64,000 nucleotides of DNA from Pelosinus propionicus DSM 13327 (lineage in GTDB: Bacteria; Bacillota; Negativicutes; DSM-13327): assembly GCF_900114615.1 (NCBI RefSeq), contig NZ_FOTS01000001.1:124001-188000 (forward strand). The letters run 5' to 3'. Position 1 is the stretch's first letter. The number at the start of each line of letters is the position of its first letter. The notes below the pieces were generated by a model that had not been told where the DNA came from, did not search any database, and saw only the letters and a program-made list of their open reading frames with translations. The position numbers and the translations under genes were made by a program. Positions 1 through 64,000 of the stretch are shown one piece after another.

Positions 1-434
1 CTATTGATGCCCTAGCGGCAGCTTCCAGCCGTAGAGTGATTGCTACCGTACAATTAGCCAACACAGGTATTAGTCCTGGTTCTGGTGTAGGGAATAAACG
101 ATTTGGTTTAACTCAAGAATCCTTAGGAGTGCCTGTAATTGCTATTGGTGTGCCGACTGTTGTTCATGCTTCTACCATTGCCATGGATACGATTAATACT
201 TTGCAAGAACATGCGCCATTTGCTCGCTACTTTAAAAGCATGGAAAATTTATCTGATGCTGATCGTCAAACGATAGTACGTCAAGTGTTGCCAGAGGTAT
301 TAGGTGACTTGATGGTAACTCCCAAAGAGATAGATCGTTTTATTGACGATATTGCGGTGGCCGTCGCTGGAGGAATTAATCAAGCCATGCATCCCCATAT
401 TGATTATGAAAATATACATGCTTATTTGCATTGA
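1..434 (+). CDS. gpr: GPR germination protease, C-terminal part (5' end outside window)
   Basis: GPR cleaves the small acid-soluble proteins that coat spore DNA when a spore germinates, releasing amino acids. Only the last 144 codons are here; the frame is open from base 3. The stretch reading GVGNKR, followed by LGVPVIAIGVPTVV and a helical tail, is the conserved end of the family. It sits directly before spoIIP, as in Bacillus and many other spore formers. The protein stops at a TGA after HAYLH. Being cut by the window edge, nothing can be said of its propeptide or promoter. Confidence 0.93.
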   Translation, partial: IDALAAASSRRVIATVQLANTGISPGSGVGNKRFGLTQESLGVPVIAIGVPTVVHASTIAMDTINTLQEHAPFARYFKSMENLSDADRQTIVRQVLPEVLGDLMVTPKEIDRFIDDIAVAVAGGINQAMHPHIDYENIHAYLH

Positions 435-593
435 TAAAATATAACATTGCTGGAAAAAAGCTTTATTCCTCTTATTGATCTCTAACGTATTTCAGTACTA
501 TCCCTGTCCTCCCAAGCATATACATTGTATGTAAACAAAAAAGTGTGACAACCTGTGCTTTATTTCTTAGTGCAGATGTCAAGGGAGGAAAGG

Positions 594-1655
594 ATGTTAA
601 CAAGGCGTGCGCGACACCAGGCAAGAAATCTATGGCATAAAAAAATAGGATTTGCAATACTTGCTATGCTTTTCTTAGGCGTAGTAATGTGGCAAGGTTT
701 AAATAAATCTCAAGATGCTATCCCCGTAAGTGCAAATAGTTCTTTGAAACAAGGAGAATTTGGATTGCCTCAATGGCGTGATATATTATTTTCAGGCATT
801 CCTGGTTTGATTCGTACTACAGATCCTAAGCCAGTCGTAATTGTTAAAAATGAGCAGAATGTGCAGCAACTGCTTAGAGAGACAGTACGGCTTTTAATTG
901 GCGTGGATATTGCCGATATACGTTCTATATTACAGGTTGAGTTGCCTTTGCTGACAAAGGTTAAATCTGTACCGCAAACAGTGAGTGCTATGACCTTGCC
1001 GAATTTTCCTAAATTTGAAAAAAAAGAAACGATACCAAGTGGCAAACCGCTGGTTGGTCTTTATTATACACATACAGCAGAATCTTATGTTCCTAATACA
1101 GGTGCTACTCATAAACCTGGAGGGCAGTTAGGTGATATTGTAGATGTAGGAGGAGCACTCGCCAAGCAATTAGGTACTTATGGTATTTCTACTTTGCAAA
1201 ATACTACTGTTAATGATTATCCAAGCTTTATGAAGGCTTATGACGCTTCAGAGGTTACAGTAAGAAAAATGATAGCTGAGAACCCATCGATTCAAATGTA
1301 TTTTGACATACATCGCGACGCTGGCAAAAAAGAAAGTCATACTGCCATGGTAAATGGTATAGAAGTTGCAAAAATTAAGATATTGGTTTGCATAGGGCAG
1401 CAGGATTTAGTTCAGCCTCATTGGCAGCAGAATCATGCTTTTGCTAAGTTAATTGATGCTAAATTAAATCAGCGTTTTCCAGGTCTTTCTTTTGGAATTC
1501 AAATGGAAAATTGGCGATATAATCAGCATCTTCATCCACGTGCTTTATTGCTTGAAGTAGGGTGTCAGGAGAATACAAAAGAAGAAGCGCAGCGCGCCAT
1601 GGAAATGTTTGGTGATGTATTAGCTGAGATTATTAATGAAAATAATATACAGTAA
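594..1655 (+). CDS. spoIIP: Stage II sporulation protein P (SpoIIP), peptidoglycan amidase/endopeptidase
   Basis: SpoIIP degrades septal peptidoglycan with SpoIID and SpoIIM so the mother cell membrane can engulf the forespore. The start at 594 is preferred because AAGGGAGGAAAGG lies just upstream; an in-frame codon at 555 has no such site. The 353-residue product has a basic N-terminus, one membrane segment at about residues 18-33, a linker, then the SpoIIP amidase domain with the TGATHKPGGQLGD segment and a YFDIHRD motif typical of the metal site. The position between gpr and lepA is the usual one. Regulation by SigE is expected from the family but no promoter was identified. Confidence 0.93.
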   Translation: MLTRRARHQARNLWHKKIGFAILAMLFLGVVMWQGLNKSQDAIPVSANSSLKQGEFGLPQWRDILFSGIPGLIRTTDPKPVVIVKNEQNVQQLLRETVRLLIGVDIADIRSILQVELPLLTKVKSVPQTVSAMTLPNFPKFEKKETIPSGKPLVGLYYTHTAESYVPNTGATHKPGGQLGDIVDVGGALAKQLGTYGISTLQNTTVNDYPSFMKAYDASEVTVRKMIAENPSIQMYFDIHRDAGKKESHTAMVNGIEVAKIKILVCIGQQDLVQPHWQQNHAFAKLIDAKLNQRFPGLSFGIQMENWRYNQHLHPRALLLEVGCQENTKEEAQRAMEMFGDVLAEIINENNIQ

Positions 1656-1693
1656 AGAATGTAAAGGCATTTTTTATATTAAGAGGTGAGGAC

Positions 1694-2107
1694 GTGTTTT
1701 GCTCCTTAGCTTATAGGGATGTTTTAATGATTGTTCGTGGTTTAATGATTTTAGTTGTAGTTATAGCCCTAGGGTTATCTGTAGCAGAACAACAATTAAA
1801 TACGTTGACACAGCGCCAGGAGAGGATGCGTATTATTGATGTAAGCCGTAATCATGAGGGTGTTTATACCATGGAAGTCTTCGGTTCTGACTGTAGTATC
1901 AGTGCAATGTATACTATCGCTGAAATTAAGAATCAAGACGCTAATATAAATATCAAGACTCCTTTGGTTACCTGGACAATTCCTAAGTATTTATATATCG
2001 ATTGCCGCAAGGAGCTAGCTTGGTTAACTTTGAAGATGAAATATTTGGAAAAGTATATAAAGCAAGCATGGGAAATCGCAAATGTTTATTTACGGCAAAT
2101 TAGGTAA
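1694..2107 (+). CDS. Unknown membrane-anchored protein between spoIIP and lepA
   Basis: Not recognised. The GTG start at 1694 is supported by AAGAGGTGAGGA just upstream. The 137-residue product has an N-terminal hydrophobic segment (about residues 12-31, MIVRGLMILVVVIALGLS), then a soluble part that should face outside the cell, with two cysteines (GSDCSIS and IDCRKE) and a C-terminal helix rich in Lys, Leu and Tyr. It lies 38 bases after spoIIP and 75 bases before lepA on the same strand, so it may share the spoIIP transcript. A link to sporulation or to the envelope is only a guess from position. Confidence 0.7.
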   Translation: MFCSLAYRDVLMIVRGLMILVVVIALGLSVAEQQLNTLTQRQERMRIIDVSRNHEGVYTMEVFGSDCSISAMYTIAEIKNQDANINIKTPLVTWTIPKYLYIDCRKELAWLTLKMKYLEKYIKQAWEIANVYLRQIR

Positions 2108-2182
2108 TGCTTGCAGGTGTTAGGTTCCAGGTGATATAATCAATAGCAGTAATTATGCTATTGATTTCGAGAGGAGGCCTAT

Positions 2183-3979
2183 ATGAAGACGAATAATATC
2201 CGCAATTTCTCGATAATTGCTCATATAGATCATGGAAAATCTACCCTTGCTGATCGCCTGATTGAGTATACAGGCACCTTATCTTCCCGTCAGATGGAAG
2301 CTCAGGTTTTGGATAATATGGATTTGGAGCGAGAACGTGGTATTACAATTAAAGCGCAATCTGTAAGGCTGGAATATACGGCTAAAGATGGTGAGACTTA
2401 CATGTTAAATCTCATTGATACACCAGGACACGTTGACTTTACCTATGAGGTATCACGCAGTTTGGCAGCTTGTGAAGGAGCTCTCTTGATTGTAGATGCT
2501 GCACAGGGGATCGAAGCCCAAACGTTGGCAAATGTGTACTTAGCTTTAGACAATGATTTAGAAATCATTACAGTTATTAATAAAATAGACCTGCCAAGTG
2601 CTGATCCTGAAAGAGTAAAGCAAGAGGTAGAAGATGTAATTGGCCTAGATACTTCAGAGGCTGTGCTAACTAGTGCTAAATCAGGTATTGGCATTGAAGA
2701 GGTATTGGAATCAATTGTGAAGAAAATTCCACCTCCTAAAGGTAACGTTGAAGAACCATTATGTGCACTTATTTTTGATTCCCACTTTGATGCCTATAAA
2801 GGTGTTATTGCCTATGTAAGAGTAATTAATGGTATTATTAAACCAGGTATGAAAATGAAGATGATGGCTACAAATAAAATTGTAGAAGTAACTGAGGTAG
2901 GCGTCTTTAGACCTGCTATGACGAATGTAAGTGAACTTGCACCCGGCCATGTGGGGTTTGTAGCTGGGAGTATTAAAAATGTAAAAGATGTTCGTGTTGG
3001 CGATACGATTACAGACGCCGATCGTCCTGTTGCAGAGGCACTGCCAGGTTATCGTAAAGTTACGCCTATGGTATATTGTGGTTTATATCCAGTAGATAGT
3101 TCTGAATATGATCTTTTACGAGATGCTTTGGAAAAATTAAAGCTGAATGATGCATCCTTAGTCTTTGAACCAGAAACCTCTAGCGCCTTAGGTTTTGGTT
3201 TTCGTTGCGGATTTTTAGGACTATTACATATGGAAGTAATACAAGAACGATTAGAACGAGAGTATAATATTACTTTAATTACAACCGCTCCAAGTGTTAT
3301 TTATAGAGTGTTTAAGACCGATGGAGAAATATTTGAAATTGAAAACCCTTCTAAATTACCAACGCCTCAGGAAATTGAACATATTGAAGAACCATATGTT
3401 AAGGCAATGGTCATTGTGCCTAATGACTATGTAGGTGTCGTTATGGAATTATCACAAGAAAAACGTGGCGAATTTAAAGATATGAAGTACTTAGATGTGA
3501 CTAGAGTAATGCTGACATATGAATTGCCTTTGAGTGAAATCATTTATGATTATTTTGACCGTCTAAAATCGGCAACAAGAGGCTATGCATCTTTAGATTA
3601 TGAATTGTTGGGCTACCGAGAGTCTAAGCTTGTTAAATTAGATATTTTACTGAATTCAGAACCTGTAGATGCTTTGTCAATTATAGTACATCGTGATAAA
3701 GCAACCTATCGAGGTCGAATTTTGGTTGAAAAGTTAAGAGGAATTATTCCCCGACAAATGTTTGAAATTCCCATTCAAGCTGCGATTGGCAATAAAGTAA
3801 TTGCCCGAGAAACAGTAAGAGCCATGCGTAAAGATGTTTTAGCGAAATGTTACGGCGGTGATATTAGCCGTAAACGTAAACTTTTAGAAAAACAAAAAGA
3901 AGGTAAAAAACGCATGAAGCAGGTAGGTAATGTAGAAGTACCGCAAGAAGCATTTATGGCTATATTAAAGATTGATTAA
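2183..3979 (+). CDS. lepA: Elongation factor 4 (LepA), ribosomal GTPase
   Basis: EF-4 is a translational GTPase that binds ribosomes and has been linked to back-translocation and to translation initiation or assembly. The 598-residue length is normal. The G1 motif AHIDHGKS is at residues 13-20, the DTPGH and NKID motifs follow, and the LepA-specific C-terminal domain with [22 protein letters not shown] is intact. GAGAGGAGG precedes the ATG. hemW follows nine bases later, so the two are co-transcribed. Confidence 0.97.
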
Positions 3980-3988
3980 GGTGATAAA

Positions 3989-5125
3989 ATGAAGACGGGT
4001 TTATATATTCATATTCCTTTTTGTCAGCAAAAATGTTTATATTGCGATTTTCCTTCCTATGATAATCTTACCCATTTATATCAACCTTATGTTGCCGCCT
4101 TATGCCAGGAAATTTCTGGCTGGGGCGGTGTTTTATCGGGCACCTTGATAGATACAATCTATATTGGCGGCGGAACACCGAGTCTTTTATCCGCAGATGC
4201 TTTAAAAGCCATCTTAACTAAAGTACATGAAAGCTTTTCCATTGACGAATCTGCAGAAATTAGCGTAGAAGCCAATCCCGGCACAACGAATCAAGATAAA
4301 TTATTAGCCTTAACATCAGGAGGGGTCAACCGGATTAGCTTTGGTGTGCAAACTTTTTCCAATACATTATTAAAGTCAATTGGTAGGATACATAGCGCTG
4401 AGCAGGCTGTAAGAGCAGTAAAGGAAGCGCAAGACGCAGGTTTCAGCAATATTAATCTGGACTTGATGTATGGATTGCCAGGTCAATCCTGCAAGGATTT
4501 AAAGGTTAGTATCCAAGAGGCAATTAAACTTGACATTACCCATATTTCGGTTTATGGATTGAAAGTAGAAGAAGGCACGCCTTTTGCTGCTATGGATCAG
4601 TTAGGAACACTTATATTACCAGAAGAAGCTGTTGATGAAGAAATGTATACCTTTACAACAGAATATTTACCTCAGCATGGTTTTAGGCGCTATGAAATAT
4701 CCAATTTTTCTAAAGTAGGATATGAATGTCGTCATAATTTTAAGTATTGGAAATATCATCCTTATATAGGGGTGGGAGTAGCCGCTCATTCCTTTTTCCA
4801 GAAAGAGCGGCTTAGTAACATAACAGATGTATCTCAATATATAGATTGTGTAGAAAAAGGTAACCTGCCAATTGAATTTCGAGAAAATCCTAGCATTGCG
4901 ATAGCTATGGCAGAATATATTTTTTTAGCCTTGCGGATGGTATGGGGGTTATCAATCTTAGAATTTCAGGAATATTTCAACCGTGATTTTTATTTAGAGT
5001 ATGGAGTAATTGTGTCAGAGCTTCTTCAAAAAAAACTGATTGCTGTTAAAGAGGATCGGATAAATCTTACAGTTTTAGGCATGAAGTATGGAAATGTTGT
5101 ATTTCGTGCATTTTTACCTGGATAA
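3989..5125 (+). CDS. hemW: HemW, radical SAM heme chaperone
   Basis: HemW resembles oxygen-independent coproporphyrinogen oxidase but acts as a heme-binding chaperone rather than as the oxidase. The [4Fe-4S] radical SAM motif FCQQKCLYCDF places Cys at residues 12, 16 and 19, followed by the IGGGTPSLL and EANPGT motifs of the family. It has 378 residues. It lies between lepA and the heat-shock operon, as in Bacillus. The window also has a NirJ2/AhbD-like radical SAM gene and a cytochrome b subunit, so heme proteins are used by this organism. An annotation as hemN would be the older name. Confidence 0.92.
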   Translation: MKTGLYIHIPFCQQKCLYCDFPSYDNLTHLYQPYVAALCQEISGWGGVLSGTLIDTIYIGGGTPSLLSADALKAILTKVHESFSIDESAEISVEANPGTTNQDKLLALTSGGVNRISFGVQTFSNTLLKSIGRIHSAEQAVRAVKEAQDAGFSNINLDLMYGLPGQSCKDLKVSIQEAIKLDITHISVYGLKVEEGTPFAAMDQLGTLILPEEAVDEEMYTFTTEYLPQHGFRRYEISNFSKVGYECRHNFKYWKYHPYIGVGVAAHSFFQKERLSNITDVSQYIDCVEKGNLPIEFRENPSIAIAMAEYIFLALRMVWGLSILEFQEYFNRDFYLEYGVIVSELLQKKLIAVKEDRINLTVLGMKYGNVVFRAFLPG

Positions 5126-5140
5126 ATCAATTATTATATC

Positions 5141-5169
5141 TTGACATTCGGGCGTAGGAGTGGTATTTT
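5141..5169 (+). promoter_or_regulatory. Sigma-A promoter of the hrcA-chaperonin-grpE-dnaK-dnaJ operon
   Basis: TTGACA at 5141-5146 and TATTTT at 5164-5169 are separated by exactly 17 bases. The CIRCE operator begins 12 bases after the -10 box, so bound HrcA would cover the transcription start. Confidence 0.85.
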
Positions 5170-5180
5170 TTTAGTAGGTG

Positions 5181-5207
5181 TTAGCACTCTACAAGGTCGA
5201 GTGCTAA
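5181..5207. promoter_or_regulatory. CIRCE operator (HrcA binding site)
   Basis: TTAGCACTC, nine bases, GAGTGCTAA: a perfect match to the CIRCE inverted repeat. It lies between the promoter and the ribosome binding site of hrcA, so HrcA should repress its own operon, including the archaeal-like chaperonin gene. Confidence 0.97.
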
Positions 5208-5227
5208 CAATAGGAGGTGGAACTCGT

Positions 5228-6256
5228 ATGTTAGATAAGAGAAAACGTAGTATTCTTCAAGCGATTGTTGATGATTATATTTCCACCGCAGAGCCTATTG
5301 GCTCACGAACTATTGCCCGCAAACATGATTTGGGAGTTAGTCCTGCAACCATTCGTAATGAAATGGCTGATCTTGAACTGTTGGGCTATATTGAGCAGCT
5401 TCACACTTCATCAGGGAGAATTCCTTCTGCAAAAGGATATCGCTTTTATGTAGATTCTTTATTATCACCAACGCAAATGTCTGAAAGGGAAATTGCGTTA
5501 ATTAAAAATTGGTATCAGGAAAAAACTCGTCATGTTGAAGAGGTATTTCAGGAAACTGCAAAGATCTTATCCAAAATAACAAGTAATATTTCATTAGTCT
5601 TAGTGCCGCAAGTAACCCAATGTGCCTTTAAGTATCTAAAATTTCTACCTTTTGATGACTGCCGTACAATTTTAGTTGTCGTCACAGACACTGGATTTGT
5701 AGAAAACAAGGTGATTGATATACCGACAGGGCTTTCATTTAATGATTTACAGCGTATTGCAGAACACATTAATAAACGCTTATCAGGATTATCCTTTGAG
5801 AATATCGAATTATCTATTCTGAGGGAAATTCAAAATGAAATGCTAATTGATGTGAATTTATTTGAAACTGCACTAGGGATATTAAAACAGGCATTGGTTG
5901 TAGAGAAAAATGAACGATTATATCTTGGTGGCACAACACAGTTATTAAGTCAGCCAGAGTTTAAAAATATCGAAAAAGTAAAATCTTTTTTAGATATGCT
6001 AGAAGAAGAACATTTGCTGGCAAATATTTTGCAAAATCAAAAAAATGATGGTGTTATTGTTACAATTGGCGATGAAAATAAATATAGTGGAATTCAAGAC
6101 TGTAGTATGGTGCAGGCTACTTATCGTATTGATGGTCAAGTAGTGGGAACGGTAGCTGTATTAGGTCCGACCAGGATGGATTATGGCAAGGTCATGTCAG
6201 TTTTGGAATTTATGCATAATCATTTAGGTGAAGTGCTTAGGAAGTATAAAATATAG
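5228..6256 (+). CDS. hrcA: HrcA, heat-inducible transcription repressor
   Basis: HrcA binds CIRCE and represses class I heat-shock genes; GroEL normally helps fold it. The ATG at 5228 follows TAGGAGGTGG; the longer open frame from 5141 runs through the promoter and operator and is not coding. The 342-residue protein starts with a winged-helix domain (LDKRKRSILQAIVDDYI, EPIGSRTIA, SPATIRNEMADLE) and continues into the GAF-like dimerisation region. The next gene encodes a group III chaperonin rather than GroEL, which raises the question of which chaperonin reports folding stress to HrcA here. Confidence 0.96.
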   Translation: MLDKRKRSILQAIVDDYISTAEPIGSRTIARKHDLGVSPATIRNEMADLELLGYIEQLHTSSGRIPSAKGYRFYVDSLLSPTQMSEREIALIKNWYQEKTRHVEEVFQETAKILSKITSNISLVLVPQVTQCAFKYLKFLPFDDCRTILVVVTDTGFVENKVIDIPTGLSFNDLQRIAEHINKRLSGLSFENIELSILREIQNEMLIDVNLFETALGILKQALVVEKNERLYLGGTTQLLSQPEFKNIEKVKSFLDMLEEEHLLANILQNQKNDGVIVTIGDENKYSGIQDCSMVQATYRIDGQVVGTVAVLGPTRMDYGKVMSVLEFMHNHLGEVLRKYKI

Positions 6257-6342
6257 AGTGGCAGTATTCTTGCTTTTATAGTAAAGAGTATTACTGGCTC
6301 TATTATACATATAATAGAACTGTAATTTAGGAGGAACCAAGG

Positions 6343-7875
6343 ATGAAGCTAAAGCAAGCTAATAATGGTTCTGAAGTAGATGAACGGTTAGCGGCGCTAA
6401 TGACAAATGGGAATGCTATTAGAGTGGTTACATCAGCTGTTGAAGGCACTATTGGTCCTAAAGGGTTGGATACCATGCTATTGGGTTCTTCTGGTGAAGT
6501 CATCATTACAAATGATGGCGTTACTATTTTAGATAAAATGGATGTGGATCATCCAGCAGCTAGAATGCTGATTAATGTTGCCAGGGCCCAGCAAGCTGAA
6601 ATTGGAGATGGCACAACAACTGCAACTATTATGGCTGGTGGCTTGGTAGGAGAAGGTGTAAATCAAGTGATAAGAGGTGTGCCCATTGCTCGTATCATCG
6701 AGGGAATTAGACATGGGGTGACGCTGGCATTAGAACAGATTAAGGATCGTGCAAAACATATTGTTGATATACAAGATCCTATCCTACACCGTATTGCTAT
6801 GATTGCTGGCCGTGAATATAGTGATATTGCTCAATTGGTTATTAAGGCTGCAGGGCTTATTGGGATTGATAAATTACGTGAGCCCGGTTTTAAACTATCA
6901 GAGATTATTTTTTCTCAGGAAGGCGCTGCGAACGAGGTATTTATGGGTGTTATCGTTGATAAACAACGATTAAATCAAGATATGCCTGTAGAGGGCAGTC
7001 AAGTAAAAGTATTGGTTATTGATGATGCCTTAGAGCCTGAAGAAATTGGTGATGAAGCGCTAAGTACAGAAGCTGGTTTTAAACGGTATTTGGAATTGCA
7101 AAATGAGTTCAAGACCAATGTATGTAAGATTGTGGAACTTGGTGTTAAGGTAGTATTGGTAGATCGGGGTGTTCATGATAGTGCAGAAGAGATACTGACA
7201 GATGCTGGTATTATGGTAATTCAGCGCGTGGTGTCGGAGGAATTGCGTCGTGCTGCAGATCATGTAGGAGCACGTATGATTAAACGCACAGGTCTTAAAA
7301 AAGATATTGCGAACATTGCCAGCTCTTTAGGTTTGGCGGTAAAAGTATATGAAGATGAAAAATTGAAGCATATTCGAATGTTAGGCGGTGCTGGCAAACC
7401 TATGGCTACCATTTTAGTGGGGGCTGCTACCAAGGAAGTGGTTGGTGAACGGCAGCGTATTGCCAAAGATGCAGCCTCTAGTGTGCAAGCTGCTGTTAAG
7501 GGGGGCTATGTTCCTGGTGGCGGGTCCATTGAAATTGCCATTAGCCGTGACATTGCTAAGACTAGGGATGCGGTTAAAGGTATGGCGGCTTATGGGGTAG
7601 ATTGTGTAATACATGCATTACGCAGACCTTTAGCACAAATTGTAGAAAATGCTGGCTATAATCCTCTGGAAAAGGTAGAGGATGTCATTGCAGCTCATGC
7701 TAATCAAAATAAAGATTCTTTAGGCATTGATTGCGATACTGGTGAGGTGGTTGATATGATGACTCTTGGTGTAGTGGATCCTACAACGGTGAAATTACAT
7801 GCCGTGAAGGCAGCAGGAGAAGTGGCTATTGCTATCTTGCGTATTGATACGATTATTAAGAAAAAAGAAGAATAG
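6343..7875 (+). CDS. Bacterial group III (thermosome/CCT-like) chaperonin
   Basis: The 510-residue protein is a chaperonin of the archaeal/eukaryotic type, not GroEL. The order of motifs shows this: GPKGLDTMLL, NDGVTILDKMDVDHPAARML, AEIGDGTTTATIMAG (ATP site, about residues 87-101), a thermosome-like apical domain, VPGGGSIE, and a C-terminal GIDCDTGEVVDM with DPTTVKLHAV. Group III chaperonins are known from some Firmicutes such as Carboxydothermus, where they form closed rings with a built-in lid and need no GroES. It lies between hrcA and grpE, downstream of CIRCE, with GGAGGAACC before the ATG, so it should be heat inducible and HrcA controlled. No groES-like gene is nearby. Confidence 0.93.
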   Translation: MKLKQANNGSEVDERLAALMTNGNAIRVVTSAVEGTIGPKGLDTMLLGSSGEVIITNDGVTILDKMDVDHPAARMLINVARAQQAEIGDGTTTATIMAGGLVGEGVNQVIRGVPIARIIEGIRHGVTLALEQIKDRAKHIVDIQDPILHRIAMIAGREYSDIAQLVIKAAGLIGIDKLREPGFKLSEIIFSQEGAANEVFMGVIVDKQRLNQDMPVEGSQVKVLVIDDALEPEEIGDEALSTEAGFKRYLELQNEFKTNVCKIVELGVKVVLVDRGVHDSAEEILTDAGIMVIQRVVSEELRRAADHVGARMIKRTGLKKDIANIASSLGLAVKVYEDEKLKHIRMLGGAGKPMATILVGAATKEVVGERQRIAKDAASSVQAAVKGGYVPGGGSIEIAISRDIAKTRDAVKGMAAYGVDCVIHALRRPLAQIVENAGYNPLEKVEDVIAAHANQNKDSLGIDCDTGEVVDMMTLGVVDPTTVKLHAVKAAGEVAIAILRIDTIIKKKEE

Positions 7876-7932
7876 CATAAGATCGCTAATTTAGTAGCAG
7901 AAATTCGTATATTTTAAGATGGGGTGATTTAT

Positions 7933-8484
7933 TTGAACGAAACAAAAGAAGAAGTAGAAGAAATAATTGAGGACCGATGTTCTGCACCTGATGAAACTGT
8001 AGAAGTTTTAGATGAAATAGAAAATACGAAAATGCAGACAGAACTTGCGGATAAAGAGCGCCTGCTAGAAGAGAGTACTGACCGCTATAAGCGATTACAG
8101 GCTGATTTTGATAATTTTCGTAGACGTACTCGTCAAGAAAAAGAAGAGTTATCAAATATCGTAGCACAAAGTCTTATTTTAGAATTGCTGCCTGTTATTG
8201 ATAATTTCGAGAGAGCCTTATGCAGTGGTGCTACTCAGGATACAAATAAAACGCTATCAGGAGTAGAAATGATTTATCGCCAATTAATACAGGTTGTGGA
8301 AAAAAATGGAATGGTGACTGTGGAGGCAATAGGTAAAATATTTAACCCTCAAGAGCATGAAGCTGTAATGAGAGTGGAAGATGCTGACCAGCCAGATGGT
8401 ATAATTGTAGAAGAACTGCAAAAGGGATATTCCGTAAAAGGTAAGGTTATTAGACCTAGTATGGTCAAGGTTGTAAGTAATTAG
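7933..8484 (+). CDS. grpE: GrpE, nucleotide exchange factor for DnaK
   Basis: GrpE releases ADP from DnaK. The product begins with an acidic, coiled-coil N-terminus (ETKEEVEEIIED) and has the family core YKRLQADFDNFRRRTRQEKEE, then the C-terminal beta domain ending in VIRPSMVKV. The TTG at 7933 is placed well after GGGGTG (7921-7926); a GTG at 7924 in the same frame overlaps that site, so the start is uncertain by three codons. It lies in the CIRCE-controlled operon directly before dnaK. Confidence 0.94.
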   Translation: MNETKEEVEEIIEDRCSAPDETVEVLDEIENTKMQTELADKERLLEESTDRYKRLQADFDNFRRRTRQEKEELSNIVAQSLILELLPVIDNFERALCSGATQDTNKTLSGVEMIYRQLIQVVEKNGMVTVEAIGKIFNPQEHEAVMRVEDADQPDGIIVEELQKGYSVKGKVIRPSMVKVVSN

Positions 8485-8547
8485 AAGTTACTTAAAAAAC
8501 TTCATTTTAAAAATAAAAGTTTACATATTTCAAGGAGGAATAAAACA

Positions 8548-10374
8548 ATGGCAAAAGTAATTGGTATAGATCTTGGTACTACAAATTCATGTGTAGCAGT
8601 AATGGAAGGTGGAGAGCCAGTCGTTATTGCAAATGCTGAAGGAAACAGAATTACTCCTTCCGTAGTAGGTTTTTCAAAAACTGATGAGCGCTTGGTTGGA
8701 CAATTGGCAAAGCGCCAAGCTGTGTCCAATCCTGAACGTACGATTAGTTCCATAAAAAGACATATGGGTACTGATCATAAAGTGAAAATTGATGATAAGT
8801 CTTATACTCCTCAAGAGATTTCTGCAATGATTTTACAAAAATTAAAAACAGATGCAGAAGCTTATTTGGGTCAAACTGTTACGCAAGCTGTTATTACTGT
8901 ACCTGCTTACTATAATGATAGCCAACGTCAAGCAACAAAAGATGCTGGAACCATTGCAGGTTTAGAAGTACTTCGTATTATCAATGAACCAACAGCTGCA
9001 GCGTTAGCTTATGGTATTGATAAAGGTAACGACCATACGGTATTGGTTTTTGACTTAGGTGGTGGTACTTTTGACGTATCTATCTTAGAGCTTGGTGAAG
9101 GTGTATTTGAGGTAAAGGCTACCAATGGTAATAACCGTTTAGGCGGAGATGATTTCGATGAGCGTGTTATGAAATGGTTAGTTGCAGAGTTTAAAAAAGA
9201 AAATGGTATTGATTTATCCAAAGATCGTATGGCAGAACAACGCCTGCGTGAAGCTGCTGAAAAAGCAAAAATTGAACTTTCTGGTGTATTGACAACTAAT
9301 ATTAATTTACCTTTTATTACTGCTGATCAAACTGGTCCTAAGCATTTAGAAGTAAACTTAACAAGAGCTAAATTTGATGAATTAACTGCTGATTTGGTTG
9401 AATCTACTATGGGACCAACTCGTCAGGCAATGAATGATGCAGGCTTGTCACCTAAAGATATTGAAAAAGTAATATTGGTGGGTGGTTCTACTCGTATTCC
9501 TGCAGTGCAAGAAGCAATTAAAAATTTCCTGGGCAAAGAGCCGCATCGTGGTGTAAATCCTGATGAATGTGTAGCAGTGGGTGCAGCGATTCAGGCTGGT
9601 GTGTTAGTGGGAGAAGTTAAAGATGTTCTTTTACTTGATGTAACTCCGCTATCATTGGGAATTGAAACATTAGGTGGGGTATGCACTAAAATTATTGAAC
9701 GTAATACCACTATCCCAACATCAAAAAGCCAAGTATTTTCTACTGCGGCAGATAATCAACCATCTGTAGATATTCATGTTCTGCAAGGTGAAAGAGAAAT
9801 GGCTGCTTATAATAAAACATTAGGACGTTTTGAACTAAAAGATATCCCACCTGCACAACGTGGCGTACCTCGTATTGAAGTTTCATTTGACATTGACGCT
9901 AACGGCATTGTTCATGTATCAGCTAAAGATTTGGGTACAGGTAAAGAACAAAAAATTACAATCACTTCTTCTGGCGGTATGAGCAAAGATGATATTGATC
10001 GTATGGTAAAGGAAGCAGAGGCGCATGCAGCAGAAGATAAGGCTCGTAAAGATGAAGTAGAAGTTCGTAATAATGCTGATTCCTTGGTCTATCAAGCCGA
10101 AAAGACAATTAAAGAAATGGGAGATAAAGTCGAAGATAAGGAGCTGCTTGAAAAAGTACAAAAAGCTGCTGATGCATTAAAAGAAAGTCTTAAAGGTACT
10201 GATATCGAAAAAATTAAAGCAGATACAGAAGAATTAACAAAGCCACTGTATGAAATGACATCTTCAGTTTATAATAAAGAGCAAGAGGCTACAGCTGAAC
10301 AAGCGCCTGGTGCAGGTACTGAGGAAAAAGTGGTTGATGCTGAGTATAAAGTAGTAGATGAAGACAAAAAATAA
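8548..10374 (+). CDS. dnaK: DnaK, Hsp70 chaperone
   Basis: An ATP-dependent chaperone working with DnaJ and GrpE. The 608 residues include the N-terminal [15 protein letters not shown], the [13 protein letters not shown] phosphate-binding loop, [14 protein letters not shown], the linker [16 protein letters not shown] and a C-terminal lid ending in acidic residues ([14 protein letters not shown]). The length and all nucleotide-binding motifs are normal. CAAGGAGGAAT precedes the ATG. It is downstream of the CIRCE site and followed by a strong hairpin before dnaJ. Confidence 0.99.
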
Positions 10375-10420
10375 GAGCACTGTTCTAAGTTAGTCATTGA
10401 ATCAAGTAAGTGGACTTATG

Positions 10421-10451
10421 TTTGGCAGGGATATTTGCTTTCCCTGCCAAA
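10421..10451 (+). other. Strong intercistronic hairpin between dnaK and dnaJ
   Basis: TTTGGCAGGGA and TCCCTGCCAAA form perfect 11-bp arms around a nine-base loop. There is no run of T after it, so it is more likely an mRNA processing or stabilising element, or a weak terminator, than a full stop. It could set the dnaK to dnaJ ratio. Confidence 0.7.
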
Positions 10452-10565
10452 TACTATATAATTGGTAACAGGAAATAGCCGCTAAAACACATGGGGCTTT
10501 TATGGCATTGTGTTTTGGTGGTTCAACTGTTTTTCTATTAAATATAAGTTTTAGGATGGTGTAAT

Positions 10566-11699
10566 GTGAGTAAACGCGACTACTATGAAGTATTGGGCGT
10601 CAATAAAGGTGCGTCTGATGATGAAATAAAAAAAGCATTTCGTAAAATGGCCCGTAAGTACCATCCTGACGTAAATCGTGATAAGACAAAAGAAGCCGAA
10701 GAGCAATTTAAAGAAGTAAATGAAGCATATGAAGTCTTGTCAAATAGTGAACGTCGGGCGCAATACGATCAATTTGGTCATGCTGCTTTTGATGGAAATG
10801 GCGGCGGTGGTTTTGGTGGATTTGGCGGCGGTAGCAGCGGTGGCTTTAATGATATATTTGACATGTTTTTTGGTGGGCAATCTGGTTTTGGCGGAAGACA
10901 GCCAGGACCTGAAAAAGGATCAGATTTGCGTTACGATATGGAAATTACTTTTGAACAAGCTGCATTTGGTGTAGAAATGGAGATCCAAATCCCAAGAACA
11001 GAGGATTGTCAAAAATGCAGTGGATCAGGAGCGGCACCAGGAACTCATGCTGAGACTTGCAGTCAGTGTAAAGGGACAGGTCAGATTCAAGTGGCGCAGA
11101 ATACGCCTTTTGGCCGAATGGTTAATACGCGGACTTGTGATCGCTGCCGTGGAGAAGGAAAAATTGTACAAACACCTTGTAAAGAATGCCACGGACAAGG
11201 TAAAACCCGCGTAAAGCGTAAGATCAAAGTAAAGATACCTGCAGGTGTTGATAATGGGTCAAGACTTCGTGTCAGCCATGAAGGAGAAGCGGGTATGCGT
11301 GGTGGTCCTCCGGGGGATTTATATGTTTATATCTTTGTGAAATCTCATAAACTGTTTACTCGTGAAGGCAGTGAGGTTATATGTGAAGTACCAATCAGTT
11401 TTGTTCAAGCTACACTAGGAGATGAAATTGAGGTTCCTACTTTGGACGGCAAAGTTAAATTAAAGGTTACAGAAGGAACGCAATCTGGAACGATTTTCCG
11501 GCTTCGAGAAAAAGGCATTCCTCACTTAAGAGGTAATGGACGTGGTGATCAGCATGTAAGAGTAAAAGTGCTGACACCGCAAAAATTAAATGAAAAACAG
11601 CGTGAGCTTTTACAAGAATTTGCAAAAGCGAGTGGTGAAAATATTAATCCTGAACAAAAGAATTTTTTCAAGAAAGTAAAGGATGTGTTTGGGGTATAA
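10566..11699 (+). CDS. dnaJ: DnaJ, Hsp40 co-chaperone
   Basis: DnaJ delivers substrates to DnaK and stimulates its ATPase. The GTG start at 10566 gives [11 protein letters not shown] at the N-terminus, with the HPD motif at residues 33-35. A Gly/Phe-rich linker follows, then four zinc-finger repeats ([32 protein letters not shown]) and the C-terminal substrate-binding domains. The 377-residue length is standard for type I DnaJ. A hairpin at 11713-11752 follows, then prmA. Confidence 0.98.
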
Positions 11700-11712
11700 G
11701 TGGATTTTATAG

Positions 11713-11752
11713 ACCACCAATGCATAACGGTGATTGTGCATTGGTGGTTTAA
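11713..11752 (+). terminator. Hairpin after dnaJ
   Basis: ACCACCAATGCA and TGCATTGGTGGT form 12-bp perfect arms followed by TT then A-rich sequence. The T-tract is poor, so transcription probably continues in part into prmA. Confidence 0.55.
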
Positions 11753-11810
11753 AATACCCTTGGCGAACATTCATAAGTATCAGTTTTAGAAAGAGAAGGG
11801 GCGATTTGGT

Positions 11811-12749
11811 ATGAAGTGGACTGAAATAAGCATTCTGACGACGCATGAGGCTGCTGAAACTGTGGCTAATATTTTTCATGAATTGGGATCGAGTGGTGTG
11901 GTTATTGAAGACCCTGAGCTGGTGAATTCATACCTTGCTTCTGGTGCATGGGATTATTCGGATATTGTTCAGGAAAGTAATACAGAAGTGGTAACCGTTA
12001 AGGCGTATTTACCTGTTGACGATCAATTAGATGATAAGCTGCGGAATTTTGAAGAAGAGTTTCAGCAGATTTCTTCTCGTGGAATGGATAAAGGAAGAGG
12101 AGAAATGCAGTGTCGTGAAGTGCATGAGGAAGATTGGGCATCCTCATGGAAAGCTTTTTTCCACCCGATAAAAGTAGGACAATATATAGTAATAAAACCT
12201 TCTTGGGAAGAATATATAGCAACTGCTAATGATCTAGTGATTGAGCTTGATCCTGGTATGGCTTTTGGTACTGGTACTCATCAAACAACAGCTATGTGCT
12301 GCCGGGCATTGGAAGAGACTGTAAAAGCCGGTGATCTTATTTTCGATGTTGGTACAGGGTCGGGCATATTATCCATAGCAGCAGCTAAGCTCGGTGCTGC
12401 TAGTATACAGGCAGTAGATTTAGATCATGGTGCAGTTCGAGTTGCCAAAGAAAATGTTATTATCAATCAGGTAGAGAATGTAGTACAGGTAAATCAAGGT
12501 GATTTATTAACAGGTGTTACTGGTCAAGCTGATATTGTGATTGCAAATATTATTGCTGATGTAGTGATTAAGCTATTGATAGACATACCACAACGTTTAA
12601 AAGCCGAAGGAATTTTTATTGCCAGCGGTATTATTTCGGAACGACTTAGTGATGTTGCTGCTGCCATGTTAGAGCATAATCTACTAGTAGAAAAAGTGAT
12701 TGAAGAAGGTGGCTGGGTTGCTATTATAGCACGCAAAGGAGGCCAGTGA
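11811..12749 (+). CDS. prmA: PrmA, ribosomal protein L11 methyltransferase
   Basis: PrmA transfers methyl groups from S-adenosylmethionine to lysines and the N-terminus of ribosomal protein L11. The 312-residue product has the N-terminal L11-binding domain (MKWTEISILTTHEAAE), then GMAFGTGTHQTT, the SAM-binding loop FDVGTGSGILSIAAAKLGA and the catalytic-side IVIANIIADV. It follows dnaJ and precedes rsmE by one base, the same order as in many Firmicutes. Confidence 0.96.
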   Translation: MKWTEISILTTHEAAETVANIFHELGSSGVVIEDPELVNSYLASGAWDYSDIVQESNTEVVTVKAYLPVDDQLDDKLRNFEEEFQQISSRGMDKGRGEMQCREVHEEDWASSWKAFFHPIKVGQYIVIKPSWEEYIATANDLVIELDPGMAFGTGTHQTTAMCCRALEETVKAGDLIFDVGTGSGILSIAAAKLGAASIQAVDLDHGAVRVAKENVIINQVENVVQVNQGDLLTGVTGQADIVIANIIADVVIKLLIDIPQRLKAEGIFIASGIISERLSDVAAAMLEHNLLVEKVIEEGGWVAIIARKGGQ

Positions 12750-12750
12750 T

Positions 12751-13488
12751 TTGAGGCGTTTTTTTATTAAGACATCTTTATCTGAAGAAATGTTTATTGA
12801 TGGACAAGATGCGCATCATATTAGTAAAGTGCTTAGACTGCAAGCTGGCGATACGATTATAGTGATACCTCCTGATGGACAAGAAGCGGGCATAGCCCAA
12901 ATAAAAGAGATTGCTGTCGATAGAGTGAGGCTGCTTCTACAGGGGATTGTAGAAGAAGAGAAAGAAGCACCTATACAAGTTTTTTTAGCTCAAGGATTGC
13001 CAAAAAGCGATAAGATGGACTTTATTATCCAAAAAGCTGTTGAATTAGGGGTAACAGCCGTATATCCTATACAAATGGACCATTCGGTAGTGCAGTATGA
13101 TAATGCTAAAAAAAAATCACGCGCAGAGCGTTGGCAGAAAATTTCTGTAGAAGCAGCAAAACAGTGTGGGCGTAGCTTTGTACCTTCTGTGGAACCCATT
13201 CAAAGCTTGACAGAACTCTTTTCCTACCTTCCGGATGAGGTAGTTATTATTATGTTATATGAAGGACAAACTGAAAATGGATTAAAGAAAGCTCTAGCGA
13301 AAAAAATGGCAAAGGCCTATCTTTTGTTAGTTGGACCTGAGGGTGGTTTTAGTGATCAGGAACTTATTCTTTCTCAAAAGCATGGAGCTTTGGTTGTTAC
13401 TATGGGACCGCGCATTTTACGTACAGAAACGGCATCCTTAGCTGCTATGGCTATGATTATGTATGAATATGGTGATATGGGGGGCTAA
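12751..13488 (+). CDS. rsmE: RsmE, 16S rRNA m3U1498 methyltransferase
   Basis: RsmE methylates N3 of U1498 in 16S rRNA. The TTG start at 12751 lies one base after the prmA stop and is preceded by AAAGGAGG. The 245-residue protein has a PUA-like N-terminus (HHISKVLRLQAGD) and a SPOUT trefoil-knot domain with LVGPEGGFSDQE and the SAM-binding MGPRILRTETA. Translation is likely coupled to prmA. Confidence 0.96.
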   Translation: MRRFFIKTSLSEEMFIDGQDAHHISKVLRLQAGDTIIVIPPDGQEAGIAQIKEIAVDRVRLLLQGIVEEEKEAPIQVFLAQGLPKSDKMDFIIQKAVELGVTAVYPIQMDHSVVQYDNAKKKSRAERWQKISVEAAKQCGRSFVPSVEPIQSLTELFSYLPDEVVIIMLYEGQTENGLKKALAKKMAKAYLLLVGPEGGFSDQELILSQKHGALVVTMGPRILRTETASLAAMAMIMYEYGDMGG

Positions 13489-13490
13489 GT

Positions 13491-14798
13491 GTGCCGCAAG
13501 TTGCGTTTACTACATTAGGATGTAAAGTGAATCAGTTTGAAACTGAGATCATGGAAGGCTTATTTAAACAGCGAGGTTATGAAATAGTTCCTTTTGATCA
13601 AGTTGCTGATGTTTATGTGATTAATACTTGCTCTGTTACTCATTTGGGCGAAAAAAAATCTAGGCAGATTATTCGGCGGGCGATACGTCTCAATCCAAAA
13701 GCTATTGTAGCTGTCGCTGGGTGTTACGCCCAAGTATCACCGAAAGAGATTGAAGCGATAGAAGGGGTAAAAGTAATCGTTGGCACACAAGATCGGCAGC
13801 GTATTGTGGATTTAGTAGAGAAAGCTGCTCATTGTATGAACCCAGTCAATGTTGTGGCTAATATTATGGACGCAGAGCATTTTGAAGATATTCCCTTATT
13901 CGAGGCTCCTGGTCGTACGCGAGCTTTTTTAAAGATACAAGAAGGTTGTACTAATTTTTGTACGTATTGTATTATTCCATATGCTCGTGGACCGTTAAGG
14001 TCCCGTCCTTTGTCGAGCATTATTCAAGAAACTGAAAAACTGATTGCTGCAGGTTTTAAAGAGATTGTACTAACAGGGATTCATTTAGGGGCATACGGTC
14101 GTGATGTGGAAGAGAAGATTACGTTGGCGGATGTTGTAAAAGCAATCCTGAATATAAAGGGACTTGTTCGCCTTCGTTTAGGCTCTTTAGAGTCTATTGA
14201 AATATCCGATGAATTAATCGGCCTTATAAAGCAGGATGAGAGGTTATGCAGTCATCTGCATTTACCTTTGCAAGCTGGTGACACTGCTATTTTGAAAGCT
14301 ATGAACAGACATTATGGCTTAGATGAATACCAACGGCTTATTACTAATATTAGAAATAAAGTTGAAGACATTGCTATCTCTACAGATATTATTGTCGGTT
14401 TTCCCGGTGAAACACCAGAGATGTTTAATAATGCATTAACTTTTGTAGAGAAAATGAATTTTTCTCGCATGCATATTTTTCCTTACTCGCGTCGTAGTGG
14501 CACCCCGGCTGCTGAGTATTCTGGGCAAATACCGGAAGAAGAAAAAAAACGGCGAGTGCAAATTATGCAGGAGTTAGCAGAAAGAAAAGCTGATGAATTT
14601 CTGCAGTCTTTCCTTAATCGGAAGTTTACAGTTTTATTTGAAATGGAAAACCAAAAAAATGAGCATATTATTGATGGCTTAACTGGAAACTATATTCGTG
14701 TTTATACGAATGGCAATCAAAGTATGCAAGGACAATCTTTTCAAGTTGTATTGGAAAAACCATATCGTGATGGTGTATGGGGAAAAATAGTAGATTAA
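13491..14798 (+). CDS. mtaB: MtaB, tRNA t6A37 methylthiotransferase
   Basis: MtaB converts t6A37 to ms2t6A37 in tRNAs that read ANN codons, using two [4Fe-4S] clusters. The GTG at 13491 starts PQVAFTTLGCKVNQFE, the N-terminal UPF0004 domain with cysteines for the auxiliary cluster. The radical SAM motif EGCTNFCTYC is near residue 150, and a TRAM domain ends the 435-residue protein. GCKVNQFE separates it from MiaB. It is tightly linked to rsmE. Confidence 0.95.
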   Translation: MPQVAFTTLGCKVNQFETEIMEGLFKQRGYEIVPFDQVADVYVINTCSVTHLGEKKSRQIIRRAIRLNPKAIVAVAGCYAQVSPKEIEAIEGVKVIVGTQDRQRIVDLVEKAAHCMNPVNVVANIMDAEHFEDIPLFEAPGRTRAFLKIQEGCTNFCTYCIIPYARGPLRSRPLSSIIQETEKLIAAGFKEIVLTGIHLGAYGRDVEEKITLADVVKAILNIKGLVRLRLGSLESIEISDELIGLIKQDERLCSHLHLPLQAGDTAILKAMNRHYGLDEYQRLITNIRNKVEDIAISTDIIVGFPGETPEMFNNALTFVEKMNFSRMHIFPYSRRSGTPAAEYSGQIPEEEKKRRVQIMQELAERKADEFLQSFLNRKFTVLFEMENQKNEHIIDGLTGNYIRVYTNGNQSMQGQSFQVVLEKPYRDGVWGKIVD

Positions 14799-14958
14799 AT
14801 TTTTTAAAAGAAGTTATTGGCAGCAGGATATCTGAGAAAAAAGCAGAATAATTTTAAAGACTCAGGATAGAATGTATGTATCTACTAAGGGATTAATCAA
14901 TATTGAATCTGAATAGTTAGCTATTTGGGCAGTAAAAAGAGAAGGGAGGTGTTGTAGT

Positions 14959-15306
14959 ATGCCGCAGGAATGTATTTTTTGTAAGATTGCAACCAAGGAG
15001 ATTCCAGTAGCTGCTTTATATGAGGATGAGCATATGGTCGTTTTTCCTGATATCAATCCAGTTGCTCCAATCCATGTGTTAGTGATTCCCAAAAAGCATA
15101 TTGCTAATCTCCTAGAACTGTCGCCTGAAGATGCATCATTAGTAGGTCATATCGTATTTACCATTTCGCAGCTTGCTCCTCAGTTAGGAATTGCGGAAGA
15201 TGGATTTCGACTGGTTGTAAATACGAAAGATAATGGTGGGCAGACGGTTCATCATTTGCATTGGCATGTACTTGGTGGTAGATTTATGACTTGGCCACCA
15301 GGTTGA
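14959..15306 (+). CDS. HIT-family nucleotide hydrolase (HinT type)
   Basis: Histidine-triad proteins of this type hydrolyse nucleoside phosphoramidates and similar compounds. The 115-residue product opens with ECIFCKIATKEIP, where the cysteine pair can bind zinc, and ends with the histidine triad HHLHWHVLGG. AAGGGAGGTGTTG precedes the ATG. It lies alone between mtaB and rpsU. The physiological substrate cannot be told from sequence. Confidence 0.93.
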   Translation: MPQECIFCKIATKEIPVAALYEDEHMVVFPDINPVAPIHVLVIPKKHIANLLELSPEDASLVGHIVFTISQLAPQLGIAEDGFRLVVNTKDNGGQTVHHLHWHVLGGRFMTWPPG

Positions 15307-15308
15307 TA

Positions 15309-15338
15309 TTGACAATGCTTACCTGTATCGTGTATAAT
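15309..15338 (+). promoter_or_regulatory. Sigma-A promoter of rpsU-yqeY
   Basis: TTGACA at 15309-15314 and TATAAT at 15333-15338 with an 18-base spacer, immediately after the HIT gene and 63 bases before the rpsU start. Confidence 0.8.
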
Positions 15339-15401
15339 TTCTAGGTGTATGTAGAACAAATACACTTCCCCATATCGGTTCAGTGGAGGGAGGGATATCA
15401 G

Positions 15402-15575
15402 ATGTCAGAAGTTAAAGTAGGAAAAAATGAAACAATTGATAGTGCACTCCGCAGATTTAAACGTACTTGTCAAAAAGCCGGCACTCTTGCTGAAATAAGA
15501 AAGCGCGAACATTATGAAAAACCTAGCGTAAAGCGCAAGAAAAAATCCGAAGCAGCGCGTAAACGCAAGTTTTAA
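15402..15575 (+). CDS. rpsU: Ribosomal protein S21
   Basis: S21 is a small basic protein of the 30S subunit near the anti-Shine-Dalgarno end of 16S rRNA. The ATG at 15402 follows GGAGGGAGGG; an upstream open frame from 15345 covers the leader and is not used. The 57 residues ([18 protein letters not shown], then a Lys/Arg-rich tail ending ARKRKF) are typical of Firmicutes S21. yqeY follows 30 bases later. Confidence 0.97.
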
Positions 15576-15605
15576 TTAGAGTTTCTAAGTTTCGGAGGTT
15601 TTTAT

Positions 15606-16058
15606 ATGTCTTTAAAAGAAAGATTGACAGAAGATATGAAGCAGGCTATGAAGGATAAAGAGTCAGGCAAATTGCGCCTTTCTGTTATTCGCATGGTACG
15701 TGCTAACATAAAGAATGTCGAGATAGACAGTAAACAAGAGCTTTCTGACGATGAGGTTTTAGGCGTTGTTTCCAAAGAGGTAAAAATGCGTCGCGATTCA
15801 ATTGAAGAGTTCACAAGAGGTAATCGTTTAGATTTAGTTGAAAATCTTGAACAGGAAATTGAAATTTTGATGAAGTATTTACCGGAGCAACTTAGTGAAA
15901 TCGAAGTTCGTACTTTAGTGGAGCAGGCTGTGGCAGAATCCAAAGCGGTTAGTCCTAAAGAAATGGGCAAAGTAATGGCTGTCCTAATGCCTAAGGTCAA
16001 AGGACGTGCTGATGGAAAATTGGTTAATACCATAGTACGTGAGATGCTAAATCAATGA
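15606..16058 (+). CDS. yqeY: YqeY-like, GatB/YqeY domain protein
   Basis: The 150-residue protein is a stand-alone version of the tail domain of GatB, the amidotransferase subunit that converts Glu-tRNA(Gln). The sequence LKERLTEDMKQAMKDKE, EEVKMRRDSIEEF and YLPEQLSEIEV is characteristic. The rpsU-yqeY pairing is widely conserved; a role in tRNA handling is suspected but not established. Two terminator hairpins follow. Confidence 0.93.
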   Translation: MSLKERLTEDMKQAMKDKESGKLRLSVIRMVRANIKNVEIDSKQELSDDEVLGVVSKEVKMRRDSIEEFTRGNRLDLVENLEQEIEILMKYLPEQLSEIEVRTLVEQAVAESKAVSPKEMGKVMAVLMPKVKGRADGKLVNTIVREMLNQ

Positions 16059-16061
16059 GTT

Positions 16062-16098
16062 AATCTGGTACTTATTTTTTAATAAGTACCAGATTTTA
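16062..16098 (+). terminator. Rho-independent terminator after yqeY
   Basis: AATCTGGTACTTATT pairs with AATAAGTACCAGATT around a short T-rich loop, followed by TTTAATTTT. Confidence 0.85.
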
Positions 16099-16142
16099 AT
16101 TTTAGCGATAATTAATAACACGAGTTTATCGTTAGAATTAAA

Positions 16143-16177
16143 AAAATAAGACAAGCCTTGGCTTGTCTTATTTTAAT
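16143..16177. terminator. Second hairpin terminator downstream of yqeY
   Basis: AAAATAAGACAAGCC pairs with GGCTTGTCTTATTTT; A-rich on one side and T-rich on the other, so it can work in both directions. Tandem to the hairpin at 16062. Confidence 0.8.
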
Positions 16178-16514
16178 GTAGTTGTAAGTGAGATATAGTG
16201 GTTATTATTTCGTTGAGTACAAAAATAGATATAAATACAAAACAATAAATGTGATTAATGTTATGATGGTATTGAAATAGTTATAATAATAAGTAGTAAA
16301 AATTAGGTTGTATACTTTACAAATGACTTATAAAAATCCAAGTAAAAACGACTGTTATGAATAGTAGCACATAGAATTGAAATATATAGTATAATTAGGT
16401 TATAAATTATGTCTTATGTCACTTATTCCTTACAATTAGACATTAACATACATGCTTCGACAAGTCAAGAGGTTTATTATAAAAAAGAAATAAAAATAAA
16501 GGAGGAATAATAGG
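16178..16514. other. AT-rich intergenic region upstream of nfeD
   Basis: No ORF with a plausible ribosome binding site and no strong hairpin. TATAATTAGG around 16389 resembles a -10 box, but no clear -35 box was found. AAAGGAGG just before 16515 is the nfeD ribosome binding site. Confidence 0.6.
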
Positions 16515-17804
16515 ATGAGATATATCGTAAAAATAATGGCTGCATGTATATTTATTAGTATGCTGACAGGGATTTTTAAGCCGGCGGCAGTGGATGCTCA
16601 GCAAGTAATGATCATCAATGTGAAGGGAGAAATTGATGGCAGCCAAGTTGCACTCGTAAATCGTGGATTAGCTGAGGCTGAAAAAAGCAATGCTGCTGCA
16701 ATTATTATCGAAATGGATACTTTTGGCGGGTTAGTTGATTCTGCTGTTAAAATTCGTGATGTGATTAGCCAAACACCGATTACAACAATTTGTTATGTTA
16801 AAAATCGAGCCTGGTCGGCTGGAGCCTTAATTGCCATTGCCCATAAGCACATTGCCATTGCACCAGGCGGCAGTATTGGCGCAGCAGAGCCGATACCGAC
16901 AACTGAGAAGACCATTGCTGCATTAAAAGCTGAATTCGCTGCCACTGCAAATAAAAGTGGGCGTAATGTCAAAGTAGCGGAAGCGATGGTAGACAAAACA
17001 GTAGGTTTCCCTGGATATGCTGAACCTGGGCAGATACTAGCTCTTACTGATTACCAAGCAAAAGAAGTAGGCTATGCAGATATACTCGCTGCTGATCGCA
17101 AAGATGTATTAGGTCATTATGGATTAATCGATCATGAGATAGTTGAATACCATATTGGCTGGACGGAAAAAATAGCAGGATGGCTTTCTGACCCGGCAGT
17201 AAAGTCATTTTTAGTTTCTATTATATTCTTAGCTGTTTTTACAGAAATTAAAACTGCTGGTATGGGTGTAGCAGCGTTTATTGGTTTATTAGCAGCAATG
17301 TTATTCTTTGGAAGTCAATGGCTGACGGGTTTGGCAGGATGGTTCGAACTTATTTTATTTGCTAGTGGTGTGTTACTGATTTTAATCGAATTGTTTGTGC
17401 CAGGTTTTGGTTTTTGGGGCATTAGTGGCGTTAGTTGTATTTTGGTAAGCTTATTTCTTACTTTAGGCGGTAATTCAACAGCTCTTAGTTTACTATCCAT
17501 TAGTTTGCTTCTAGCAATTGCTGTTTTTTTAGTCATACTTAAGTATCTGCCTTCAAGTAGATTGTGGAATAAATTAATTTTAAAGGACTCGGAAACAATA
17601 GAAGCAGGGTTTAGTAGCAGCCATGACTATAGTGCTTATGTAGGACGTGAGGGTGTTGTTGTAACGTTGCTAAGACCGTCCGGTTTAGTTGATTTTGAAG
17701 GTATACAGCTAGATGTAATATCTGAAGGACAATATATTGAACCAGGAGTACGAGTAAAGGTGGTGAGCAGCAACGGTAGTCGAATTGTTGTAAAGCGGGT
17801 TTAA
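16515..17804 (+). CDS. nfeD: NfeD long form: ClpP-class membrane serine protease
   Basis: Long NfeD proteins pair a ClpP/SDH-like protease domain with a membrane domain and an OB-fold tail, and typically act with a flotillin or stomatin partner. Here a signal peptide (about residues 1-28, ending VDAQQ) leads to VMIINVKGEIDG, MDTFGGLVDSAV and the catalytic-serine region NRAWSAGALIAIA. A run of membrane segments follows at about residues 225-345, then the NfeD OB fold (YVGREGVVVTLLRPSG). The flotillin gene floA begins 21 bases downstream, which fits the known pairing and a shared role in membrane organisation. Confidence 0.93.
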   Translation: MRYIVKIMAACIFISMLTGIFKPAAVDAQQVMIINVKGEIDGSQVALVNRGLAEAEKSNAAAIIIEMDTFGGLVDSAVKIRDVISQTPITTICYVKNRAWSAGALIAIAHKHIAIAPGGSIGAAEPIPTTEKTIAALKAEFAATANKSGRNVKVAEAMVDKTVGFPGYAEPGQILALTDYQAKEVGYADILAADRKDVLGHYGLIDHEIVEYHIGWTEKIAGWLSDPAVKSFLVSIIFLAVFTEIKTAGMGVAAFIGLLAAMLFFGSQWLTGLAGWFELILFASGVLLILIELFVPGFGFWGISGVSCILVSLFLTLGGNSTALSLLSISLLLAIAVFLVILKYLPSSRLWNKLILKDSETIEAGFSSSHDYSAYVGREGVVVTLLRPSGLVDFEGIQLDVISEGQYIEPGVRVKVVSSNGSRIVVKRV

Positions 17805-17825
17805 AATGGAGTAGGAGGTAATCGA

Positions 17826-18839
17826 ATGGGAATATTTGGGGTAATAGGACCTTTGTTTTTAGTATTGTTGGTAGTAGTGGGGATTGCTATATTTTTGCAT
17901 TTTGTACCCCTTGGTTTATGGATTTCAGCCATTGCTGCTGGAGTGCGCGTAGGTATCTTTACGCTAGTTGGCATGAGGCTTCGGCGTGTACCGCCTGCTA
18001 ATATTGTATTACCTTTGATTAAAGCAAATAAAGCAGGACTTGAGGTAACTGTAAATCAATTAGAAGCTCATTATTTAGCAGGAGGGAACGTGGATCGTGT
18101 GGTAGATGCTTTAATTGCTGCCCACCGAGCTGAAATTCCTTTGCCATTTGCCAGGGCAGCAGCTATTGATTTAGCAGGTAGAAATGTTTTAGAAGCCGTA
18201 CAAATGAGTGTTAATCCCAAAGTTATTGAAACACCAGTTGTAGCTGCTGTAGCAAAGAATGGGATTGAGCTTAAAGTAAAGGCTCGTGTAACTGTAAGAG
18301 CGAATATTGATCGCTTAGTCGGCGGTGCCGGTGAAGCTACTGTATTAGCCAGGGTTGGTGAGGGAATCATTACCACCGTTGGTTCTTCAAACGACCATAA
18401 AGATGTATTAGCCAATCCAGATCATATTTCTAAGACGGTTTTATCGAAAGGGCTTGATGCAGGAACAGCATTTGAAATATTATCAATTGATATTGCAGAT
18501 GTGGATGTGGGACGTAATATTGGCGCCGAACTATTGACAGATCAGGCAGAAGCGGAGAAACGAATCGCTCAGGCAAAAGCAGAAGAACGAAGAGCTATGG
18601 CTGTTGCTCAAGAACAGGAAATGAAGGCATATACACAAGAAATGCAAGCTAAGGTTGTAGAAGCACAGGCAGAAGTTCCTCATGCCCTTTCAGTAGCATT
18701 AACTGAAGGACGTATTGGAGTCATGGATTATTATAATATGAATAATATTGTGGCAGATACGCAAATGCGGGATACTATAGGTAAAGCGGGCCCAGCAGTG
18801 CCGTCTTCTAATAAACCTGAAGAACCAGGAAATAGGTGA
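17826..18839 (+). CDS. floA: FloA, flotillin-like membrane scaffold protein
   Basis: FloA (YqfA) organises membrane microdomains. The 337-residue protein begins with a hydrophobic hairpin (about residues 5-45), then a PHB/SPFH domain and an Ala/Glu-rich coiled coil ([30 protein letters not shown] region). GGAGTAGGAGG precedes the ATG. It is followed after four bases by a small unknown gene, so nfeD, floA and the unknown form one operon. Confidence 0.95.
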
Positions 18840-18843
18840 TATT

Positions 18844-19185
18844 ATGGATGATTTAGTACCTTTACTATTAGTTGCTATCATGTACTTAGTACCAGCCGTG
18901 TGGCGCAGATTTATGGCAAAGCAGCAGACACAAAAGGTGTACGTGCCGGAGCAGGTGATTACTCCTGAATTTGTTACAGAAGAAAGTATAGAGGGGACCG
19001 AGGAGTATAGTGTAATTTCACCATTGGAAATTGCCTTTCCAATAGAGCCTAGCCATGCTATTGAAAAAGAAATATTGCCGTGGCAAGGTAAGTTGACAGA
19101 GAATGTAGTAGTCAATGGTGTAATTTTTGCAGAGATTCTTCAGCCTCCTCGTGCATATCGTCCTTTTGTCAGAAGGATGAAATAA
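18844..19185 (+). CDS. Small membrane-anchored protein of the nfeD-floA operon, unknown
   Basis: Not recognised. The 113-residue product has one N-terminal hydrophobic helix (DLVPLLLVAIMYLVPAVW, residues 3-20), a positively charged step (RRFMAK) and an acidic middle with repeated TEE/GTEE, ending in basic residues (YRPFVRRMK). The positive-inside rule puts the C-terminus in the cytoplasm. It begins four bases after floA and is followed by a terminator, so it belongs to the flotillin operon and may be an accessory of that membrane domain; this is inference. Confidence 0.75.
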   Translation: MDDLVPLLLVAIMYLVPAVWRRFMAKQQTQKVYVPEQVITPEFVTEESIEGTEEYSVISPLEIAFPIEPSHAIEKEILPWQGKLTENVVVNGVIFAEILQPPRAYRPFVRRMK

Positions 19186-19225
19186 GGACAATTAATATAT
19201 TTCATTGAATTTTATTAAGTACAGA

Positions 19226-19262
19226 AAAATAACAGGGAAAATAACCCCTGTTATTTTTTTTT
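19226..19262 (+). terminator. Terminator of the nfeD-floA operon
   Basis: AAAATAACAGGG and CCCTGTTATTTT arms followed by an unbroken T run. Confidence 0.9.
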
Positions 19263-19368
19263 GTGATTTTGTGCAACATATACATATGTAAAGGTAACTG
19301 TTTTTATGAGACATAAGGAGAAGTTTAATAATAAATTATATGAAATATAGAAAGGGGCGTGAGCATCT

Positions 19369-20892
19369 GTGGAGACAGAGTATAAAGGAAGATTAACTTA
19401 TGCAAAAGGTGCATCAATCGAATTTGTAATCGCACCTAACCAAGATGTTGACTTTGGCGATATTTTAGTAGTAGAGGGGAATAATAATGATCGGTTTTAT
19501 ATCAGGGCTCATGATTTTAAGGTGAAGTCTCGCTGGTCCGGTTTAAATGGAGTAGGTTACTTAATGAGCAAATTAGATGAAAATGGGCAGGTAGTAAATC
19601 AGGAAGAATTAGATTTCTATATGGGAGGTAACCATACTGTAAAAATTGGTATGGCAGAACAATTGTGCTATGTTGATGATAAAGGACAACTGCTAAATCC
19701 GAAAACCTGTCCAGATTTTTTTTGTCAAGTGAGGGCATTAAATGCTCAAGATTCCAGTTTGCTTTCTGAAATTAAAGGTGATTTAGAAATTGGTTTCTTG
19801 AAAAGTGGACGTGGAGTATTGACAATGCCTGTTGGAATTTATGGTGCTAAATCCATAACAGAGCATATTGGCATTTTTGGGACTACTGGATCAGGGAAAA
19901 GTAATGTAGTAAAAGTGCTTGCGAGTTCCGTAATTGATAGTGGAAATTATGGCTTGCTGATTTTTGATGTGCATAATGAATATTTTAAAGACTTATCCTC
20001 TCATCCAATGTCAAGAGAGCGTTTATGTGTGTATCATACAGATGACAAACAGTATGGAAAAACGATAGAAGTTAATTTTTCGGAAGTTGGTCCAGAAGAT
20101 ATTACTGCTTGCGCTACCTTCACAGAACCTCAGCTGGATGCAATTTATAAATTGTCATCTATGTGGAAAGACGATTGGATGCGCTATGCTCTGCAATACG
20201 ATGCAAAAGATATAATCGATGAATTGGCTGGATGCACAGGACAAAAATTTAACTCTCGAACCATTGGGAAAATAAAAAGCATTTGTTGGAACTTAGAGCA
20301 GGAACTGCATGTAAAACAGGAAGAAGCTACAGTTATTTCTCAAATTATCACTGAATTAGAACAAGGCAAGGTTGTACTGGTAGAACTTAAGAACATTTCA
20401 CCCGTAGGAGAGCAAGCCTTATCCACTTTATTATCTAAAAAACTTTTAAATAACTATGCTGGTAAAACAGAAGAAGAACGTAGTCAGATAAAGCCAGTGT
20501 TAATTGTGCTGGAAGAGGCACATCGTTTTTTAGGTAAAAAAGAAAATAGCAGTAGCAATGTATTCTCTCGATTGGTAAGCGAGGCCCGGAAGTTTAATTT
20601 GGGAATGTGTGTAGTTGATCAACAGCCTCGTTTGTTGGCGGATAAAGTATTATCTCAGTTAAATACTCTATTTATACTCGGATTGGCATCTAAGGCTGAT
20701 CGTAGCAAGATCGAAGCAATGTGTCGTAAAGATATATTGCAGCAGCGTAATGAAATAAAAAATTTAGATTGTGGTGAAATGATAGTAGCTACCAATTATA
20801 TGCGTTTTGCAGCTCCAGTGAAAGTTCATAAATATGAAAATTTTTTGCAACAGCGATATGCTGGTTATGTACCAGTACCACCCATTATATAA
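19369..20892 (+). CDS. HerA-like hexameric ATPase
   Basis: A P-loop motor of the HerA/FtsK type. The 507-residue product starts with a beta-barrel region (GRLTYAKGASIEFVIAPN), as in HerA HAS domains. The Walker A motif GTTGSGKSN is at about residues 170-178, Walker B with VLIVLEEAHRF at about 377-387, and a downstream VVDQQPRLL segment carries sensor residues. HerA partners NurA nuclease in archaeal end resection, and other HerA-like proteins pair with SIR2 or nuclease partners in phage defence. No partner is encoded next to it. Start GTG at 19369 follows AAAGGGGCG at a long spacing. It is a single-gene unit bounded by terminators. Confidence 0.88.
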   Translation: METEYKGRLTYAKGASIEFVIAPNQDVDFGDILVVEGNNNDRFYIRAHDFKVKSRWSGLNGVGYLMSKLDENGQVVNQEELDFYMGGNHTVKIGMAEQLCYVDDKGQLLNPKTCPDFFCQVRALNAQDSSLLSEIKGDLEIGFLKSGRGVLTMPVGIYGAKSITEHIGIFGTTGSGKSNVVKVLASSVIDSGNYGLLIFDVHNEYFKDLSSHPMSRERLCVYHTDDKQYGKTIEVNFSEVGPEDITACATFTEPQLDAIYKLSSMWKDDWMRYALQYDAKDIIDELAGCTGQKFNSRTIGKIKSICWNLEQELHVKQEEATVISQIITELEQGKVVLVELKNISPVGEQALSTLLSKKLLNNYAGKTEEERSQIKPVLIVLEEAHRFLGKKENSSSNVFSRLVSEARKFNLGMCVVDQQPRLLADKVLSQLNTLFILGLASKADRSKIEAMCRKDILQQRNEIKNLDCGEMIVATNYMRFAAPVKVHKYENFLQQRYAGYVPVPPII

Positions 20893-20920
20893 GCGTGGAA
20901 AATGTCCACGCTTGTTCTTA
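20891..20920 (+). terminator. Terminator after the HerA-like gene
   Basis: AAGCGTGGA pairs with TCCACGCTT, followed by GTTCTT. The stem overlaps the stop codon of the gene. Confidence 0.75.
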
Positions 20921-20967
20921 TAGTATAAAAACTATTGCTTTGTGAGATGCTGCAATACAAATATTAC

Positions 20968-21006
20968 AAAGGACGCAAAGGCGGATTATACCCCTTTGTG
21001 TCCTTT
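20968..21006 (+). other. Hairpin upstream of yqfC
   Basis: AAAGGACGCAAAGG and CCTTTGTGTCCTTT form a stem with one mismatch and an 11-base loop, ending in TTTGGTTTT. It may terminate transcription from upstream. Confidence 0.5.
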
Positions 21007-21122
21007 GGTTTTCAAGATTCATAGTGTTTTTTTATTTCTTATGCTAGAAGTTGTTGTTGCCTTGCCTTTTGTACTACATGTTAGTTTCAAGCATATATAT
21101 TTATATAGAGGGAGGGGTTGTT

Positions 21123-21401
21123 GTGCAGTATCGTAGAAATAGGCATTTACAACGTTTAGCTGGCATATTAGAAATTCCTCAGGATATTGTGCTGGATTTG
21201 CCCCGCATTACGATGTTGGGTAACAAACAGTTGTTATTAGAAAATCATAAAGGGATTATTGAGTACACTCCTTCGTTGGTACGTATAAAATTAGAGCAGG
21301 GTGAACTCATCATCTGCGGTAAGGAACTAACACTTGGCAATTTGCAGGTGGAACAAATATTGGTTGAAGGTACTGTGGAGGAAGTCAAGTATGATACGTA
21401 A
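21123..21401 (+). CDS. yqfC: Sporulation protein YqfC
   Basis: A 92-residue protein of the YqfC family, known in Bacillus as a SigE-regulated mother-cell sporulation protein. GTG at 21123 follows AGAGGGAGGGG; the longer frame from 21051 has no ribosome binding site. The core LEIPQDIVLDLPRITMLGN and LLLENHKGIIEYTPSLVRI is typical. It overlaps yqfD by 11 bases, so the pair is translationally coupled. Confidence 0.92.
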   Translation: MQYRRNRHLQRLAGILEIPQDIVLDLPRITMLGNKQLLLENHKGIIEYTPSLVRIKLEQGELIICGKELTLGNLQVEQILVEGTVEEVKYDT

Positions 21402-22629
21402 TATTTCCCGTTACATTCATGGTACTGTAAAAATAAAGGTTAGTGGCTCTATGCCTGAGAAGTTTATTAATTTGTGTGTAATGAAAAATATTTATCTATG
21501 GGGTCTTGCTAAGAGAAATGAAGGGCTTTTTGTTTGTATGAGTCTTTCCGATTTTTTCTCCATAAGACCTATTGTACGTAATAGTAAGAATCAGATTAAA
21601 GTGGTAAAGTATTATGGATTGCCATTTATTATAAAGAAAATGAAAAAACGTAAAATGATGGTAATTGGTCTAATCCTTTTTTTGTGTGTATTGAATACAT
21701 TGGTATCTTACATCTGGTTTATCGATATTATAGGTACTAAAGCGATACCTGCGCAGCAAATTAGAGATATTATAGCGGAAAATGGGCTAAGACCAGGCAT
21801 GCTTAAAAGTGATATTCCTGTAAAAAATATTGAAAATCAAGTAGCAGTCACATTACCTGAGGTCGCGTGGGTCGGAATTCGCTTCACTGGTATACATGCA
21901 GTCGTAGAAATCGTGGAAAAAACAATTTCAAAGCCTCAAGATAAAGAGCCAGCTGATATTGTGGCAGCAAAAGATGGCGTTATTACAGAAATTATTGCTT
22001 TATCTGGGCAAAGTGTTGCTAAAAAAGGTGATACAGTGAAAAAAGGAGATTTACTGATTAAAGGAGTTAGCTATGAGGGGGGAGTGGGAGATTCGACTAC
22101 GATAAACCCAATTCAACAAAGAATTAGAGCCAAGGGGATTATTAAAGCACGGGTTTGGTATGAAAGTTACGGAGAGTCTGAACTGTTAACAACTATTCAT
22201 GAAAGGACAGGACGCCAGGATATTGGTGTTGTATTAAGAATTGGACAGCAGGAATTTCAACTGAAAAAAGTTGCAGTAAAACCAGGCGATTTGGTGGAAG
22301 TAGATACCTTTAAGAAAAAGCTTTTTTGGTGGAGGAATAACGATATAATTGTCGAATCTACTATAAGTACATTTTATGAGCTTAATGAAAGAAACGTTGA
22401 AATAGGTATAGAGGAAGCGAAAGAACAAAGTAAGTCTAGGGCTTTTACATCATTACAATCCTTGATTCCTGAAACAGCACATGTATTATCAAGGAATATT
22501 GAAGTATTGCAGATGCCTGAGAAAAATTTGGTTCGCATAAAAGTAAATGTAGAGACCGTTGAAGATATAGGTCAATTTATGAATATAACTATAAAAAATG
22601 AGATCAGTATGCCGTCACAATATAATTAA
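21391..22629 (+). CDS. yqfD: Sporulation protein YqfD
   Basis: YqfD proteins are bitopic membrane proteins needed for normal spore formation, with a predicted pore-ring-like (SpoIIIAG/GerM-type) extracytoplasmic part in related families. The ATG at 21391 follows GTGGAGG within yqfC. The 412-residue product has a cytoplasmic N-terminal part, one membrane helix (MVIGLILFLCVLNTLVSYIW region, near residue 95), a FtsQ/POTRA-like segment and a long exterior domain. The usual next gene, phoH, is absent here and a hairpin follows. Confidence 0.93.
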   Translation: MIRNISRYIHGTVKIKVSGSMPEKFINLCVMKNIYLWGLAKRNEGLFVCMSLSDFFSIRPIVRNSKNQIKVVKYYGLPFIIKKMKKRKMMVIGLILFLCVLNTLVSYIWFIDIIGTKAIPAQQIRDIIAENGLRPGMLKSDIPVKNIENQVAVTLPEVAWVGIRFTGIHAVVEIVEKTISKPQDKEPADIVAAKDGVITEIIALSGQSVAKKGDTVKKGDLLIKGVSYEGGVGDSTTINPIQQRIRAKGIIKARVWYESYGESELLTTIHERTGRQDIGVVLRIGQQEFQLKKVAVKPGDLVEVDTFKKKLFWWRNNDIIVESTISTFYELNERNVEIGIEEAKEQSKSRAFTSLQSLIPETAHVLSRNIEVLQMPEKNLVRIKVNVETVEDIGQFMNITIKNEISMPSQYN

Positions 22630-22646
22630 TAATAGAGTTAAAATAT

Positions 22647-22704
22647 AAAGAAGGGCTTGCATTTTGCTATAACTTTACAAGATGCCTAGAAAAGCCCTTT
22701 CTTT
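22647..22704 (+). terminator. Hairpin between yqfD and pgpH
   Basis: AAAGAAGGGCTT pairs with AAGCCCTTTCTTT (one bulged T) across a 33-base loop, followed by TATTAG. It sits where phoH would be in related operons. Termination strength is uncertain. Confidence 0.5.
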
Positions 22705-22871
22705 TATTAGTTTCGTTCATTATAGCGATAATCACAGCAACCTGTTTGAAAGACGCTCAAATCACGAGAATAAGTACGTAAAGAATAGGAACTTAGATAA
22801 TGGGGTAAACTCTTATTGTTATTTATTCCCAAAAAAAGAGTATCATGTTGCTAAATATGGAGTTGAAGTTC

Positions 22872-25055
22872 GTGATATCATTAAATAATAAGTTGCGAGA
22901 ATTTTTTACTCAACCTACAAGTATATATGGAAAGCCAATCGCACGGCGACTTGTATTGGGCGGAGCTTTTTTTCTTTTGTTCATGATTATTTTATCATCC
23001 GATTTTGTCTCAGATAAAGTTTCTCTTGAAGTAGGACAAGTTAGTGATCGCGATGTAATAGCACCAAGGACGGTTGCATATGTAGATGTAATAAAGACAA
23101 AAAAATTTGAGGATGAAGTATTGGCCAGTGTAGCGAATGTCTATGATTTAGATGTTACTGCAATCGCTAAAGCTGAAGAGAATATTGGTGCGATTTTTAG
23201 CGAGGCAAGGCAGGTTGTTGGAAATAAAGAGCTAACTTCAGTCGAGCAGAAAAAACAAAAATTGCAGCAGGGACTGCCGCTGCAATTACCTAATAATGTT
23301 CTTGACGGATTAGTACATCTTGATGCGGCATCAATGGTTAATGCGGAAGAACAGTCTAAATCTATTTTACGTAAATTTTTTCAAAGAGGTATACGTGATG
23401 ATGATTTAGATATTGCTAGAAAGCATATTGTAATTGAAGCAGAAGAAATGGGTTTAGACAAAAGGACTGAGTCTGTAATAGCTGGAATTGGGCAAGCACT
23501 ATTAAAACCCAACTTTATTTTAAATGTTCGCGAAACGGATAAACGTAAACAGTCGGCTGTTAATAGTATGGAGCCTGTACGGGAGACTGTAAAAAAGGGG
23601 CAGCTAATGGTAAGGCGCGGGGATATTGTTACCCCAGAACAAATTCATGCTGTAGAGGAATTGGGCTTGTCAAAAGGGCATGTTAATGAAATGCGCATAT
23701 TTGGACTTGCTATTTTTGTTATAGCAGTCATGATTATTATTTTGGGATATATGTATCGGTTTGCATATCCTATTTATACAAATGATTTACATTTGGTATT
23801 ATTAGGCTTAATTACGCTGGTAACCTTATTACTGGGGAAGGCTGCTCATTATTATTCTGATTTTTCAGCTCCAATTGCTGCTGGAGCTCTTCTTGTTGCC
23901 ATATTGATTGATGCTCGTCTAGGAGTAGTGATTAGTGTTGCTTTAGCACTGTTATTTGGCATTATTGTTGAACATGACTTACGAGCAGTGTCAACAGTGT
24001 TAATTGGAAGCTTGATTGGCGTTTATAGTGTGTCAAAAATGGCTCATGGCTATAGTCTGACAAAGACAGGAATTATTATTGCTGGCGTTAATTTTGTAGT
24101 GATTGGTGCCACTGGTTTTATTGAGCAATTAAATAGTGCGCAAATTCTCATGCAAGGAGTACAGGGTATTGTAAGCGGTATTGCAGCTTCTGTCATTACA
24201 ACTGGGCTCCTGCCTTATTTAGAAAATTCTTTTAATATCACTACCCCCTTAAAGTTATTGGATTTAGCGCAGCCTAATCATCCTTTGCTGCAACGACTGC
24301 TTTTAGATGCTCCAGGAAGCTATCATCATAGTGTTCTAGTTGGAAATTTAGCTGAAACAGCTGCAGGTTATATCCATGCAGATCCTGTGACGGTGCGTGT
24401 AGGAGCATATTATCATGATATAGGTAAAATTAAACGACCTTACTTTTTTGTGGAAAATCAGGCAGGTAATGAAAATCCTCATGATAAAATAGCACCTTCA
24501 TTAAGTACCTTAATTGTAACGTCACATATCAAGGATGGTGTTGATCTGTGCCGTGAGTATAAATTGCCTCAGATTATTATTGATATTGTGCAGCAGCATC
24601 ATGGTACAATGTTAGTGTCCTATTTTTATAAAAGGGCCACCGAAAACGAGCATAGTGAATGCATTATTGAGGCGGATTTTCGGTATGAAGGTCCACGACC
24701 TCAGAGTAAAGAGGCAGCTCTTATTATGCTAGCGGATGCTTGTGAGGCGGCAGTACGATCCATTGGCAAACCCAATAAGAATCGAATAGAAGCAACTGTT
24801 CGTAAGATCATTCGAGAACGTTTGCATGATGGGCAATTAGATGAATGTAATGTAACATTAAAAGACTTGAACGTAATCGGCGATGTATTTATTCGAGTTC
24901 TTTCTAGTATGTTTCACACCCGAATTGAATATCCCGATACATTGAAAGAATTGGAGAGGAGAAAAGCAAAGAATGGAAATAGCAATAGGCAGTCCTCTGC
25001 AAAAGATGATAGTAACGCTGGAAATGGAACAGATAGTGAGATCGGTGTTAAATAA
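22872..25055 (+). CDS. pgpH: PgpH (YqfF), 7TMR-HD cyclic di-AMP phosphodiesterase
   Basis: PgpH hydrolyses cyclic di-AMP to pApA. The protein has a first membrane helix, an extracellular 7TMR-HDED domain, seven membrane helices (about residues 270-460) and a cytoplasmic HD domain with GSYHHSVLVGNLAE and YYHDIGKI. The GTG at 22872 is preferred since GGAG lies nine bases upstream; in-frame ATGs at 22845 and 22857 lack such a site, so the start is uncertain. A c-di-AMP riboswitch at 51400 shows the nucleotide is sensed in this organism. The 3' end overlaps ybeY by 83 bases. Confidence 0.93.
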   Translation: MISLNNKLREFFTQPTSIYGKPIARRLVLGGAFFLLFMIILSSDFVSDKVSLEVGQVSDRDVIAPRTVAYVDVIKTKKFEDEVLASVANVYDLDVTAIAKAEENIGAIFSEARQVVGNKELTSVEQKKQKLQQGLPLQLPNNVLDGLVHLDAASMVNAEEQSKSILRKFFQRGIRDDDLDIARKHIVIEAEEMGLDKRTESVIAGIGQALLKPNFILNVRETDKRKQSAVNSMEPVRETVKKGQLMVRRGDIVTPEQIHAVEELGLSKGHVNEMRIFGLAIFVIAVMIIILGYMYRFAYPIYTNDLHLVLLGLITLVTLLLGKAAHYYSDFSAPIAAGALLVAILIDARLGVVISVALALLFGIIVEHDLRAVSTVLIGSLIGVYSVSKMAHGYSLTKTGIIIAGVNFVVIGATGFIEQLNSAQILMQGVQGIVSGIAASVITTGLLPYLENSFNITTPLKLLDLAQPNHPLLQRLLLDAPGSYHHSVLVGNLAETAAGYIHADPVTVRVGAYYHDIGKIKRPYFFVENQAGNENPHDKIAPSLSTLIVTSHIKDGVDLCREYKLPQIIIDIVQQHHGTMLVSYFYKRATENEHSECIIEADFRYEGPRPQSKEAALIMLADACEAAVRSIGKPNKNRIEATVRKIIRERLHDGQLDECNVTLKDLNVIGDVFIRVLSSMFHTRIEYPDTLKELERRKAKNGNSNRQSSAKDDSNAGNGTDSEIGVK

Positions 25056-25440
25056 AACTGCTGAAGTCTACGGAATCGAGCCTCATACTGAGGTGAGTGT
25101 TGTTTTGGCTGATGATGATTACATTCATCAATTGAATCGACAATATCGAGGAAAAGACTGCTCTACGGATGTATTGTCTTTTGCATTAAATGAAGGAGAA
25201 GAGCCTCAAATCGTTAATGGTCCAGAAGAGATTCTATTGGGTGATATTATTATTTCTCTTGAAACTGCAGCGCGACAGGCAGAGGAATATGGACATAGTT
25301 TAGAGCGTGAATTGGCCTACTTAACAACTCATGGCATCTTACATTTATTGGGATATGACCATATGACAGAGGATGAAAAAGCAGAAATGCGCCAAGAAGA
25401 AGAACATATTTTACTTTTATTAGGCATTACTCGTGTATAA
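24973..25440 (+). CDS. ybeY: YbeY, rRNA maturation metalloprotein
   Basis: YbeY is a zinc-dependent endoribonuclease of rRNA maturation and ribosome quality control. The zinc motif HGILHLLGYDH is at residues 117-127, preceded by RGKDCSTDVLSF. GGAGAGGAG lies 11 bases before the ATG at 24973, inside pgpH. The 155-residue length is normal. dgkA overlaps its end by eight bases. Confidence 0.96.
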   Translation: MEIAIGSPLQKMIVTLEMEQIVRSVLNKTAEVYGIEPHTEVSVVLADDDYIHQLNRQYRGKDCSTDVLSFALNEGEEPQIVNGPEEILLGDIIISLETAARQAEEYGHSLERELAYLTTHGILHLLGYDHMTEDEKAEMRQEEEHILLLLGITRV

Positions 25441-25792
25441 TGAGAAGAAACAAAATTTGCTGATTTCTGTTAAAAGTGCTTTTGAAGGAATTTCATATTG
25501 CGCTATGCATGAACGCAATATGAAAATTCATATTGTAGCGGGGGTAATTGCAGGATTTCTATCTTGGTGGTTTTCATTAGATAAATATGAAATATTAATC
25601 TTGTTAGTAACGATAGAAGGGGTTTTAGTCGCAGAGATGATCAATACGGTAGTGGAAACGCTGGTGAATATGATTTCGCCAGAGTTTCATCCTCTGGCGA
25701 AAATAGCTAAAGACGTAGCTGCTGGAGCTGTGCTGATTAGCGCTATGTTTTCATTAGTTGTGGGGTATATGCTCTTTTTTTTAAAACTTTAA
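25433..25792 (+). CDS. dgkA: DgkA-type kinase (undecaprenol/diacylglycerol kinase)
   Basis: A small integral membrane kinase; the Gram-positive members phosphorylate undecaprenol. The 119-residue protein has KSAFEGISYCAMHERNMKIH at the N-terminus, the catalytic EMINTVVETLVN helix and D-x-A (KDVAAGAVL) at the C-terminal side, with three membrane helices. GTG at 25433 overlaps the ybeY stop, so translation is coupled. Confidence 0.94.
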   Translation: MYNEKKQNLLISVKSAFEGISYCAMHERNMKIHIVAGVIAGFLSWWFSLDKYEILILLVTIEGVLVAEMINTVVETLVNMISPEFHPLAKIAKDVAAGAVLISAMFSLVVGYMLFFLKL

Positions 25793-25810
25793 AAAGTAAA
25801 GGGGCGTATT

Positions 25811-26215
25811 ATGAAAAAATTAATTCAAGCAGCCAAATCTGGAAGAGAGTTTGCTTATGTGCCTTATTCTAACTTTAAAGTAGGTGCGGCAGTATTAACA
25901 AATGATGGGAAAATTTATACGGGCTGTAATGTAGAAAATGCTTCTTATGGCTTATCTAACTGCGCAGAACGTACAGCTATTTTTAAGGCGGTTTCTGAAG
26001 GAAATCAAGAGCTGACAACGATTGCTATTGTGGCGGATACGATAAAACCCGTAGCTCCCTGCGGAGCTTGCAGGCAGGTAATGTCTGAGTTTGGTATTAG
26101 TAAAGTGATCATGAGTAATTTACAAGAGGAAGAATACATTGTTACATTAAAAGAGTTATTACCTTATTCGTTTGAAAAAAAACATTTGTCAGGAGAAAAG
26201 AATCATGGAAGTTAA
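25811..26215 (+). CDS. cdd: Cytidine deaminase
   Basis: Deaminates cytidine and deoxycytidine to the uridine forms. The zinc site is NCAERTAIFK with catalytic Glu, and PCGACRQV with the two further Cys. It has 134 residues, the tetrameric short form. AAAGGGGCG precedes the ATG. The era start at 26205 overlaps its 3' end by 11 bases. Confidence 0.97.
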   Translation: MKKLIQAAKSGREFAYVPYSNFKVGAAVLTNDGKIYTGCNVENASYGLSNCAERTAIFKAVSEGNQELTTIAIVADTIKPVAPCGACRQVMSEFGISKVIMSNLQEEEYIVTLKELLPYSFEKKHLSGEKNHGS

Positions 26216-27101
26216 TAAAGATCATAAATCCGGGTTTGTTTCAGTAATTGGCAGACCAAATGTTGGTAAATCTACTTTGATTAATAGTCTTATTGGACAA
26301 AAAGTCGTGATTATGTCAGATAAACCCCAAACAACGCGTAATAAAATTATGTGTGTTCTCACGCTAAATGATGCACAAATTTTATTTATTGATACGCCTG
26401 GCATACATAAACCTAAGCATAAATTAGGTGAGTATATGCTTAAAGCAGCAGAAAATACGCTACGTGAGGTAGATGTAATTTTCTTTGTTGTAGATGCTAC
26501 TGAGGATATTGGTGGAGGCGAGCGATACATACTAGATTTATTATCACTAGTTGAAACACCAGTTATTTTGGTAGTTAATAAAATCGATAAGATCGACAAA
26601 ACCAAACTGCTGCCAATCATACAAAAGTATTCTTCTTGTTATGAGTTTGTAGGTGTAGTACCTATTTCTGCTATGGAACATACCAATTTGGATGGTTTAA
26701 TTGCAGAGGTGAAGAAATATTTAGAGCCTGGTCCTCAATATTATCCGGAAGATATGATTACGGATCAACCAGAACGTTTAGTAATTGCCGAGATGATTCG
26801 TGAGAAAGTCCTTCACGCTACGCGAGATGAAATTCCCCATTCCATTGCTGTGGATATTGAGGAAATCACAACTAGAGCAAATGAAGATTTATATATCCGA
26901 GCTGTTGTTTATGTAGAACGGGAATCTCAGAAGGGAATTGTAATTGGTGCGAAAGGACAACTGCTAAAAGAAGTAGGGAAACTGGCGCGAGTTGATATTG
27001 AAAATCTTTTAGGATCAAAAATATTCTTAGATTTATGGGTCAAGGTGAAAAAAGACTGGCGTAATAAAGAAGGCAGTCTGCGAAGCTTTGGTTATGAGTA
27101 A
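26205..27101 (+). CDS. era: Era, ribosome assembly GTPase
   Basis: Era binds GTP and the 3' end of 16S rRNA through a KH domain. The ATG at 26205 follows AGGAGAAAAG; an in-frame ATG at 26172 lies deeper inside cdd. The P-loop GRPNVGKS is at residues 16-23, DTPGIHKP and NKID follow, and the C-terminal KH domain has the GAKGQLLKEVGKLAR loop. The length is 298 residues. It closes the ybeY-dgkA-cdd-era cluster. Confidence 0.98.
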   Translation: MEVNKDHKSGFVSVIGRPNVGKSTLINSLIGQKVVIMSDKPQTTRNKIMCVLTLNDAQILFIDTPGIHKPKHKLGEYMLKAAENTLREVDVIFFVVDATEDIGGGERYILDLLSLVETPVILVVNKIDKIDKTKLLPIIQKYSSCYEFVGVVPISAMEHTNLDGLIAEVKKYLEPGPQYYPEDMITDQPERLVIAEMIREKVLHATRDEIPHSIAVDIEEITTRANEDLYIRAVVYVERESQKGIVIGAKGQLLKEVGKLARVDIENLLGSKIFLDLWVKVKKDWRNKEGSLRSFGYE

Positions 27102-27406
27102 AATGTGGTTGCTAAAACCTCATTGGATAAATTATTTGCTATGGCTATTACATTGTGATAGCCATTCTTTATTGACCGAAATGCTACAAGATGGTATCAT
27201 TTGTAAAGAGAGGTGAAATCGGTCTTTATGTTGGAAGGGTTAATATTATTATGACAAATTGGGTTATAATAAATTAAGGGAATAATTCATTGAGGATTTT
27301 CTAGTTAGATAAATTGTTTTTGTAAATTATATTGCAAGAGCTGCATAGGAAGCATTAAGATTAGTTTTCACTGCTGAACCGTAATATTTTGAGGGAGAGA
27401 TGCGCT
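27102..27406. other. Intergenic region between era and the CorC-type gene
   Basis: ATGGCTAT and ATAGCCAT (27139-27168) form a weak hairpin followed by TCTTTATT, a possible era terminator. TATAAT near 27265 may be a -10 box. No ORF longer than about 15 codons with a ribosome binding site was found. Confidence 0.5.
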
Positions 27407-28738
27407 ATCGAGTCGCCTTTATATAGCTCGCTAAGTTTGATGGCAGCTTTTTTATTGGTCTTACTAAATGGATTTTTTGTAATTGCGGAATTTTCTTTGG
27501 TGAAAATTCGTAAAACTCGTATAGAAGAACTTGTACAGCAAGGAAACTCACGAGCTGAATTAGCGTTAAAGATTATTTCTTCGCTAGATACGTACCTAAG
27601 TGCAATTCAATTAGGGATTACACTTGCTTCATTGGCTTTAGGATGGATTGGGGAGCCGGCTATGTCTTCTATTTTACAACCTTTAATATTTGCTTATTTG
27701 CCAGGATCACAGTTGGTGCTGCACAGCATAACAGTTGCTATTGGATTTACTATTATTACTTTGTTGCATGTAGTAATCGGTGAATTAATTCCGAAATCAT
27801 TGGCTATTCAAAAGGCAGAAAGCATGCTGCTTTGGGTAGTATGGCCATTATATATATTCCATAAAATTGGTTATCCTGTCATTACGTTGTTTGATCACAC
27901 TGCTTGGTTTTTCCTGAAGCTTTTGGGGGTAAAGCAAACGAGTGAATCTGACTTAGCTCATTCGGAAGAGGAGTTACGGATGATTGTTAGTGCCAGCCAC
28001 CGAGGTGGGGTCTTAGACCAAATGGAAAGTGATCTTTTAGATAATGTTTTTGATTTCTCAGATCGTCTAGCACGTGAGGTTATGGTGCCTCGTCAAGATA
28101 TTGTTTGTTTATTTGCTGATGACTCATACGAAGAAAACATAAAAGTAGTCCGTGAAACGCATCATACTCGTTTTCCGTTATGTTTAGAAGATAAAGATCA
28201 TATTATGGGTATGATCCATCTTAGAGATTTAATGGATTTTGATCTTTGTAATACAGAAAAAAAAGATTTAACAACGATAATGAGGGAGATATTGGTTATC
28301 CCCGAAGGAATGTCAGTGGCTAAAATCTTGCAGATGATGCGGCGCAAGCGAATTCATCTTGCAGTAGTAGTTGATGAATATGGCGGTACTGCGGGACTGG
28401 TTGCTATGGAAGATATTATTGAAGAAATTGTTGGCGATATTAAAGATGAGCATGATGAATTGATTCAACCAGAAATTCAACGTATGCCGGACAATACTTA
28501 TGAATTTGATGGAAGAGTACTATTAGAAGATGTAGCAGATTTATTAAATATTCGCTTGGAAGAACATGAAGAGGATACCATTGGCGGATATATATTTGGT
28601 GTATTAGGGCGACGTCCTGAAATTGGGGATGAGGTAACAATTGGTGAGTATAGCTTCGTCTTGCTGCAGGTCAATGGCTTTCGTGTAGTTAGGGTAAAAG
28701 CCCTGCCTCTTCCTAAAACAGATGAGGGTGAAGCTTAG
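27407..28738 (+). CDS. HlyC/CorC-type transporter-associated membrane protein (CNNM/CBS/CorC domains), apparent AUC start
   Basis: The protein has an N-terminal CNNM/DUF21 membrane domain (VLLNGFFVIAEFSLVKIRKTR), a CBS pair (DRLAREVMVPRQDIVCL, then HLAVVVDEYGGTAGLVAMEDIIEEIVGDI) and a C-terminal CorC/HlyC domain. Such proteins are linked to magnesium or cobalt export. The start is odd: GAGGGAGAG (27391-27399) is well spaced for the codon ATC at 27407, and homologues begin at about this residue (ESPLYSSLSL then MAAFLLVLLNGFF). In-frame alternatives are TTG 27389, which precedes the ribosome site, and TTG 27437 or ATG 27440, which cut into the first helix. Confidence 0.85.
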   Translation: MESPLYSSLSLMAAFLLVLLNGFFVIAEFSLVKIRKTRIEELVQQGNSRAELALKIISSLDTYLSAIQLGITLASLALGWIGEPAMSSILQPLIFAYLPGSQLVLHSITVAIGFTIITLLHVVIGELIPKSLAIQKAESMLLWVVWPLYIFHKIGYPVITLFDHTAWFFLKLLGVKQTSESDLAHSEEELRMIVSASHRGGVLDQMESDLLDNVFDFSDRLAREVMVPRQDIVCLFADDSYEENIKVVRETHHTRFPLCLEDKDHIMGMIHLRDLMDFDLCNTEKKDLTTIMREILVIPEGMSVAKILQMMRRKRIHLAVVVDEYGGTAGLVAMEDIIEEIVGDIKDEHDELIQPEIQRMPDNTYEFDGRVLLEDVADLLNIRLEEHEEDTIGGYIFGVLGRRPEIGDEVTIGEYSFVLLQVNGFRVVRVKALPLPKTDEGEA

Positions 28739-28829
28739 CTATAAAAGAAGATACCATAGGAAGGAGGTTTATAAGGCGAGGAAGTTGGAAAGTCGTATCA
28801 AAAAAATATGTGCGAAGGGATGATGTCAA

Positions 28830-28961
28830 GTGTTGTTACGGGATTTAATGTGGGAAGTTTTCCAAAGCACCGGACAAATTGAAGCATATTTGATCTATCG
28901 TTCATGCACTGAATCTAACGTGATACCTGAAATACCAGCAGTTACTAAGATCGACTTATAA
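28830..28961 (+). CDS. yqzL: YqzL-like small protein
   Basis: A 43-residue ORF from a GTG at 28830 reads LLRDLMWEVFQSTGQIEAYL at its start, like the short YqzL proteins that sit just before recO in Firmicutes. AAGGGATGATG lies upstream. Its place between era/CorC and recO fits. The function of the family is unknown to me. It was below the usual length cut-off for gene prediction. Confidence 0.8.
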   Translation: MLLRDLMWEVFQSTGQIEAYLIYRSCTESNVIPEIPAVTKIDL

Positions 28962-29069
28962 TCTCTTGGAATTAAAGTTATGTAGAATTACACAAATAGG
29001 GGGCGTATGCATTGTGAACGCCTCTTACATATTCAATTATATTTAAACATCAGGTTAATTGAGGGAAAT

Positions 29070-29831
29070 ATGGCACAATATCAAACAGAAGCCATCTTAG
29101 TTGCAGCACGTGATTGGGGTGAAGCAGATAAGATGGTAACTTTATTTTCTCGTGAATATGGCAAGATTATTGCATTTGCCAATGGAGCTAGACGGCCGAA
29201 GAGTCCTTTAGCTGGAGGGATGCAACTTTTTACTCATATGGATGTAAGAATGATATCAGGGAAAAACTATGATTCTGTAAAACAATGTGAGATGAAAAAT
29301 TCTTTTCGGCAAATACAAGAGGATTTTAACTGCATGGCTTATGGCACATTTATTGCAGAATTAGTAGCAGAGCTTTGTCCGGAAAAACAGCCTGAACCTC
29401 AAGTATTTGACTTGTTAATAGAAGTACTAAAAATACTTCCTATGCGTAATCCACGTGTGGTAGCTTTAGCTTGGGCATGGCAAATGCTATTGATTATGGG
29501 ATACTATCCTAATTTTAAACAATGTGTTATTTGTGGACAAGCTTTAGTGTTACCTGGTTATTTTTGTTGTTTAAATGCAGGCTGCATCTGTTCAAATTGT
29601 GACCATGGAAAACTGCCAGAAGTAAATCATAAAATAGTTGATTTTATCGATTGTTTATTGCATATTGATTGGAAGAATCCAGTTAAATTTACTGTGAGTG
29701 GTGCAGTTTTAATGCAAACAGAGACGATTTTGATGGAATATTTGATGCAATGTCTCGAAAGGCCTCTTAATTCGATGAAATTTCTAAAACAAGTTGCTGA
29801 AGTAATGCAACCCGAAAGTAATAAGAACTAA
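29070..29831 (+). CDS. recO: RecO, DNA repair mediator
   Basis: RecO helps load RecA on gapped DNA and anneals single strands. The ATG at 29070 follows TTGAGGGAAAT; a longer frame from 29007 lacks a site. The 253-residue protein has the OB-fold N-terminus (YQTEAILVAARDWGEADKMVTLF), the RecO motif RRPKSPLAGGMQLF, and a four-Cys zinc site (CVICG then CICSNC). Confidence 0.96.
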   Translation: MAQYQTEAILVAARDWGEADKMVTLFSREYGKIIAFANGARRPKSPLAGGMQLFTHMDVRMISGKNYDSVKQCEMKNSFRQIQEDFNCMAYGTFIAELVAELCPEKQPEPQVFDLLIEVLKILPMRNPRVVALAWAWQMLLIMGYYPNFKQCVICGQALVLPGYFCCLNAGCICSNCDHGKLPEVNHKIVDFIDCLLHIDWKNPVKFTVSGAVLMQTETILMEYLMQCLERPLNSMKFLKQVAEVMQPESNKN

Positions 29832-29922
29832 GAATTAGTGCGATGTAATAAACTGGAATTTTTGAATAAGGATTATTACTGTTGGAAATAATAACAAAAA
29901 TATTTCTTAGGAGGATTTCATT

Positions 29923-30381
29923 GTGGAAGAAATAACATTAGAAAAAATTGATATTATAAGGGGACGCACAGGTCTTTCTTATCGGGAAGCCAAAGAGGCA
30001 TTAGAACGAAATCAAGGGATACTACTTGATACGTTAATCGAATTAGATGAGAAAAGAGAAGCAAAGTGGACAGAGGGGTTTTCTGTACGATCTGGAGAAG
30101 TAATTGACAAGATAAAAGCTCTTATCCATGAGGGCAATGTAAATAAAATTAGTATAAAAAGTGAAGGACGTACATTAGTTGAAATACCTGTAACACTTGG
30201 TGCTCTTGGAGCTGTTGTGTTACCGCAAATTGCAGCATTGGGAGTATTAATAGCGATGTTTAAACGATGCAGTATTGAAGTTGTGCGAAATGATGGCAGT
30301 ACTACAGAGACCAGAATATCAGATGATGATACCATCATAGATGAAGAAAAGAATGAGTTTCATAAAAATAGTGGACTTTAG
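29923..30381 (+). CDS. DUF4342 protein with UBA-like N-terminus
   Basis: The 152-residue product starts from GTG 29923 after TAGGAGG. An N-terminal UBA/TS-N-like segment (EKIDIIRGRTGLSYREAKEALERNQG) is followed by the DUF4342 part with RTLVEIPVTLGALGAVVLPQ and a hydrophobic stretch (about residues 85-105) that may lie in the membrane. An acidic tail ends it. The role of this family is unknown. It stands between recO and the glyQS T-box in its own transcription unit. Confidence 0.8.
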   Translation: MEEITLEKIDIIRGRTGLSYREAKEALERNQGILLDTLIELDEKREAKWTEGFSVRSGEVIDKIKALIHEGNVNKISIKSEGRTLVEIPVTLGALGAVVLPQIAALGVLIAMFKRCSIEVVRNDGSTTETRISDDDTIIDEEKNEFHKNSGL

Positions 30382-30397
30382 GCAATGCTATATACCA

Positions 30398-30426
30398 TTG
30401 ACAATGTAAATAACTTTTGTTATGAT
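30398..30426 (+). promoter_or_regulatory. Sigma-A promoter of glyQS
   Basis: TTGACA (30398-30403), 17 bases, TATGAT (30421-30426), directly upstream of the T-box leader. Confidence 0.85.
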
Positions 30427-30432
30427 TTTAAC

Positions 30433-30692
30433 TAAATTAAGGCAATGAAGGAAAAAAGTATCCTATTGTTTTTAGCGAGCCAGGGATGGTGCAAGCTTGG
30501 CGATGTAATGGGTGAAAGGCATTCCTAAGCCGTAAGAGGAAATTCTGCACAAATTCTCGATGTTTTTTGGGTGGAAGAGTAAAACTTGCTATAACTTAAG
30601 GTGGATCATGGACTCATGGTCAATCAGGGTGGAACCGCGGGAGAACCTCTCGTCCCTGTAACGATATGTTACTGTGGATAGGGAGGTTTTTA
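30433..30692 (+). promoter_or_regulatory. Glycine T-box riboswitch of glyQS
   Basis: The leader holds the T-box sequence AGGGTGGAACCGCG at 30626-30639, preceded by long stem-loop regions and followed by a terminator (CCTCTCGTCCCT with AGGGAGG then T5, ending near 30691). Uncharged tRNA(Gly) would pair with the T-box and stop the terminator forming. The specifier should be a Gly codon; GGC at 30518-30520 is a candidate, but I could not fold stem I with certainty. Confidence 0.95.
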
Positions 30693-30777
30693 TTTGCATT
30701 AGCAAGGTTGAGGATTGCATCTTACCAAAGACATGATGTAGATTAAAGTTTTTTACTATTAAGGAGGCGTATTATTA

Positions 30778-31653
30778 GTGACTTTTCAAGAGATTATTTT
30801 GACACTTCAAAACTTCTGGGCTGGACAAAAATGTATTTTAATGCAACCGTATGATGTGGAGAAGGGAGCAGGTACAATGAATCCTGCGACTTTTTTACGA
30901 GCTTTAGGGCCAGAACCTTGGAATGTTGCGTATGTGGAACCTTCGCGTCGTCCTGCAGATGGGCGTTATGGAGATAACCCTAATCGTTTGTTACAGCATC
31001 ATCAATTTCAAGTTATTATGAAACCTTCACCTGCAAATATTCAAGAATTATATTTAGAAAGCTTAGTCTGTTTAGGAATTGATCCCAGTCAGCATGATAT
31101 TCGTTTTGTTGAAGATAACTGGGAATCTCCTACATTAGGCGCATGGGGACTTGGCTGGGAAGTTTGGTTAGATGGTATGGAAATTACCCAATTTACTTAT
31201 TTTCAGCAAGTTGGGAGTATTGATGTAAAACCCGTATCGGTTGAGATCACCTATGGCTTAGAGCGTTTGGCAATGTACATTCAAGGAAAAGAAAATGTGT
31301 ATGAACTAGAATGGGTGGCTGGCGTTAGTTATGGCGATGTTTTTCACCGTAATGAAGTAGAACAATCTCATTATAATTTTGAGATTGCTGATACGGATTT
31401 GCTATTTCAGTTGTTTGATATGTATGAAAAGGAAGCCGTCCGAGTCATAGAAGCTGGCTATGTATTACCGGCTTATGACTATGTGTTAAAATGCTCTCAT
31501 ACTTTTAATCTATTGGATGCTCGTGGTGCAATTAGTGTTAGTGAACGTACTGGTTTTATTGGAAGAGTTCGTAATATGGCTCGATTATGTGCACAAGGCT
31601 ATTTAGAACAACGAGAGAAATTAGGGTTCCCCTTGCTTAAGGAGGGTATATAA
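30778..31653 (+). CDS. glyQ: Glycyl-tRNA synthetase alpha subunit
   Basis: The alpha chain of the tetrameric (alpha2 beta2) enzyme carries the class II catalytic site for glycine activation. GTG at 30778 follows AAGGAGGCG. The opening [20 protein letters not shown], then [17 protein letters not shown] and [25 protein letters not shown], are highly conserved. It has 291 residues. glyS follows after two bases. Regulated by the T-box leader. Confidence 0.99.
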
Positions 31654-31655
31654 TT

Positions 31656-33716
31656 ATGGCAAAAGATTTATTATTTGAAATTGGTACGGAAGAAATTCCT
31701 GCAAGATTTATGTCAGGAGCTTTAAGTCAGCTTGAGAATATTGCTAAAACTAAATTTGATGAACTTAGAGTAGGCTATAGGGATATTCAAGTATTAGGGA
31801 CTCCTCGACGATTAGTATTAATTGCGAGAGATGTAGTAGAGGAACAAGCTGATAAGAATAGTGAAAATAAAGGCCCTTCTGTAAAGATTGCATTTGATGC
31901 AAATCGTCTGCCAACAAAAGCTGCTCAAGGATTTGCCCGAGGGCAAGGTGTCGATCCAGCTGATTTGGTGGTAAAAGACGGATATGTATATGCTCTTGTC
32001 CATGAACTGGGTAAACCTGTCACGACCTTATTGCCTGAGATCTTAGGCAATATTATTGATAGTCTTAATTTTCCCAAGAACATGCGATGGGCTGAATTTG
32101 ATAGAAAGTTTGTTAGGCCTATCCGTTGGATAGTCGCGCTTTTTGGTGGCGAGATCATTCCTTTTACTATTACAGAAGTGTCAACAGGGAATGCGACTCG
32201 TGGTCATCGTTTTTTAAGTAAAGGTGAATTAATTGTAAATTCTGTGGATGATTATTTTGCTGTATTGCAGGAAAATTACGTTATGGTGAATCAAGAAGAG
32301 CGACGCAGCGTTATTCGTGCACAAGTTCAGGAAATTGCCCTAAGCCAAGGTGGTACTGCGGCAATTGATGAAGATTTATTAGAAGAAGTAGTATATCTTG
32401 TAGAATATCCGACAGCTCTTTGTGGAAGATTTGAAGAGAAATATTTATCATTACCTCCAGAGGCTATTATTACGCCTATGCGCGAGCATCAGAGGTATTT
32501 TCCTGTGGTCTCAAAAGACGGAAAGCTTTTACCTGTATTTATTACGATACGTAATGGCAATGCCGACCATATTGAGATTGTTCGTCATGGTAATGAAAGG
32601 GTACTCAAGGCAAGATTAGCCGATGCTCAGTTCTTTTTTGAGGAAGATAAGAAGATAAAATTAATTGATCGATTAGATAAGCTTAAGACGATTGTTTTTC
32701 AAGAGGGATTAGGCACTGTTTATGATAAAACCATACGTATTGAACAGCTTGCCTTAGCAATTGCAAAATTTATAGGTACTGAACATGTAAATGGAATTAT
32801 TGAACGAAGTGCCAAACTAGCAAAAGCCGATTTGGTAACAGGGATGGTTTGCGAATTTACCGAATTGCAAGGGACTATGGGTAAAGAATATGCATTGTTA
32901 AATGGAGAACAACCTGAGGTAGCTCAAGCAATATTCGAACACTATTTACCCCGCTTTGCAGGTGATATCTTGCCGGAAAGTGTAGCAGGAAAAGTGATTA
33001 GTATTGCTGACAAATTGGACAATATCGTAGCGACTTTCAGTCGTGGTCTAATACCAACTGGTTCTCAAGATCCTTATGCATTAAGACGCCAGGCATTAGG
33101 AATTGTTAACATCTTAATTGATAGCAGCTATCATGTTTCTATGGATGCGATACTGGTTCAAACTATGGATTTGCTAGAGATTGTTCCTGAAAATCGAGAG
33201 AAGTTGCTCATGGAAATTCAAGAGTTTTTCCGCTTGCGAATTAAAAATGTTTTGACGGATGAAAATATACGTTATGATATTGTTGATGCTGTAATGAGCA
33301 CTAGCATAGATGATGTATATGATACTTGGCTGAGAGCTAAGGCTATGTCAAATCATAGCGGCAGCAGTGAAATGCAGAAAGCTGTGCAAGCATTCACTCG
33401 GGTTGGCAATTTAATCAAAAATGTTATAGATGTTCCAGCAATTAATGCAAGCTTATTTACAGCAGATGAGGAACGTGTTCTTTATTTTGCTTATAAAGAT
33501 GCATATGAAGACATTCAAAGTATGGCAAAAAGAAAAGACTATTATGGTATACTCAATGTAATGATCAGGATGACTGGGCCAATTGATGCGTTTTTTGGTG
33601 CAGTTATGGTTATGGTTGAAGATGTAGCCGTTAAAAACAATCGTTTGGCATTGCTCAAAGGAATTACAGATCTTACTGCTAATATAGCAGACTTAAGTAA
33701 AATCGTAGCTTTATAA
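31656..33716 (+). CDS. glyS: Glycyl-tRNA synthetase beta subunit
   Basis: The beta chain binds tRNA(Gly). The 686-residue protein begins with KDLLFEIGTEEIPARFM and has the MREHQRYFPV and DADNIVATF-like (KLDNIVATFSRG) motifs, with a C-terminal anticodon-binding helical domain. It ends with a strong terminator at 33725. Confidence 0.99.
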   Translation: MAKDLLFEIGTEEIPARFMSGALSQLENIAKTKFDELRVGYRDIQVLGTPRRLVLIARDVVEEQADKNSENKGPSVKIAFDANRLPTKAAQGFARGQGVDPADLVVKDGYVYALVHELGKPVTTLLPEILGNIIDSLNFPKNMRWAEFDRKFVRPIRWIVALFGGEIIPFTITEVSTGNATRGHRFLSKGELIVNSVDDYFAVLQENYVMVNQEERRSVIRAQVQEIALSQGGTAAIDEDLLEEVVYLVEYPTALCGRFEEKYLSLPPEAIITPMREHQRYFPVVSKDGKLLPVFITIRNGNADHIEIVRHGNERVLKARLADAQFFFEEDKKIKLIDRLDKLKTIVFQEGLGTVYDKTIRIEQLALAIAKFIGTEHVNGIIERSAKLAKADLVTGMVCEFTELQGTMGKEYALLNGEQPEVAQAIFEHYLPRFAGDILPESVAGKVISIADKLDNIVATFSRGLIPTGSQDPYALRRQALGIVNILIDSSYHVSMDAILVQTMDLLEIVPENREKLLMEIQEFFRLRIKNVLTDENIRYDIVDAVMSTSIDDVYDTWLRAKAMSNHSGSSEMQKAVQAFTRVGNLIKNVIDVPAINASLFTADEERVLYFAYKDAYEDIQSMAKRKDYYGILNVMIRMTGPIDAFFGAVMVMVEDVAVKNNRLALLKGITDLTANIADLSKIVAL

Positions 33717-33724
33717 ATATATGT

Positions 33725-33760
33725 AAAAGAGCCTGTACAATGGATGCAGGCTCTTTTACT
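33725..33760 (+). terminator. Terminator of glyQS
   Basis: AAAAGAGCCTG and CAGGCTCTTTT form an 11-bp perfect stem, followed by ACTTTTA. Confidence 0.9.
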
Positions 33761-33920
33761 TTTAGCAAGTAATAATTATCGTTGTTTGTTGGCAAAATGT
33801 TATAAAGAGAGTGTTTAAGAAGAGGATTTTGTAGGATTTTAACGTATTATATATGTAATTTGGAATTATCTTTTTTATTAAGTAAAATATGCAATACAAT
33901 TATGTATAGGAGGGAGCGTC

Positions 33921-34769
33921 ATAGGTAAAACATCAGTCATTTATGCTTTATCGGATTCTATTGGTGAAACAGCGGAAATGATCGCTAGAGCCACAGCAAG
34001 TCAATTTAAAGCTGGTGCGTTTGAAATTATTCGTATTCCTTATATTAATAGTACCGTCCAAATTGCAAGAATTTTAGAAGATGCAGCAAATTATACGAGT
34101 GTAATTTGTCATACTATTGTAGGACGCGAATTAAGAGAAGCGTTATTAGAACAGGCACAGCGTTATAATATTCCTACGATTGATATTATGGGGCCAATGA
34201 TAGATGCTGTGCAGCATGTATCGGGATTTGTGCCGCAATTAAAGCCAGGGTTGGTTCATACCTTGGATCAAGCTTACTTTAAGCGAGTTGCAGCAATTGA
34301 ATTTGCGGTAAAATATGATGATGGAAAAAACCCTGACGGGATACTAAAAGCCGATGTTGTACTAGTTGGAGTATCGCGTACCTCAAAAACACCCTTGAGC
34401 ATGTATCTGGCTCATAAAGAACTGCGGGTTGCAAATGTGCCGATGGTACCTGAAGTGGCTCCACCAAAAGAATTATTCGAAATTCCTACAGAAAGAATTG
34501 TCGGCTTAATTATTGATCCTGCCAAATTAAATAATATTCGAGCGGAACGATTGCGTTCTATGGGATTAGACCCGGAATCCTGTTATGCTGATTCTACACG
34601 AATCAAAGTGGAAGTAGAATATGCTAAAAGTATTATGCATAAATTAAACTGCCCTATTATTGATGTATCGAATAAGGCAATTGAAGAAACCGCCAATAAA
34701 ATTATGGAATTGATCTGTAGCAAAAAACAAACTAATATCTTTGGTGTGGATTATTGCTCGCAAATATAA
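33921..34769 (+). CDS. PPDK regulatory protein (kinase/pyrophosphorylase, YqfL type), apparent AUA start
   Basis: Members of this family phosphorylate and dephosphorylate pyruvate phosphate dikinase or PEP synthase, using ADP or phosphate. The ATP/ADP motif GVSRTSKTPLSMYLAH is intact. The conserved N-terminus reads VIYALSDSIGETAEM, but no ATG, GTG or TTG precedes it in this frame back to a stop at 33879. A strong AGGAGGG at 33908-33914 is placed six bases before ATA at 33921, which would give the usual short N-terminus (G-K-T-S before VIYALSDS). The first ATG, 33978, would remove SDSIGETAE. I take ATA as the likely initiator; 282 residues result. Confidence 0.88.
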   Translation: MGKTSVIYALSDSIGETAEMIARATASQFKAGAFEIIRIPYINSTVQIARILEDAANYTSVICHTIVGRELREALLEQAQRYNIPTIDIMGPMIDAVQHVSGFVPQLKPGLVHTLDQAYFKRVAAIEFAVKYDDGKNPDGILKADVVLVGVSRTSKTPLSMYLAHKELRVANVPMVPEVAPPKELFEIPTERIVGLIIDPAKLNNIRAERLRSMGLDPESCYADSTRIKVEVEYAKSIMHKLNCPIIDVSNKAIEETANKIMELICSKKQTNIFGVDYCSQI

Positions 34770-34770
34770 A

Positions 34771-34803
34771 AAAGCCTCCGGTGAAAATCCGGAGGTTTCT
34801 TTT
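34771..34803. terminator. Bidirectional terminator between the PPDK regulator and lptA-like gene
   Basis: AAGCCTCCGG pairs with CCGGAGGTTT, A-rich before and T-rich after. It separates two convergent genes. Confidence 0.9.
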
Positions 34804-34804
34804 C

Positions 34805-35281
34805 TTACAAGAATGTGTCAGTTATTATGTTATATTTTACTGTATCTGCAGACCAAGAGTTTCCATTTTGTTGAATTTGTACATTGTCAGTAAATTGGGC
34901 ATTTTTATCTCGCCAGTTGTAGTCAACGCGATTAGCTATAACATTTAGATTTGTTCGAGTGAAATGTACGTTTCCTTCGACGATGGCTCGGTCTTGAGCG
35001 CCATATACATAGACACTATCGGCGGTGAAAAAAATATCATCCTGCTTTACTGTAATATTGCCATTTCCCCATACTTCTAATGATCCCATATTAACTTTTG
35101 CTTGATCTGCAGTAATCACACGGTTTTTAACTTCTATGTATACATTTCCATTTAATACATATAAACCGGTATTAATATCAAAGTATTGCTGATCAGCAGT
35201 AATAGTGGGTTTCGCAGCAAGAGTAGTTGCTGTAAATAACAGCATTAACAATAAAGTAAGTATGAAAGTTTTAGTTTTCAT
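34805..35281 (-). CDS. LptA/OstA-like periplasmic protein
   Basis: LptA forms the periplasmic bridge that carries lipopolysaccharide to the outer membrane. The start at 35281 follows GAGGAG on the minus strand; the longer frame adds twelve unlikely residues. A signal peptide (KTKTFILTLLLMLLFTATTLAA) leads to a beta-jellyroll domain with repeated motifs ITADQQYFDINTGLYVLNG, VITADQAKVNM, IFFTADSVYVYG and VIANRVDYNWRD, typical of OstA. It has 158 residues. It indicates an outer membrane, although the gene is not beside other lpt genes here. A role in transport of another envelope glycolipid cannot be excluded. Confidence 0.87.
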   Translation of the reverse strand: MKTKTFILTLLLMLLFTATTLAAKPTITADQQYFDINTGLYVLNGNVYIEVKNRVITADQAKVNMGSLEVWGNGNITVKQDDIFFTADSVYVYGAQDRAIVEGNVHFTRTNLNVIANRVDYNWRDKNAQFTDNVQIQQNGNSWSADTVKYNIITDTFL

Positions 35282-35481
35282 AATAATCTCCTCTCGTGTA
35301 AGTAAACCATACACCAATCCTTATTAATATTATATCAGATTTTGAAAGAAAATGGAGGTGTAAATGCTTGGTATGCTGAAAGAGTATATGAGATTTATTC
35401 CTTATTAAACCTAATAATGAGGTAAAACATATTTCATCTTAAAAAGACTAAGATAATGGAGTAATATGCGGAGGGGATATT

Positions 35482-36477
35482 ATGAATATACGTGAACGTA
35501 TTGAGGAACAAGAATATAAGATGTTATCATCCTTTGCCAGTAAAAGTAGAGAAGCAATACGGGACAAAGAAGAAGAGGCATGTGAGTTTCGAACAGCTTT
35601 TCAGCGCGATCGTGACCGTCTTATCCATAGTAAGGCTTTTCGCCGATTAAAGCATAAAACCCAGGTTTATATTTCGCCTGGCGATCATTATCGCATGAGA
35701 ATGACTCATAGTCTAGAGGTCTCGCAAATATCTCGGACCATTGCACGAGGATTAATGTTAAATGAAGATTTAATTGAAGCCATTGCTTTGGGACATGATG
35801 TTGGACACACTCCTTTTGGTCATGTTGGTGAGTATGCTTTGCGTGAAATTATTGGCCGTTATCATCATAATGAACAAAGTTTAAGAGTTGTAGAACATCT
35901 CGAACGGAGTGGTCGAGGATTAAACTTAACATTGGAAGTAAAAGATGGCATATTAAACCATACGGGTGTAAACAAGCCTTTCACTCTAGAAGGAAACGTT
36001 GTACGAATTGGCGATCGTATTGCTTATTTATGCCATGATTATGATGATGGTATTCGGGCAGGCATGATCAGAACTATTGATTTGCCAGAGCAAGTTGCAA
36101 AGACATTAGGAACAAACCCGTCAAATATGATTACTGTAATGGTTTCTGATATGATTCGGTCTTCTGAGGGACATAATGAAATATGTATCTCGGCTATAGT
36201 AAAAAATGCTATGGAAGAATTTCGTGAGTTTATGTTTCGAAAAGTATATCATTCAGCAGATTTGGAGCCTGATCGAAAAAAAGCAAAATATATCATTCAA
36301 AAACTATATGAGTACTTTACCGTGCATCCTGAAAGTTTACCACGGGAATTTTTAGAACGTGAGAGTCTCTGGGGTTTGGATGCAACTATTGTTGATTACA
36401 TCGCAGGTCTGACAGATAGTTATGCGATTCATCTCTTTGAAGAGTTATTTATTCCGGCAAAGTGGATTGCCCGATGA
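35482..36477 (+). CDS. dgt: dNTP triphosphohydrolase (dGTPase family)
   Basis: An HD-domain enzyme that hydrolyses deoxynucleoside triphosphates to the nucleoside and triphosphate. The 331-residue protein has KAFRRLKHKTQVY, HSLEVSQISRTIARG and LGHDVGHTPFGHVGE, which hold the metal-binding His and Asp residues, and AYLCHDYDDGIRAG. GGAGGGGATATT precedes the ATG. It lies just upstream of dnaG-rpoD, as in other Clostridia-like genomes. Confidence 0.94.
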   Translation: MNIRERIEEQEYKMLSSFASKSREAIRDKEEEACEFRTAFQRDRDRLIHSKAFRRLKHKTQVYISPGDHYRMRMTHSLEVSQISRTIARGLMLNEDLIEAIALGHDVGHTPFGHVGEYALREIIGRYHHNEQSLRVVEHLERSGRGLNLTLEVKDGILNHTGVNKPFTLEGNVVRIGDRIAYLCHDYDDGIRAGMIRTIDLPEQVAKTLGTNPSNMITVMVSDMIRSSEGHNEICISAIVKNAMEEFREFMFRKVYHSADLEPDRKKAKYIIQKLYEYFTVHPESLPREFLERESLWGLDATIVDYIAGLTDSYAIHLFEELFIPAKWIAR

Positions 36478-36879
36478 TTTTTAAAATTGTTATCAAAAAA
36501 AATATTAGTTGTCAAGAGGGAAAAGAGGATATTTATAAGTTATATTGAATACTATTGTTTATGAAAGAAAAATAGATAAAGTTATATCCTAATTTGAAGC
36601 TCATTCTAATATCTTCAATAGTATGAAATAATAAGTACTATGGTGCATGAATCTTATAGCAGGATTATGGGAATTTGTGTAGAAATAAATCACAAATCAA
36701 AAGTAGTTTTTCTTTTAATCATATTGGATATGCTAGTATTAGCAGGAATATGGGAAAAAATCGCGAAAACAGGAAAACAGGATATTCTTATATCTTAGCT
36801 CGAAAGTTATTTTAGTAGGAATATTTATTCTTGAAAAATAACGGGCTATATGGTTATAAGTAAGTTAAAAGGTGAGTTT
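36478..36879. other. AT-rich intergenic region upstream of dnaG
   Basis: About 400 bases without a credible ORF. No strong hairpin or convincing promoter pair was found by eye. AAAGGTGAG just before 36880 is the dnaG ribosome binding site. It probably holds the dnaG-rpoD promoter. Confidence 0.5.
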
Positions 36880-38691
36880 ATGAAAGACGGGATTTATGAT
36901 GAATTTATTGATAGGTTGCGTTCGGAGAGTGATATTGTAAGCATCTTATCAGATTATGTCCCTTTAAAAAAGAAAGGGAAAAATTATTGGGGCTGTTGTC
37001 CATTTCATCATGAGAACACTCCTTCATTTTCAGTAACACCTGACAAAGGTTTTTTTTATTGTTTTGGTTGTCAAAGTGGGGGAAATGTATTTAATTTTTT
37101 AATGAAAATTGAAAACATAAGTTTTTTTGATGCAGTAAAAATATTGGCGCAAAAAATGAATATTCCTTTGCCCGAAAAAGAGAAAAGTTCGAGAGAACTG
37201 GCAAGGGAGCGCGAGAATAGCAAATTATACCGTGTCAATGAAATGGCTAGGGAGTTTTTTTATGCTTGTTTGACAAAAACTGTTTATGGCAAAAAAGCAA
37301 GAGAATATTTGAATTCCCGTGGCGTTACAGATGATGTCATTGAACATTTTAAAATTGGCTTTGCTCCTCCTGCTTGGGGTAAATTGGTAAATGCTTTTTT
37401 AGAACGTGGTATAGATCAAGAGACTTTGCTAAGATCTGGTCTAATTGTAGAGAGAAATTCTGGTGATGGTGTTTATGACCGGTTTCGCAGTCGTGTAATA
37501 TTTCCTATTGCTGATGCTCGGGGCCGGGTAGTTGGTTTTGGGGGAAGGGTGATTGATGATAGCCAACCTAAATATTTAAATTCACCAGAAACCTCTGTTT
37601 TTAATAAAAGATATATTTTGTTTGGTTTCGATGCTGCGCAAAAGTTTATTAAGGAATCAGGGCAAGCTATTGTAGTAGAAGGTTACATGGATGCTATTAC
37701 CGCCTATGCCTTTGGTATTCGAAATGTTGTGGCATCATTAGGAACAGCCTTTTCTCCTGAACAGGCTAAATTATTGCTTCGTAATGCTAAAGATATATTT
37801 TTTGCTTATGATAGTGATGCTGCCGGGCAAAATGCTACAATGCGAGCTTTAGCAATTCTACGAAATTTAGGTGCAAATGTGAGAGTTATTTTGATCCCTG
37901 ATGGGAAAGACCCAGACGAATTTATTCGCAAACATGGAGCTGAGGCTTTTCAATCGCTCATCGCAGAAGCATCTGATATTTTAGAGTATCAAATTAAGCA
38001 AGCTTTTCAAAGCATAGATTATAGCGGTCTAGAAGGTAAAGTTGCTGTTGTATCAAAAATAGTACCTATTTTGGCAGAAGCGGATAACGCAGTAGAAGTA
38101 AATGCACATATTGCTTCTATTTCACAGACGCTGGCAATTGATGAAAGTGCCATACGCAGCGAAGTTCGTAAATTTTTGTTTCAACAACAAAAGGATAAAA
38201 ATGTAAATAAAGGGAAGAATATATCTAATATGTTGGTTGTAAAGCAACCTTCAATCGCATTAGAACAAGCTGAAAGCCATATTATTCGATTAATGTGTGG
38301 GAATAGCTCTCTTATACCATATATTAAAGAAAAACTGTCTATTGAAGAAATACAAGGAGAAAATAGACGCGAAATAATTAATTTAATATTTAAAGAGTAT
38401 AATATGGGAAAAGATATTACAGATACTGCTTGGACAATGATGCTAAGTGAAGCAGCAAATGCAGAATTATCTCATATTATGCTAATTGATATACAATATA
38501 GTGATACTGATAATATCAAAATGGTTGATGATTGTATAAAAAATATGCGCCTAACAAATTTAAAGTTTTTATATGAACAGCACCGATTAAGGGCTGATGA
38601 ATTAGAACGTCTGGGGGATAGTGGTTTTCTGCAAGCATTAGCAGAAAGTCAGCGAATAAACGATGAAATTAATAAATTGCGCAACTTATAA
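36880..38691 (+). CDS. dnaG: DNA primase
   Basis: Synthesises RNA primers for replication. The ATG at 36880 follows AAAGGTGAG; an in-frame ATG at 36850 is less well placed. The N-terminal zinc domain (CPFHHENTPSFSV, then FYCFGCQSGGNVF) is intact, the TOPRIM domain has VVEGYMDAI and YDSDAAGQNA, and a C-terminal DnaB-binding helical domain completes 603 residues. It precedes rpoD by 53 bases, forming the classic macromolecular synthesis operon. Confidence 0.98.
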   Translation: MKDGIYDEFIDRLRSESDIVSILSDYVPLKKKGKNYWGCCPFHHENTPSFSVTPDKGFFYCFGCQSGGNVFNFLMKIENISFFDAVKILAQKMNIPLPEKEKSSRELARERENSKLYRVNEMAREFFYACLTKTVYGKKAREYLNSRGVTDDVIEHFKIGFAPPAWGKLVNAFLERGIDQETLLRSGLIVERNSGDGVYDRFRSRVIFPIADARGRVVGFGGRVIDDSQPKYLNSPETSVFNKRYILFGFDAAQKFIKESGQAIVVEGYMDAITAYAFGIRNVVASLGTAFSPEQAKLLLRNAKDIFFAYDSDAAGQNATMRALAILRNLGANVRVILIPDGKDPDEFIRKHGAEAFQSLIAEASDILEYQIKQAFQSIDYSGLEGKVAVVSKIVPILAEADNAVEVNAHIASISQTLAIDESAIRSEVRKFLFQQQKDKNVNKGKNISNMLVVKQPSIALEQAESHIIRLMCGNSSLIPYIKEKLSIEEIQGENRREIINLIFKEYNMGKDITDTAWTMMLSEAANAELSHIMLIDIQYSDTDNIKMVDDCIKNMRLTNLKFLYEQHRLRADELERLGDSGFLQALAESQRINDEINKLRNL

Positions 38692-38744
38692 TTCCAAAAG
38701 AAACTACGCCTTGATTGGAGTGGCCAATGGAGGAGGGGAGTAAA

Positions 38745-39860
38745 ATGACAGAGAAAAAGATGATATCAAATGAATTTGTAACTAAATTGGTAAATAAAGG
38801 TAAAAAGCAGGGTGGCGTGTTAACTTATAGTGAAATCATGGATACTCTCCAAAGTGAAGATTTATCTCCTGATGAAATTGAAGAGATTTATGAAGTCTTT
38901 TCTAGTAAGGGGATTGAGATAGTTGATGAGCTTCCTGATGATACTGAAAGACATGATGAACCTGATGTAGCAGAAGTAGAAGAAGTGACTCCAGAAGAAG
39001 TAGATATTGATTTAACAATTCCAGAAGGTATTAGTATTGATGATCCGGTTCGGATGTATCTTAAGGAAATTGGTAGAGTACCTTTATTGACAGCTGATGA
39101 AGAAATTAAACTAGCGCAGCGTATGGAAGAAGGCGACGAGGAAGCAAAACGGCGATTGGCAGAAGCTAATCTGCGCTTAGTTGTAAGTATTGCAAAACGT
39201 TATGTTGGGCGTGGAATGCTATTCTTGGATTTAATTCAAGAAGGCAATTTGGGTTTAATTAAAGCCGTTGAAAAATTTGACTATAATAAAGGTTATAAGT
39301 TTAGTACCTATGCTACGTGGTGGATTCGCCAAGCAATCACAAGAGCAATTGCGGACCAAGCTCGGACGATCCGTATTCCAGTGCATATGGTGGAGACAAT
39401 TAATAAATTGATACGAGTGTCTAGACAATTATTACAAGAATTAGGACGCGAGCCTCAGCCAGAAGAAATTGCAAAAGAGATGGATATCAGCGTTGAGCGT
39501 GTAAGAGAAATTATGAAAATTGCTCAAGAGCCAGTATCTTTAGAAACACCGATTGGCGAGGAAGAGGATTCTCATTTAGGCGATTTTATTGAAGATCAGG
39601 ATGCACCAGCTCCTGCTGAGGCTGCTTCCTTTATGCTCTTAAAAGAACAATTAGAAGAAGTGCTAGAAACTCTTACTCCGCGAGAAGAAAAAGTTCTCAG
39701 ATTGCGGTTTGGTCTTGATGATGGGCGAGCGCGTACACTAGAAGAGGTGGGGCAGCATTTCGGTGTTACTCGTGAACGTATTCGCCAAATTGAAGCAAAA
39801 GCTCTTAGAAAGTTACGTCACCCTAGTCGTAGTAAGAAATTAAAAGATTTCTTAGAGTAA
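38745..39860 (+). CDS. rpoD: Primary sigma factor SigA (RpoD)
   Basis: The housekeeping sigma subunit of RNA polymerase. ATG at 38745 follows GGAGGGGAG; a frame from 38715 includes that site and is not the start. The 371-residue protein has region 1.1 ([21 protein letters not shown]), an acidic linker, region 1.2 [16 protein letters not shown], region 2 ([35 protein letters not shown]) and region 4 with the helix-turn-helix [22 protein letters not shown]. It recognises the TTGACA/TATAAT promoters seen in this window. Confidence 0.99.
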
Positions 39861-39894
39861 TAGTAAGTTTAATATTATTTCTTTAAAAAAGTTG

Positions 39895-39923
39895 TTGACG
39901 TAACATTGGTATTGTATTATAAT
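39895..39923 (+). promoter_or_regulatory. Promoter of the tRNA cluster
   Basis: TTGACG (39895-39900), 17 bases, TATAAT (39918-39923), 18 bases before the first tRNA. Confidence 0.85.
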
Positions 39924-39941
39924 AGTTAATGTTGACGACAT

Positions 39942-40017
39942 TCCTCGATAGCTCAGTTGGTAGAGCAATCGGCTGTTAACCGATCGGTCGTAGGTTCGAG
40001 TCCTACTCGAGGAGCCA
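39942..40017 (+). tRNA. tRNA-Asn (GTT)
   Basis: 76 bases with encoded CCA. The acceptor TCCTCGA pairs with TCGAGGA; the anticodon loop is CTGTTAA with anticodon GTT; GGTTCGAGTCC forms the T arm. Confidence 0.97.
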
Positions 40018-40071
40018 TCTTATACAGATTACAAACAGGCTTTCTATAGAAAACCTGTTTTAATATCTCTA

Positions 40072-40146
40072 GGGCCTATAGCTCAGCGGTAGAGCAGCCG
40101 GCTCATAACCGGCTGGTCCCTGGTTCGATCCCAGGTGGGCCCACCA
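40072..40146 (+). tRNA. tRNA-Met (CAT)
   Basis: 75 bases with encoded CCA. The anticodon loop is CTCATAA, anticodon CAT. GGGCC at the 5' end pairs with GGCCC. It could be elongator Met or a lysidine-modified Ile2; CCTGGTTCGATCCCAGG is the T arm. The first base pair excludes an initiator-type mismatch. Confidence 0.93.
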
Positions 40147-40165
40147 CTTTATAGTAAATATTTTT

Positions 40166-40240
40166 GGCCCGTTGGTCAAGCGGTCAAGACACCGCCCTTT
40201 CACGGCGATAACGGGGGTTCGATTCCCCCACGGGTCACCA
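40166..40240 (+). tRNA. tRNA-Glu (TTC)
   Basis: 75 bases with encoded CCA. The anticodon loop is CTTTCAC, anticodon TTC. The acceptor GGCCCGT pairs with ACGGGTC. The anticodon stem reads CCGCC/GGCGA, so its outermost pair is C-A at 40208 instead of the usual C-G. Confidence 0.95.
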
Positions 40241-40244
40241 TAAT

Positions 40245-40320
<76 letters not shown>

Positions 40321-40328
40321 TTTAAGAA

Positions 40329-40360
40329 TAAAATGCAAAGCATATGCTTTGCATTTTTTT
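40329..40360 (+). terminator. Terminator of the tRNA cluster
   Basis: AAATGCAAAGCA pairs with TGCTTTGCATTT and is followed by a T run. Confidence 0.92.
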
Positions 40361-40463
40361 ACTATAGAGAAAATGTTGTTTAAATTATTTTTGATTTGAT
40401 TGCAAAGATGGAATTTTAGTATAATAAGAAGAATTATAATAGCAATGATGAGGTGACTGCAAT

Positions 40464-41153
40464 TTGAAACTTGTAGGAAGGTTGGCGGCCTTAGCGGCAT
40501 GTGTGCCTCAAGGAGCTCGTATAGCTGATATTGGTACGGATCACGCATATTTGCCCATTGAATTAGTAAAAAAAGATATCGTTGCTTTCGCTGTAGCTGG
40601 TGATGTTCATAATGGCCCTTATAAAGCTGCTAAAGAGCATGTGGAAGATTTATCGCTGGAAGGAAAAATTTCTGTACGGTTAGGCGATGGATTAGCAGTA
40701 CTTTCTCCATTAGAAGTAGATACGGTTGTTATTGCTGGTATGGGGGGGCAAACAATTATCGAGATATTAAAGAACCAGTGCGAAATTGTTAGATCTCTTA
40801 AACGCCTAATATTACAGCCTATGGTGGGAGCGGCAACTGTACGGCGTTGGTTATGTGCAAATGATTGGTATGTACTAGAGGAGCAATTAGTCCAAGAAGA
40901 GGGAAGACTATATGAAATCATTGTGGCAGAGCAAGGAGATTCTCCTTCTTATGAGCCTGTCATGTATGAAATTGGGCAAAAGCTATGGGATGAAAAGTCC
41001 CCGCTGTTACTATTGCATATTGACCAATTGATTTCTCAGGCTAAGCGTATCGTAAGCGAAATGGAATGCAGCAGCAATGCGAAAAGAAGCCTTAAATACC
41101 ATGAATATGTCACGCGATTAAAACAATTGGAGGATAAGCGGCGATGTCTGTAA
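40464..41153 (+). CDS. trmK: TrmK, tRNA m1A22 methyltransferase
   Basis: TrmK methylates N1 of adenine 22 in tRNA with S-adenosylmethionine. The TTG start at 40464 follows GAGGTGA. The 229-residue protein has the Rossmann motif IADIGTDHAYLPIELV, then DTVVIAGMGGQTI and LILQPMVGA. A C-terminal coiled coil is present. It overlaps the next gene by ten bases. Downstream of rpoD, as in Bacillus. Confidence 0.94.
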   Translation: MKLVGRLAALAACVPQGARIADIGTDHAYLPIELVKKDIVAFAVAGDVHNGPYKAAKEHVEDLSLEGKISVRLGDGLAVLSPLEVDTVVIAGMGGQTIIEILKNQCEIVRSLKRLILQPMVGAATVRRWLCANDWYVLEEQLVQEEGRLYEIIVAEQGDSPSYEPVMYEIGQKLWDEKSPLLLLHIDQLISQAKRIVSEMECSSNAKRSLKYHEYVTRLKQLEDKRRCL

Positions 41154-42262
41154 AGTGTCAGGTAATTATAGAGGCAATGGATAAAATGGCCCCTAGGAGT
41201 TTAGCAGAGGATTGGGATAATGTAGGGCTGCTAGTTGGCAGTTCGGCCCAGACAATTCATAAGATACTAATTACTTTAGATGTAACAAAGGAAGTAGTGG
41301 AGCAAGCTATAAAAGACGATATTGACTTAATCATTGCTCATCATCCTGTTATATTTAAGAGTATTTCTGCCATAAGGACAGATTTACCACAAGGGCAAGT
41401 TTTATCTGCTTTAATAAAAGCAAATATTGGAGTATATGTTGCTCATACGAATCTTGATATTGCCTCTGGAGGTGTGAATGATGTATTGGCAGATCTATTT
41501 CAGTTGTGTGATGTACGCCCCCTCACAGATAATTCTAGGGGAAAACTTTATAAATTAGTCGTATTTGTTCCGGAAACTCATCGAGAAATTGTTGCAGATG
41601 CGATAATGACTGCTGGAGCAGGGCATACTGGTAATTATAGTCATTGCAGTTTTGCAACTAATGGCATCGGTACATTTTTGCCTTTAAATGGTTCGAAACC
41701 ATTTCTTGGAGATGTTGGCAAGTTGGAGCGTGTACAAGAAAGTCGCTTAGAAACGATTATGTCAGAGAAAATTTGCAAAGTGGTTGTTAAAGCAATGCTA
41801 AAAGTACATCCTTATGAAGAGGTTGCTTATGATGTATATCCGTTGATGAATTCTGGAGAAAAATTAGGACTTGGGCGTGTTGGAAAGCTTGCGAGTCCTA
41901 TCGTGCTTGCAGAGTTTGTTAAGCAGGTCAAACAGGTGCTGGGAGTATCTGCTGTAAGTGTAGTGGGAGAACAAAATAAGTTGATAAAAAAAGTAGCGGT
42001 ATGTGGTGGCGCTGGCGCTGGCTTATTGCATAAAGCTGCATTTGCTGGAGCGGATGTCTTAGTAACGGGAGATGTAAAATATCACGAGGGACAAGATGCT
42101 GCTGCCCTTGGAGTTGCAATGATTGACGCTGGTCATTTTGCTACCGAGCAGCCTGTGTTGTCTTATGTAGCAGAATATCTTAGCAAATGTGCTGATAAAG
42201 CAAAGTGGTCTGTGGAGATTAAAGTTGACGACATCAATCAAGACGTCTTTTGGAATTATTGA
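41144..42262 (+). CDS. Nif3-like dinuclear metal protein (YqfO type)
   Basis: A member of the Nif3/DUF34 family, often annotated GTP cyclohydrolase 1 type 2, though the in vivo activity remains unsettled. The 372-residue version contains the central PII-like CutA domain inserted between halves (about residues 130-235). Metal ligands are in IIAHHPVIFK, AHTNLDIA and the C-terminal GDVKYHEGQDA and DAGHFATEQ. The overlap with trmK implies coupled translation. Confidence 0.92.
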   Translation: MSVKCQVIIEAMDKMAPRSLAEDWDNVGLLVGSSAQTIHKILITLDVTKEVVEQAIKDDIDLIIAHHPVIFKSISAIRTDLPQGQVLSALIKANIGVYVAHTNLDIASGGVNDVLADLFQLCDVRPLTDNSRGKLYKLVVFVPETHREIVADAIMTAGAGHTGNYSHCSFATNGIGTFLPLNGSKPFLGDVGKLERVQESRLETIMSEKICKVVVKAMLKVHPYEEVAYDVYPLMNSGEKLGLGRVGKLASPIVLAEFVKQVKQVLGVSAVSVVGEQNKLIKKVAVCGGAGAGLLHKAAFAGADVLVTGDVKYHEGQDAAALGVAMIDAGHFATEQPVLSYVAEYLSKCADKAKWSVEIKVDDINQDVFWNY

Positions 42263-42278
42263 AGAAGGTATAAGATAG

Positions 42279-42307
42279 TTGACGAAATTGTTTATATATG
42301 ATATAAT
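42279..42307 (+). promoter_or_regulatory. Promoter of rnpB
   Basis: TTGACG (42279-42284), 17 bases, TATAAT (42302-42307), about 27 bases before the mature RNA. Confidence 0.85.
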
Positions 42308-42333
42308 AAATTTCTTGTTAGTTAAATATAATA

Positions 42334-42688
42334 TTGTGAGTAGGAAAGATGATCGCGGATGCCCATAAAGCATACGAGGAAAGTCCGAGCTCCATAGGGC
42401 AGGGTGCTGGATAACGTCCAGCGAGGGTGACCTTAGGGAAAGTGCCATAGAAATGTAAACCGCCAGCTATGCTGGTAAGGATGGAACGGTGCGGTAAGAG
42501 CGCACCAGCAGTCAGGTGACTGACTGGCTAGGTAAACCCCACCTGGAGCAAGACCAAATAGGGAAGGGATGAAGCTGCCCGCTGAACCTTCCGGGTTGCG
42601 TCGCTAGAGCTGTCGGGTAACTGCCAGACTAGATAGATGATCATCACCGTGTAAGCGGTACAGAACTCGGCTTATTGATTACTCACAA
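42334..42688 (+). ncRNA. rnpB: RNase P RNA (class A)
   Basis: The catalytic RNA that matures tRNA 5' ends. The ends pair (TTGTGAGTA with TTACTCACAA). GAGGAAAGTCCGAGCTCC and ACAGAACTCGGCTTA are the conserved core (P4 region). GGAGCAAGACCAAATAGG points to the ancestral class A rather than the Bacillus-type class B, which is consistent with Negativicutes. About 355 bases. Confidence 0.96.
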
Positions 42689-42701
42689 CTTTATGAAAAT
42701 G

Positions 42702-42738
42702 AAACCTTTTCTATGTTCAATATAGAAAAGGTTTTTTA
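42702..42738 (+). terminator. Terminator of rnpB
   Basis: AAACCTTTTCTAT pairs with ATAGAAAAGGTTT, followed by a T run. Confidence 0.9.
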
Positions 42739-42805
42739 TTAAAAAAACAAATAATAATTATTAAATAAAAATTTAATCGATATAATAAAAAGTATTTAAT
42801 GAGTA

Positions 42806-42834
42806 TTGACTTTTAATTCGATATTTTCTATTAT
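42806..42834 (+). promoter_or_regulatory. Promoter of trxA
   Basis: TTGACT (42806-42811), 17 bases, TATTAT (42829-42834). The trxA start lies 70 bases downstream. Confidence 0.75.
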
Positions 42835-42903
42835 ATAAGTAAGATAGTAATGAAAATTCAATAATGGTGAAATAATAAAATAAAATATATTGGAGGTTAC
42901 ATA

Positions 42904-43227
42904 ATGAGTGTTCTAAATATTACAAGTGAAAGTGATTTTAAAGAAAAATTATCTCAACCAGGTAAACCTGTACTTGTAGATTTCTGGGCGTCTTGGTGCG
43001 GGCCATGTAAAATGGTTGCTCCGGAACTTGAAGCTGTTGGATCAGAGTATGAAGGCAAAGCTGTTGTTGTCAAGGTCAATGTGGATGAACAGCAGCAACT
43101 AGCTAGTGAATACAATGTTATGGGAATTCCTACTTTGCTTCTCTTTAAAGATGGTATAGAAGTTAATCGCATTGTAGGATATCGGCCACGTAAAGATTTA
43201 ATGGATGCGATTGATAAGGTTATCTAA
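42904..43227 (+). CDS. trxA: Thioredoxin
   Basis: A cytoplasmic dithiol reductant. The active site is FWASWCGPCKMVAPE with the CGPC motif near residues 32-35, and the cis-proline loop is MGIPTLLLF. It has 107 residues. TTGGAGG precedes the ATG. It forms a single-gene unit with its own promoter and terminator. Confidence 0.98.
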   Translation: MSVLNITSESDFKEKLSQPGKPVLVDFWASWCGPCKMVAPELEAVGSEYEGKAVVVKVNVDEQQQLASEYNVMGIPTLLLFKDGIEVNRIVGYRPRKDLMDAIDKVI

Positions 43228-43230
43228 ACT

Positions 43231-43266
43231 TTAAAAGAGGCTTCAAATGTCGAAGTCTCTTTTTTT
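43231..43266 (+). terminator. Terminator of trxA
   Basis: AAAGAGGCTTC pairs with GAAGTCTCTTT (one G-T pair), followed by eight T. Confidence 0.9.
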
Positions 43267-43447
43267 TGCAATCATATCATATATTGTAGAAATTTATATT
43301 GTCTAAATCTTATTAATTTGCGATAATATGAAGAGGAATAGGAACATCCTATTTATAGTATGCCTAATTCTTATTGATATTGCGTGCGTAATTTATTATT
43401 AACGAGTATACTGTATTATAAATTCGTTATCCCGAAAGGAGTTATAT

Positions 43448-44446
43448 ATGATTATCTCATGGAATACTACTCAGGTCTGTAATATTAGCTGTCTTCACTG
43501 CTATCGTGATGCAGGAAAGAAAAGACCTGATGAATTAAGTACAGAAGCAGGTAAAAAATTATTAGATGAAATGAAACGTGCTGGCTTTAAAATTATTATT
43601 TTAAGTGGTGGCGAGCCTTTGATGCGTCCTGATATTTATGAGTTAATTTCTTATGCTAAAAGTATTGGATTAAGACCAGTTCTTGGTACAAATGGAATCT
43701 TAATTACTAAGGAAGTAGCTGTAAAACTAAAAGAAGCTGGACTTGGAGCAGCTGGAATCAGCCTTGATAGCCGCGATAAAAATGTGCATGATAAATTTCG
43801 CCAATCCGAAGGAGCTTGGGATAAAACGATTGCAGCGATGAAAGCTTGTCGTGAAGTAGGACTTCCTTTTCAGATTCATACAACTATCACAACTTGGAAT
43901 GAAAAAGAAGTGACCGATATTACAGATTTAGCTGTTGAAATAGGGGCAATGGCTCATCATATTTTCTTTTTAGTTCCTACTGGTAGAGGAAAAGATATTG
44001 AAGATACAACACTAAAGACCGAGCAATATGAGGCTGTATTAACACGGATTTTGGAAAAGCAAAAAGAGGTACCGATTGAACTTAAACCTACCTGTGCTCC
44101 TCAGTTTATGCGTATTGCAAAAGAACGAAATATCCCAATGCGTTTTACTAGAGGTTGTTTGGCAGGCACGGCTTATTGTGTGATCTTGCCGAATGGTGAT
44201 GTACAAGCTTGCCCTTATTTACCGATCAAAATTGGTAATGTTAAAGAAACTGATTTTGATGTAATATGGCGTGATAGTGAGATGTTCAATCGATTGAGAC
44301 ATGAGCCGCTAAAAGGTGGTTGTGGAACCTGTGGTTATGATGGTATATGCGGTGGCTGTAGGGCTCGAGCATATTATTACTATGATGGCGACTATATGGC
44401 AGAAGAGCCATGGTGTAATCGTGGCGTTCGCGAAGAGAAGAAATAA
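43448..44446 (+). CDS. Radical SAM/SPASM protein, NirJ2/AhbD-like (alternative heme pathway)
   Basis: The 332-residue protein has the radical SAM motif CNISCLHC (Cys at residues 11, 15 and 18), LSGGEPLMRPDI, and a SPASM-type cysteine-rich C-terminus (GCLAGTAYC, CPYLP, GGCGTCGYDGICGGCRA and a last WC). It resembles NirJ/AhbC/AhbD proteins that decarboxylate or cleave side chains of siroheme-derived porphyrins; NirJ2 of heme-d1-like gene sets is my best match. It lies 74 bases before the hydrogenase genes, whose cytochrome b needs heme, but a hairpin separates them. A role in peptide maturation is an alternative reading for any SPASM protein. Confidence 0.75.
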   Translation: MIISWNTTQVCNISCLHCYRDAGKKRPDELSTEAGKKLLDEMKRAGFKIIILSGGEPLMRPDIYELISYAKSIGLRPVLGTNGILITKEVAVKLKEAGLGAAGISLDSRDKNVHDKFRQSEGAWDKTIAAMKACREVGLPFQIHTTITTWNEKEVTDITDLAVEIGAMAHHIFFLVPTGRGKDIEDTTLKTEQYEAVLTRILEKQKEVPIELKPTCAPQFMRIAKERNIPMRFTRGCLAGTAYCVILPNGDVQACPYLPIKIGNVKETDFDVIWRDSEMFNRLRHEPLKGGCGTCGYDGICGGCRARAYYYYDGDYMAEEPWCNRGVREEKK

Positions 44447-44467
44447 AACTTTTATCTGCGTTTATTT

Positions 44468-44498
44468 AGACTTGGCGCATAGATGCCAAGTCTTCTTG
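44468..44498 (+). terminator. Hairpin between the radical SAM gene and hydrogenase operon
   Basis: AGACTTGGC and GCCAAGTCT form nine base pairs around an eight-base loop, followed by a mixed TCTTG tract. It is probably a partial terminator. Confidence 0.6.
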
Positions 44499-44519
44499 TA
44501 AAATGAGAGGGGGATAATT

Positions 44520-45617
44520 GTGAAAGATGTGGAATCTTTATGGGATTTATTTCAAAAAAGAAATGTAAGCCGACGAAACTTCTTAAAAACTTGTGTTACG
44601 ATAACTGGGATTTTAGGGTTATCACCAAGTCTGATTTCGGACGTGGTGTCTGCTGCAGAGAAGCAGCCGCTAGTCCCCGTTATTTGGTTGCATGGACATG
44701 AGTGTACGGGTTGTGATGAAGCCTTTATTCGCTCTCAAAGTCCATTTGCTTCAGATGTTCTTTTAAATATGATTTCTATGGAATACATGGATGTTTTGGC
44801 TGCTGCTGCTGGCGAGCCGTTAGAGCATCATTTGCAAGAGGTTATGAAGAAATATAATGGTAAGTATTTGTTGGCAGTGGAAGGCGCAGTGCCTTTAAAC
44901 GACGATGGCATCCATTGTATGGTTGGGGGTAAAACCTTTGTACATAATCTTAAAGAGGTAGCTAAAGGAGCTGCTGCAATTATTGAAGTTGGTTCATGTG
45001 CGGCTTGGGGAGGGATTCAGGCTGCTAAGCCAAATCCTACTAAATCTGTATCTGTTAGTGATGTTGTTAGTGGGAAAACCATTATAAAAGTTCCGGGATG
45101 CCCGCCGATTCCAGAAGTGATTACGGGTGTGATTATGCATTACACATTATATGGACAGATTCCACCTCTTGATAGCAAAGGTAGACCTAAACAGTTTTTT
45201 GGTAATCGAATTCATGACACTTGCTATCGTCGTCCTTTCTTTGATTCGGGTATGTTTGTGGAAAAGTTTGATGATGCGGCAAGTAAAGCTGGTTGGTGCT
45301 TATACAAGGTAGGGTGCCGTGGACCAGAAACTTACAATTCATGCGGAAACTTGCGTTGGTGGAATGGGCTTTCTTATCCGATCCAATCAGGTGCACCTTG
45401 TATAGGTTGTTCTGCTAATAATTTTTGGGATAATGATCCTTTTTATAACCGTATGCCTAACATACCGGTTCCTAATACAATTGTGAATGCTGATCAAGTG
45501 GGAATCGTAGCAGCGGGAGCACTGACGGCTGGAGTTATTATTCATGGCGCACTTTCAACGATTCAACATAAAAAGCATCATAAAGAAACCCATGATACAG
45601 AAAAAGATAATGAATAA
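44520..45617 (+). CDS. hyaA: [NiFe] uptake hydrogenase small subunit
   Basis: The electron-transfer subunit with three Fe-S clusters. GTG at 44520 follows GAGGGGGATAATT. A Tat signal with twin arginines at residues 18-19 (VSRRNFLKTC) directs the folded enzyme across the membrane. Cluster ligands are in GHECTGCDEAF, VGSCAAWGG, PGCPP, DTCYRRPFF, GCRGPETYNSCGN and GAPCIGCSANNFWD. A C-terminal hydrophobic helix (about residues 325-345) followed by a His/Lys-rich tail anchors it. The group 1 membrane-bound type is indicated by the cytochrome b gene downstream. Confidence 0.96.
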   Translation: MKDVESLWDLFQKRNVSRRNFLKTCVTITGILGLSPSLISDVVSAAEKQPLVPVIWLHGHECTGCDEAFIRSQSPFASDVLLNMISMEYMDVLAAAAGEPLEHHLQEVMKKYNGKYLLAVEGAVPLNDDGIHCMVGGKTFVHNLKEVAKGAAAIIEVGSCAAWGGIQAAKPNPTKSVSVSDVVSGKTIIKVPGCPPIPEVITGVIMHYTLYGQIPPLDSKGRPKQFFGNRIHDTCYRRPFFDSGMFVEKFDDAASKAGWCLYKVGCRGPETYNSCGNLRWWNGLSYPIQSGAPCIGCSANNFWDNDPFYNRMPNIPVPNTIVNADQVGIVAAGALTAGVIIHGALSTIQHKKHHKETHDTEKDNE

Positions 45618-45644
45618 AGTTTATATGTGTGAGGAGGATGCCTT

Positions 45645-47549
45645 ATGAAACGTGTTGTTGTTGATCCAGTAAATCGAATAGAGGGGCATTTGCGCTTAGA
45701 AGTAGTCGTTGATGAAGCTACAGGTAAAGTGCAAGAAGCATTATCCAGTGGTACTGCATGGCGCGGTATTGAATTAATTCTTAAAGATCGAGATCCTAGA
45801 GATGCATGGGCCTTTGCTCAACGAATTTGTGGTGTATGCACTACTATCCATTCATTAAGCTGCTTGCGAGCCGTGGAAGATGCTTTGGGGATCGAAATTC
45901 CTAAAAATGCCAACTACATTCGCAATATTATTGAAGCGACGCAAATGGTGCATGATCATATTGTACATTTTTACCATTTGCATGCATTGGACTGGGTTAG
46001 TCCGGTAGCAGCTTTAAAAGCAGATCCAGCTGCAACTGCAGCGCTGCAAAATGCAGTATTAGAGAAGTATAATCTAAATGTGAAAGGTCCTATTGAATTT
46101 GATACAGAAGCATATCCTAAGGAATTTCCTAAGGCTACGACTGTGTATTTTCGAAGCGTTCAAGAGAAAATTAAAAAAATTGTGGATAGCGGCCAATTAG
46201 GTATTTTTTCTGCACAGTGGTGGGACCATCCCGATTATGATGTTTTGCCACCAGAAGTTCATTTGATGGCAGTGTCGCATTACTTAAATATGCTCGATAG
46301 ACAAAGAGATATCGTTACTTCTCATGTTGTTTTTGGTGGTAAGAATCCTCATCCTCACTATGTAGTTGGCGGTATGCCTTGTTCCATTTCTATGAATGAT
46401 ATGAATGCGCCGATTAATACAGAACGTTTAGCAGTGGTTGATGCATCTATTAATATGACCATTGCTTTAAATAATTATTTCTACATACCTGATGTACTTG
46501 CTATTGGTGAAATCTATGTTAAACAGGGCTATGTTGATGGTGGTGGTTTGGCGAAAGAAAGAGTGATTGGCTTTGGGGATTATCCTGATGAAAAATATTC
46601 AGGAACCTCCAATGGCGATTTTCATAAAAATTTACTGCTGCGCTCGGATGGAGTGGTAGAGAATTTTGCTCAAGGTGTAGATAAAGCGATCTTTTATCCT
46701 TTTGAAGCCAAAGATCTTTCCGATCCCGATGTATTGACAGAAGGGGTTGAACATTCTTGGTATGATTACCCTGAAAAAGATAAAAATAAGGATTTGCATC
46801 CATGGGATGGTGTGACCAATCCTAAGTTTACTGCCCCTAAAGAAGGGAGTAAAACCGATTGGAAGTACCTTGATGAAAATGGTAAATATTCTTGGATAAA
46901 GACGCCTAAGTGGAGAGGGAAGATGGCCGAAGTCGGCCCGCTATCTCGTTATATTATTGTATATACAAAAGTGAAACAAGGTATTCTTACAGAGCCTACC
47001 TGGGTGGAGAAAATGATGGTTGATCAGGTAGATGCAGTATCGAAAATGTTAAATCTATCGCCAGAAAAATGGCTGTTATCCACGGTTGGACGTACAGCAA
47101 CAAGAGGTTTGGAATCACAGGTAATGGGATATATCAGTAAATATTACCTAGATAAATTAATAAACAATATTAAAGCTGGTGATACTTCCGTTACTAATAC
47201 CGAGAAATGGGAGCCTAGCACCTGGCCGAAAGCCGCTAAAGGTGTAGGTCTTGTAGAAGCGCCCCGTGGCGCATTAAGCCATTGGGTGACTATTAAGGAT
47301 GGAAAAATTGATAATTATCAAGCGGTTGTACCATCTACGTGGAATGCGTGCCCAAGGGATAGTAAATCTGGTTATGGTGCCTATGAAACAAGTATGATGG
47401 ATACTAAGGTGAAAATTGCCGATAAACCATTAGAAATCTTAAAAGTAATTCACTCATTTGATCCTTGTCTGGCTTGTGCTACTCATTTATATGATGCTTC
47501 TGGGCGGAAATTAACAGTTGTGCATAGTGATCCTTATTTGAGACTTTAG
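45645..47549 (+). CDS. hyaB: [NiFe] uptake hydrogenase large subunit
   Basis: The catalytic subunit. The L1 motif RICGVCTTIH has Cys at residues 62 and 65; the L2 motif DPCLACATH is at about residues 606-614, giving four nickel-iron ligands. Twenty residues follow His614 and should be removed by the HyaD-type protease encoded two genes downstream. It has 634 residues. GAGGAGGATGCC precedes the ATG. Hydrogen oxidation with electrons passed to menaquinone through cytochrome b is the expected role. Confidence 0.97.
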   Translation: MKRVVVDPVNRIEGHLRLEVVVDEATGKVQEALSSGTAWRGIELILKDRDPRDAWAFAQRICGVCTTIHSLSCLRAVEDALGIEIPKNANYIRNIIEATQMVHDHIVHFYHLHALDWVSPVAALKADPAATAALQNAVLEKYNLNVKGPIEFDTEAYPKEFPKATTVYFRSVQEKIKKIVDSGQLGIFSAQWWDHPDYDVLPPEVHLMAVSHYLNMLDRQRDIVTSHVVFGGKNPHPHYVVGGMPCSISMNDMNAPINTERLAVVDASINMTIALNNYFYIPDVLAIGEIYVKQGYVDGGGLAKERVIGFGDYPDEKYSGTSNGDFHKNLLLRSDGVVENFAQGVDKAIFYPFEAKDLSDPDVLTEGVEHSWYDYPEKDKNKDLHPWDGVTNPKFTAPKEGSKTDWKYLDENGKYSWIKTPKWRGKMAEVGPLSRYIIVYTKVKQGILTEPTWVEKMMVDQVDAVSKMLNLSPEKWLLSTVGRTATRGLESQVMGYISKYYLDKLINNIKAGDTSVTNTEKWEPSTWPKAAKGVGLVEAPRGALSHWVTIKDGKIDNYQAVVPSTWNACPRDSKSGYGAYETSMMDTKVKIADKPLEILKVIHSFDPCLACATHLYDASGRKLTVVHSDPYLRL

Positions 47550-47575
47550 GAATTGGTAGGTAAGGGGGGAGTATA

Positions 47576-48277
47576 ATGAAAGTTCGTACTGTAGCAGTTT
47601 ATTACGTTTTTACCATTTGGACGAGAATATTTCATTGGTTAATGGTAGGTGCGATTGCAGTTCTATTTTGCACGGGCTTGTACATTGGGAATCCTTTTTA
47701 CATTGGTAGCCAAGGGGTAGAGCCAACTTTTGCAGTTAATAACTGGGCGTCAATGTCAACCATTCGTTTTATTCATTTTGCTGCAGCTTACATATTGATG
47801 GCATCGTTTATATTTCGAATTTATGGTTTTATTCTTCATAGAGGAGATCGTATGCTTCCGAAGCCTTGGACGAAATTATTCTGGACTGGTATGTTGGATA
47901 TGGGGCTACATTACAGCTTTTTGCGCTCTGAGCATCGCCCTTATCTTAGAAATTCAATGGCACGTGCAGGATATGGTGGAGTGTATGGTATGATATTTCT
48001 AGAAGCTTTTACTGGCTTTGCTATGTATGGTCAGATTAATCCTAATAGCTGGTTATCCAAGTTGTTTGGACCTATTAACCACTTGCTTCTAGATGAATAC
48101 GTTGTTCATATAATTCATCATTATGTAGCATGGATGATCATTTTATTTGTAATTATACATGTGTATATGGCAACAAGAGCTGACATGAGCGAAAAATATG
48201 GTGAGATATCGGCCATGTTCTCCGGTGTTAAGTTTTATGATAAAGAACCTGATGATGTGGGAGATCTTAAAGAATGA
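47576..48277 (+). CDS. hyaC: Hydrogenase cytochrome b subunit
   Basis: A di-heme membrane cytochrome that takes electrons from the small subunit to the quinone pool. The 233-residue protein has four predicted membrane helices with heme-ligand histidines in RIFHWLMVGAIAVLF, RFIHFAAAYILM and HIIHHYVAWMIILFVIIHVY. AAGGGGGGAG precedes the ATG. It overlaps the protease gene by four bases. Confidence 0.94.
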   Translation: MKVRTVAVYYVFTIWTRIFHWLMVGAIAVLFCTGLYIGNPFYIGSQGVEPTFAVNNWASMSTIRFIHFAAAYILMASFIFRIYGFILHRGDRMLPKPWTKLFWTGMLDMGLHYSFLRSEHRPYLRNSMARAGYGGVYGMIFLEAFTGFAMYGQINPNSWLSKLFGPINHLLLDEYVVHIIHHYVAWMIILFVIIHVYMATRADMSEKYGEISAMFSGVKFYDKEPDDVGDLKE

Positions 48278-48759
48278 AACAGATCACCGTTTTAGGGGTT
48301 GGTAATATTTTAATGCAGGATGAGGGGTTTGGTGTTAGAGTTGTAGAACAACTTTTAAAGCAATACTCCTTTCCTCGGAACGTTCAGATCTTAGATGGTG
48401 GCACACTTGGCATGGAGTTACTAAGGTTTTTGATTGAAACAGACAAATTGATTTTGGTAGATGCGGTGGCTGGAAGCTTACCGCCAGGATCTCTTTATCA
48501 TTTTAAAGACAATGAGGTTAAAGCATATTTTAAGGAAAAAGTATCCATGCATGAGCTTGGCATTCAAGATGTTTTAGCGATAATGGATGTAATGGAAAAA
48601 CCTCTACAAGAAATTATGATACTGGGAGTGCAGCCATTGACGGTTGATATCGGATTAGAAATGACGCCTACTGTAGCTGAAAAAGTAGATGAAATAGTAA
48701 AACAGATATTACTAATACTTCATGAATGGCAAATAGAGGTAGTGAAAATTGATGAGTAA
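48274..48759 (+). CDS. hyaD: Hydrogenase maturation protease (HyaD/HupD type)
   Basis: An endopeptidase that trims the large-subunit C-terminus after nickel insertion. The N-terminal GVGNILMQDEGFGVRVVEQL carries the nickel-sensing Glu, LVDAVAG the second acidic ligand, and SMHELGIQDVL the His. It has 161 residues. Its reading frame overlaps hyaC upstream and the next gene downstream. Confidence 0.95.
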   Translation: MKQITVLGVGNILMQDEGFGVRVVEQLLKQYSFPRNVQILDGGTLGMELLRFLIETDKLILVDAVAGSLPPGSLYHFKDNEVKAYFKEKVSMHELGIQDVLAIMDVMEKPLQEIMILGVQPLTVDIGLEMTPTVAEKVDEIVKQILLILHEWQIEVVKIDE

Positions 48760-49126
48760 GGAAATGAATCAATCGCCAAAGGTCAGAGCGATCTTGTTGG
48801 AAATTTGTGGCGCGTTGCAGCGTTTTATTGATACTGGTGAAACTTGGAGTATCTTCATTAATAAAATGTCTTTTGTATTGGAGGAACGACAAGAAATTCG
48901 TGATTTTCTAGGGACTGGTCATATTAAGATTGAATTGCTAGAGAGCGCTGAGGCAGCCGAATGGATAGAAAGTGGGATAGCGGGGATCTGGTATGGGGTA
49001 CATTACGATCAGACAAAGAATCCCATCTTGGAGACAATTGAGATTGGAAAATTTCCTCAGATTGCTTCTTCGCAAATGGAAGATGTACATAAAGGATTAA
49101 AAAAATTACAAATTAGATTAAAATGA
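48752..49126 (+). CDS. HupH/HyaF C-terminal-domain-like hydrogenase accessory protein
   Basis: The product (about 124 residues) matches the C-terminal domain pattern of HupH/HyaF: an N-terminal helix (AILLEICGALQRFIDTGE), WSIFINKMSFVLEERQEIRDFLGTGHIKI and GIAGIWYGVHYDQ. Such proteins assist maturation of the small subunit in oxygen-tolerant or uptake hydrogenases. The ATG at 48752 overlaps the hyaD stop; TTG at 48749 is also possible. The N-terminal half found in full-length HupH is missing, so this is a short form. A terminator follows. Confidence 0.8.
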   Translation: MSKEMNQSPKVRAILLEICGALQRFIDTGETWSIFINKMSFVLEERQEIRDFLGTGHIKIELLESAEAAEWIESGIAGIWYGVHYDQTKNPILETIEIGKFPQIASSQMEDVHKGLKKLQIRLK

Positions 49127-49129
49127 TAG

Positions 49130-49171
49130 GGAATGAGAAGCTCATGGAGGCTTTTCATTCCTTCTTCTTTT
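49130..49171 (+). terminator. Terminator of the hydrogenase operon
   Basis: GGAATGAGAAGC pairs with GCTTTTCATTCC (one mismatch), followed by TTCTTCTTTT. Confidence 0.85.
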
Positions 49172-49242
49172 AGACATTTTACTCAATGGATAAAGTATCA
49201 TGCTTTTTTGTATACTAAGATTGAAAAAAAGGAGGTGAAATC

Positions 49243-49398
49243 ATGTTAGCTGGTGTAAAATGTACGGTTTCAAATTGTAAATATTGGAAGAATGGTGAAC
49301 ACTGCGATGCCTCTGCAATTGAGGTAAATGTGGATGGTGGGGGCAAAGCTGCTAATCAAAGTGAGCAAACGAACTGTAGAACCTTTTATCAAAAATGA
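49243..49398 (+). CDS. DUF1540 small cysteine protein
   Basis: A 51-residue protein with VKCTVSNCKYW near the start, EHCDASAIEV in the middle and TNCRTFYQ at the end: four cysteines in the DUF1540 pattern, likely a small metal-binding fold. A very strong ribosome site, AAAGGAGGTGAAATC, precedes ATG 49243. DUF1540 proteins are common in spore formers; the function is not established. It has its own terminator. Confidence 0.88.
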   Translation: MLAGVKCTVSNCKYWKNGEHCDASAIEVNVDGGGKAANQSEQTNCRTFYQK

Positions 49399-49410
49399 TC
49401 ATAGTCATTG

Positions 49411-49443
49411 GATAAAACCTGGTATAATCCAGGTTTTATCTTT
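49411..49443 (+). terminator. Terminator after the DUF1540 gene
   Basis: GATAAAACCTGG and CCAGGTTTTATC form a perfect 12-bp stem with a six-base loop, followed by TTT. Confidence 0.88.
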
Positions 49444-49498
49444 ACCATGGTATACATCTTTCTTAAACTTCATATTAATTATGGAGGGGTGAGGGAGT

Positions 49499-49801
49499 AT
49501 GAATATTAAAAATTTATATGTAATATATACGAAGGACTGTAAAAAAGAAAAGATTAAGATCGAAGAATATCGCATAAACCAGAAAACAGGCCATAATGAT
49601 CTATTATTTACCATAGGGAATAAAAAGACTTGGGTTGACGCTCACGATGTTGTACTATATAGGGATCAAGGCAGCGTTTTTTGCTGGAAGGATCATTATG
49701 AAGGAATATCTATAGAACTAAATGAGACGAATGTGGTATGCCCCGTATGTGGCTGGTGGAAATGCAGCCATTGTGGTTCATGCTATTGTAATAAATCCTA
49801 A
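49499..49801 (+). CDS. Unknown protein with Cys-rich C-terminus
   Basis: Not recognised. The 100-residue product starts at ATG 49499 after GGAGGGGTGAGGG. The first 75 residues look like a beta-rich domain (YRINQKTGHNDLLFTIGNKK, VVLYRDQGSVFCW). The last 25 hold CPVCGWWKCSHCGSCYC, a double zinc-ribbon-like cluster of six cysteines. It lies between DUF1540 and aroH; aroH follows at 49887. Metal binding is inferred from the cysteines only. Confidence 0.72.
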   Translation: MNIKNLYVIYTKDCKKEKIKIEEYRINQKTGHNDLLFTIGNKKTWVDAHDVVLYRDQGSVFCWKDHYEGISIELNETNVVCPVCGWWKCSHCGSCYCNKS

Positions 49802-49886
49802 CCTTTGTATAATGTATAGAGGATATAAAGCCGTTTATATAGAATTATTTATATCTAAAAATGTAATAACAGAGAGGATGATAAAT

Positions 49887-50267
49887 TTGTTGCGTGGTAT
49901 CCGAGGTGCTACAACAGTAGTTAAAAATGAATCCACTGAAATCATTGAAAGAGTAACAGAACTTTTAATTGCGATAGTACAAGCTAATAAATTCGAAATA
50001 GAGGATATAGGTGCTGTTATTTTTAGTTCAACTCCAGATATTAATGCTACTTTTCCAGCGATTGCTGCTAGAAATATAGGGTGGACGGAAGTACCGTTAT
50101 TTGGAACGCAAGAAATTGATAGCCCAAATGGTGTCCCTCAGTGCATTCGGGTGCTTATCTTATTAAATACAGATCGATCTCAAAAAGGCATTAATCATAT
50201 ATATTTAAGAGAAGCAGTCGTATTGAGACAAGATCTTAAACAGGAGAGCCATGTATCGGAATCATAA
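49887..50267 (+). CDS. aroH: Chorismate mutase, AroH class
   Basis: Converts chorismate to prephenate in Phe and Tyr synthesis. A TTG at 49887 is chosen because GAGAGG lies eight bases upstream and the protein then begins LLRGIRGATTVVKNES, just as AroH proteins do; the longer frame from 49722 runs through the previous gene. Active-site regions are SSTPDINATFPA, GTQEIDSPNGVPQCIRVL and HIYLREAVVLRQDL. It has 126 residues, normal for the trimeric AroH fold. Confidence 0.93.
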   Translation: MLRGIRGATTVVKNESTEIIERVTELLIAIVQANKFEIEDIGAVIFSSTPDINATFPAIAARNIGWTEVPLFGTQEIDSPNGVPQCIRVLILLNTDRSQKGINHIYLREAVVLRQDLKQESHVSES

Positions 50268-50297
50268 AGGTGAGCAGCTAAGAATCGAGGCGAGAAG

Positions 50298-51236
50298 ATG
50301 AGGTCAATCTCAATTGTTGTACCTGTATTTAATGAAGAAGAGAACATTCAGTTCTTTTATCAAGAAGTTTGCAAATATATGGAGCCTTTGCCGTATCATT
50401 TTGAATTGATTTTTGTAGATGATGGGTCAAAGGATGCGACTCCTTTCATATTGGAAAGATTAGCTCAGCAAGACCATAGAGTGCGAGGTCTTATTATGGC
50501 GCGTAATTTTGGGCATCAATTGGCTTTAACTTGTGGACTTGATTATGCTGAAGGGGACGGAGTAATTACCATGGATGGGGATATGCAGCACCCTCCGGAA
50601 ATGCTGCCCCTTTTGCTAACGAAGTGGGAAGAGGGATTTGAAGTAGTGCAGACCATACGAATTAGTACGGAAGGTGTGCCCTGGTTTAAATCCTTTACTT
50701 CAGCTTTATACTACAAAATAATCAATAAATTATCAAAGGTACATATACAAGAAGGTGGTTCTGACTTTCGTTTACTAGATAAAGCGGTGGTTCAAAGTTT
50801 TCGTCGATTTAAAGAACGGGCACGCTTTATTCGCGGTATGATTGGAGCCATTGGGTATAAACAAGTTGTTATAGAATTTATTGCTCCAAAGCGCTATGCA
50901 GGGACATCCAAATTCTCTCTAAGTAGAATGATGCATTTTGCTTTAGATGGCATTACATCATATTCTAAGTTGCCGCTCCGTTTTGCCTTTTACATAGGAC
51001 TACTTTTTGCACTTATTAGTTTTAGTGTTACGATGCATGTCATTTATATTAAACTATTTACACTAGAAGCAGTACCAGGCTGGGCAACGATTACAGCAAG
51101 TGTTTTACTATTAGGTGGCTTACAATTACTTGGGTTAGGTATAATTGGTGAATATGTAGGACGTATATTTGAAGAAGTAAAACAGCGTCCCTTATATTTG
51201 GTTCGAGCAGAATATAAACGACAGAAGCAGGAATAA
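50298..51236 (+). CDS. Polyprenyl-phosphate glycosyltransferase, GT2 family (GtrB/DPM1-like)
   Basis: A GT-A fold enzyme that moves a sugar from a nucleotide donor to undecaprenyl phosphate. Motifs are SIVVPVFNEEENIQFFY at the N-terminus, FVDDGSKDATPF and MDGDMQHPPEM (DxD-like), GSDFRLLDKAVV and RARFIRGMIGAIGYKQ. Two C-terminal membrane helices (about residues 230-255 and 265-290) follow. It has 312 residues. The sugar cannot be told. A cell-wall or envelope decoration role is likely. Confidence 0.9.
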   Translation: MRSISIVVPVFNEEENIQFFYQEVCKYMEPLPYHFELIFVDDGSKDATPFILERLAQQDHRVRGLIMARNFGHQLALTCGLDYAEGDGVITMDGDMQHPPEMLPLLLTKWEEGFEVVQTIRISTEGVPWFKSFTSALYYKIINKLSKVHIQEGGSDFRLLDKAVVQSFRRFKERARFIRGMIGAIGYKQVVIEFIAPKRYAGTSKFSLSRMMHFALDGITSYSKLPLRFAFYIGLLFALISFSVTMHVIYIKLFTLEAVPGWATITASVLLLGGLQLLGLGIIGEYVGRIFEEVKQRPLYLVRAEYKRQKQE

Positions 51237-51399
51237 AAGTGATTTTGCTATTTCTTTATATTTAATATCTAATAATGCGATATAAATTTGTAACCGATGA
51301 ATTACATAAAACATAGTATAAAATATGTAAAGAAATGATATATTTGGGCAGGATTTTTTAAAAATAAAGCGAATGATATAAAAGTGCAGTTTTATAAAT

Positions 51400-51532
51400 G
51401 CCTAATCAAGGCACAGGACCGGGGGAACCACAGTTTTGGGGTGAAACGTGTAGGGCGGCTTTATCATTTGCCTGAAAGTAGGGGGATCTCAACCCTAACC
51501 CGTCAGCTAACCTCGGAGGCTAGTGAGAGGGG
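51400..51532 (+). promoter_or_regulatory. Cyclic di-AMP riboswitch (ydaO/yuaA class)
   Basis: The conserved blocks are in order: CCGGGGGAACCA (51419-51430), GGGGTGAA, TAGGGCGGCTT, and CTCAACCCTAACCCGTCAGC followed by TAACCTCGGAGGCTA. It lies directly upstream of an NlpC/P60 cell-wall hydrolase, the most typical target. High c-di-AMP should turn the gene off. Confidence 0.95.
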
Positions 51533-51540
51533 TATGCATA

Positions 51541-52209
51541 TTGATTAAGTTCTTTCGAGTGGTAGTGTTCTTACTAGTTTTAGTAAGTGCAGGAACCGTA
51601 ACCTGCGCTGCTGCGGCTTATCATCAAGGTGACCAAGGAGACGATATCGCTAACATTCAAGCACAATTAAATGCTCTTGGTTACAATGCTGGTAGCTCTG
51701 ATGGAGATTTTGGCGAAATGACAGCAAATGCAGTAAAGGATTTTCAAAAAGACAGGGGCTTGGATGCTGATGGAATAATTGGCATGCAAACATATCGCGC
51801 TATTATGGGCAGAGAAATGCCAGTAAGCCGTGACAGTTCCAGTGCTGTTATACGAAGAGTTGTACAGGCAGCATTGAGCTATCAAGGTGTGCCATATGTA
51901 TTTGGTGGCACGTCACCAAGTGGTTTTGATTGTTCGGGCTTTACTCGATATGTATTTGCGCAAGTTGGAGTATACTTGCCAAGAGCTGCTGATGAACAGT
52001 ATGGAGTTGGACAGTCTGTATCGTACAATCGTTTACAACCAGGAGATACAGTGTTCTTTACTACATATGAAGCTGGTGCGTCTCATTCAGGTATTTATGT
52101 GGGAAATGGAAAGTTTATTAGTGCTACTTCTAGCCGTGGCGTTGTGATTGATCGATTGGATAGTGGTTATTGGGGAGCACGTTACTTGGGAGCGCGCCGA
52201 GTCTTATAA
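51541..52209 (+). CDS. Secreted NlpC/P60 peptidoglycan hydrolase with peptidoglycan-binding domain
   Basis: TTG at 51541 follows GAGAGGGG. A signal peptide (IKFFRVVVFLLVLVSAG, ending near CAAAAY) is followed by a PG_binding_1 domain (GDDIANIQAQLNALGY, VKDFQKDRGLDADGIIG). The C-terminal NlpC/P60 domain has the catalytic Cys in SGFDCSGFTRYVF, His in SHSGIYVGNGKFI and a polar third residue after. It should cut D-gamma-glutamyl peptide links in the wall. The 222-residue protein is under c-di-AMP riboswitch control. Confidence 0.95.
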   Translation: MIKFFRVVVFLLVLVSAGTVTCAAAAYHQGDQGDDIANIQAQLNALGYNAGSSDGDFGEMTANAVKDFQKDRGLDADGIIGMQTYRAIMGREMPVSRDSSSAVIRRVVQAALSYQGVPYVFGGTSPSGFDCSGFTRYVFAQVGVYLPRAADEQYGVGQSVSYNRLQPGDTVFFTTYEAGASHSGIYVGNGKFISATSSRGVVIDRLDSGYWGARYLGARRVL

Positions 52210-52218
52210 TGTGGTTTA

Positions 52219-52246
52219 TAGGAGGCAAAATGCCTCCTTACTTTTA
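52219..52246 (+). terminator. Terminator after the NlpC/P60 gene
   Basis: GGAGGCAAAATGCCTCC forms a short GC-rich hairpin, followed by TTACTTTTA. Confidence 0.8.
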
Positions 52247-52435
52247 TTTATTATTTAAATTATGAGTGCAAGAGGATTAAAGCTTGCCAGATAACTTGGG
52301 GAGTGAGTCTGTATTTTTATCTTTACCGTATATAAGTTGGTATCAAGTAGGTTATAGTATCATTAGGTAGGAGAAAATAAATCAGTATTCATCTTTTAAG
52401 TTTTAAAGATATAATACCTTATTTTTTTACCGTTC

Positions 52436-52452
52436 TAATAAGAATCTTATTA
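52436..52452. promoter_or_regulatory. Palindromic Fur-family operator upstream of zur
   Basis: TAATAAGA-A-TCTTATTA is a perfect inverted repeat with a one-base centre, matching the 7-1-7 layout of Fur/Zur/PerR boxes. It lies 24 bases before the start of the Fur-family gene and downstream of a TATAAT at 52411-52416, so bound regulator would block transcription of its own operon. Confidence 0.7.
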
Positions 52453-52476
52453 TTTGTAAAAAAGGGAAAGATATTT

Positions 52477-52911
52477 ATGATATATGATGTAATGAAGAAG
52501 TTAAAGGAAAAGGGTTATCGCATAACACCCCAACGGCGCATTATTATGGAAAAAATAGTGCAGACTGCAGGCTTATTGACCGCAGATGAAATATGGAACT
52601 TGGTGCGTCAAGAATATAGCGATATAGGCTTAGATACGATTTATCGAAATATTAATATGTTGACAGAAAATGGTGTGCTTATACCGATAACTGGGATGGG
52701 GAAAGAAAGGACACGTTATGAATTGGCCCATGCAAATCATCACCATCATGTAGTATGTGTAAAATGTGGTAATGCCGTTTGTATTGATTACTGTCCAATT
52801 GATGAAGAATTTATAAAATTACTTAGAAAGAGCGGATATGAACTTATTCGTCATAATGTAGAGCTACTAGGTTTGTGTGCAAAGTGTAAACTCTGTGAGG
52901 AGAATCGATAA
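52477..52911 (+). CDS. zur: Fur-family regulator, probably zinc-responsive (Zur)
   Basis: The 144-residue protein has the N-terminal winged helix (GYRITPQRRIIMEKI, GLDTIYRNINMLTENG) and the metal-binding C-terminal domain (HANHHHHVVCVKCGNAVCIDYC, then CAKCKLC). It overlaps znuC by one base, so it controls a zinc or manganese ABC importer; Zur is preferred from this context, Fur or PerR less so. GGGAAAG precedes the ATG. The palindrome at 52436 fits autoregulation. Confidence 0.85.
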   Translation: MIYDVMKKLKEKGYRITPQRRIIMEKIVQTAGLLTADEIWNLVRQEYSDIGLDTIYRNINMLTENGVLIPITGMGKERTRYELAHANHHHHVVCVKCGNAVCIDYCPIDEEFIKLLRKSGYELIRHNVELLGLCAKCKLCEENR

Positions 52912-53639
52912 TGTGTGAAGTGAAACTGTCTGAAATCCATTTTTCTTATAATACTAATGTTGCGATTGATAATATATCTTTAACTATTTCACAAGGCGAT
53001 TTTGTTGCTGTTGTTGGTCCTAATGGAGCTGGAAAGAGTACGATGCTCAAGATTATAGCCGGGCTTATAAAGCCAACAAGAGGACAAGTTCAGATAGGTG
53101 GGAAAGATATATTTGCTGCAAAGGAACATGGACTAATTGGTTATGTTCCTCAGAATTATGGAAAAAACGCTCAAGGCTTTCCTGCAACTGTAAAAGAGGT
53201 TGTTGCTTTAGGTTTAACTTTAGGAGTTGCTGCTGCAAAAAGAAATCATCAGGCTGTTAGTCATATTACGAACCACATGATGGAATTGGTAGGTGTAGAT
53301 CAGCTACGTGATCGGCGGATTGGTGAACTTTCAGGAGGGCAGCAGCAAAGAGTAATGGTGGCGATGGCGTTAGCTGCCAATCCGCAATTATTGCTTCTAG
53401 ATGAGCCTACGAGCGGAATTGATTATGATGCTAGTGCCAGAATCTATGAATTATTAGGAACATTAAATAAAAATCTTGGTATTACAATTGTTATGGTATC
53501 TCATGATATTGAAAAAGCTGTATCATGGGCAAATAAAGTAGCATGTATTAATCGCAAACTTTGTTTTTTTGGTAGCAGCAAGGAGTTTGATGATACGCAT
53601 GCCCAAGCACGACACTTGTGGTACTATACAGGGCAGTGA
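52911..53639 (+). CDS. znuC: Metal ABC transporter ATP-binding protein (ZnuC type)
   Basis: The 242-residue ATPase has Walker A GPNGAGKST, signature LSGGQQQR and Walker B LLLLDEPTSGID, plus the H-loop VSHDIEKA. Its start ATG overlaps the zur stop (TAATG). It energises the permease encoded next. Zinc is the likely cargo because of the Zur-type regulator; manganese cannot be excluded. Confidence 0.92.
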   Translation: MCEVKLSEIHFSYNTNVAIDNISLTISQGDFVAVVGPNGAGKSTMLKIIAGLIKPTRGQVQIGGKDIFAAKEHGLIGYVPQNYGKNAQGFPATVKEVVALGLTLGVAAAKRNHQAVSHITNHMMELVGVDQLRDRRIGELSGGQQQRVMVAMALAANPQLLLLDEPTSGIDYDASARIYELLGTLNKNLGITIVMVSHDIEKAVSWANKVACINRKLCFFGSSKEFDDTHAQARHLWYYTGQ

Positions 53640-53648
53640 GGCGAAAAT

Positions 53649-54497
53649 ATGGAATTTTTTCAATATGATTTTATTCAAAGAGCATTGCTGGCAGGTTTAA
53701 TTACAGGTATTGTATGTCCACTAATCGGTAGTTTTGTAGTGGTGCGCCGTCAATCTTTGATTGGAGACGGATTAGGGCATATTGCTTTTGCCGGAGTAAC
53801 AGGTGGATATATGGTAGGGCTGTATCCAGTAGTCGGAGCTTTGATTTTAACGATAGCTGGCGCAGTAGGAATTGAATTAGTTCGCAGAAAGCATACTGAG
53901 TTTGCTGATATGGGGTTAGCAATATTCTTTTACGCTGGAGCAGCAATGGCTATTATTTTCAGTACTATGACTCGAATGCCAAGTACAGGATTACTGAGTT
54001 TTTTATTTGGTAGTATTATTACGGTATCACTAACGGATGTAATAACAATAGCTGGTGCTGGTACTTTAGTTTTAATTATTGTTTATTTTCTATTTGATAA
54101 GCTTATGTTAATGTCTTTAGATGAAGATATTGCACATGTAGCAGGTATCAATACGGGGATGATTAATATGTTATTTAGCATATTAACAGCATTAGTTGTG
54201 GTTGTTGGGATGACGATAGTTGGGATTTTGCTTGTTAGCGCCTTGATGATTGTACCTGTGGCGACTGCCCATTTATTACGAGTGGGATTTAAGGCAACGA
54301 TGGGATGGGCAGTGTTTTTCTCGATGTTATCTGTTTTTATTGGTTTGACATCATCATTCTACCTAGATATTGCTCCAGGCGGTACGATTGTCATGACAGC
54401 TATATTCTTATATATTCTTATGACAATCATTAGGCAATACATCGCTTACAAAGAAAAGCGAAAAGAACAGAGTTTATCTTTTCTTGGGGATAAGTAG
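53649..54497 (+). CDS. znuB: Metal ABC transporter permease (ZnuB type)
   Basis: A membrane permease of the ABC-3 family, 282 residues with eight or nine hydrophobic helices. RRQSLIGDGLGHIAFAGVTGG is the typical N-terminal coupling region, and LLVSALMIVPVATAHLL a conserved core helix. No gene for the periplasmic binding protein (ZnuA) is next to it. Its 3' end overlaps the convergent symporter gene by 24 bases. Confidence 0.93.
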   Translation: MEFFQYDFIQRALLAGLITGIVCPLIGSFVVVRRQSLIGDGLGHIAFAGVTGGYMVGLYPVVGALILTIAGAVGIELVRRKHTEFADMGLAIFFYAGAAMAIIFSTMTRMPSTGLLSFLFGSIITVSLTDVITIAGAGTLVLIIVYFLFDKLMLMSLDEDIAHVAGINTGMINMLFSILTALVVVVGMTIVGILLVSALMIVPVATAHLLRVGFKATMGWAVFFSMLSVFIGLTSSFYLDIAPGGTIVMTAIFLYILMTIIRQYIAYKEKRKEQSLSFLGDK

Positions 54498-55403
54498 CAT
54501 AACTAAATTTGCATATTGGTGTATAATAGGAAGCACTGCCAACGAAGAAATAATATTAAAGAGTGTATGAACGATAGCCACTTGTCCAGCGAAATCCGCT
54601 GTAAGACTAGTGGCTATTTTGGTTAGAATACCGGTAATGGGGAAAAAAATAATAACGCCCAATACATTTAGAAGAATATGTGCTACAGCTAAGCGTTTAG
54701 CAGCTAAAGAGGCGGTAACTCCAACGATAAAGGATGATAAGCAGGAACCGATATTATTACCATAGACTACATAGGTGGCAGTTGTTAAGTCGATGATACC
54801 ATCACTGGCTAAGACCATTAACACTCCAGTAGCTGCGCTGCTGGATTGAAATAAAAGAGTGATAATTATACCTCCAACAATGGCGTAAATTGAATTTTCT
54901 TGAGATGCTAGTAAATAATCAATGATAGTTGTAAATTCTGATATATTGCTTAGGGCTTCTGATAATATGCTCATACCAATAAACATACTTAATAAGCCAG
55001 AGATTGCCATGCCAAAATAACGAAACTTCCGGCAAAGGATTGTGAAAAGCAAAAAGAATAGAAATAAAGGTATGATGAATTTTTCAGGCATTGTAATTGT
55101 CATTAGTTGTACTGTTGAGCATGTACCAATATTAGCACCTAAGATAATTCCTAGACCTTGATAAAATGATAAATATTGAGCATGTACTAAGCCTATAGTC
55201 AATAGGGAAACGGCAGTACTGCTTTGCATGAAAGCCGCTGCAACAATGCCAACTAATAAGCCGCGCATAGGTGTACTGGTTAGTAGACTTAAAAAAGTTT
55301 GTAGCTTTATCCATAATAGTTTTTGAAGCCCAAAACGCATGAAGAAAATACCACCTAATAACAAGGCAATACCAATTATAACCAAAGCAATCATAACATA
55401 CAT
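54474..55403 (-). CDS. Na/Pi-cotransporter family protein (short form)
   Basis: The 309-residue membrane protein has two inverted repeats with the family signature: FMQSSTAVSLLTIGLV near the N-terminus and LFQSSSAATGVLMVLA in the second half. About eight membrane helices. The PhoU-like C-terminal domain found in longer bacterial members (NptA/YjbB) is missing. GGAGGTAATTGA precedes the ATG on the minus strand. It may import phosphate with sodium or export it. Two hairpins occupy its leader. Confidence 0.9.
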   Translation of the reverse strand: MYVMIALVIIGIALLLGGIFFMRFGLQKLLWIKLQTFLSLLTSTPMRGLLVGIVAAAFMQSSTAVSLLTIGLVHAQYLSFYQGLGIILGANIGTCSTVQLMTITMPEKFIIPLFLFFLLFTILCRKFRYFGMAISGLLSMFIGMSILSEALSNISEFTTIIDYLLASQENSIYAIVGGIIITLLFQSSSAATGVLMVLASDGIIDLTTATYVVYGNNIGSCLSSFIVGVTASLAAKRLAVAHILLNVLGVIIFFPITGILTKIATSLTADFAGQVAIVHTLFNIISSLAVLPIIHQYANLVMLLIPKKR

Positions 55404-55414
55404 TCAATTACCTC

Positions 55415-55452
55415 CATCTTACATCATGCAATATAATGTATGATGCAAGATG
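55415..55452 (-). repeat. Inverted repeat beside the symporter ribosome binding site
   Basis: CATCTTACATCAT and ATGATGCAAGATG form 13-bp arms with one mismatch and a 12-base loop. On the minus-strand mRNA the stem ends at the GGAGG ribosome site, so folding could limit translation; a dyad operator is an alternative. Confidence 0.55.
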
Positions 55453-55466
55453 TGATTATAGAAATA

Positions 55467-55500
55467 AAACCTCTTTGCATATTGTGCAAAGAGGTTTTAT
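55467..55500. terminator. Hairpin terminator in the divergent symporter-yyaC region
   Basis: AAAACCTCTTTGCA pairs with TGCAAAGAGGTTTT, perfect 14-bp arms with a four-base loop. It lies between two genes that are transcribed away from each other, so it is a leader element for one of them rather than an end-of-operon terminator. Confidence 0.75.
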
Positions 55501-55598
55501 TATAGGCATCGAGAGGTTTGCCTTAATGGTCGGCACGGGATATTTTATGGCAAGTAAGCATAGATATTTATTGATATATTAGAAGAGGAGATCATAAT

Positions 55599-56159
55599 AT
55601 GGGAGAAAAAAACACTGAAAAATTAATTGTGAATGTAAATGATATCATAGTCTATTCTAAAATGTATCACTATATGGTAAATCTATTAAAAAAGCAGGAG
55701 GAATTAGAAAGTAGAAAAATTATTATCCTTTGCATTGGTTCGGATCGATATATTGGAGATGCTCTTGGTCCTTTAGTAGGGTCTTATTTAGTAGAACATA
55801 CAATATGTACTGTATATGGAAATTTAGATACACCTGTTCATGCGGGAAATTTAGTAAATGTGATTGAGAGTATTAAAGAAAAGCATCAACGGCCAATTAT
55901 TATTGCAGTTGATGCTTGCTTAGGAAAAAATGATGAGATTGGAAATATTGAAATATGGGAGGGTAGCTTGGAAGCTGGCATTGCAGTTGGTAATAAATTG
56001 CCATGTATTGGCACCATTTCTATTATTGGTGTCGTAAATGCCAGTGGGTATTTAGGATATTTGGACTTACAGAGTACTCCTTTATCGATTGTTATGAAAT
56101 TGAGTAAATGTATCGGAAAAGTACTGGGTGATGCAGTAAATTTCATAAAAATCCAATAA
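55599..56159 (+). CDS. yyaC: Spore protease YyaC
   Basis: A member of the YyaC/DUF1256 family, related in fold to GPR and found only in spore formers. The 186-residue protein has ILCIGSDRYIGDALGPLVGS, TPVHAGNLVNV, IIAVDACLG and CIGTISIIGVVNASGYLGY. AGAGGAGATC precedes the ATG. It sits just before the sigK locus, suggesting expression during sporulation; no promoter was assigned. Confidence 0.93.
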   Translation: MGEKNTEKLIVNVNDIIVYSKMYHYMVNLLKKQEELESRKIIILCIGSDRYIGDALGPLVGSYLVEHTICTVYGNLDTPVHAGNLVNVIESIKEKHQRPIIIAVDACLGKNDEIGNIEIWEGSLEAGIAVGNKLPCIGTISIIGVVNASGYLGYLDLQSTPLSIVMKLSKCIGKVLGDAVNFIKIQ

Positions 56160-56182
56160 GGAAGTACAGTCAGTGTATGCTG

Positions 56183-56272
56183 CTATTCAGGGAAGAGTCT
56201 ATCCCATAACATATAGATAATTATAAGAATAGTTGCTAGCAGTAGCTGAAAATCTCCAATATAAGGTTCCAT
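56183..56272 (-). CDS. Small single-span membrane peptide ORF upstream of sigK
   Basis: A 29-codon ORF on the minus strand with AAGGAG nine bases before ATG 56272. The peptide reads MEPYIGDFQLLLATI, then a hydrophobic stretch LIIIYMLW, and ends DRLFPE, giving one membrane helix with an acidic start. It lies convergent to yyaC and divergent from sigK. Small membrane peptides are common among sporulation regulators and adaptors, but no known family was recognised. Confidence 0.55.
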   Translation of the reverse strand: MEPYIGDFQLLLATILIIIYMLWDRLFPE

Positions 56273-56394
56273 TATATCACTCTCCTTGTGCGATTATATG
56301 CTATATCGCCATAAGGTGCAAGTCTTACCGAAAAATAATAATTGATCTAAAGTCGATATACAAAAATTAACAGGCACAAGAATGGCGATTGTTC

Positions 56395-56402
56395 CATACA
56401 AT
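56395..56402 (+). promoter_or_regulatory. Candidate mother-cell (SigE/SigK) -10 element of sigK
   Basis: CATACAAT at 56395-56402 fits the -10 consensus shared by SigE and SigK promoters. The start codon of sigK is 33 bases downstream. The -35 region (CAGGCACAAG at 56371-56380) is a weak match. No TTGACA/TATAAT pair is present. Confidence 0.5.
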
Positions 56403-56434
56403 GAAGCAAGTGATTTGCGGGGGTGAAAAATTTG

Positions 56435-56893
56435 ATGTCTTTTTTTATGGCACTGGCGGTTTCTATTGTGAAAAGTCTTTCTGTGCTAGTTTCTTATGTA
56501 ACCAATAATACGTTTCCCTTACCTCTTTCAGAAAAGGAAGAGCAGATACAGTTGGAGCGGCTGAAGAACGGTGATGAAAATGCTAAGAATGTATTAATTG
56601 AGCGGAACCTAAGATTGGTGGCCCATATTGTTAAAAAGTTTGACAACACTGGTGAGGATACGGATGATTTAATTTCTATTGGTACAATTGGTCTAATAAA
56701 GGCAATCAATACGTTTGACGTTGCTAAAAAAATTCGTTTAGCGACTTATGCAGCGCGATGTATTGAAAATGAAATATTAATGCATCTAAGAAGTACTCGG
56801 CGAACTCGTGCTGAAGTTAGTTTATATGATCCTATCGGCGTAGATAAGGAAGGTAATGAATTAACGTGCTATATTTATCGGTATGAGATATAA
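56435..56893 (+). CDS. sigK: sigK 5' half: pro-SigK N-terminal part, interrupted by skin-like element
   Basis: SigK is the late mother-cell sigma factor of sporulation. From ATG 56435 (GGGGGTG upstream) the protein has a hydrophobic pro-sequence ([20 protein letters not shown]), then [13 protein letters not shown], region 2 ([48 protein letters not shown]) and [15 protein letters not shown]. After that Glu (codon 56858-56860) similarity stops and eleven foreign codons lead to a TGA-type end at 56893. The missing regions 3-4 lie at 62143-62409. GTG 56423 and TTG 56432 are alternative starts. It is active only if the intervening DNA is excised. Confidence 0.95.
56852..56865 (+). repeat. Left recombination site of the sigK element
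   Basis: GGTAATGAATTAAC. It shares GG-AATGAA-T-AC with the right site at 62140. The reading frame of sigK passes through it as Gly-Asn-Glu. Confidence 0.85.
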
Positions 56894-56904
56894 TCATTTG
56901 GTAA

Positions 56905-58458
56905 TCATTGAGGTAAACGGGGACGTAAGACCAATGTAAATGTGTCGCCTTTTTGCCATTTTTCTTTTCTGTATGTCGCATACTCTATGACTGATTTTAA
57001 AAATTTATTCTTTTCTGTAGGATCATTGGATTTTTCATAGATTTTTAAAACTTTTTCGATTTTAGGAATAATATCTCTTCTACTTTCTTCATGTAGTATT
57101 TCCTTAGACAATGCAAGTTCTGCTTTGTCTAATTTTTTTTGTGCAGCGTCAATTTTTTCGGAGAGCTTAATTAATCTTTCAAAATATGTAGCAGCGTTAT
57201 AAATTTTTTTCTCTAAGAGGTTATGTAAGTTATCTTTTTGCTGCTCTAGTTCTTTTAGTTCTTTTTTGAGATTTTGGTGAGCTTTTTCTCTAGCATTAAC
57301 AGTACTACGTTCTCCTTTTGGCATGAAGATTTCCCATTGAGCGCAATAGTCATCAAGCCATAGCTGTAAACCTTCAAGCAGTTTTTTCTCAACATATTCA
57401 AAACGGCAGCTTTTATTAAGACAATGCCTGTTGTAACACATTAAATGTGGAAACTGCTGATGCTGATAAGGTCTATAAATCATAGAACCGCCACATATAT
57501 CACATCTAATTAATCCGGCCAGCGGATTCGTGATCCCACTTAGCAACTGATAAGGTGGATGATATTTTCTGGACAACATATTCTGTACTTGCTCGAATTC
57601 TTCGAGAGTTATATATGGCTCATGGCAATCATATATCCAAATTTGTTCTTCCCTGGGGCGATGCCTAGTTTCTCTGCCAGTACGCGTAGTAGATTTCTTA
57701 GATGCTACTTTTTTCCAGGCGTTTACGCCAGCGTAAGCAGGGTTTTTTAAGATTGCTAAAACTGATGAGGCGGACCATTTCTTACCTGAATAAGATGGAT
57801 ATCCCATTTGATTTAATTCATTGGCGATCTTGTTTGTTCCCATATTAAATTGATATGCTGTCCAGATTAAGTTTGTTGGTTCACGTTGTTCTGGATGCTT
57901 AATTAAGTATCTCTTATGATCTTTTTTCTCAACAAGGTATCCATATGGCGGAATTGCACCCAGATAATTTCCTTCTTCAAGTGAGCGAATTCGGCCGCCT
58001 TGTAAACGCCTGGTAATAATTTTTAACTCTTTGCGAGCCATAAAAGATTCAAACTCTGTATATTCTTCATCCCATTCATTATTTAAGTCATATATTTTGC
58101 GGGGGGTTATGATCTTAGTCTGTGCTTGCTTAAAGGTTTCTATAATTAGACCTTGATCTTGCATTTTGCCGCGTCCAAGTCGATCGATGTCCATGCAAAA
58201 AACAGATTTCCATTTTCCTAATTCAATTTCTTTCAATAAATTTAACATTTCAGGTCGATGAATGATGCTTTCTCCGGAGACAACTTCTTCAAATATTTTG
58301 GTGACGGTAATTCCATGCTCAGCAGCTATTTTAAATAAGGCTTTTTTGTGTTTGGCAAGTGTTTCTCCGTCTCCTTTTGTTTCTGCCTCTTGATCTTCTC
58401 TAGATTTGCGAAGATAAAAGCAAGAAGGCTCTAAATCTTTGTTAAGCTGATTGTTCAA
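56905..58458 (-). CDS. Large serine recombinase inside the sigK element
   Basis: Probably the enzyme that excises the element during sporulation. A TTG start at 58458 follows AGAAGGTGAT. The 517-residue protein has the catalytic Ser19 in CFYLRKSRED, CMDIDRLGRGKM with active-site arginines, a recombinase domain (GAIPPYGYLVE, ASSVLAILKNPAYAG), a zinc ribbon (RCDICGGSMIYRP, then CYNRHCLNKSC) and a C-terminal coiled coil (residues 390-470). It is convergent with the sigK 5' half and ends 12 bases from its stop, the place of spoIVCA in Bacillus. Its sequence differs clearly from that of the second recombinase at 62398. Confidence 0.92.
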   Translation of the reverse strand: MNNQLNKDLEPSCFYLRKSREDQEAETKGDGETLAKHKKALFKIAAEHGITVTKIFEEVVSGESIIHRPEMLNLLKEIELGKWKSVFCMDIDRLGRGKMQDQGLIIETFKQAQTKIITPRKIYDLNNEWDEEYTEFESFMARKELKIITRRLQGGRIRSLEEGNYLGAIPPYGYLVEKKDHKRYLIKHPEQREPTNLIWTAYQFNMGTNKIANELNQMGYPSYSGKKWSASSVLAILKNPAYAGVNAWKKVASKKSTTRTGRETRHRPREEQIWIYDCHEPYITLEEFEQVQNMLSRKYHPPYQLLSGITNPLAGLIRCDICGGSMIYRPYQHQQFPHLMCYNRHCLNKSCRFEYVEKKLLEGLQLWLDDYCAQWEIFMPKGERSTVNAREKAHQNLKKELKELEQQKDNLHNLLEKKIYNAATYFERLIKLSEKIDAAQKKLDKAELALSKEILHEESRRDIIPKIEKVLKIYEKSNDPTEKNKFLKSVIEYATYRKEKWQKGDTFTLVLRPRLPQ

Positions 58459-58718
58459 ATTATCACCTTCTTTTTGTTGCCATATGGCTGTTAATCAATC
58501 TTATAAACATATGGTATCTGATAGTAACCTAGAACAAAAATATACTTATACTAGGAAGTTTTGCGTTAAGGCAGCAGTTTCTCTATGATTGTGTTGGCTT
58601 TTAGTCATTATTAAGAATTGTTTATTCTAAGGAATTCAATATAATATGGTGTGAATGATGGTTTAATAGGGTCGTCCTTCGTAACTATCTTCATATATAT
58701 AATCGAGGTGAAGATTCT

Positions 58719-58916
58719 ATGGAAGAAAAATATGATGCTACATATTATCTGGAAAATACGATCGTTCATATTATTTCCCCCATTTATATGACAGAAGCAG
58801 AAAAAGAAAAGGTACTTTGTGAGTTTTATCGTCAAGCATGGAATATTTGGAACTTATTACCGGTTAAAGAGCGGCTTCGAATTAATAATGAGTATGATAG
58901 GAAGCAGTCGGTTTGA
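58719..58916 (+). CDS. Unknown 65-residue ORF in the sigK element
   Basis: ATG 58719 follows GAGGTGAAG. The product is charged and helical (EEKYDATYYLENTIVHIISP, TEAEKEKVLCEFYRQAWNIW). It lies divergent from the recombinase gene. Small proteins encoded beside large serine recombinases often set the direction of recombination, so this is a candidate direction factor; no family was recognised. After its TGA the same frame stays open for 26 more codons (to 58997), which might mark a shortened gene. Confidence 0.6.
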   Translation: MEEKYDATYYLENTIVHIISPIYMTEAEKEKVLCEFYRQAWNIWNLLPVKERLRINNEYDRKQSV

Positions 58917-59041
58917 TGGATAGCTGATTACGCTAAATCATTTAAAGCAGTAGTAGCTGTATTAGAATTAGCGTGGCCTGCAGTACCAGATGAATAAAAG
59001 ATTTCTTTATCGTCAACACTATTATAAAGGATGGTGTTTAT

Positions 59042-59230
59042 ATGCCTGAGGTAGAAGAAATTTTAAAAAAAGTTGAAGAATTAAGAGACAAATTAAATAA
59101 AGTGGCTCAAGAAAAAAATGAAAAACTTACAGATCCTAAGATCATCGCTGTTAGTAGGGAGTTAGACAGTTTGCTTAATACATATCATAAACTAATGACA
59201 AATAAAATGATAAAGTTAAAAAAGCTCTAA
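59042..59230 (+). CDS. Spo0E-like aspartyl phosphatase
   Basis: A 62-residue two-helix protein with EEILKKVEELRDKLNKVAQE, then a loop and VSRELDSLLNTYHKLM. The SxELD signature is that of the Spo0E family, whose members dephosphorylate Spo0A~P and delay sporulation. GGATGGTG precedes the ATG. Unusually, it lies inside the element that interrupts sigK. Related short family members can have other targets, so the Spo0A link is from the family, not proven here. Confidence 0.82.
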   Translation: MPEVEEILKKVEELRDKLNKVAQEKNEKLTDPKIIAVSRELDSLLNTYHKLMTNKMIKLKKL

Positions 59231-59276
59231 TTTGATTTTACTGAATTTTTTATTTATTAAAGGAGAAAAAATATAT

Positions 59277-59339
59277 TTGCCGAAATTACTAAAAAGAAGA
59301 TTAAAACAGCAACTAAATAATAAAGTCATAGTGAGATGA
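59277..59339 (+). CDS. Possible 20-residue basic peptide ORF
   Basis: TTG 59277 with AAAGGAG about ten bases upstream opens a 20-codon frame rich in Lys, Arg and Leu (LPKLLKRRLKQQLNNK). It may be a real micro-gene or a leftover of a longer one; there is no other support. Confidence 0.25.
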   Translation: MPKLLKRRLKQQLNNKVIVR

Positions 59340-59384
59340 ATTTCACATAAAATAAAGTAAAGAATTTTAGGGGGATAAGAGGAC

Positions 59385-59732
59385 ATGGAACATGTGGTTA
59401 GTATTACAAATACCTTAACGTCAATCTTTAGCGGATGGCAGAGTAAAAAAGAAGATCATCTTATGGCGTATCTAAATACATATTTATTTTTTCCACAATG
59501 TGAAAAATTTATCATTAATACTATTAATGAGTTGCAAATCGGAAATACAACGGGATTGGAACAAATTTATAAAGAGCTAAAGCAAGAGGGAGATGTTACC
59601 TTAGCTCAAAGTGTAGATTCTTTAGTAAGTGGAAAATTTACTTTATCTAAAGAATCATGTCTGCTGATAGAATCGTATGTTAAGAGTGAAACTTTTTACA
59701 AAGAGATAGAAAAAACATTAATGAATGATTGA
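59385..59732 (+). CDS. Unknown 115-residue protein in the sigK element
   Basis: Not recognised. ATG 59385 follows AGGGGGATAAGAGG. The product is soluble and mostly helical, with VSITNTLTSIFSGWQSKKED at the start and ESYVKSETFYKEIEKTLMND at the end, no Cys-rich motif and no membrane helix. It is 54 bases upstream of the IS copy and oriented away from the recombinase. It may be transcribed together with the Spo0E-like gene. Confidence 0.65.
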   Translation: MEHVVSITNTLTSIFSGWQSKKEDHLMAYLNTYLFFPQCEKFIINTINELQIGNTTGLEQIYKELKQEGDVTLAQSVDSLVSGKFTLSKESCLLIESYVKSETFYKEIEKTLMND

Positions 59733-59893
59733 TATTAGTAGTAATACAAGGTGGTCGTAAGGAGGTATAATGGTGTCCCTTGCAATAAGAAAAAACTCCT
59801 ATAAATCTAGTCTGCCCCCCTAGATTGGGACAAAAAGAAAAAGCATCTCTTATGTCGTATAGTAACACTATATTACATGAGAGGTGTATTTTT

Positions 59894-60201
59894 GTGGCAA
59901 ATAAGGCACATTACCCACCGGAGCTAAATGGAATGCGGTTAATATGAAATTAGCTGGTCACAGTGTCTGCGATATCATAAAAACTTTGGGAATTAAACAT
60001 AAGACACAAATAAAAGTATGGATGAAATGGTATCGCGCTGATGAAACACATCCTTTTCATCAGCCCCTAGGCAAACAATACACGTACAATAAGGGAATAG
60101 AGGAATTATCAGAGGTTGATCGCCTAAAGCTCAGAATTAGGCAACTTGAAATGCATAATGAAATTTTGGGAAAGTTAAATGGGATCTTGGAAAATCACTA
60201 A
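59894..60201 (+). pseudogene. IS3-family orfA, frameshifted near its start
   Basis: OrfA is the helix-turn-helix DNA-binding part. GTG 59894 opens VANKAHYPPEL and then runs to a stop at 59947. The rest of OrfA (KWNAVNMKLAGHSVCDIIKTLGIKH, a leucine-zipper-like tail) is in another frame from about 59926. One base lost in CTAAATGG near 59926 explains this. A shortened product could start at ATG 59944. Confidence 0.75.
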
Positions 60202-61057
60202 GAAGCAGCTCGTAGAAATGGTCAAGTCGCTTAAGAGTAAATATCCAATTCGAGAAATGCTAGCCTTTCTTGAGATCCCCAAAAGCAGTTACTACCGCTG
60301 GAGAAACAAGCCGGATGACAGAAACGAGCATGAACTGATTGAACGTATTAGAGCAATTTGTAGTAAGCACAAAAGGCGCTATGGGTATAGGCGTGTTACA
60401 GAGGTTCTAAGAGCTGAGCATCAACTAACTATCAACCATAAGCGTGTCAGCCGTATTATGGCTGAAAACCATCTCCAATCCCGAATCCGACGCAAAAAAT
60501 TTGTCCATTTCAAATCGGACGTAATCGTTAAGAAAGAAGATTTGATCAAGCGACACTTTAAAGCAGATGCCCCTAATCTAAAATGGTATACCGATGTTTC
60601 CACGATTACCATCGGCGAAACCCATTTATATCTTTCAGCCATTATTGATGGATTCAATAATGAGGTAATTAGCACTGTAGTGAGTTCTTCTCCCAATTTA
60701 GAACTTGCTTTTGAAACGGTAAATCAGGCTATCCAAGGCCGAAAGATTGATAACTTGATTCTGCATTCTGATCAAGGCAGCTTATATACATCGACAAAGT
60801 TCCAGGATTTCTTAAAAGAAAAGAACATTATCCAAAGCATGTCCCGGGTGGGTGTCTGCTATGATAATGTTCTCATCGAATCATTCTTCTCACATTTGAA
60901 GACAGAAGCCTTCTATTCTCAAGATTTCACCGCTACCAACGAACAAATCATTGAGATTGTGGAAGAATACATTTACTATTATAACAATGAACGGCTACAA
61001 TTGAAATTAAATAAACTGTCCCCGATAAAATATCGAGAGCAGCTACATACGGCATAA
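60179..61057 (+). CDS. IS3-family transposase OrfB (DDE integrase domain)
   Basis: The 292-residue product has an HTH_21 region (IREMLAFLEIPKSSYYRW, KHKRRYGYRRVTEVL) and an rve integrase core with the DDE residues in WYTDVSTITIG, LHSDQGSLYTS and DNVLIESFFSHLKTEAFY. It is intact. It overlaps orfA by 23 bases but lies in the +1 frame relative to it, so the usual -1 frameshift would not give a fused OrfAB; in the -1 frame a stop follows within 15 codons. Confidence 0.92.
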   Translation: MGSWKITKKQLVEMVKSLKSKYPIREMLAFLEIPKSSYYRWRNKPDDRNEHELIERIRAICSKHKRRYGYRRVTEVLRAEHQLTINHKRVSRIMAENHLQSRIRRKKFVHFKSDVIVKKEDLIKRHFKADAPNLKWYTDVSTITIGETHLYLSAIIDGFNNEVISTVVSSSPNLELAFETVNQAIQGRKIDNLILHSDQGSLYTSTKFQDFLKEKNIIQSMSRVGVCYDNVLIESFFSHLKTEAFYSQDFTATNEQIIEIVEEYIYYYNNERLQLKLNKLSPIKYREQLHTA

Positions 61058-61114
61058 GACTTTTTTTGATTCCTACTTTGGGGGTTCAGACTAATAAGAT
61101 AGGAGTTTTTTCTT

Positions 61115-61487
61115 TAGTGAGTTTCAAATCGTTACTCTAAGTTTATAAATTTGGTGATAAGAATTTAATATTTAAAATTATTGTCACCAAATTGTAACAA
61201 AAATATTGTATAATTATTGAAGAATAAAATGAAAGGAGTAATTGAGTAAATTCATGTAAATTTATTAATATAACATGAGAGCAGAAATTATTCGCAAGGT
61301 CAATGACACTTCAGTTTTGTGCTTTGAAGTACTAAACTATCAGCTAAATTAGTGAAGGTGGTGACGGGGGCTTTCACAAACATACATATGGATATGCATT
61401 GATCTATGTAAGTCAGATGACCAATTGTTCAATTTATTATTGAATATAGTATAAAAAATGTCATTTTTATGACGGAAACGAGGATGA
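61115..61487. other. Intergenic region upstream of the OmpH-like gene
   Basis: No credible ORF. AATTTGGTGA (61148) and TCACCAAATT (61184) form 10-bp arms of an inverted repeat, and TATAAT at 61209-61214 may be a -10 box for the OmpH-like gene, though no well-spaced -35 box was seen. The long untranslated leader (about 270 bases if so) is unexplained. Confidence 0.5.
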
Positions 61488-61949
61488 ATGATGAAAATCA
61501 ACTGCAAACAAATTAAAAACATCTTTTTAGGAACTTTCTTACTCTTGAGCATAGTGACAATTGTTCAACCTAGTACAACGTATGCTGCCTCCAAGGAAAA
61601 TGCTTTTCAAATTGGTGTAGTGAATTATCAACTTTTAATCCAACAGCATCCTGATGCAGCTAAAGCTCAAGAAACAATGAATGCGGCAGTTGCGCAAGCA
61701 AAAAGCGATTTAGATTCAAAGTCAGTCAATATGAACGATCAAGAGAAGCAGGCGTATTACCAACAGCTTCAGCAAGGTCTTGCAATTAAAGAGAAAGATT
61801 TGTTGGGAGCTCTGCAAAATAAAGTAGATGTTGCTGTTGCAGCAGTTGCTAAAGCTAAAGGTTTAGCAACTATAGTGGATAAAGGCAGTGTTGTTTATGG
61901 TGGTCAGGACATAACTGATGATGTAATGAAAAAGATTACGGGCAAATAA
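61488..61949 (+). CDS. OmpH/Skp-like periplasmic chaperone
   Basis: Skp/OmpH proteins hold outer-membrane proteins in the periplasm. The 153-residue product has a signal peptide (about residues 1-33, IFLGTFLLLSIVTIV then TTYAAS), the start of the OmpH fold (IGVVNYQLLIQQHPDAAKAQ), a coiled-coil tentacle (residues 60-105) and the C-terminal strand region VAAVAKAKGLATIVDKGSVVYGG. ATG 61488 or 61491 after GAGG. It is the last gene of the sigK element, so it would be lost from the mother-cell chromosome upon excision. Confidence 0.87.
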   Translation: MMKINCKQIKNIFLGTFLLLSIVTIVQPSTTYAASKENAFQIGVVNYQLLIQQHPDAAKAQETMNAAVAQAKSDLDSKSVNMNDQEKQAYYQQLQQGLAIKEKDLLGALQNKVDVAVAAVAKAKGLATIVDKGSVVYGGQDITDDVMKKITGK

Positions 61950-62009
61950 TGATGCCTTTGGGAGTTAAAAAAGGTCTGAGTCAAGCTTATTGAGCAAATG
62001 TTGTAAATA

Positions 62010-62066
62010 GCATAAAAACAAAGAGCCTATTGCGGTAAAAAACGTAATAGGCTCTTTGTTTTTATG
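62010..62066. terminator. Long bidirectional hairpin near the right end of the sigK element
   Basis: 25-bp arms with one mismatch (GCATAAAAACAAAGAGCC and its complement at 62049-62066), loop of seven. It is A-rich before and T-rich after. It follows the OmpH-like gene and shields the sigK 3' half from read-through. Confidence 0.9.
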
Positions 62067-62139
62067 CAAAAGGGGCTCAAAATTAATGATGAGTATGAGA
62101 ACGGCGCTGAAATTGATATTAAACAGATAATATAATAAT

Positions 62140-62153
62140 GGAAATGAAATTAC
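62140..62153 (+). repeat. Right recombination site of the sigK element
   Basis: GGAAATGAAATTAC, sharing GG-AATGAA-T-AC with the left site at 56852. It is in frame with the sigK 3' half (Gly-Asn-Glu-Ile). Confidence 0.85.
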
Positions 62154-62409
62154 ATTAATTGATGTTTTAGGAACAGCGCCTGATGTAGTAGCTGAAGCGG
62201 TAGAAACGCAATGCGAGCATGAGCGATTAAATAAACAAATTAATCGTTTGAGCAGCAGAGAAAAATGGGTATTAGAAATGCGATTTGGTATGCCAAATGG
62301 TAATCGAAAAACGCAGAGAGACATTGCAAGGATGCTAGGTATTTCTCGTTCCTATGTCTCGCGAATTGAGAAACATAGGATGCTAATGACAAAAAAGTTA
62401 ATTACCTAA
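62143..62409 (+). CDS. sigK: sigK 3' half: SigK regions 3-4, separated from the 5' half
   Basis: No own start codon or ribosome site. The frame reads NEITLIDVLGTAPDVV, then LSSREKWVLEMRFGM and the region 4.2 helix-turn-helix TQRDIARMLGISRSYVSRIEK, as in SigK. It then ends with HRMLMTKKLIT, which departs from the usual RAL-type continuation. Joined to the first 142 codons from 56435 it gives 228 residues. Its last 12 bases overlap the end of the convergent recombinase gene. Confidence 0.95.
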   Translation, partial: NEITLIDVLGTAPDVVAEAVETQCEHERLNKQINRLSSREKWVLEMRFGMPNGNRKTQRDIARMLGISRSYVSRIEKHRMLMTKKLIT

Positions 62410-63861
62410 ATACCAATCAAGATGATTTTTAGATTTTGTTACATAAATAGTGTAATGAAGTTTTAATAAAATATCACGTTTTGTTTGGAATGAAGCATTA
62501 TCCATGATCTGGTCTGCAGTTAGATTTGATGCTTCTATGAAAGAATCTATTCTTTTCCCAGAAATAGTCGCTAGAGCAGTTGCTGTTGAGACTATTTCTT
62601 TCTGTACCTTTTGTAACTCTTTTTCTGCAATGGTGCTATCGATTATATTGTCTCGAAACCAGCGCATGATAGCAGAGCGTTTTTTGGATAACTCGTCATA
62701 ATAAGAAGTCAGATGCTCTAATTGTTTGGTAGTGGTCTCTATTTTTTTTTCATTAGGCGTGTATAGTGTGATTGGGAGCTTATCTTTTAAAAAAGAGCAT
62801 AAAGCTTTCCAGATAGATTCTTCAATTATGGAAGCTGGAATATGCATGGTAGTACACTTGTCTGTTTTTAGATACCAGCTTTCCATATTTTTATTGCACA
62901 CATAATATTTATACTCAATCCCTTTTTGTACGCGGCAAATGCCTGTCATAGTGCGGTTGCAGCAGCCGCATTTTATGATACCACGCAGTAAATAGTCATG
63001 CCTTGTATTACGGAGTGAAAGGAGTCTATTTTTAATAAGTGCCTTCTGAGTTGCCTCCCATAGCTCTTTTGTTACAATTGCAGGAACTTGTATAGGGATC
63101 CACTCTTCTTCAGGACGAGGGATTATTTTGGTTTTATATTGGCTCATTTTTTTGCCATAATGTTTAAAAGACCATTTTGTACCTGAATACATTTCATTTA
63201 TGAGAATTCGATGAATATTCGAAAGAGTAAAAGGTTTATTCTTTCGATTTACGATTCCCATGCTTTTAAATTCCAATAGAATATCTCGCAGGCTGTATTG
63301 TTTCTTTCCACAGAGATTATACATTAATTTAATGATAGCTGCTTCCTTATCATTAATGATATACATACTATTGTCTTTATCATAATCATAACCAAAAGCC
63401 TTGTCATTAAATACAAGTTTGCCAGATAAAGCTTTTGTTCTTTTTCCTCTCATTGTACGTTCGCGAATCTTTGCTTTTTCAAATGCTGATATGGCACCGC
63501 GAATAGAAAAGAAGAGGCGTCCTTCAGGGGAGGCATCATAATCATGAGTAATAAAAATCAACCTGGTATCGGCCTTTTCCATCTCATCGGCTAAGAGCAA
63601 TTGATTGGTAAGATTACGGCTTAATCGATCAGGGTCATAAATTACAATAGATTCAATGCGTTTATTTCGTATATCTTCCCGCAAGCGATCTAGAGCAGGA
63701 CGCTCTAAATACTCACCACTATACCCATCATCAATATACTCTTCTATATGGAGCGCATTCATCTCTGTTAAACGGCTGCGACAAGAAGATACTTGATCTG
63801 TCAGTGAATAGCCTTCTACTTGCTCAAGTGTTGAGACTCTGGCATAAATTGCGTTCATCAT
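62398..63861 (-). CDS. SpoIVCA-like large serine recombinase, outside the sigK element
   Basis: From ATG 63861 (TAGGAGTG upstream; ATG 63858 also possible) the 487-residue protein has catalytic Ser10 in NAIYARVSTLEQ, DDGYSGEYLERPALDRLRED, IYDPDRLSRNL, SPEGRLFFSIRGAISAFEKAKIRERT, RPEEEWIPIQVPAIV, a zinc ribbon (IKCGCCNRTMTG) and a coiled coil. From memory these match B. subtilis SpoIVCA more closely than the recombinase inside the element does. It is convergent with the sigK 3' half and overlaps its stop. It could be the true SigK recombinase placed outside, or belong to a second element that begins here. Confidence 0.9.
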   Translation of the reverse strand: MMNAIYARVSTLEQVEGYSLTDQVSSCRSRLTEMNALHIEEYIDDGYSGEYLERPALDRLREDIRNKRIESIVIYDPDRLSRNLTNQLLLADEMEKADTRLIFITHDYDASPEGRLFFSIRGAISAFEKAKIRERTMRGKRTKALSGKLVFNDKAFGYDYDKDNSMYIINDKEAAIIKLMYNLCGKKQYSLRDILLEFKSMGIVNRKNKPFTLSNIHRILINEMYSGTKWSFKHYGKKMSQYKTKIIPRPEEEWIPIQVPAIVTKELWEATQKALIKNRLLSLRNTRHDYLLRGIIKCGCCNRTMTGICRVQKGIEYKYYVCNKNMESWYLKTDKCTTMHIPASIIEESIWKALCSFLKDKLPITLYTPNEKKIETTTKQLEHLTSYYDELSKKRSAIMRWFRDNIIDSTIAEKELQKVQKEIVSTATALATISGKRIDSFIEASNLTADQIMDNASFQTKRDILLKLHYTIYVTKSKNHLDWYLGN

Positions 63862-63968
63862 AACACTCCTATAATTTAGATTTGGAATATGATTCACTAA
63901 TCCTATTTAAATGTACACAATTTATATTTCTTTTATGAATTTTTATCGAAGGGCATCTTTCAATAAAG

Positions 63969-64000
63969 CAGCTACAAAAAAATGAAGATTTCAGTAGCTG
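63969..64000. repeat. Inverted repeat at the window edge
   Basis: CAGCTAC (63969-63975) and GTAGCTG (63994-64000) face each other across 18 bases. Probably a terminator of a gene beyond the window; it is cut by the edge. Confidence 0.4.

Follow-up and report, generated by a model that had tools for sequence, protein, structure and literature searches.

A Group III chaperonin gene in the HrcA/CIRCE heat-shock operon of a Pelosinus-type genome that also encodes GroEL

The window analysed here, a stretch of 64,000 nt, carries the gene cluster hrcA-cpn-grpE-dnaK-dnaJ on its forward strand, together with a promoter-like site and a CIRCE operator (Table 1). The chaperonin gene, cpn, is located between hrcA and grpE, as the original prediction had stated; it is an intact ORF of 510 aa that starts with ATG and is preceded by a good ribosome-binding site (AGGAGG at 6329-6334). 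Its product is 97% identical to the chaperonin of P. fermentans JBW45 and the source genome is of the Pelosinus type, a relative of the clostridia; the presence of spo0A marks it as that of a spore-forming Negativicute.

Table 1. Features of the hrcA-cpn-grpE-dnaK-dnaJ cluster and its control region, in window coordinates.
Feature	Position	Strand	Basis
Sigma-70-type promoter-like site, TTGACA-17-TATTTT, with TG before the -10	5141..5169	+	Best-scoring site, 10/12 matches
Perfect CIRCE operator, TTAGCACTC-N9-GAGTGCTAA	5181..5207	+	0 mismatches; presumed HrcA binding site
Shine-Dalgarno of hrcA, AGGAGGTG	5212..5219	+	Sequence
hrcA, heat-inducible repressor, 342 aa, ATG start	5228..6256	+	ORF, PF01628
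cpn, Group III (thermosome-like) chaperonin	6343..7875	+	Family models, alignment, tree, predicted fold
grpE	~7924..8484	+	Position by homology; exact start codon unsure
dnaK	8548..10374	+	ORF, comparison of loci
dnaJ	10566..11699	+	ORF, comparison of loci

The repressor gene is the sole PF01628 match in the genome; its mechanically called ORF, running from a TTG at 5141, is too long, and the ATG at 5228 was taken as the start. A promoter scan of positions 5000-12000 found in total no more sites than expected by chance, and the promoter-like site is supported mainly by its place just before the CIRCE. Allowing up to 3 mismatches, chance alone would give 0.01 CIRCE matches in the window; the element is conserved at the same place in relatives. 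The original prediction of a perfect CIRCE upstream of the chaperonin gene holds with regard to the element itself but not to its position: it stands 20 bp before the start codon of hrcA, in the promoter/leader of that gene, and not directly before cpn, which is the second gene under its control, about 1.1 kb downstream. Since the operator lies between the promoter-like site and the hrcA start, it would serve the whole cluster instead of being private to the chaperonin. Judging from the spacing of the genes and from the fact that no terminator-like hairpins were found in the plus-strand gaps from hrcA to dnaJ, the five genes are probably co-transcribed.

A CIRCE at the promoter and an hrcA gene in the genome, the two elements by which an HrcA/CIRCE regulon is recognised, are both present, and the regulon would extend to other loci. 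Three perfect CIRCE sites were identified in the genome, before hrcA, groES-groEL and htpG. The search for groESL elsewhere in the genome, which had been suggested as a check, returned one groES-groEL pair at a separate locus with a perfect CIRCE of its own; GroEL is encoded at G000:C47:19395-20894. The third site (G000:C72:94323-94349, corresponding to L074:5324-5350) lies outside the window and precedes htpG (L074:5396-7354) by about 45 bp; Hsp90 therefore probably belongs to the HrcA regulon of this genome.

Thermosome motifs had been the starting point for reading the product of cpn as an archaeal-like chaperonin, and all three (NDGVTILDKMDVDHPAA, GDGTT and VPGGGSIE) are confirmed in the translation. 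The protein matches Pfam Cpn60_TCP1 with 356 bits and, among the NCBIfam models, those for thermosomes with 283-291 bits versus 143 bits for the GroEL equivalog, whose cut-off is 582 bits; the thermosome models are the nearest ones, yet the protein scores under their curated cut-offs. Identity reaches 61% to the reconstructed Group III ancestor (ACIII) and 45% to Ch-CPN, the chaperonin of Carboxydothermus hydrogenoformans, and amounts to 30-32% to Group II and 29-30% to GroEL. In line with these values, the closest solved structures by sequence are the ancestor 9rwq and then Ch-CPN 5x9u. The PDB title of 9rwq reads Ancestral Group II (ACII); judged by its sequence and by the associated paper (PMC12696368), the entry is the Group III ancestor ACIII.

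Individual residues lead to the same assignment. The protein lacks the nucleotide-sensing loop of Group II, which leaves a gap of six residues in the alignment; Ch-CPN lacks it too. R157 and D376, the equivalents of the catalytic R155 and D373 of Ch-CPN, are invariant among 84 aligned Group III sequences, and the hydrophobic cluster at the lid tip (L240, F246, Y249 and F256, corresponding to L237, F243, Y246 and F253 of Ch-CPN) consists of positions that are nearly invariant in the same 84 sequences. A built-in lid and no groES beside the gene are not what is found for a Group I GroEL. The AlphaFold model (mean pLDDT 90.2) has as top PDB matches 5x9v/5x9u, Group III in closed and open form, with TM of 0.89-0.93, above Group II, and the predicted subunit fold with its built-in lid fits both structures.

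A quick tree of 91 sequences, which included three of Group II and in which the deep order of the groups is not readable, gave a support of 100 to both the Group I and the Group II branches and an SH-aLRT of 91 to the branch that sets the bacterial sequences as a whole apart from those of Group II. Far from falling among the GroEL sequences, cpn lies within the bacterial set, where it nests with Pelosinus and next with other Negativicutes. A single Negativicutes sequence, L094, whose branch is very long, was placed elsewhere in the tree and is unsafe to interpret. Sequence, tree, lid residues, missing loop and predicted fold set cpn apart from both GroEL and archaeal Group II, and we consider it, with a probability of about 0.93, a Group III chaperonin of the kind found in Carboxydothermus (Ch-CPN) that is located in an HrcA/CIRCE operon and exists beside GroEL.

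Could Pelosinus instead have recently gained an archaeal Group II thermosome by horizontal transfer? The thermosome-like motifs and the higher scores of the thermosome HMMs over those of GroEL are what such an event would leave, and the archaeal protein (Thermococcus, PDB 1q3r) does share the built-in lid and the overall fold. However, its identity to the cpn protein is only about 32%, about half of that to the Group III ancestor, it has the nucleotide-sensing loop and its lid is different, in contrast to the Group III signatures of lid and loop found here. Moreover, Negativicutes and other Bacillota have the gene in a shared syntenic position, and it groups in the gene tree with its Negativicutes relatives. 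Taken together, identity, signatures, synteny and tree make a recent archaeal transfer very improbable.

The Group III reading places the gene in a family that is already well described. Group III chaperonins and their location in the dnaK operon were reported in 2010 and later reviewed (PMC5635000, PMC5220055), and another review states that Type I and Type III chaperonin genes are both regulated by HrcA (PMC5904260). The cpn protein resembles Ch-CPN (5x9u, 5x9v; PMC5635000) in fold, as predicted here, in the absent loop, in the catalytic Arg and Asp, in the lid cluster and in the dnaK operon location; it differs from it in more than half of its residues, and Ch-CPN sits on a long branch in the tree. 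The hosts also differ: that of Ch-CPN is an extreme thermophile, whereas the present one is a Pelosinus-type Negativicute. We take the latter to be mesophilic. Thermosinus carboxydivorans, which also belongs to the Negativicutes, has a Group III chaperonin as well. This protein has been named as the nearest extant sequence to ACIII (PMC12696368), the ancestor with which cpn was compared here. As for the GroEL of the same genome, superfamily and CIRCE control are shared; with 30% identity, it is a Group I protein without a built-in lid, paired with groES at a separate locus.

The original prediction had described Group III chaperonins beside dnaK genes as known from a small set of Firmicutes. 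That the gene is unusual in this sense is not borne out, since 195 of them had been counted by 2017 (PMC5635000) and 58 of the 250 genomes of Negativicutes sampled in this study carry the gene. Nor is its occurrence in a mesophile-like diderm spore former as notable as had been thought: hrcA-cpn-grpE-dnaK-dnaJ with a perfect CIRCE before hrcA was found in all 20 additional Negativicutes loci (one contig ends inside dnaK), and the same order with CIRCE recurs in most other Bacillota loci, mesophiles included. Lucifera, Anaerospora and Pelotomaculum, which are known as mesophiles, also carry the gene. The arrangement described here is therefore a correct reading of an already known system and is largely ordinary. 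In the spore-forming part of Negativicutes the trait looks vertically inherited.

Many Negativicutes lack the Group III gene without trace, and hrcA directly adjoins grpE in each of the eight loci of this kind that were inspected, which points to a clean loss. Such losses are also what might be expected if cpn were a decaying relic that had lost its function next to GroEL. This explanation is contradicted by the dN/dS of 0.05-0.07 between cpn and the genes of other Pelosinus strains, which reflects strong purifying selection, by the invariance of the catalytic residues and by the intact gene in 50 of the 56 Spo0A-bearing Negativicutes sampled, so that we attach next to no weight to it. A probably functional Group III chaperonin beside GroEL is the reading that we retain.

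With regard to sporulation, the 250 genomes divided into 50 with both Group III and Spo0A, 186 with neither, 8 in which Group III alone was present and 6 in which Spo0A alone was. This co-occurrence is strong within the class but confounded by phylogeny. Both genes are absent from most families without spore genes, and the pattern runs along the division into families that sporulate and families that do not, so that common descent accounts for it no less well than a link in function. A role of the Group III chaperonin in sporulation or spore outgrowth of diderm spore-forming Negativicutes is a quite improbable proposal. The co-occurrence itself is the single mildly new point and, together with the spread of the gene among the spore formers of the class, including mesophilic ones, may have been less noted until now.

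Which of the two chaperonins serves HrcA? The question had been raised with the original prediction, and in other bacteria experiments have established GroEL as the partner of HrcA. On the other hand, cpn lies directly behind hrcA in one operon and this arrangement is conserved over Bacillota, as would suit a local feedback partner, which makes it conceivable that the Group III chaperonin, rather than GroEL, keeps HrcA active and senses stress. We judge this unlikely. Among 24 Negativicutes without Group III, GroEL and CIRCE were present in 24 and HrcA in 23, the remaining genome being a MAG that is 87% complete. The retention of HrcA, CIRCE and GroEL in the absence of the Group III gene indicates that GroEL is enough for HrcA signalling and that HrcA control does not need Group III. 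Besides, groESL has retained a perfect CIRCE of its own in genomes with the Group III gene, and in the eight Group III-bearing relatives in which both positions were readable (G005, G007, G010, G013, G014, G018, G024 and G045) CIRCE was found at both the hrcA operon and groESL. From this comparison of genomes, GroEL appears the more likely sensor partner of HrcA, and the Group III protein may have a modulating role.

The sequences analysed here establish the family of the protein, the order of genes and the operators, as well as conservation, purifying selection and the separate CIRCE-controlled groESL locus; how the system may work draws on what is known of the family. The Group III subunits would form two rings of eight, an ATP-driven folding chamber that the subunits' own helical lid would close, with no need of GroES. 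One promoter with the CIRCE in its leader would drive hrcA, cpn, grpE, dnaK and dnaJ, and in unstressed cells HrcA would repress the operon. Heat or unfolded proteins would draw off the chaperonin that keeps HrcA active, with the consequence that the operon would be derepressed and that the Group III chaperonin would then act beside GroEL-GroES. Since bacteria are not known to possess prefoldin, its clients would probably be received from DnaK/DnaJ, a speculative step already proposed in the literature. A lid-bearing archaeal-like chaperonin belongs to the regular, conserved equipment of the heat-shock operon throughout a GroEL-bearing lineage, mesophiles included, and a mesophile of the Pelosinus type, in which a single repressor would govern both systems, offers a practical host for asking how clients are divided and which partner HrcA uses.

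Some loci depart from the common pattern. In Armatimonadota the order is hrcA-cpn-grpE, mostly without CIRCE within 3 mismatches and without adjacent dnaK; the loci in which hrcA lies beside the chaperonin but neither a CIRCE with 3 mismatches or fewer nor a nearby dnaK was found (L047, L053, L054, L055, L056, L061, L064 and L065) nearly all come from this phylum, L065 being the exception. Replacement of GroEL by Group III was also considered: among the checked genomes only G019 (L092), an 87% complete MAG with Group III, hrcA and CIRCE, had no detected GroEL or GroES. As groES-groEL form one locus and the MAG is incomplete, a missing contig explains this case, and the apparently GroEL-free state is probably a gap. 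A possible intein in L059 turned out to be a run of N. L068 has a frameshift and L067 a split gene. Finally, seven CIRCE-like sites were counted in G045, which has three chaperonin genes, and six in G086, compared with the usual two to four.
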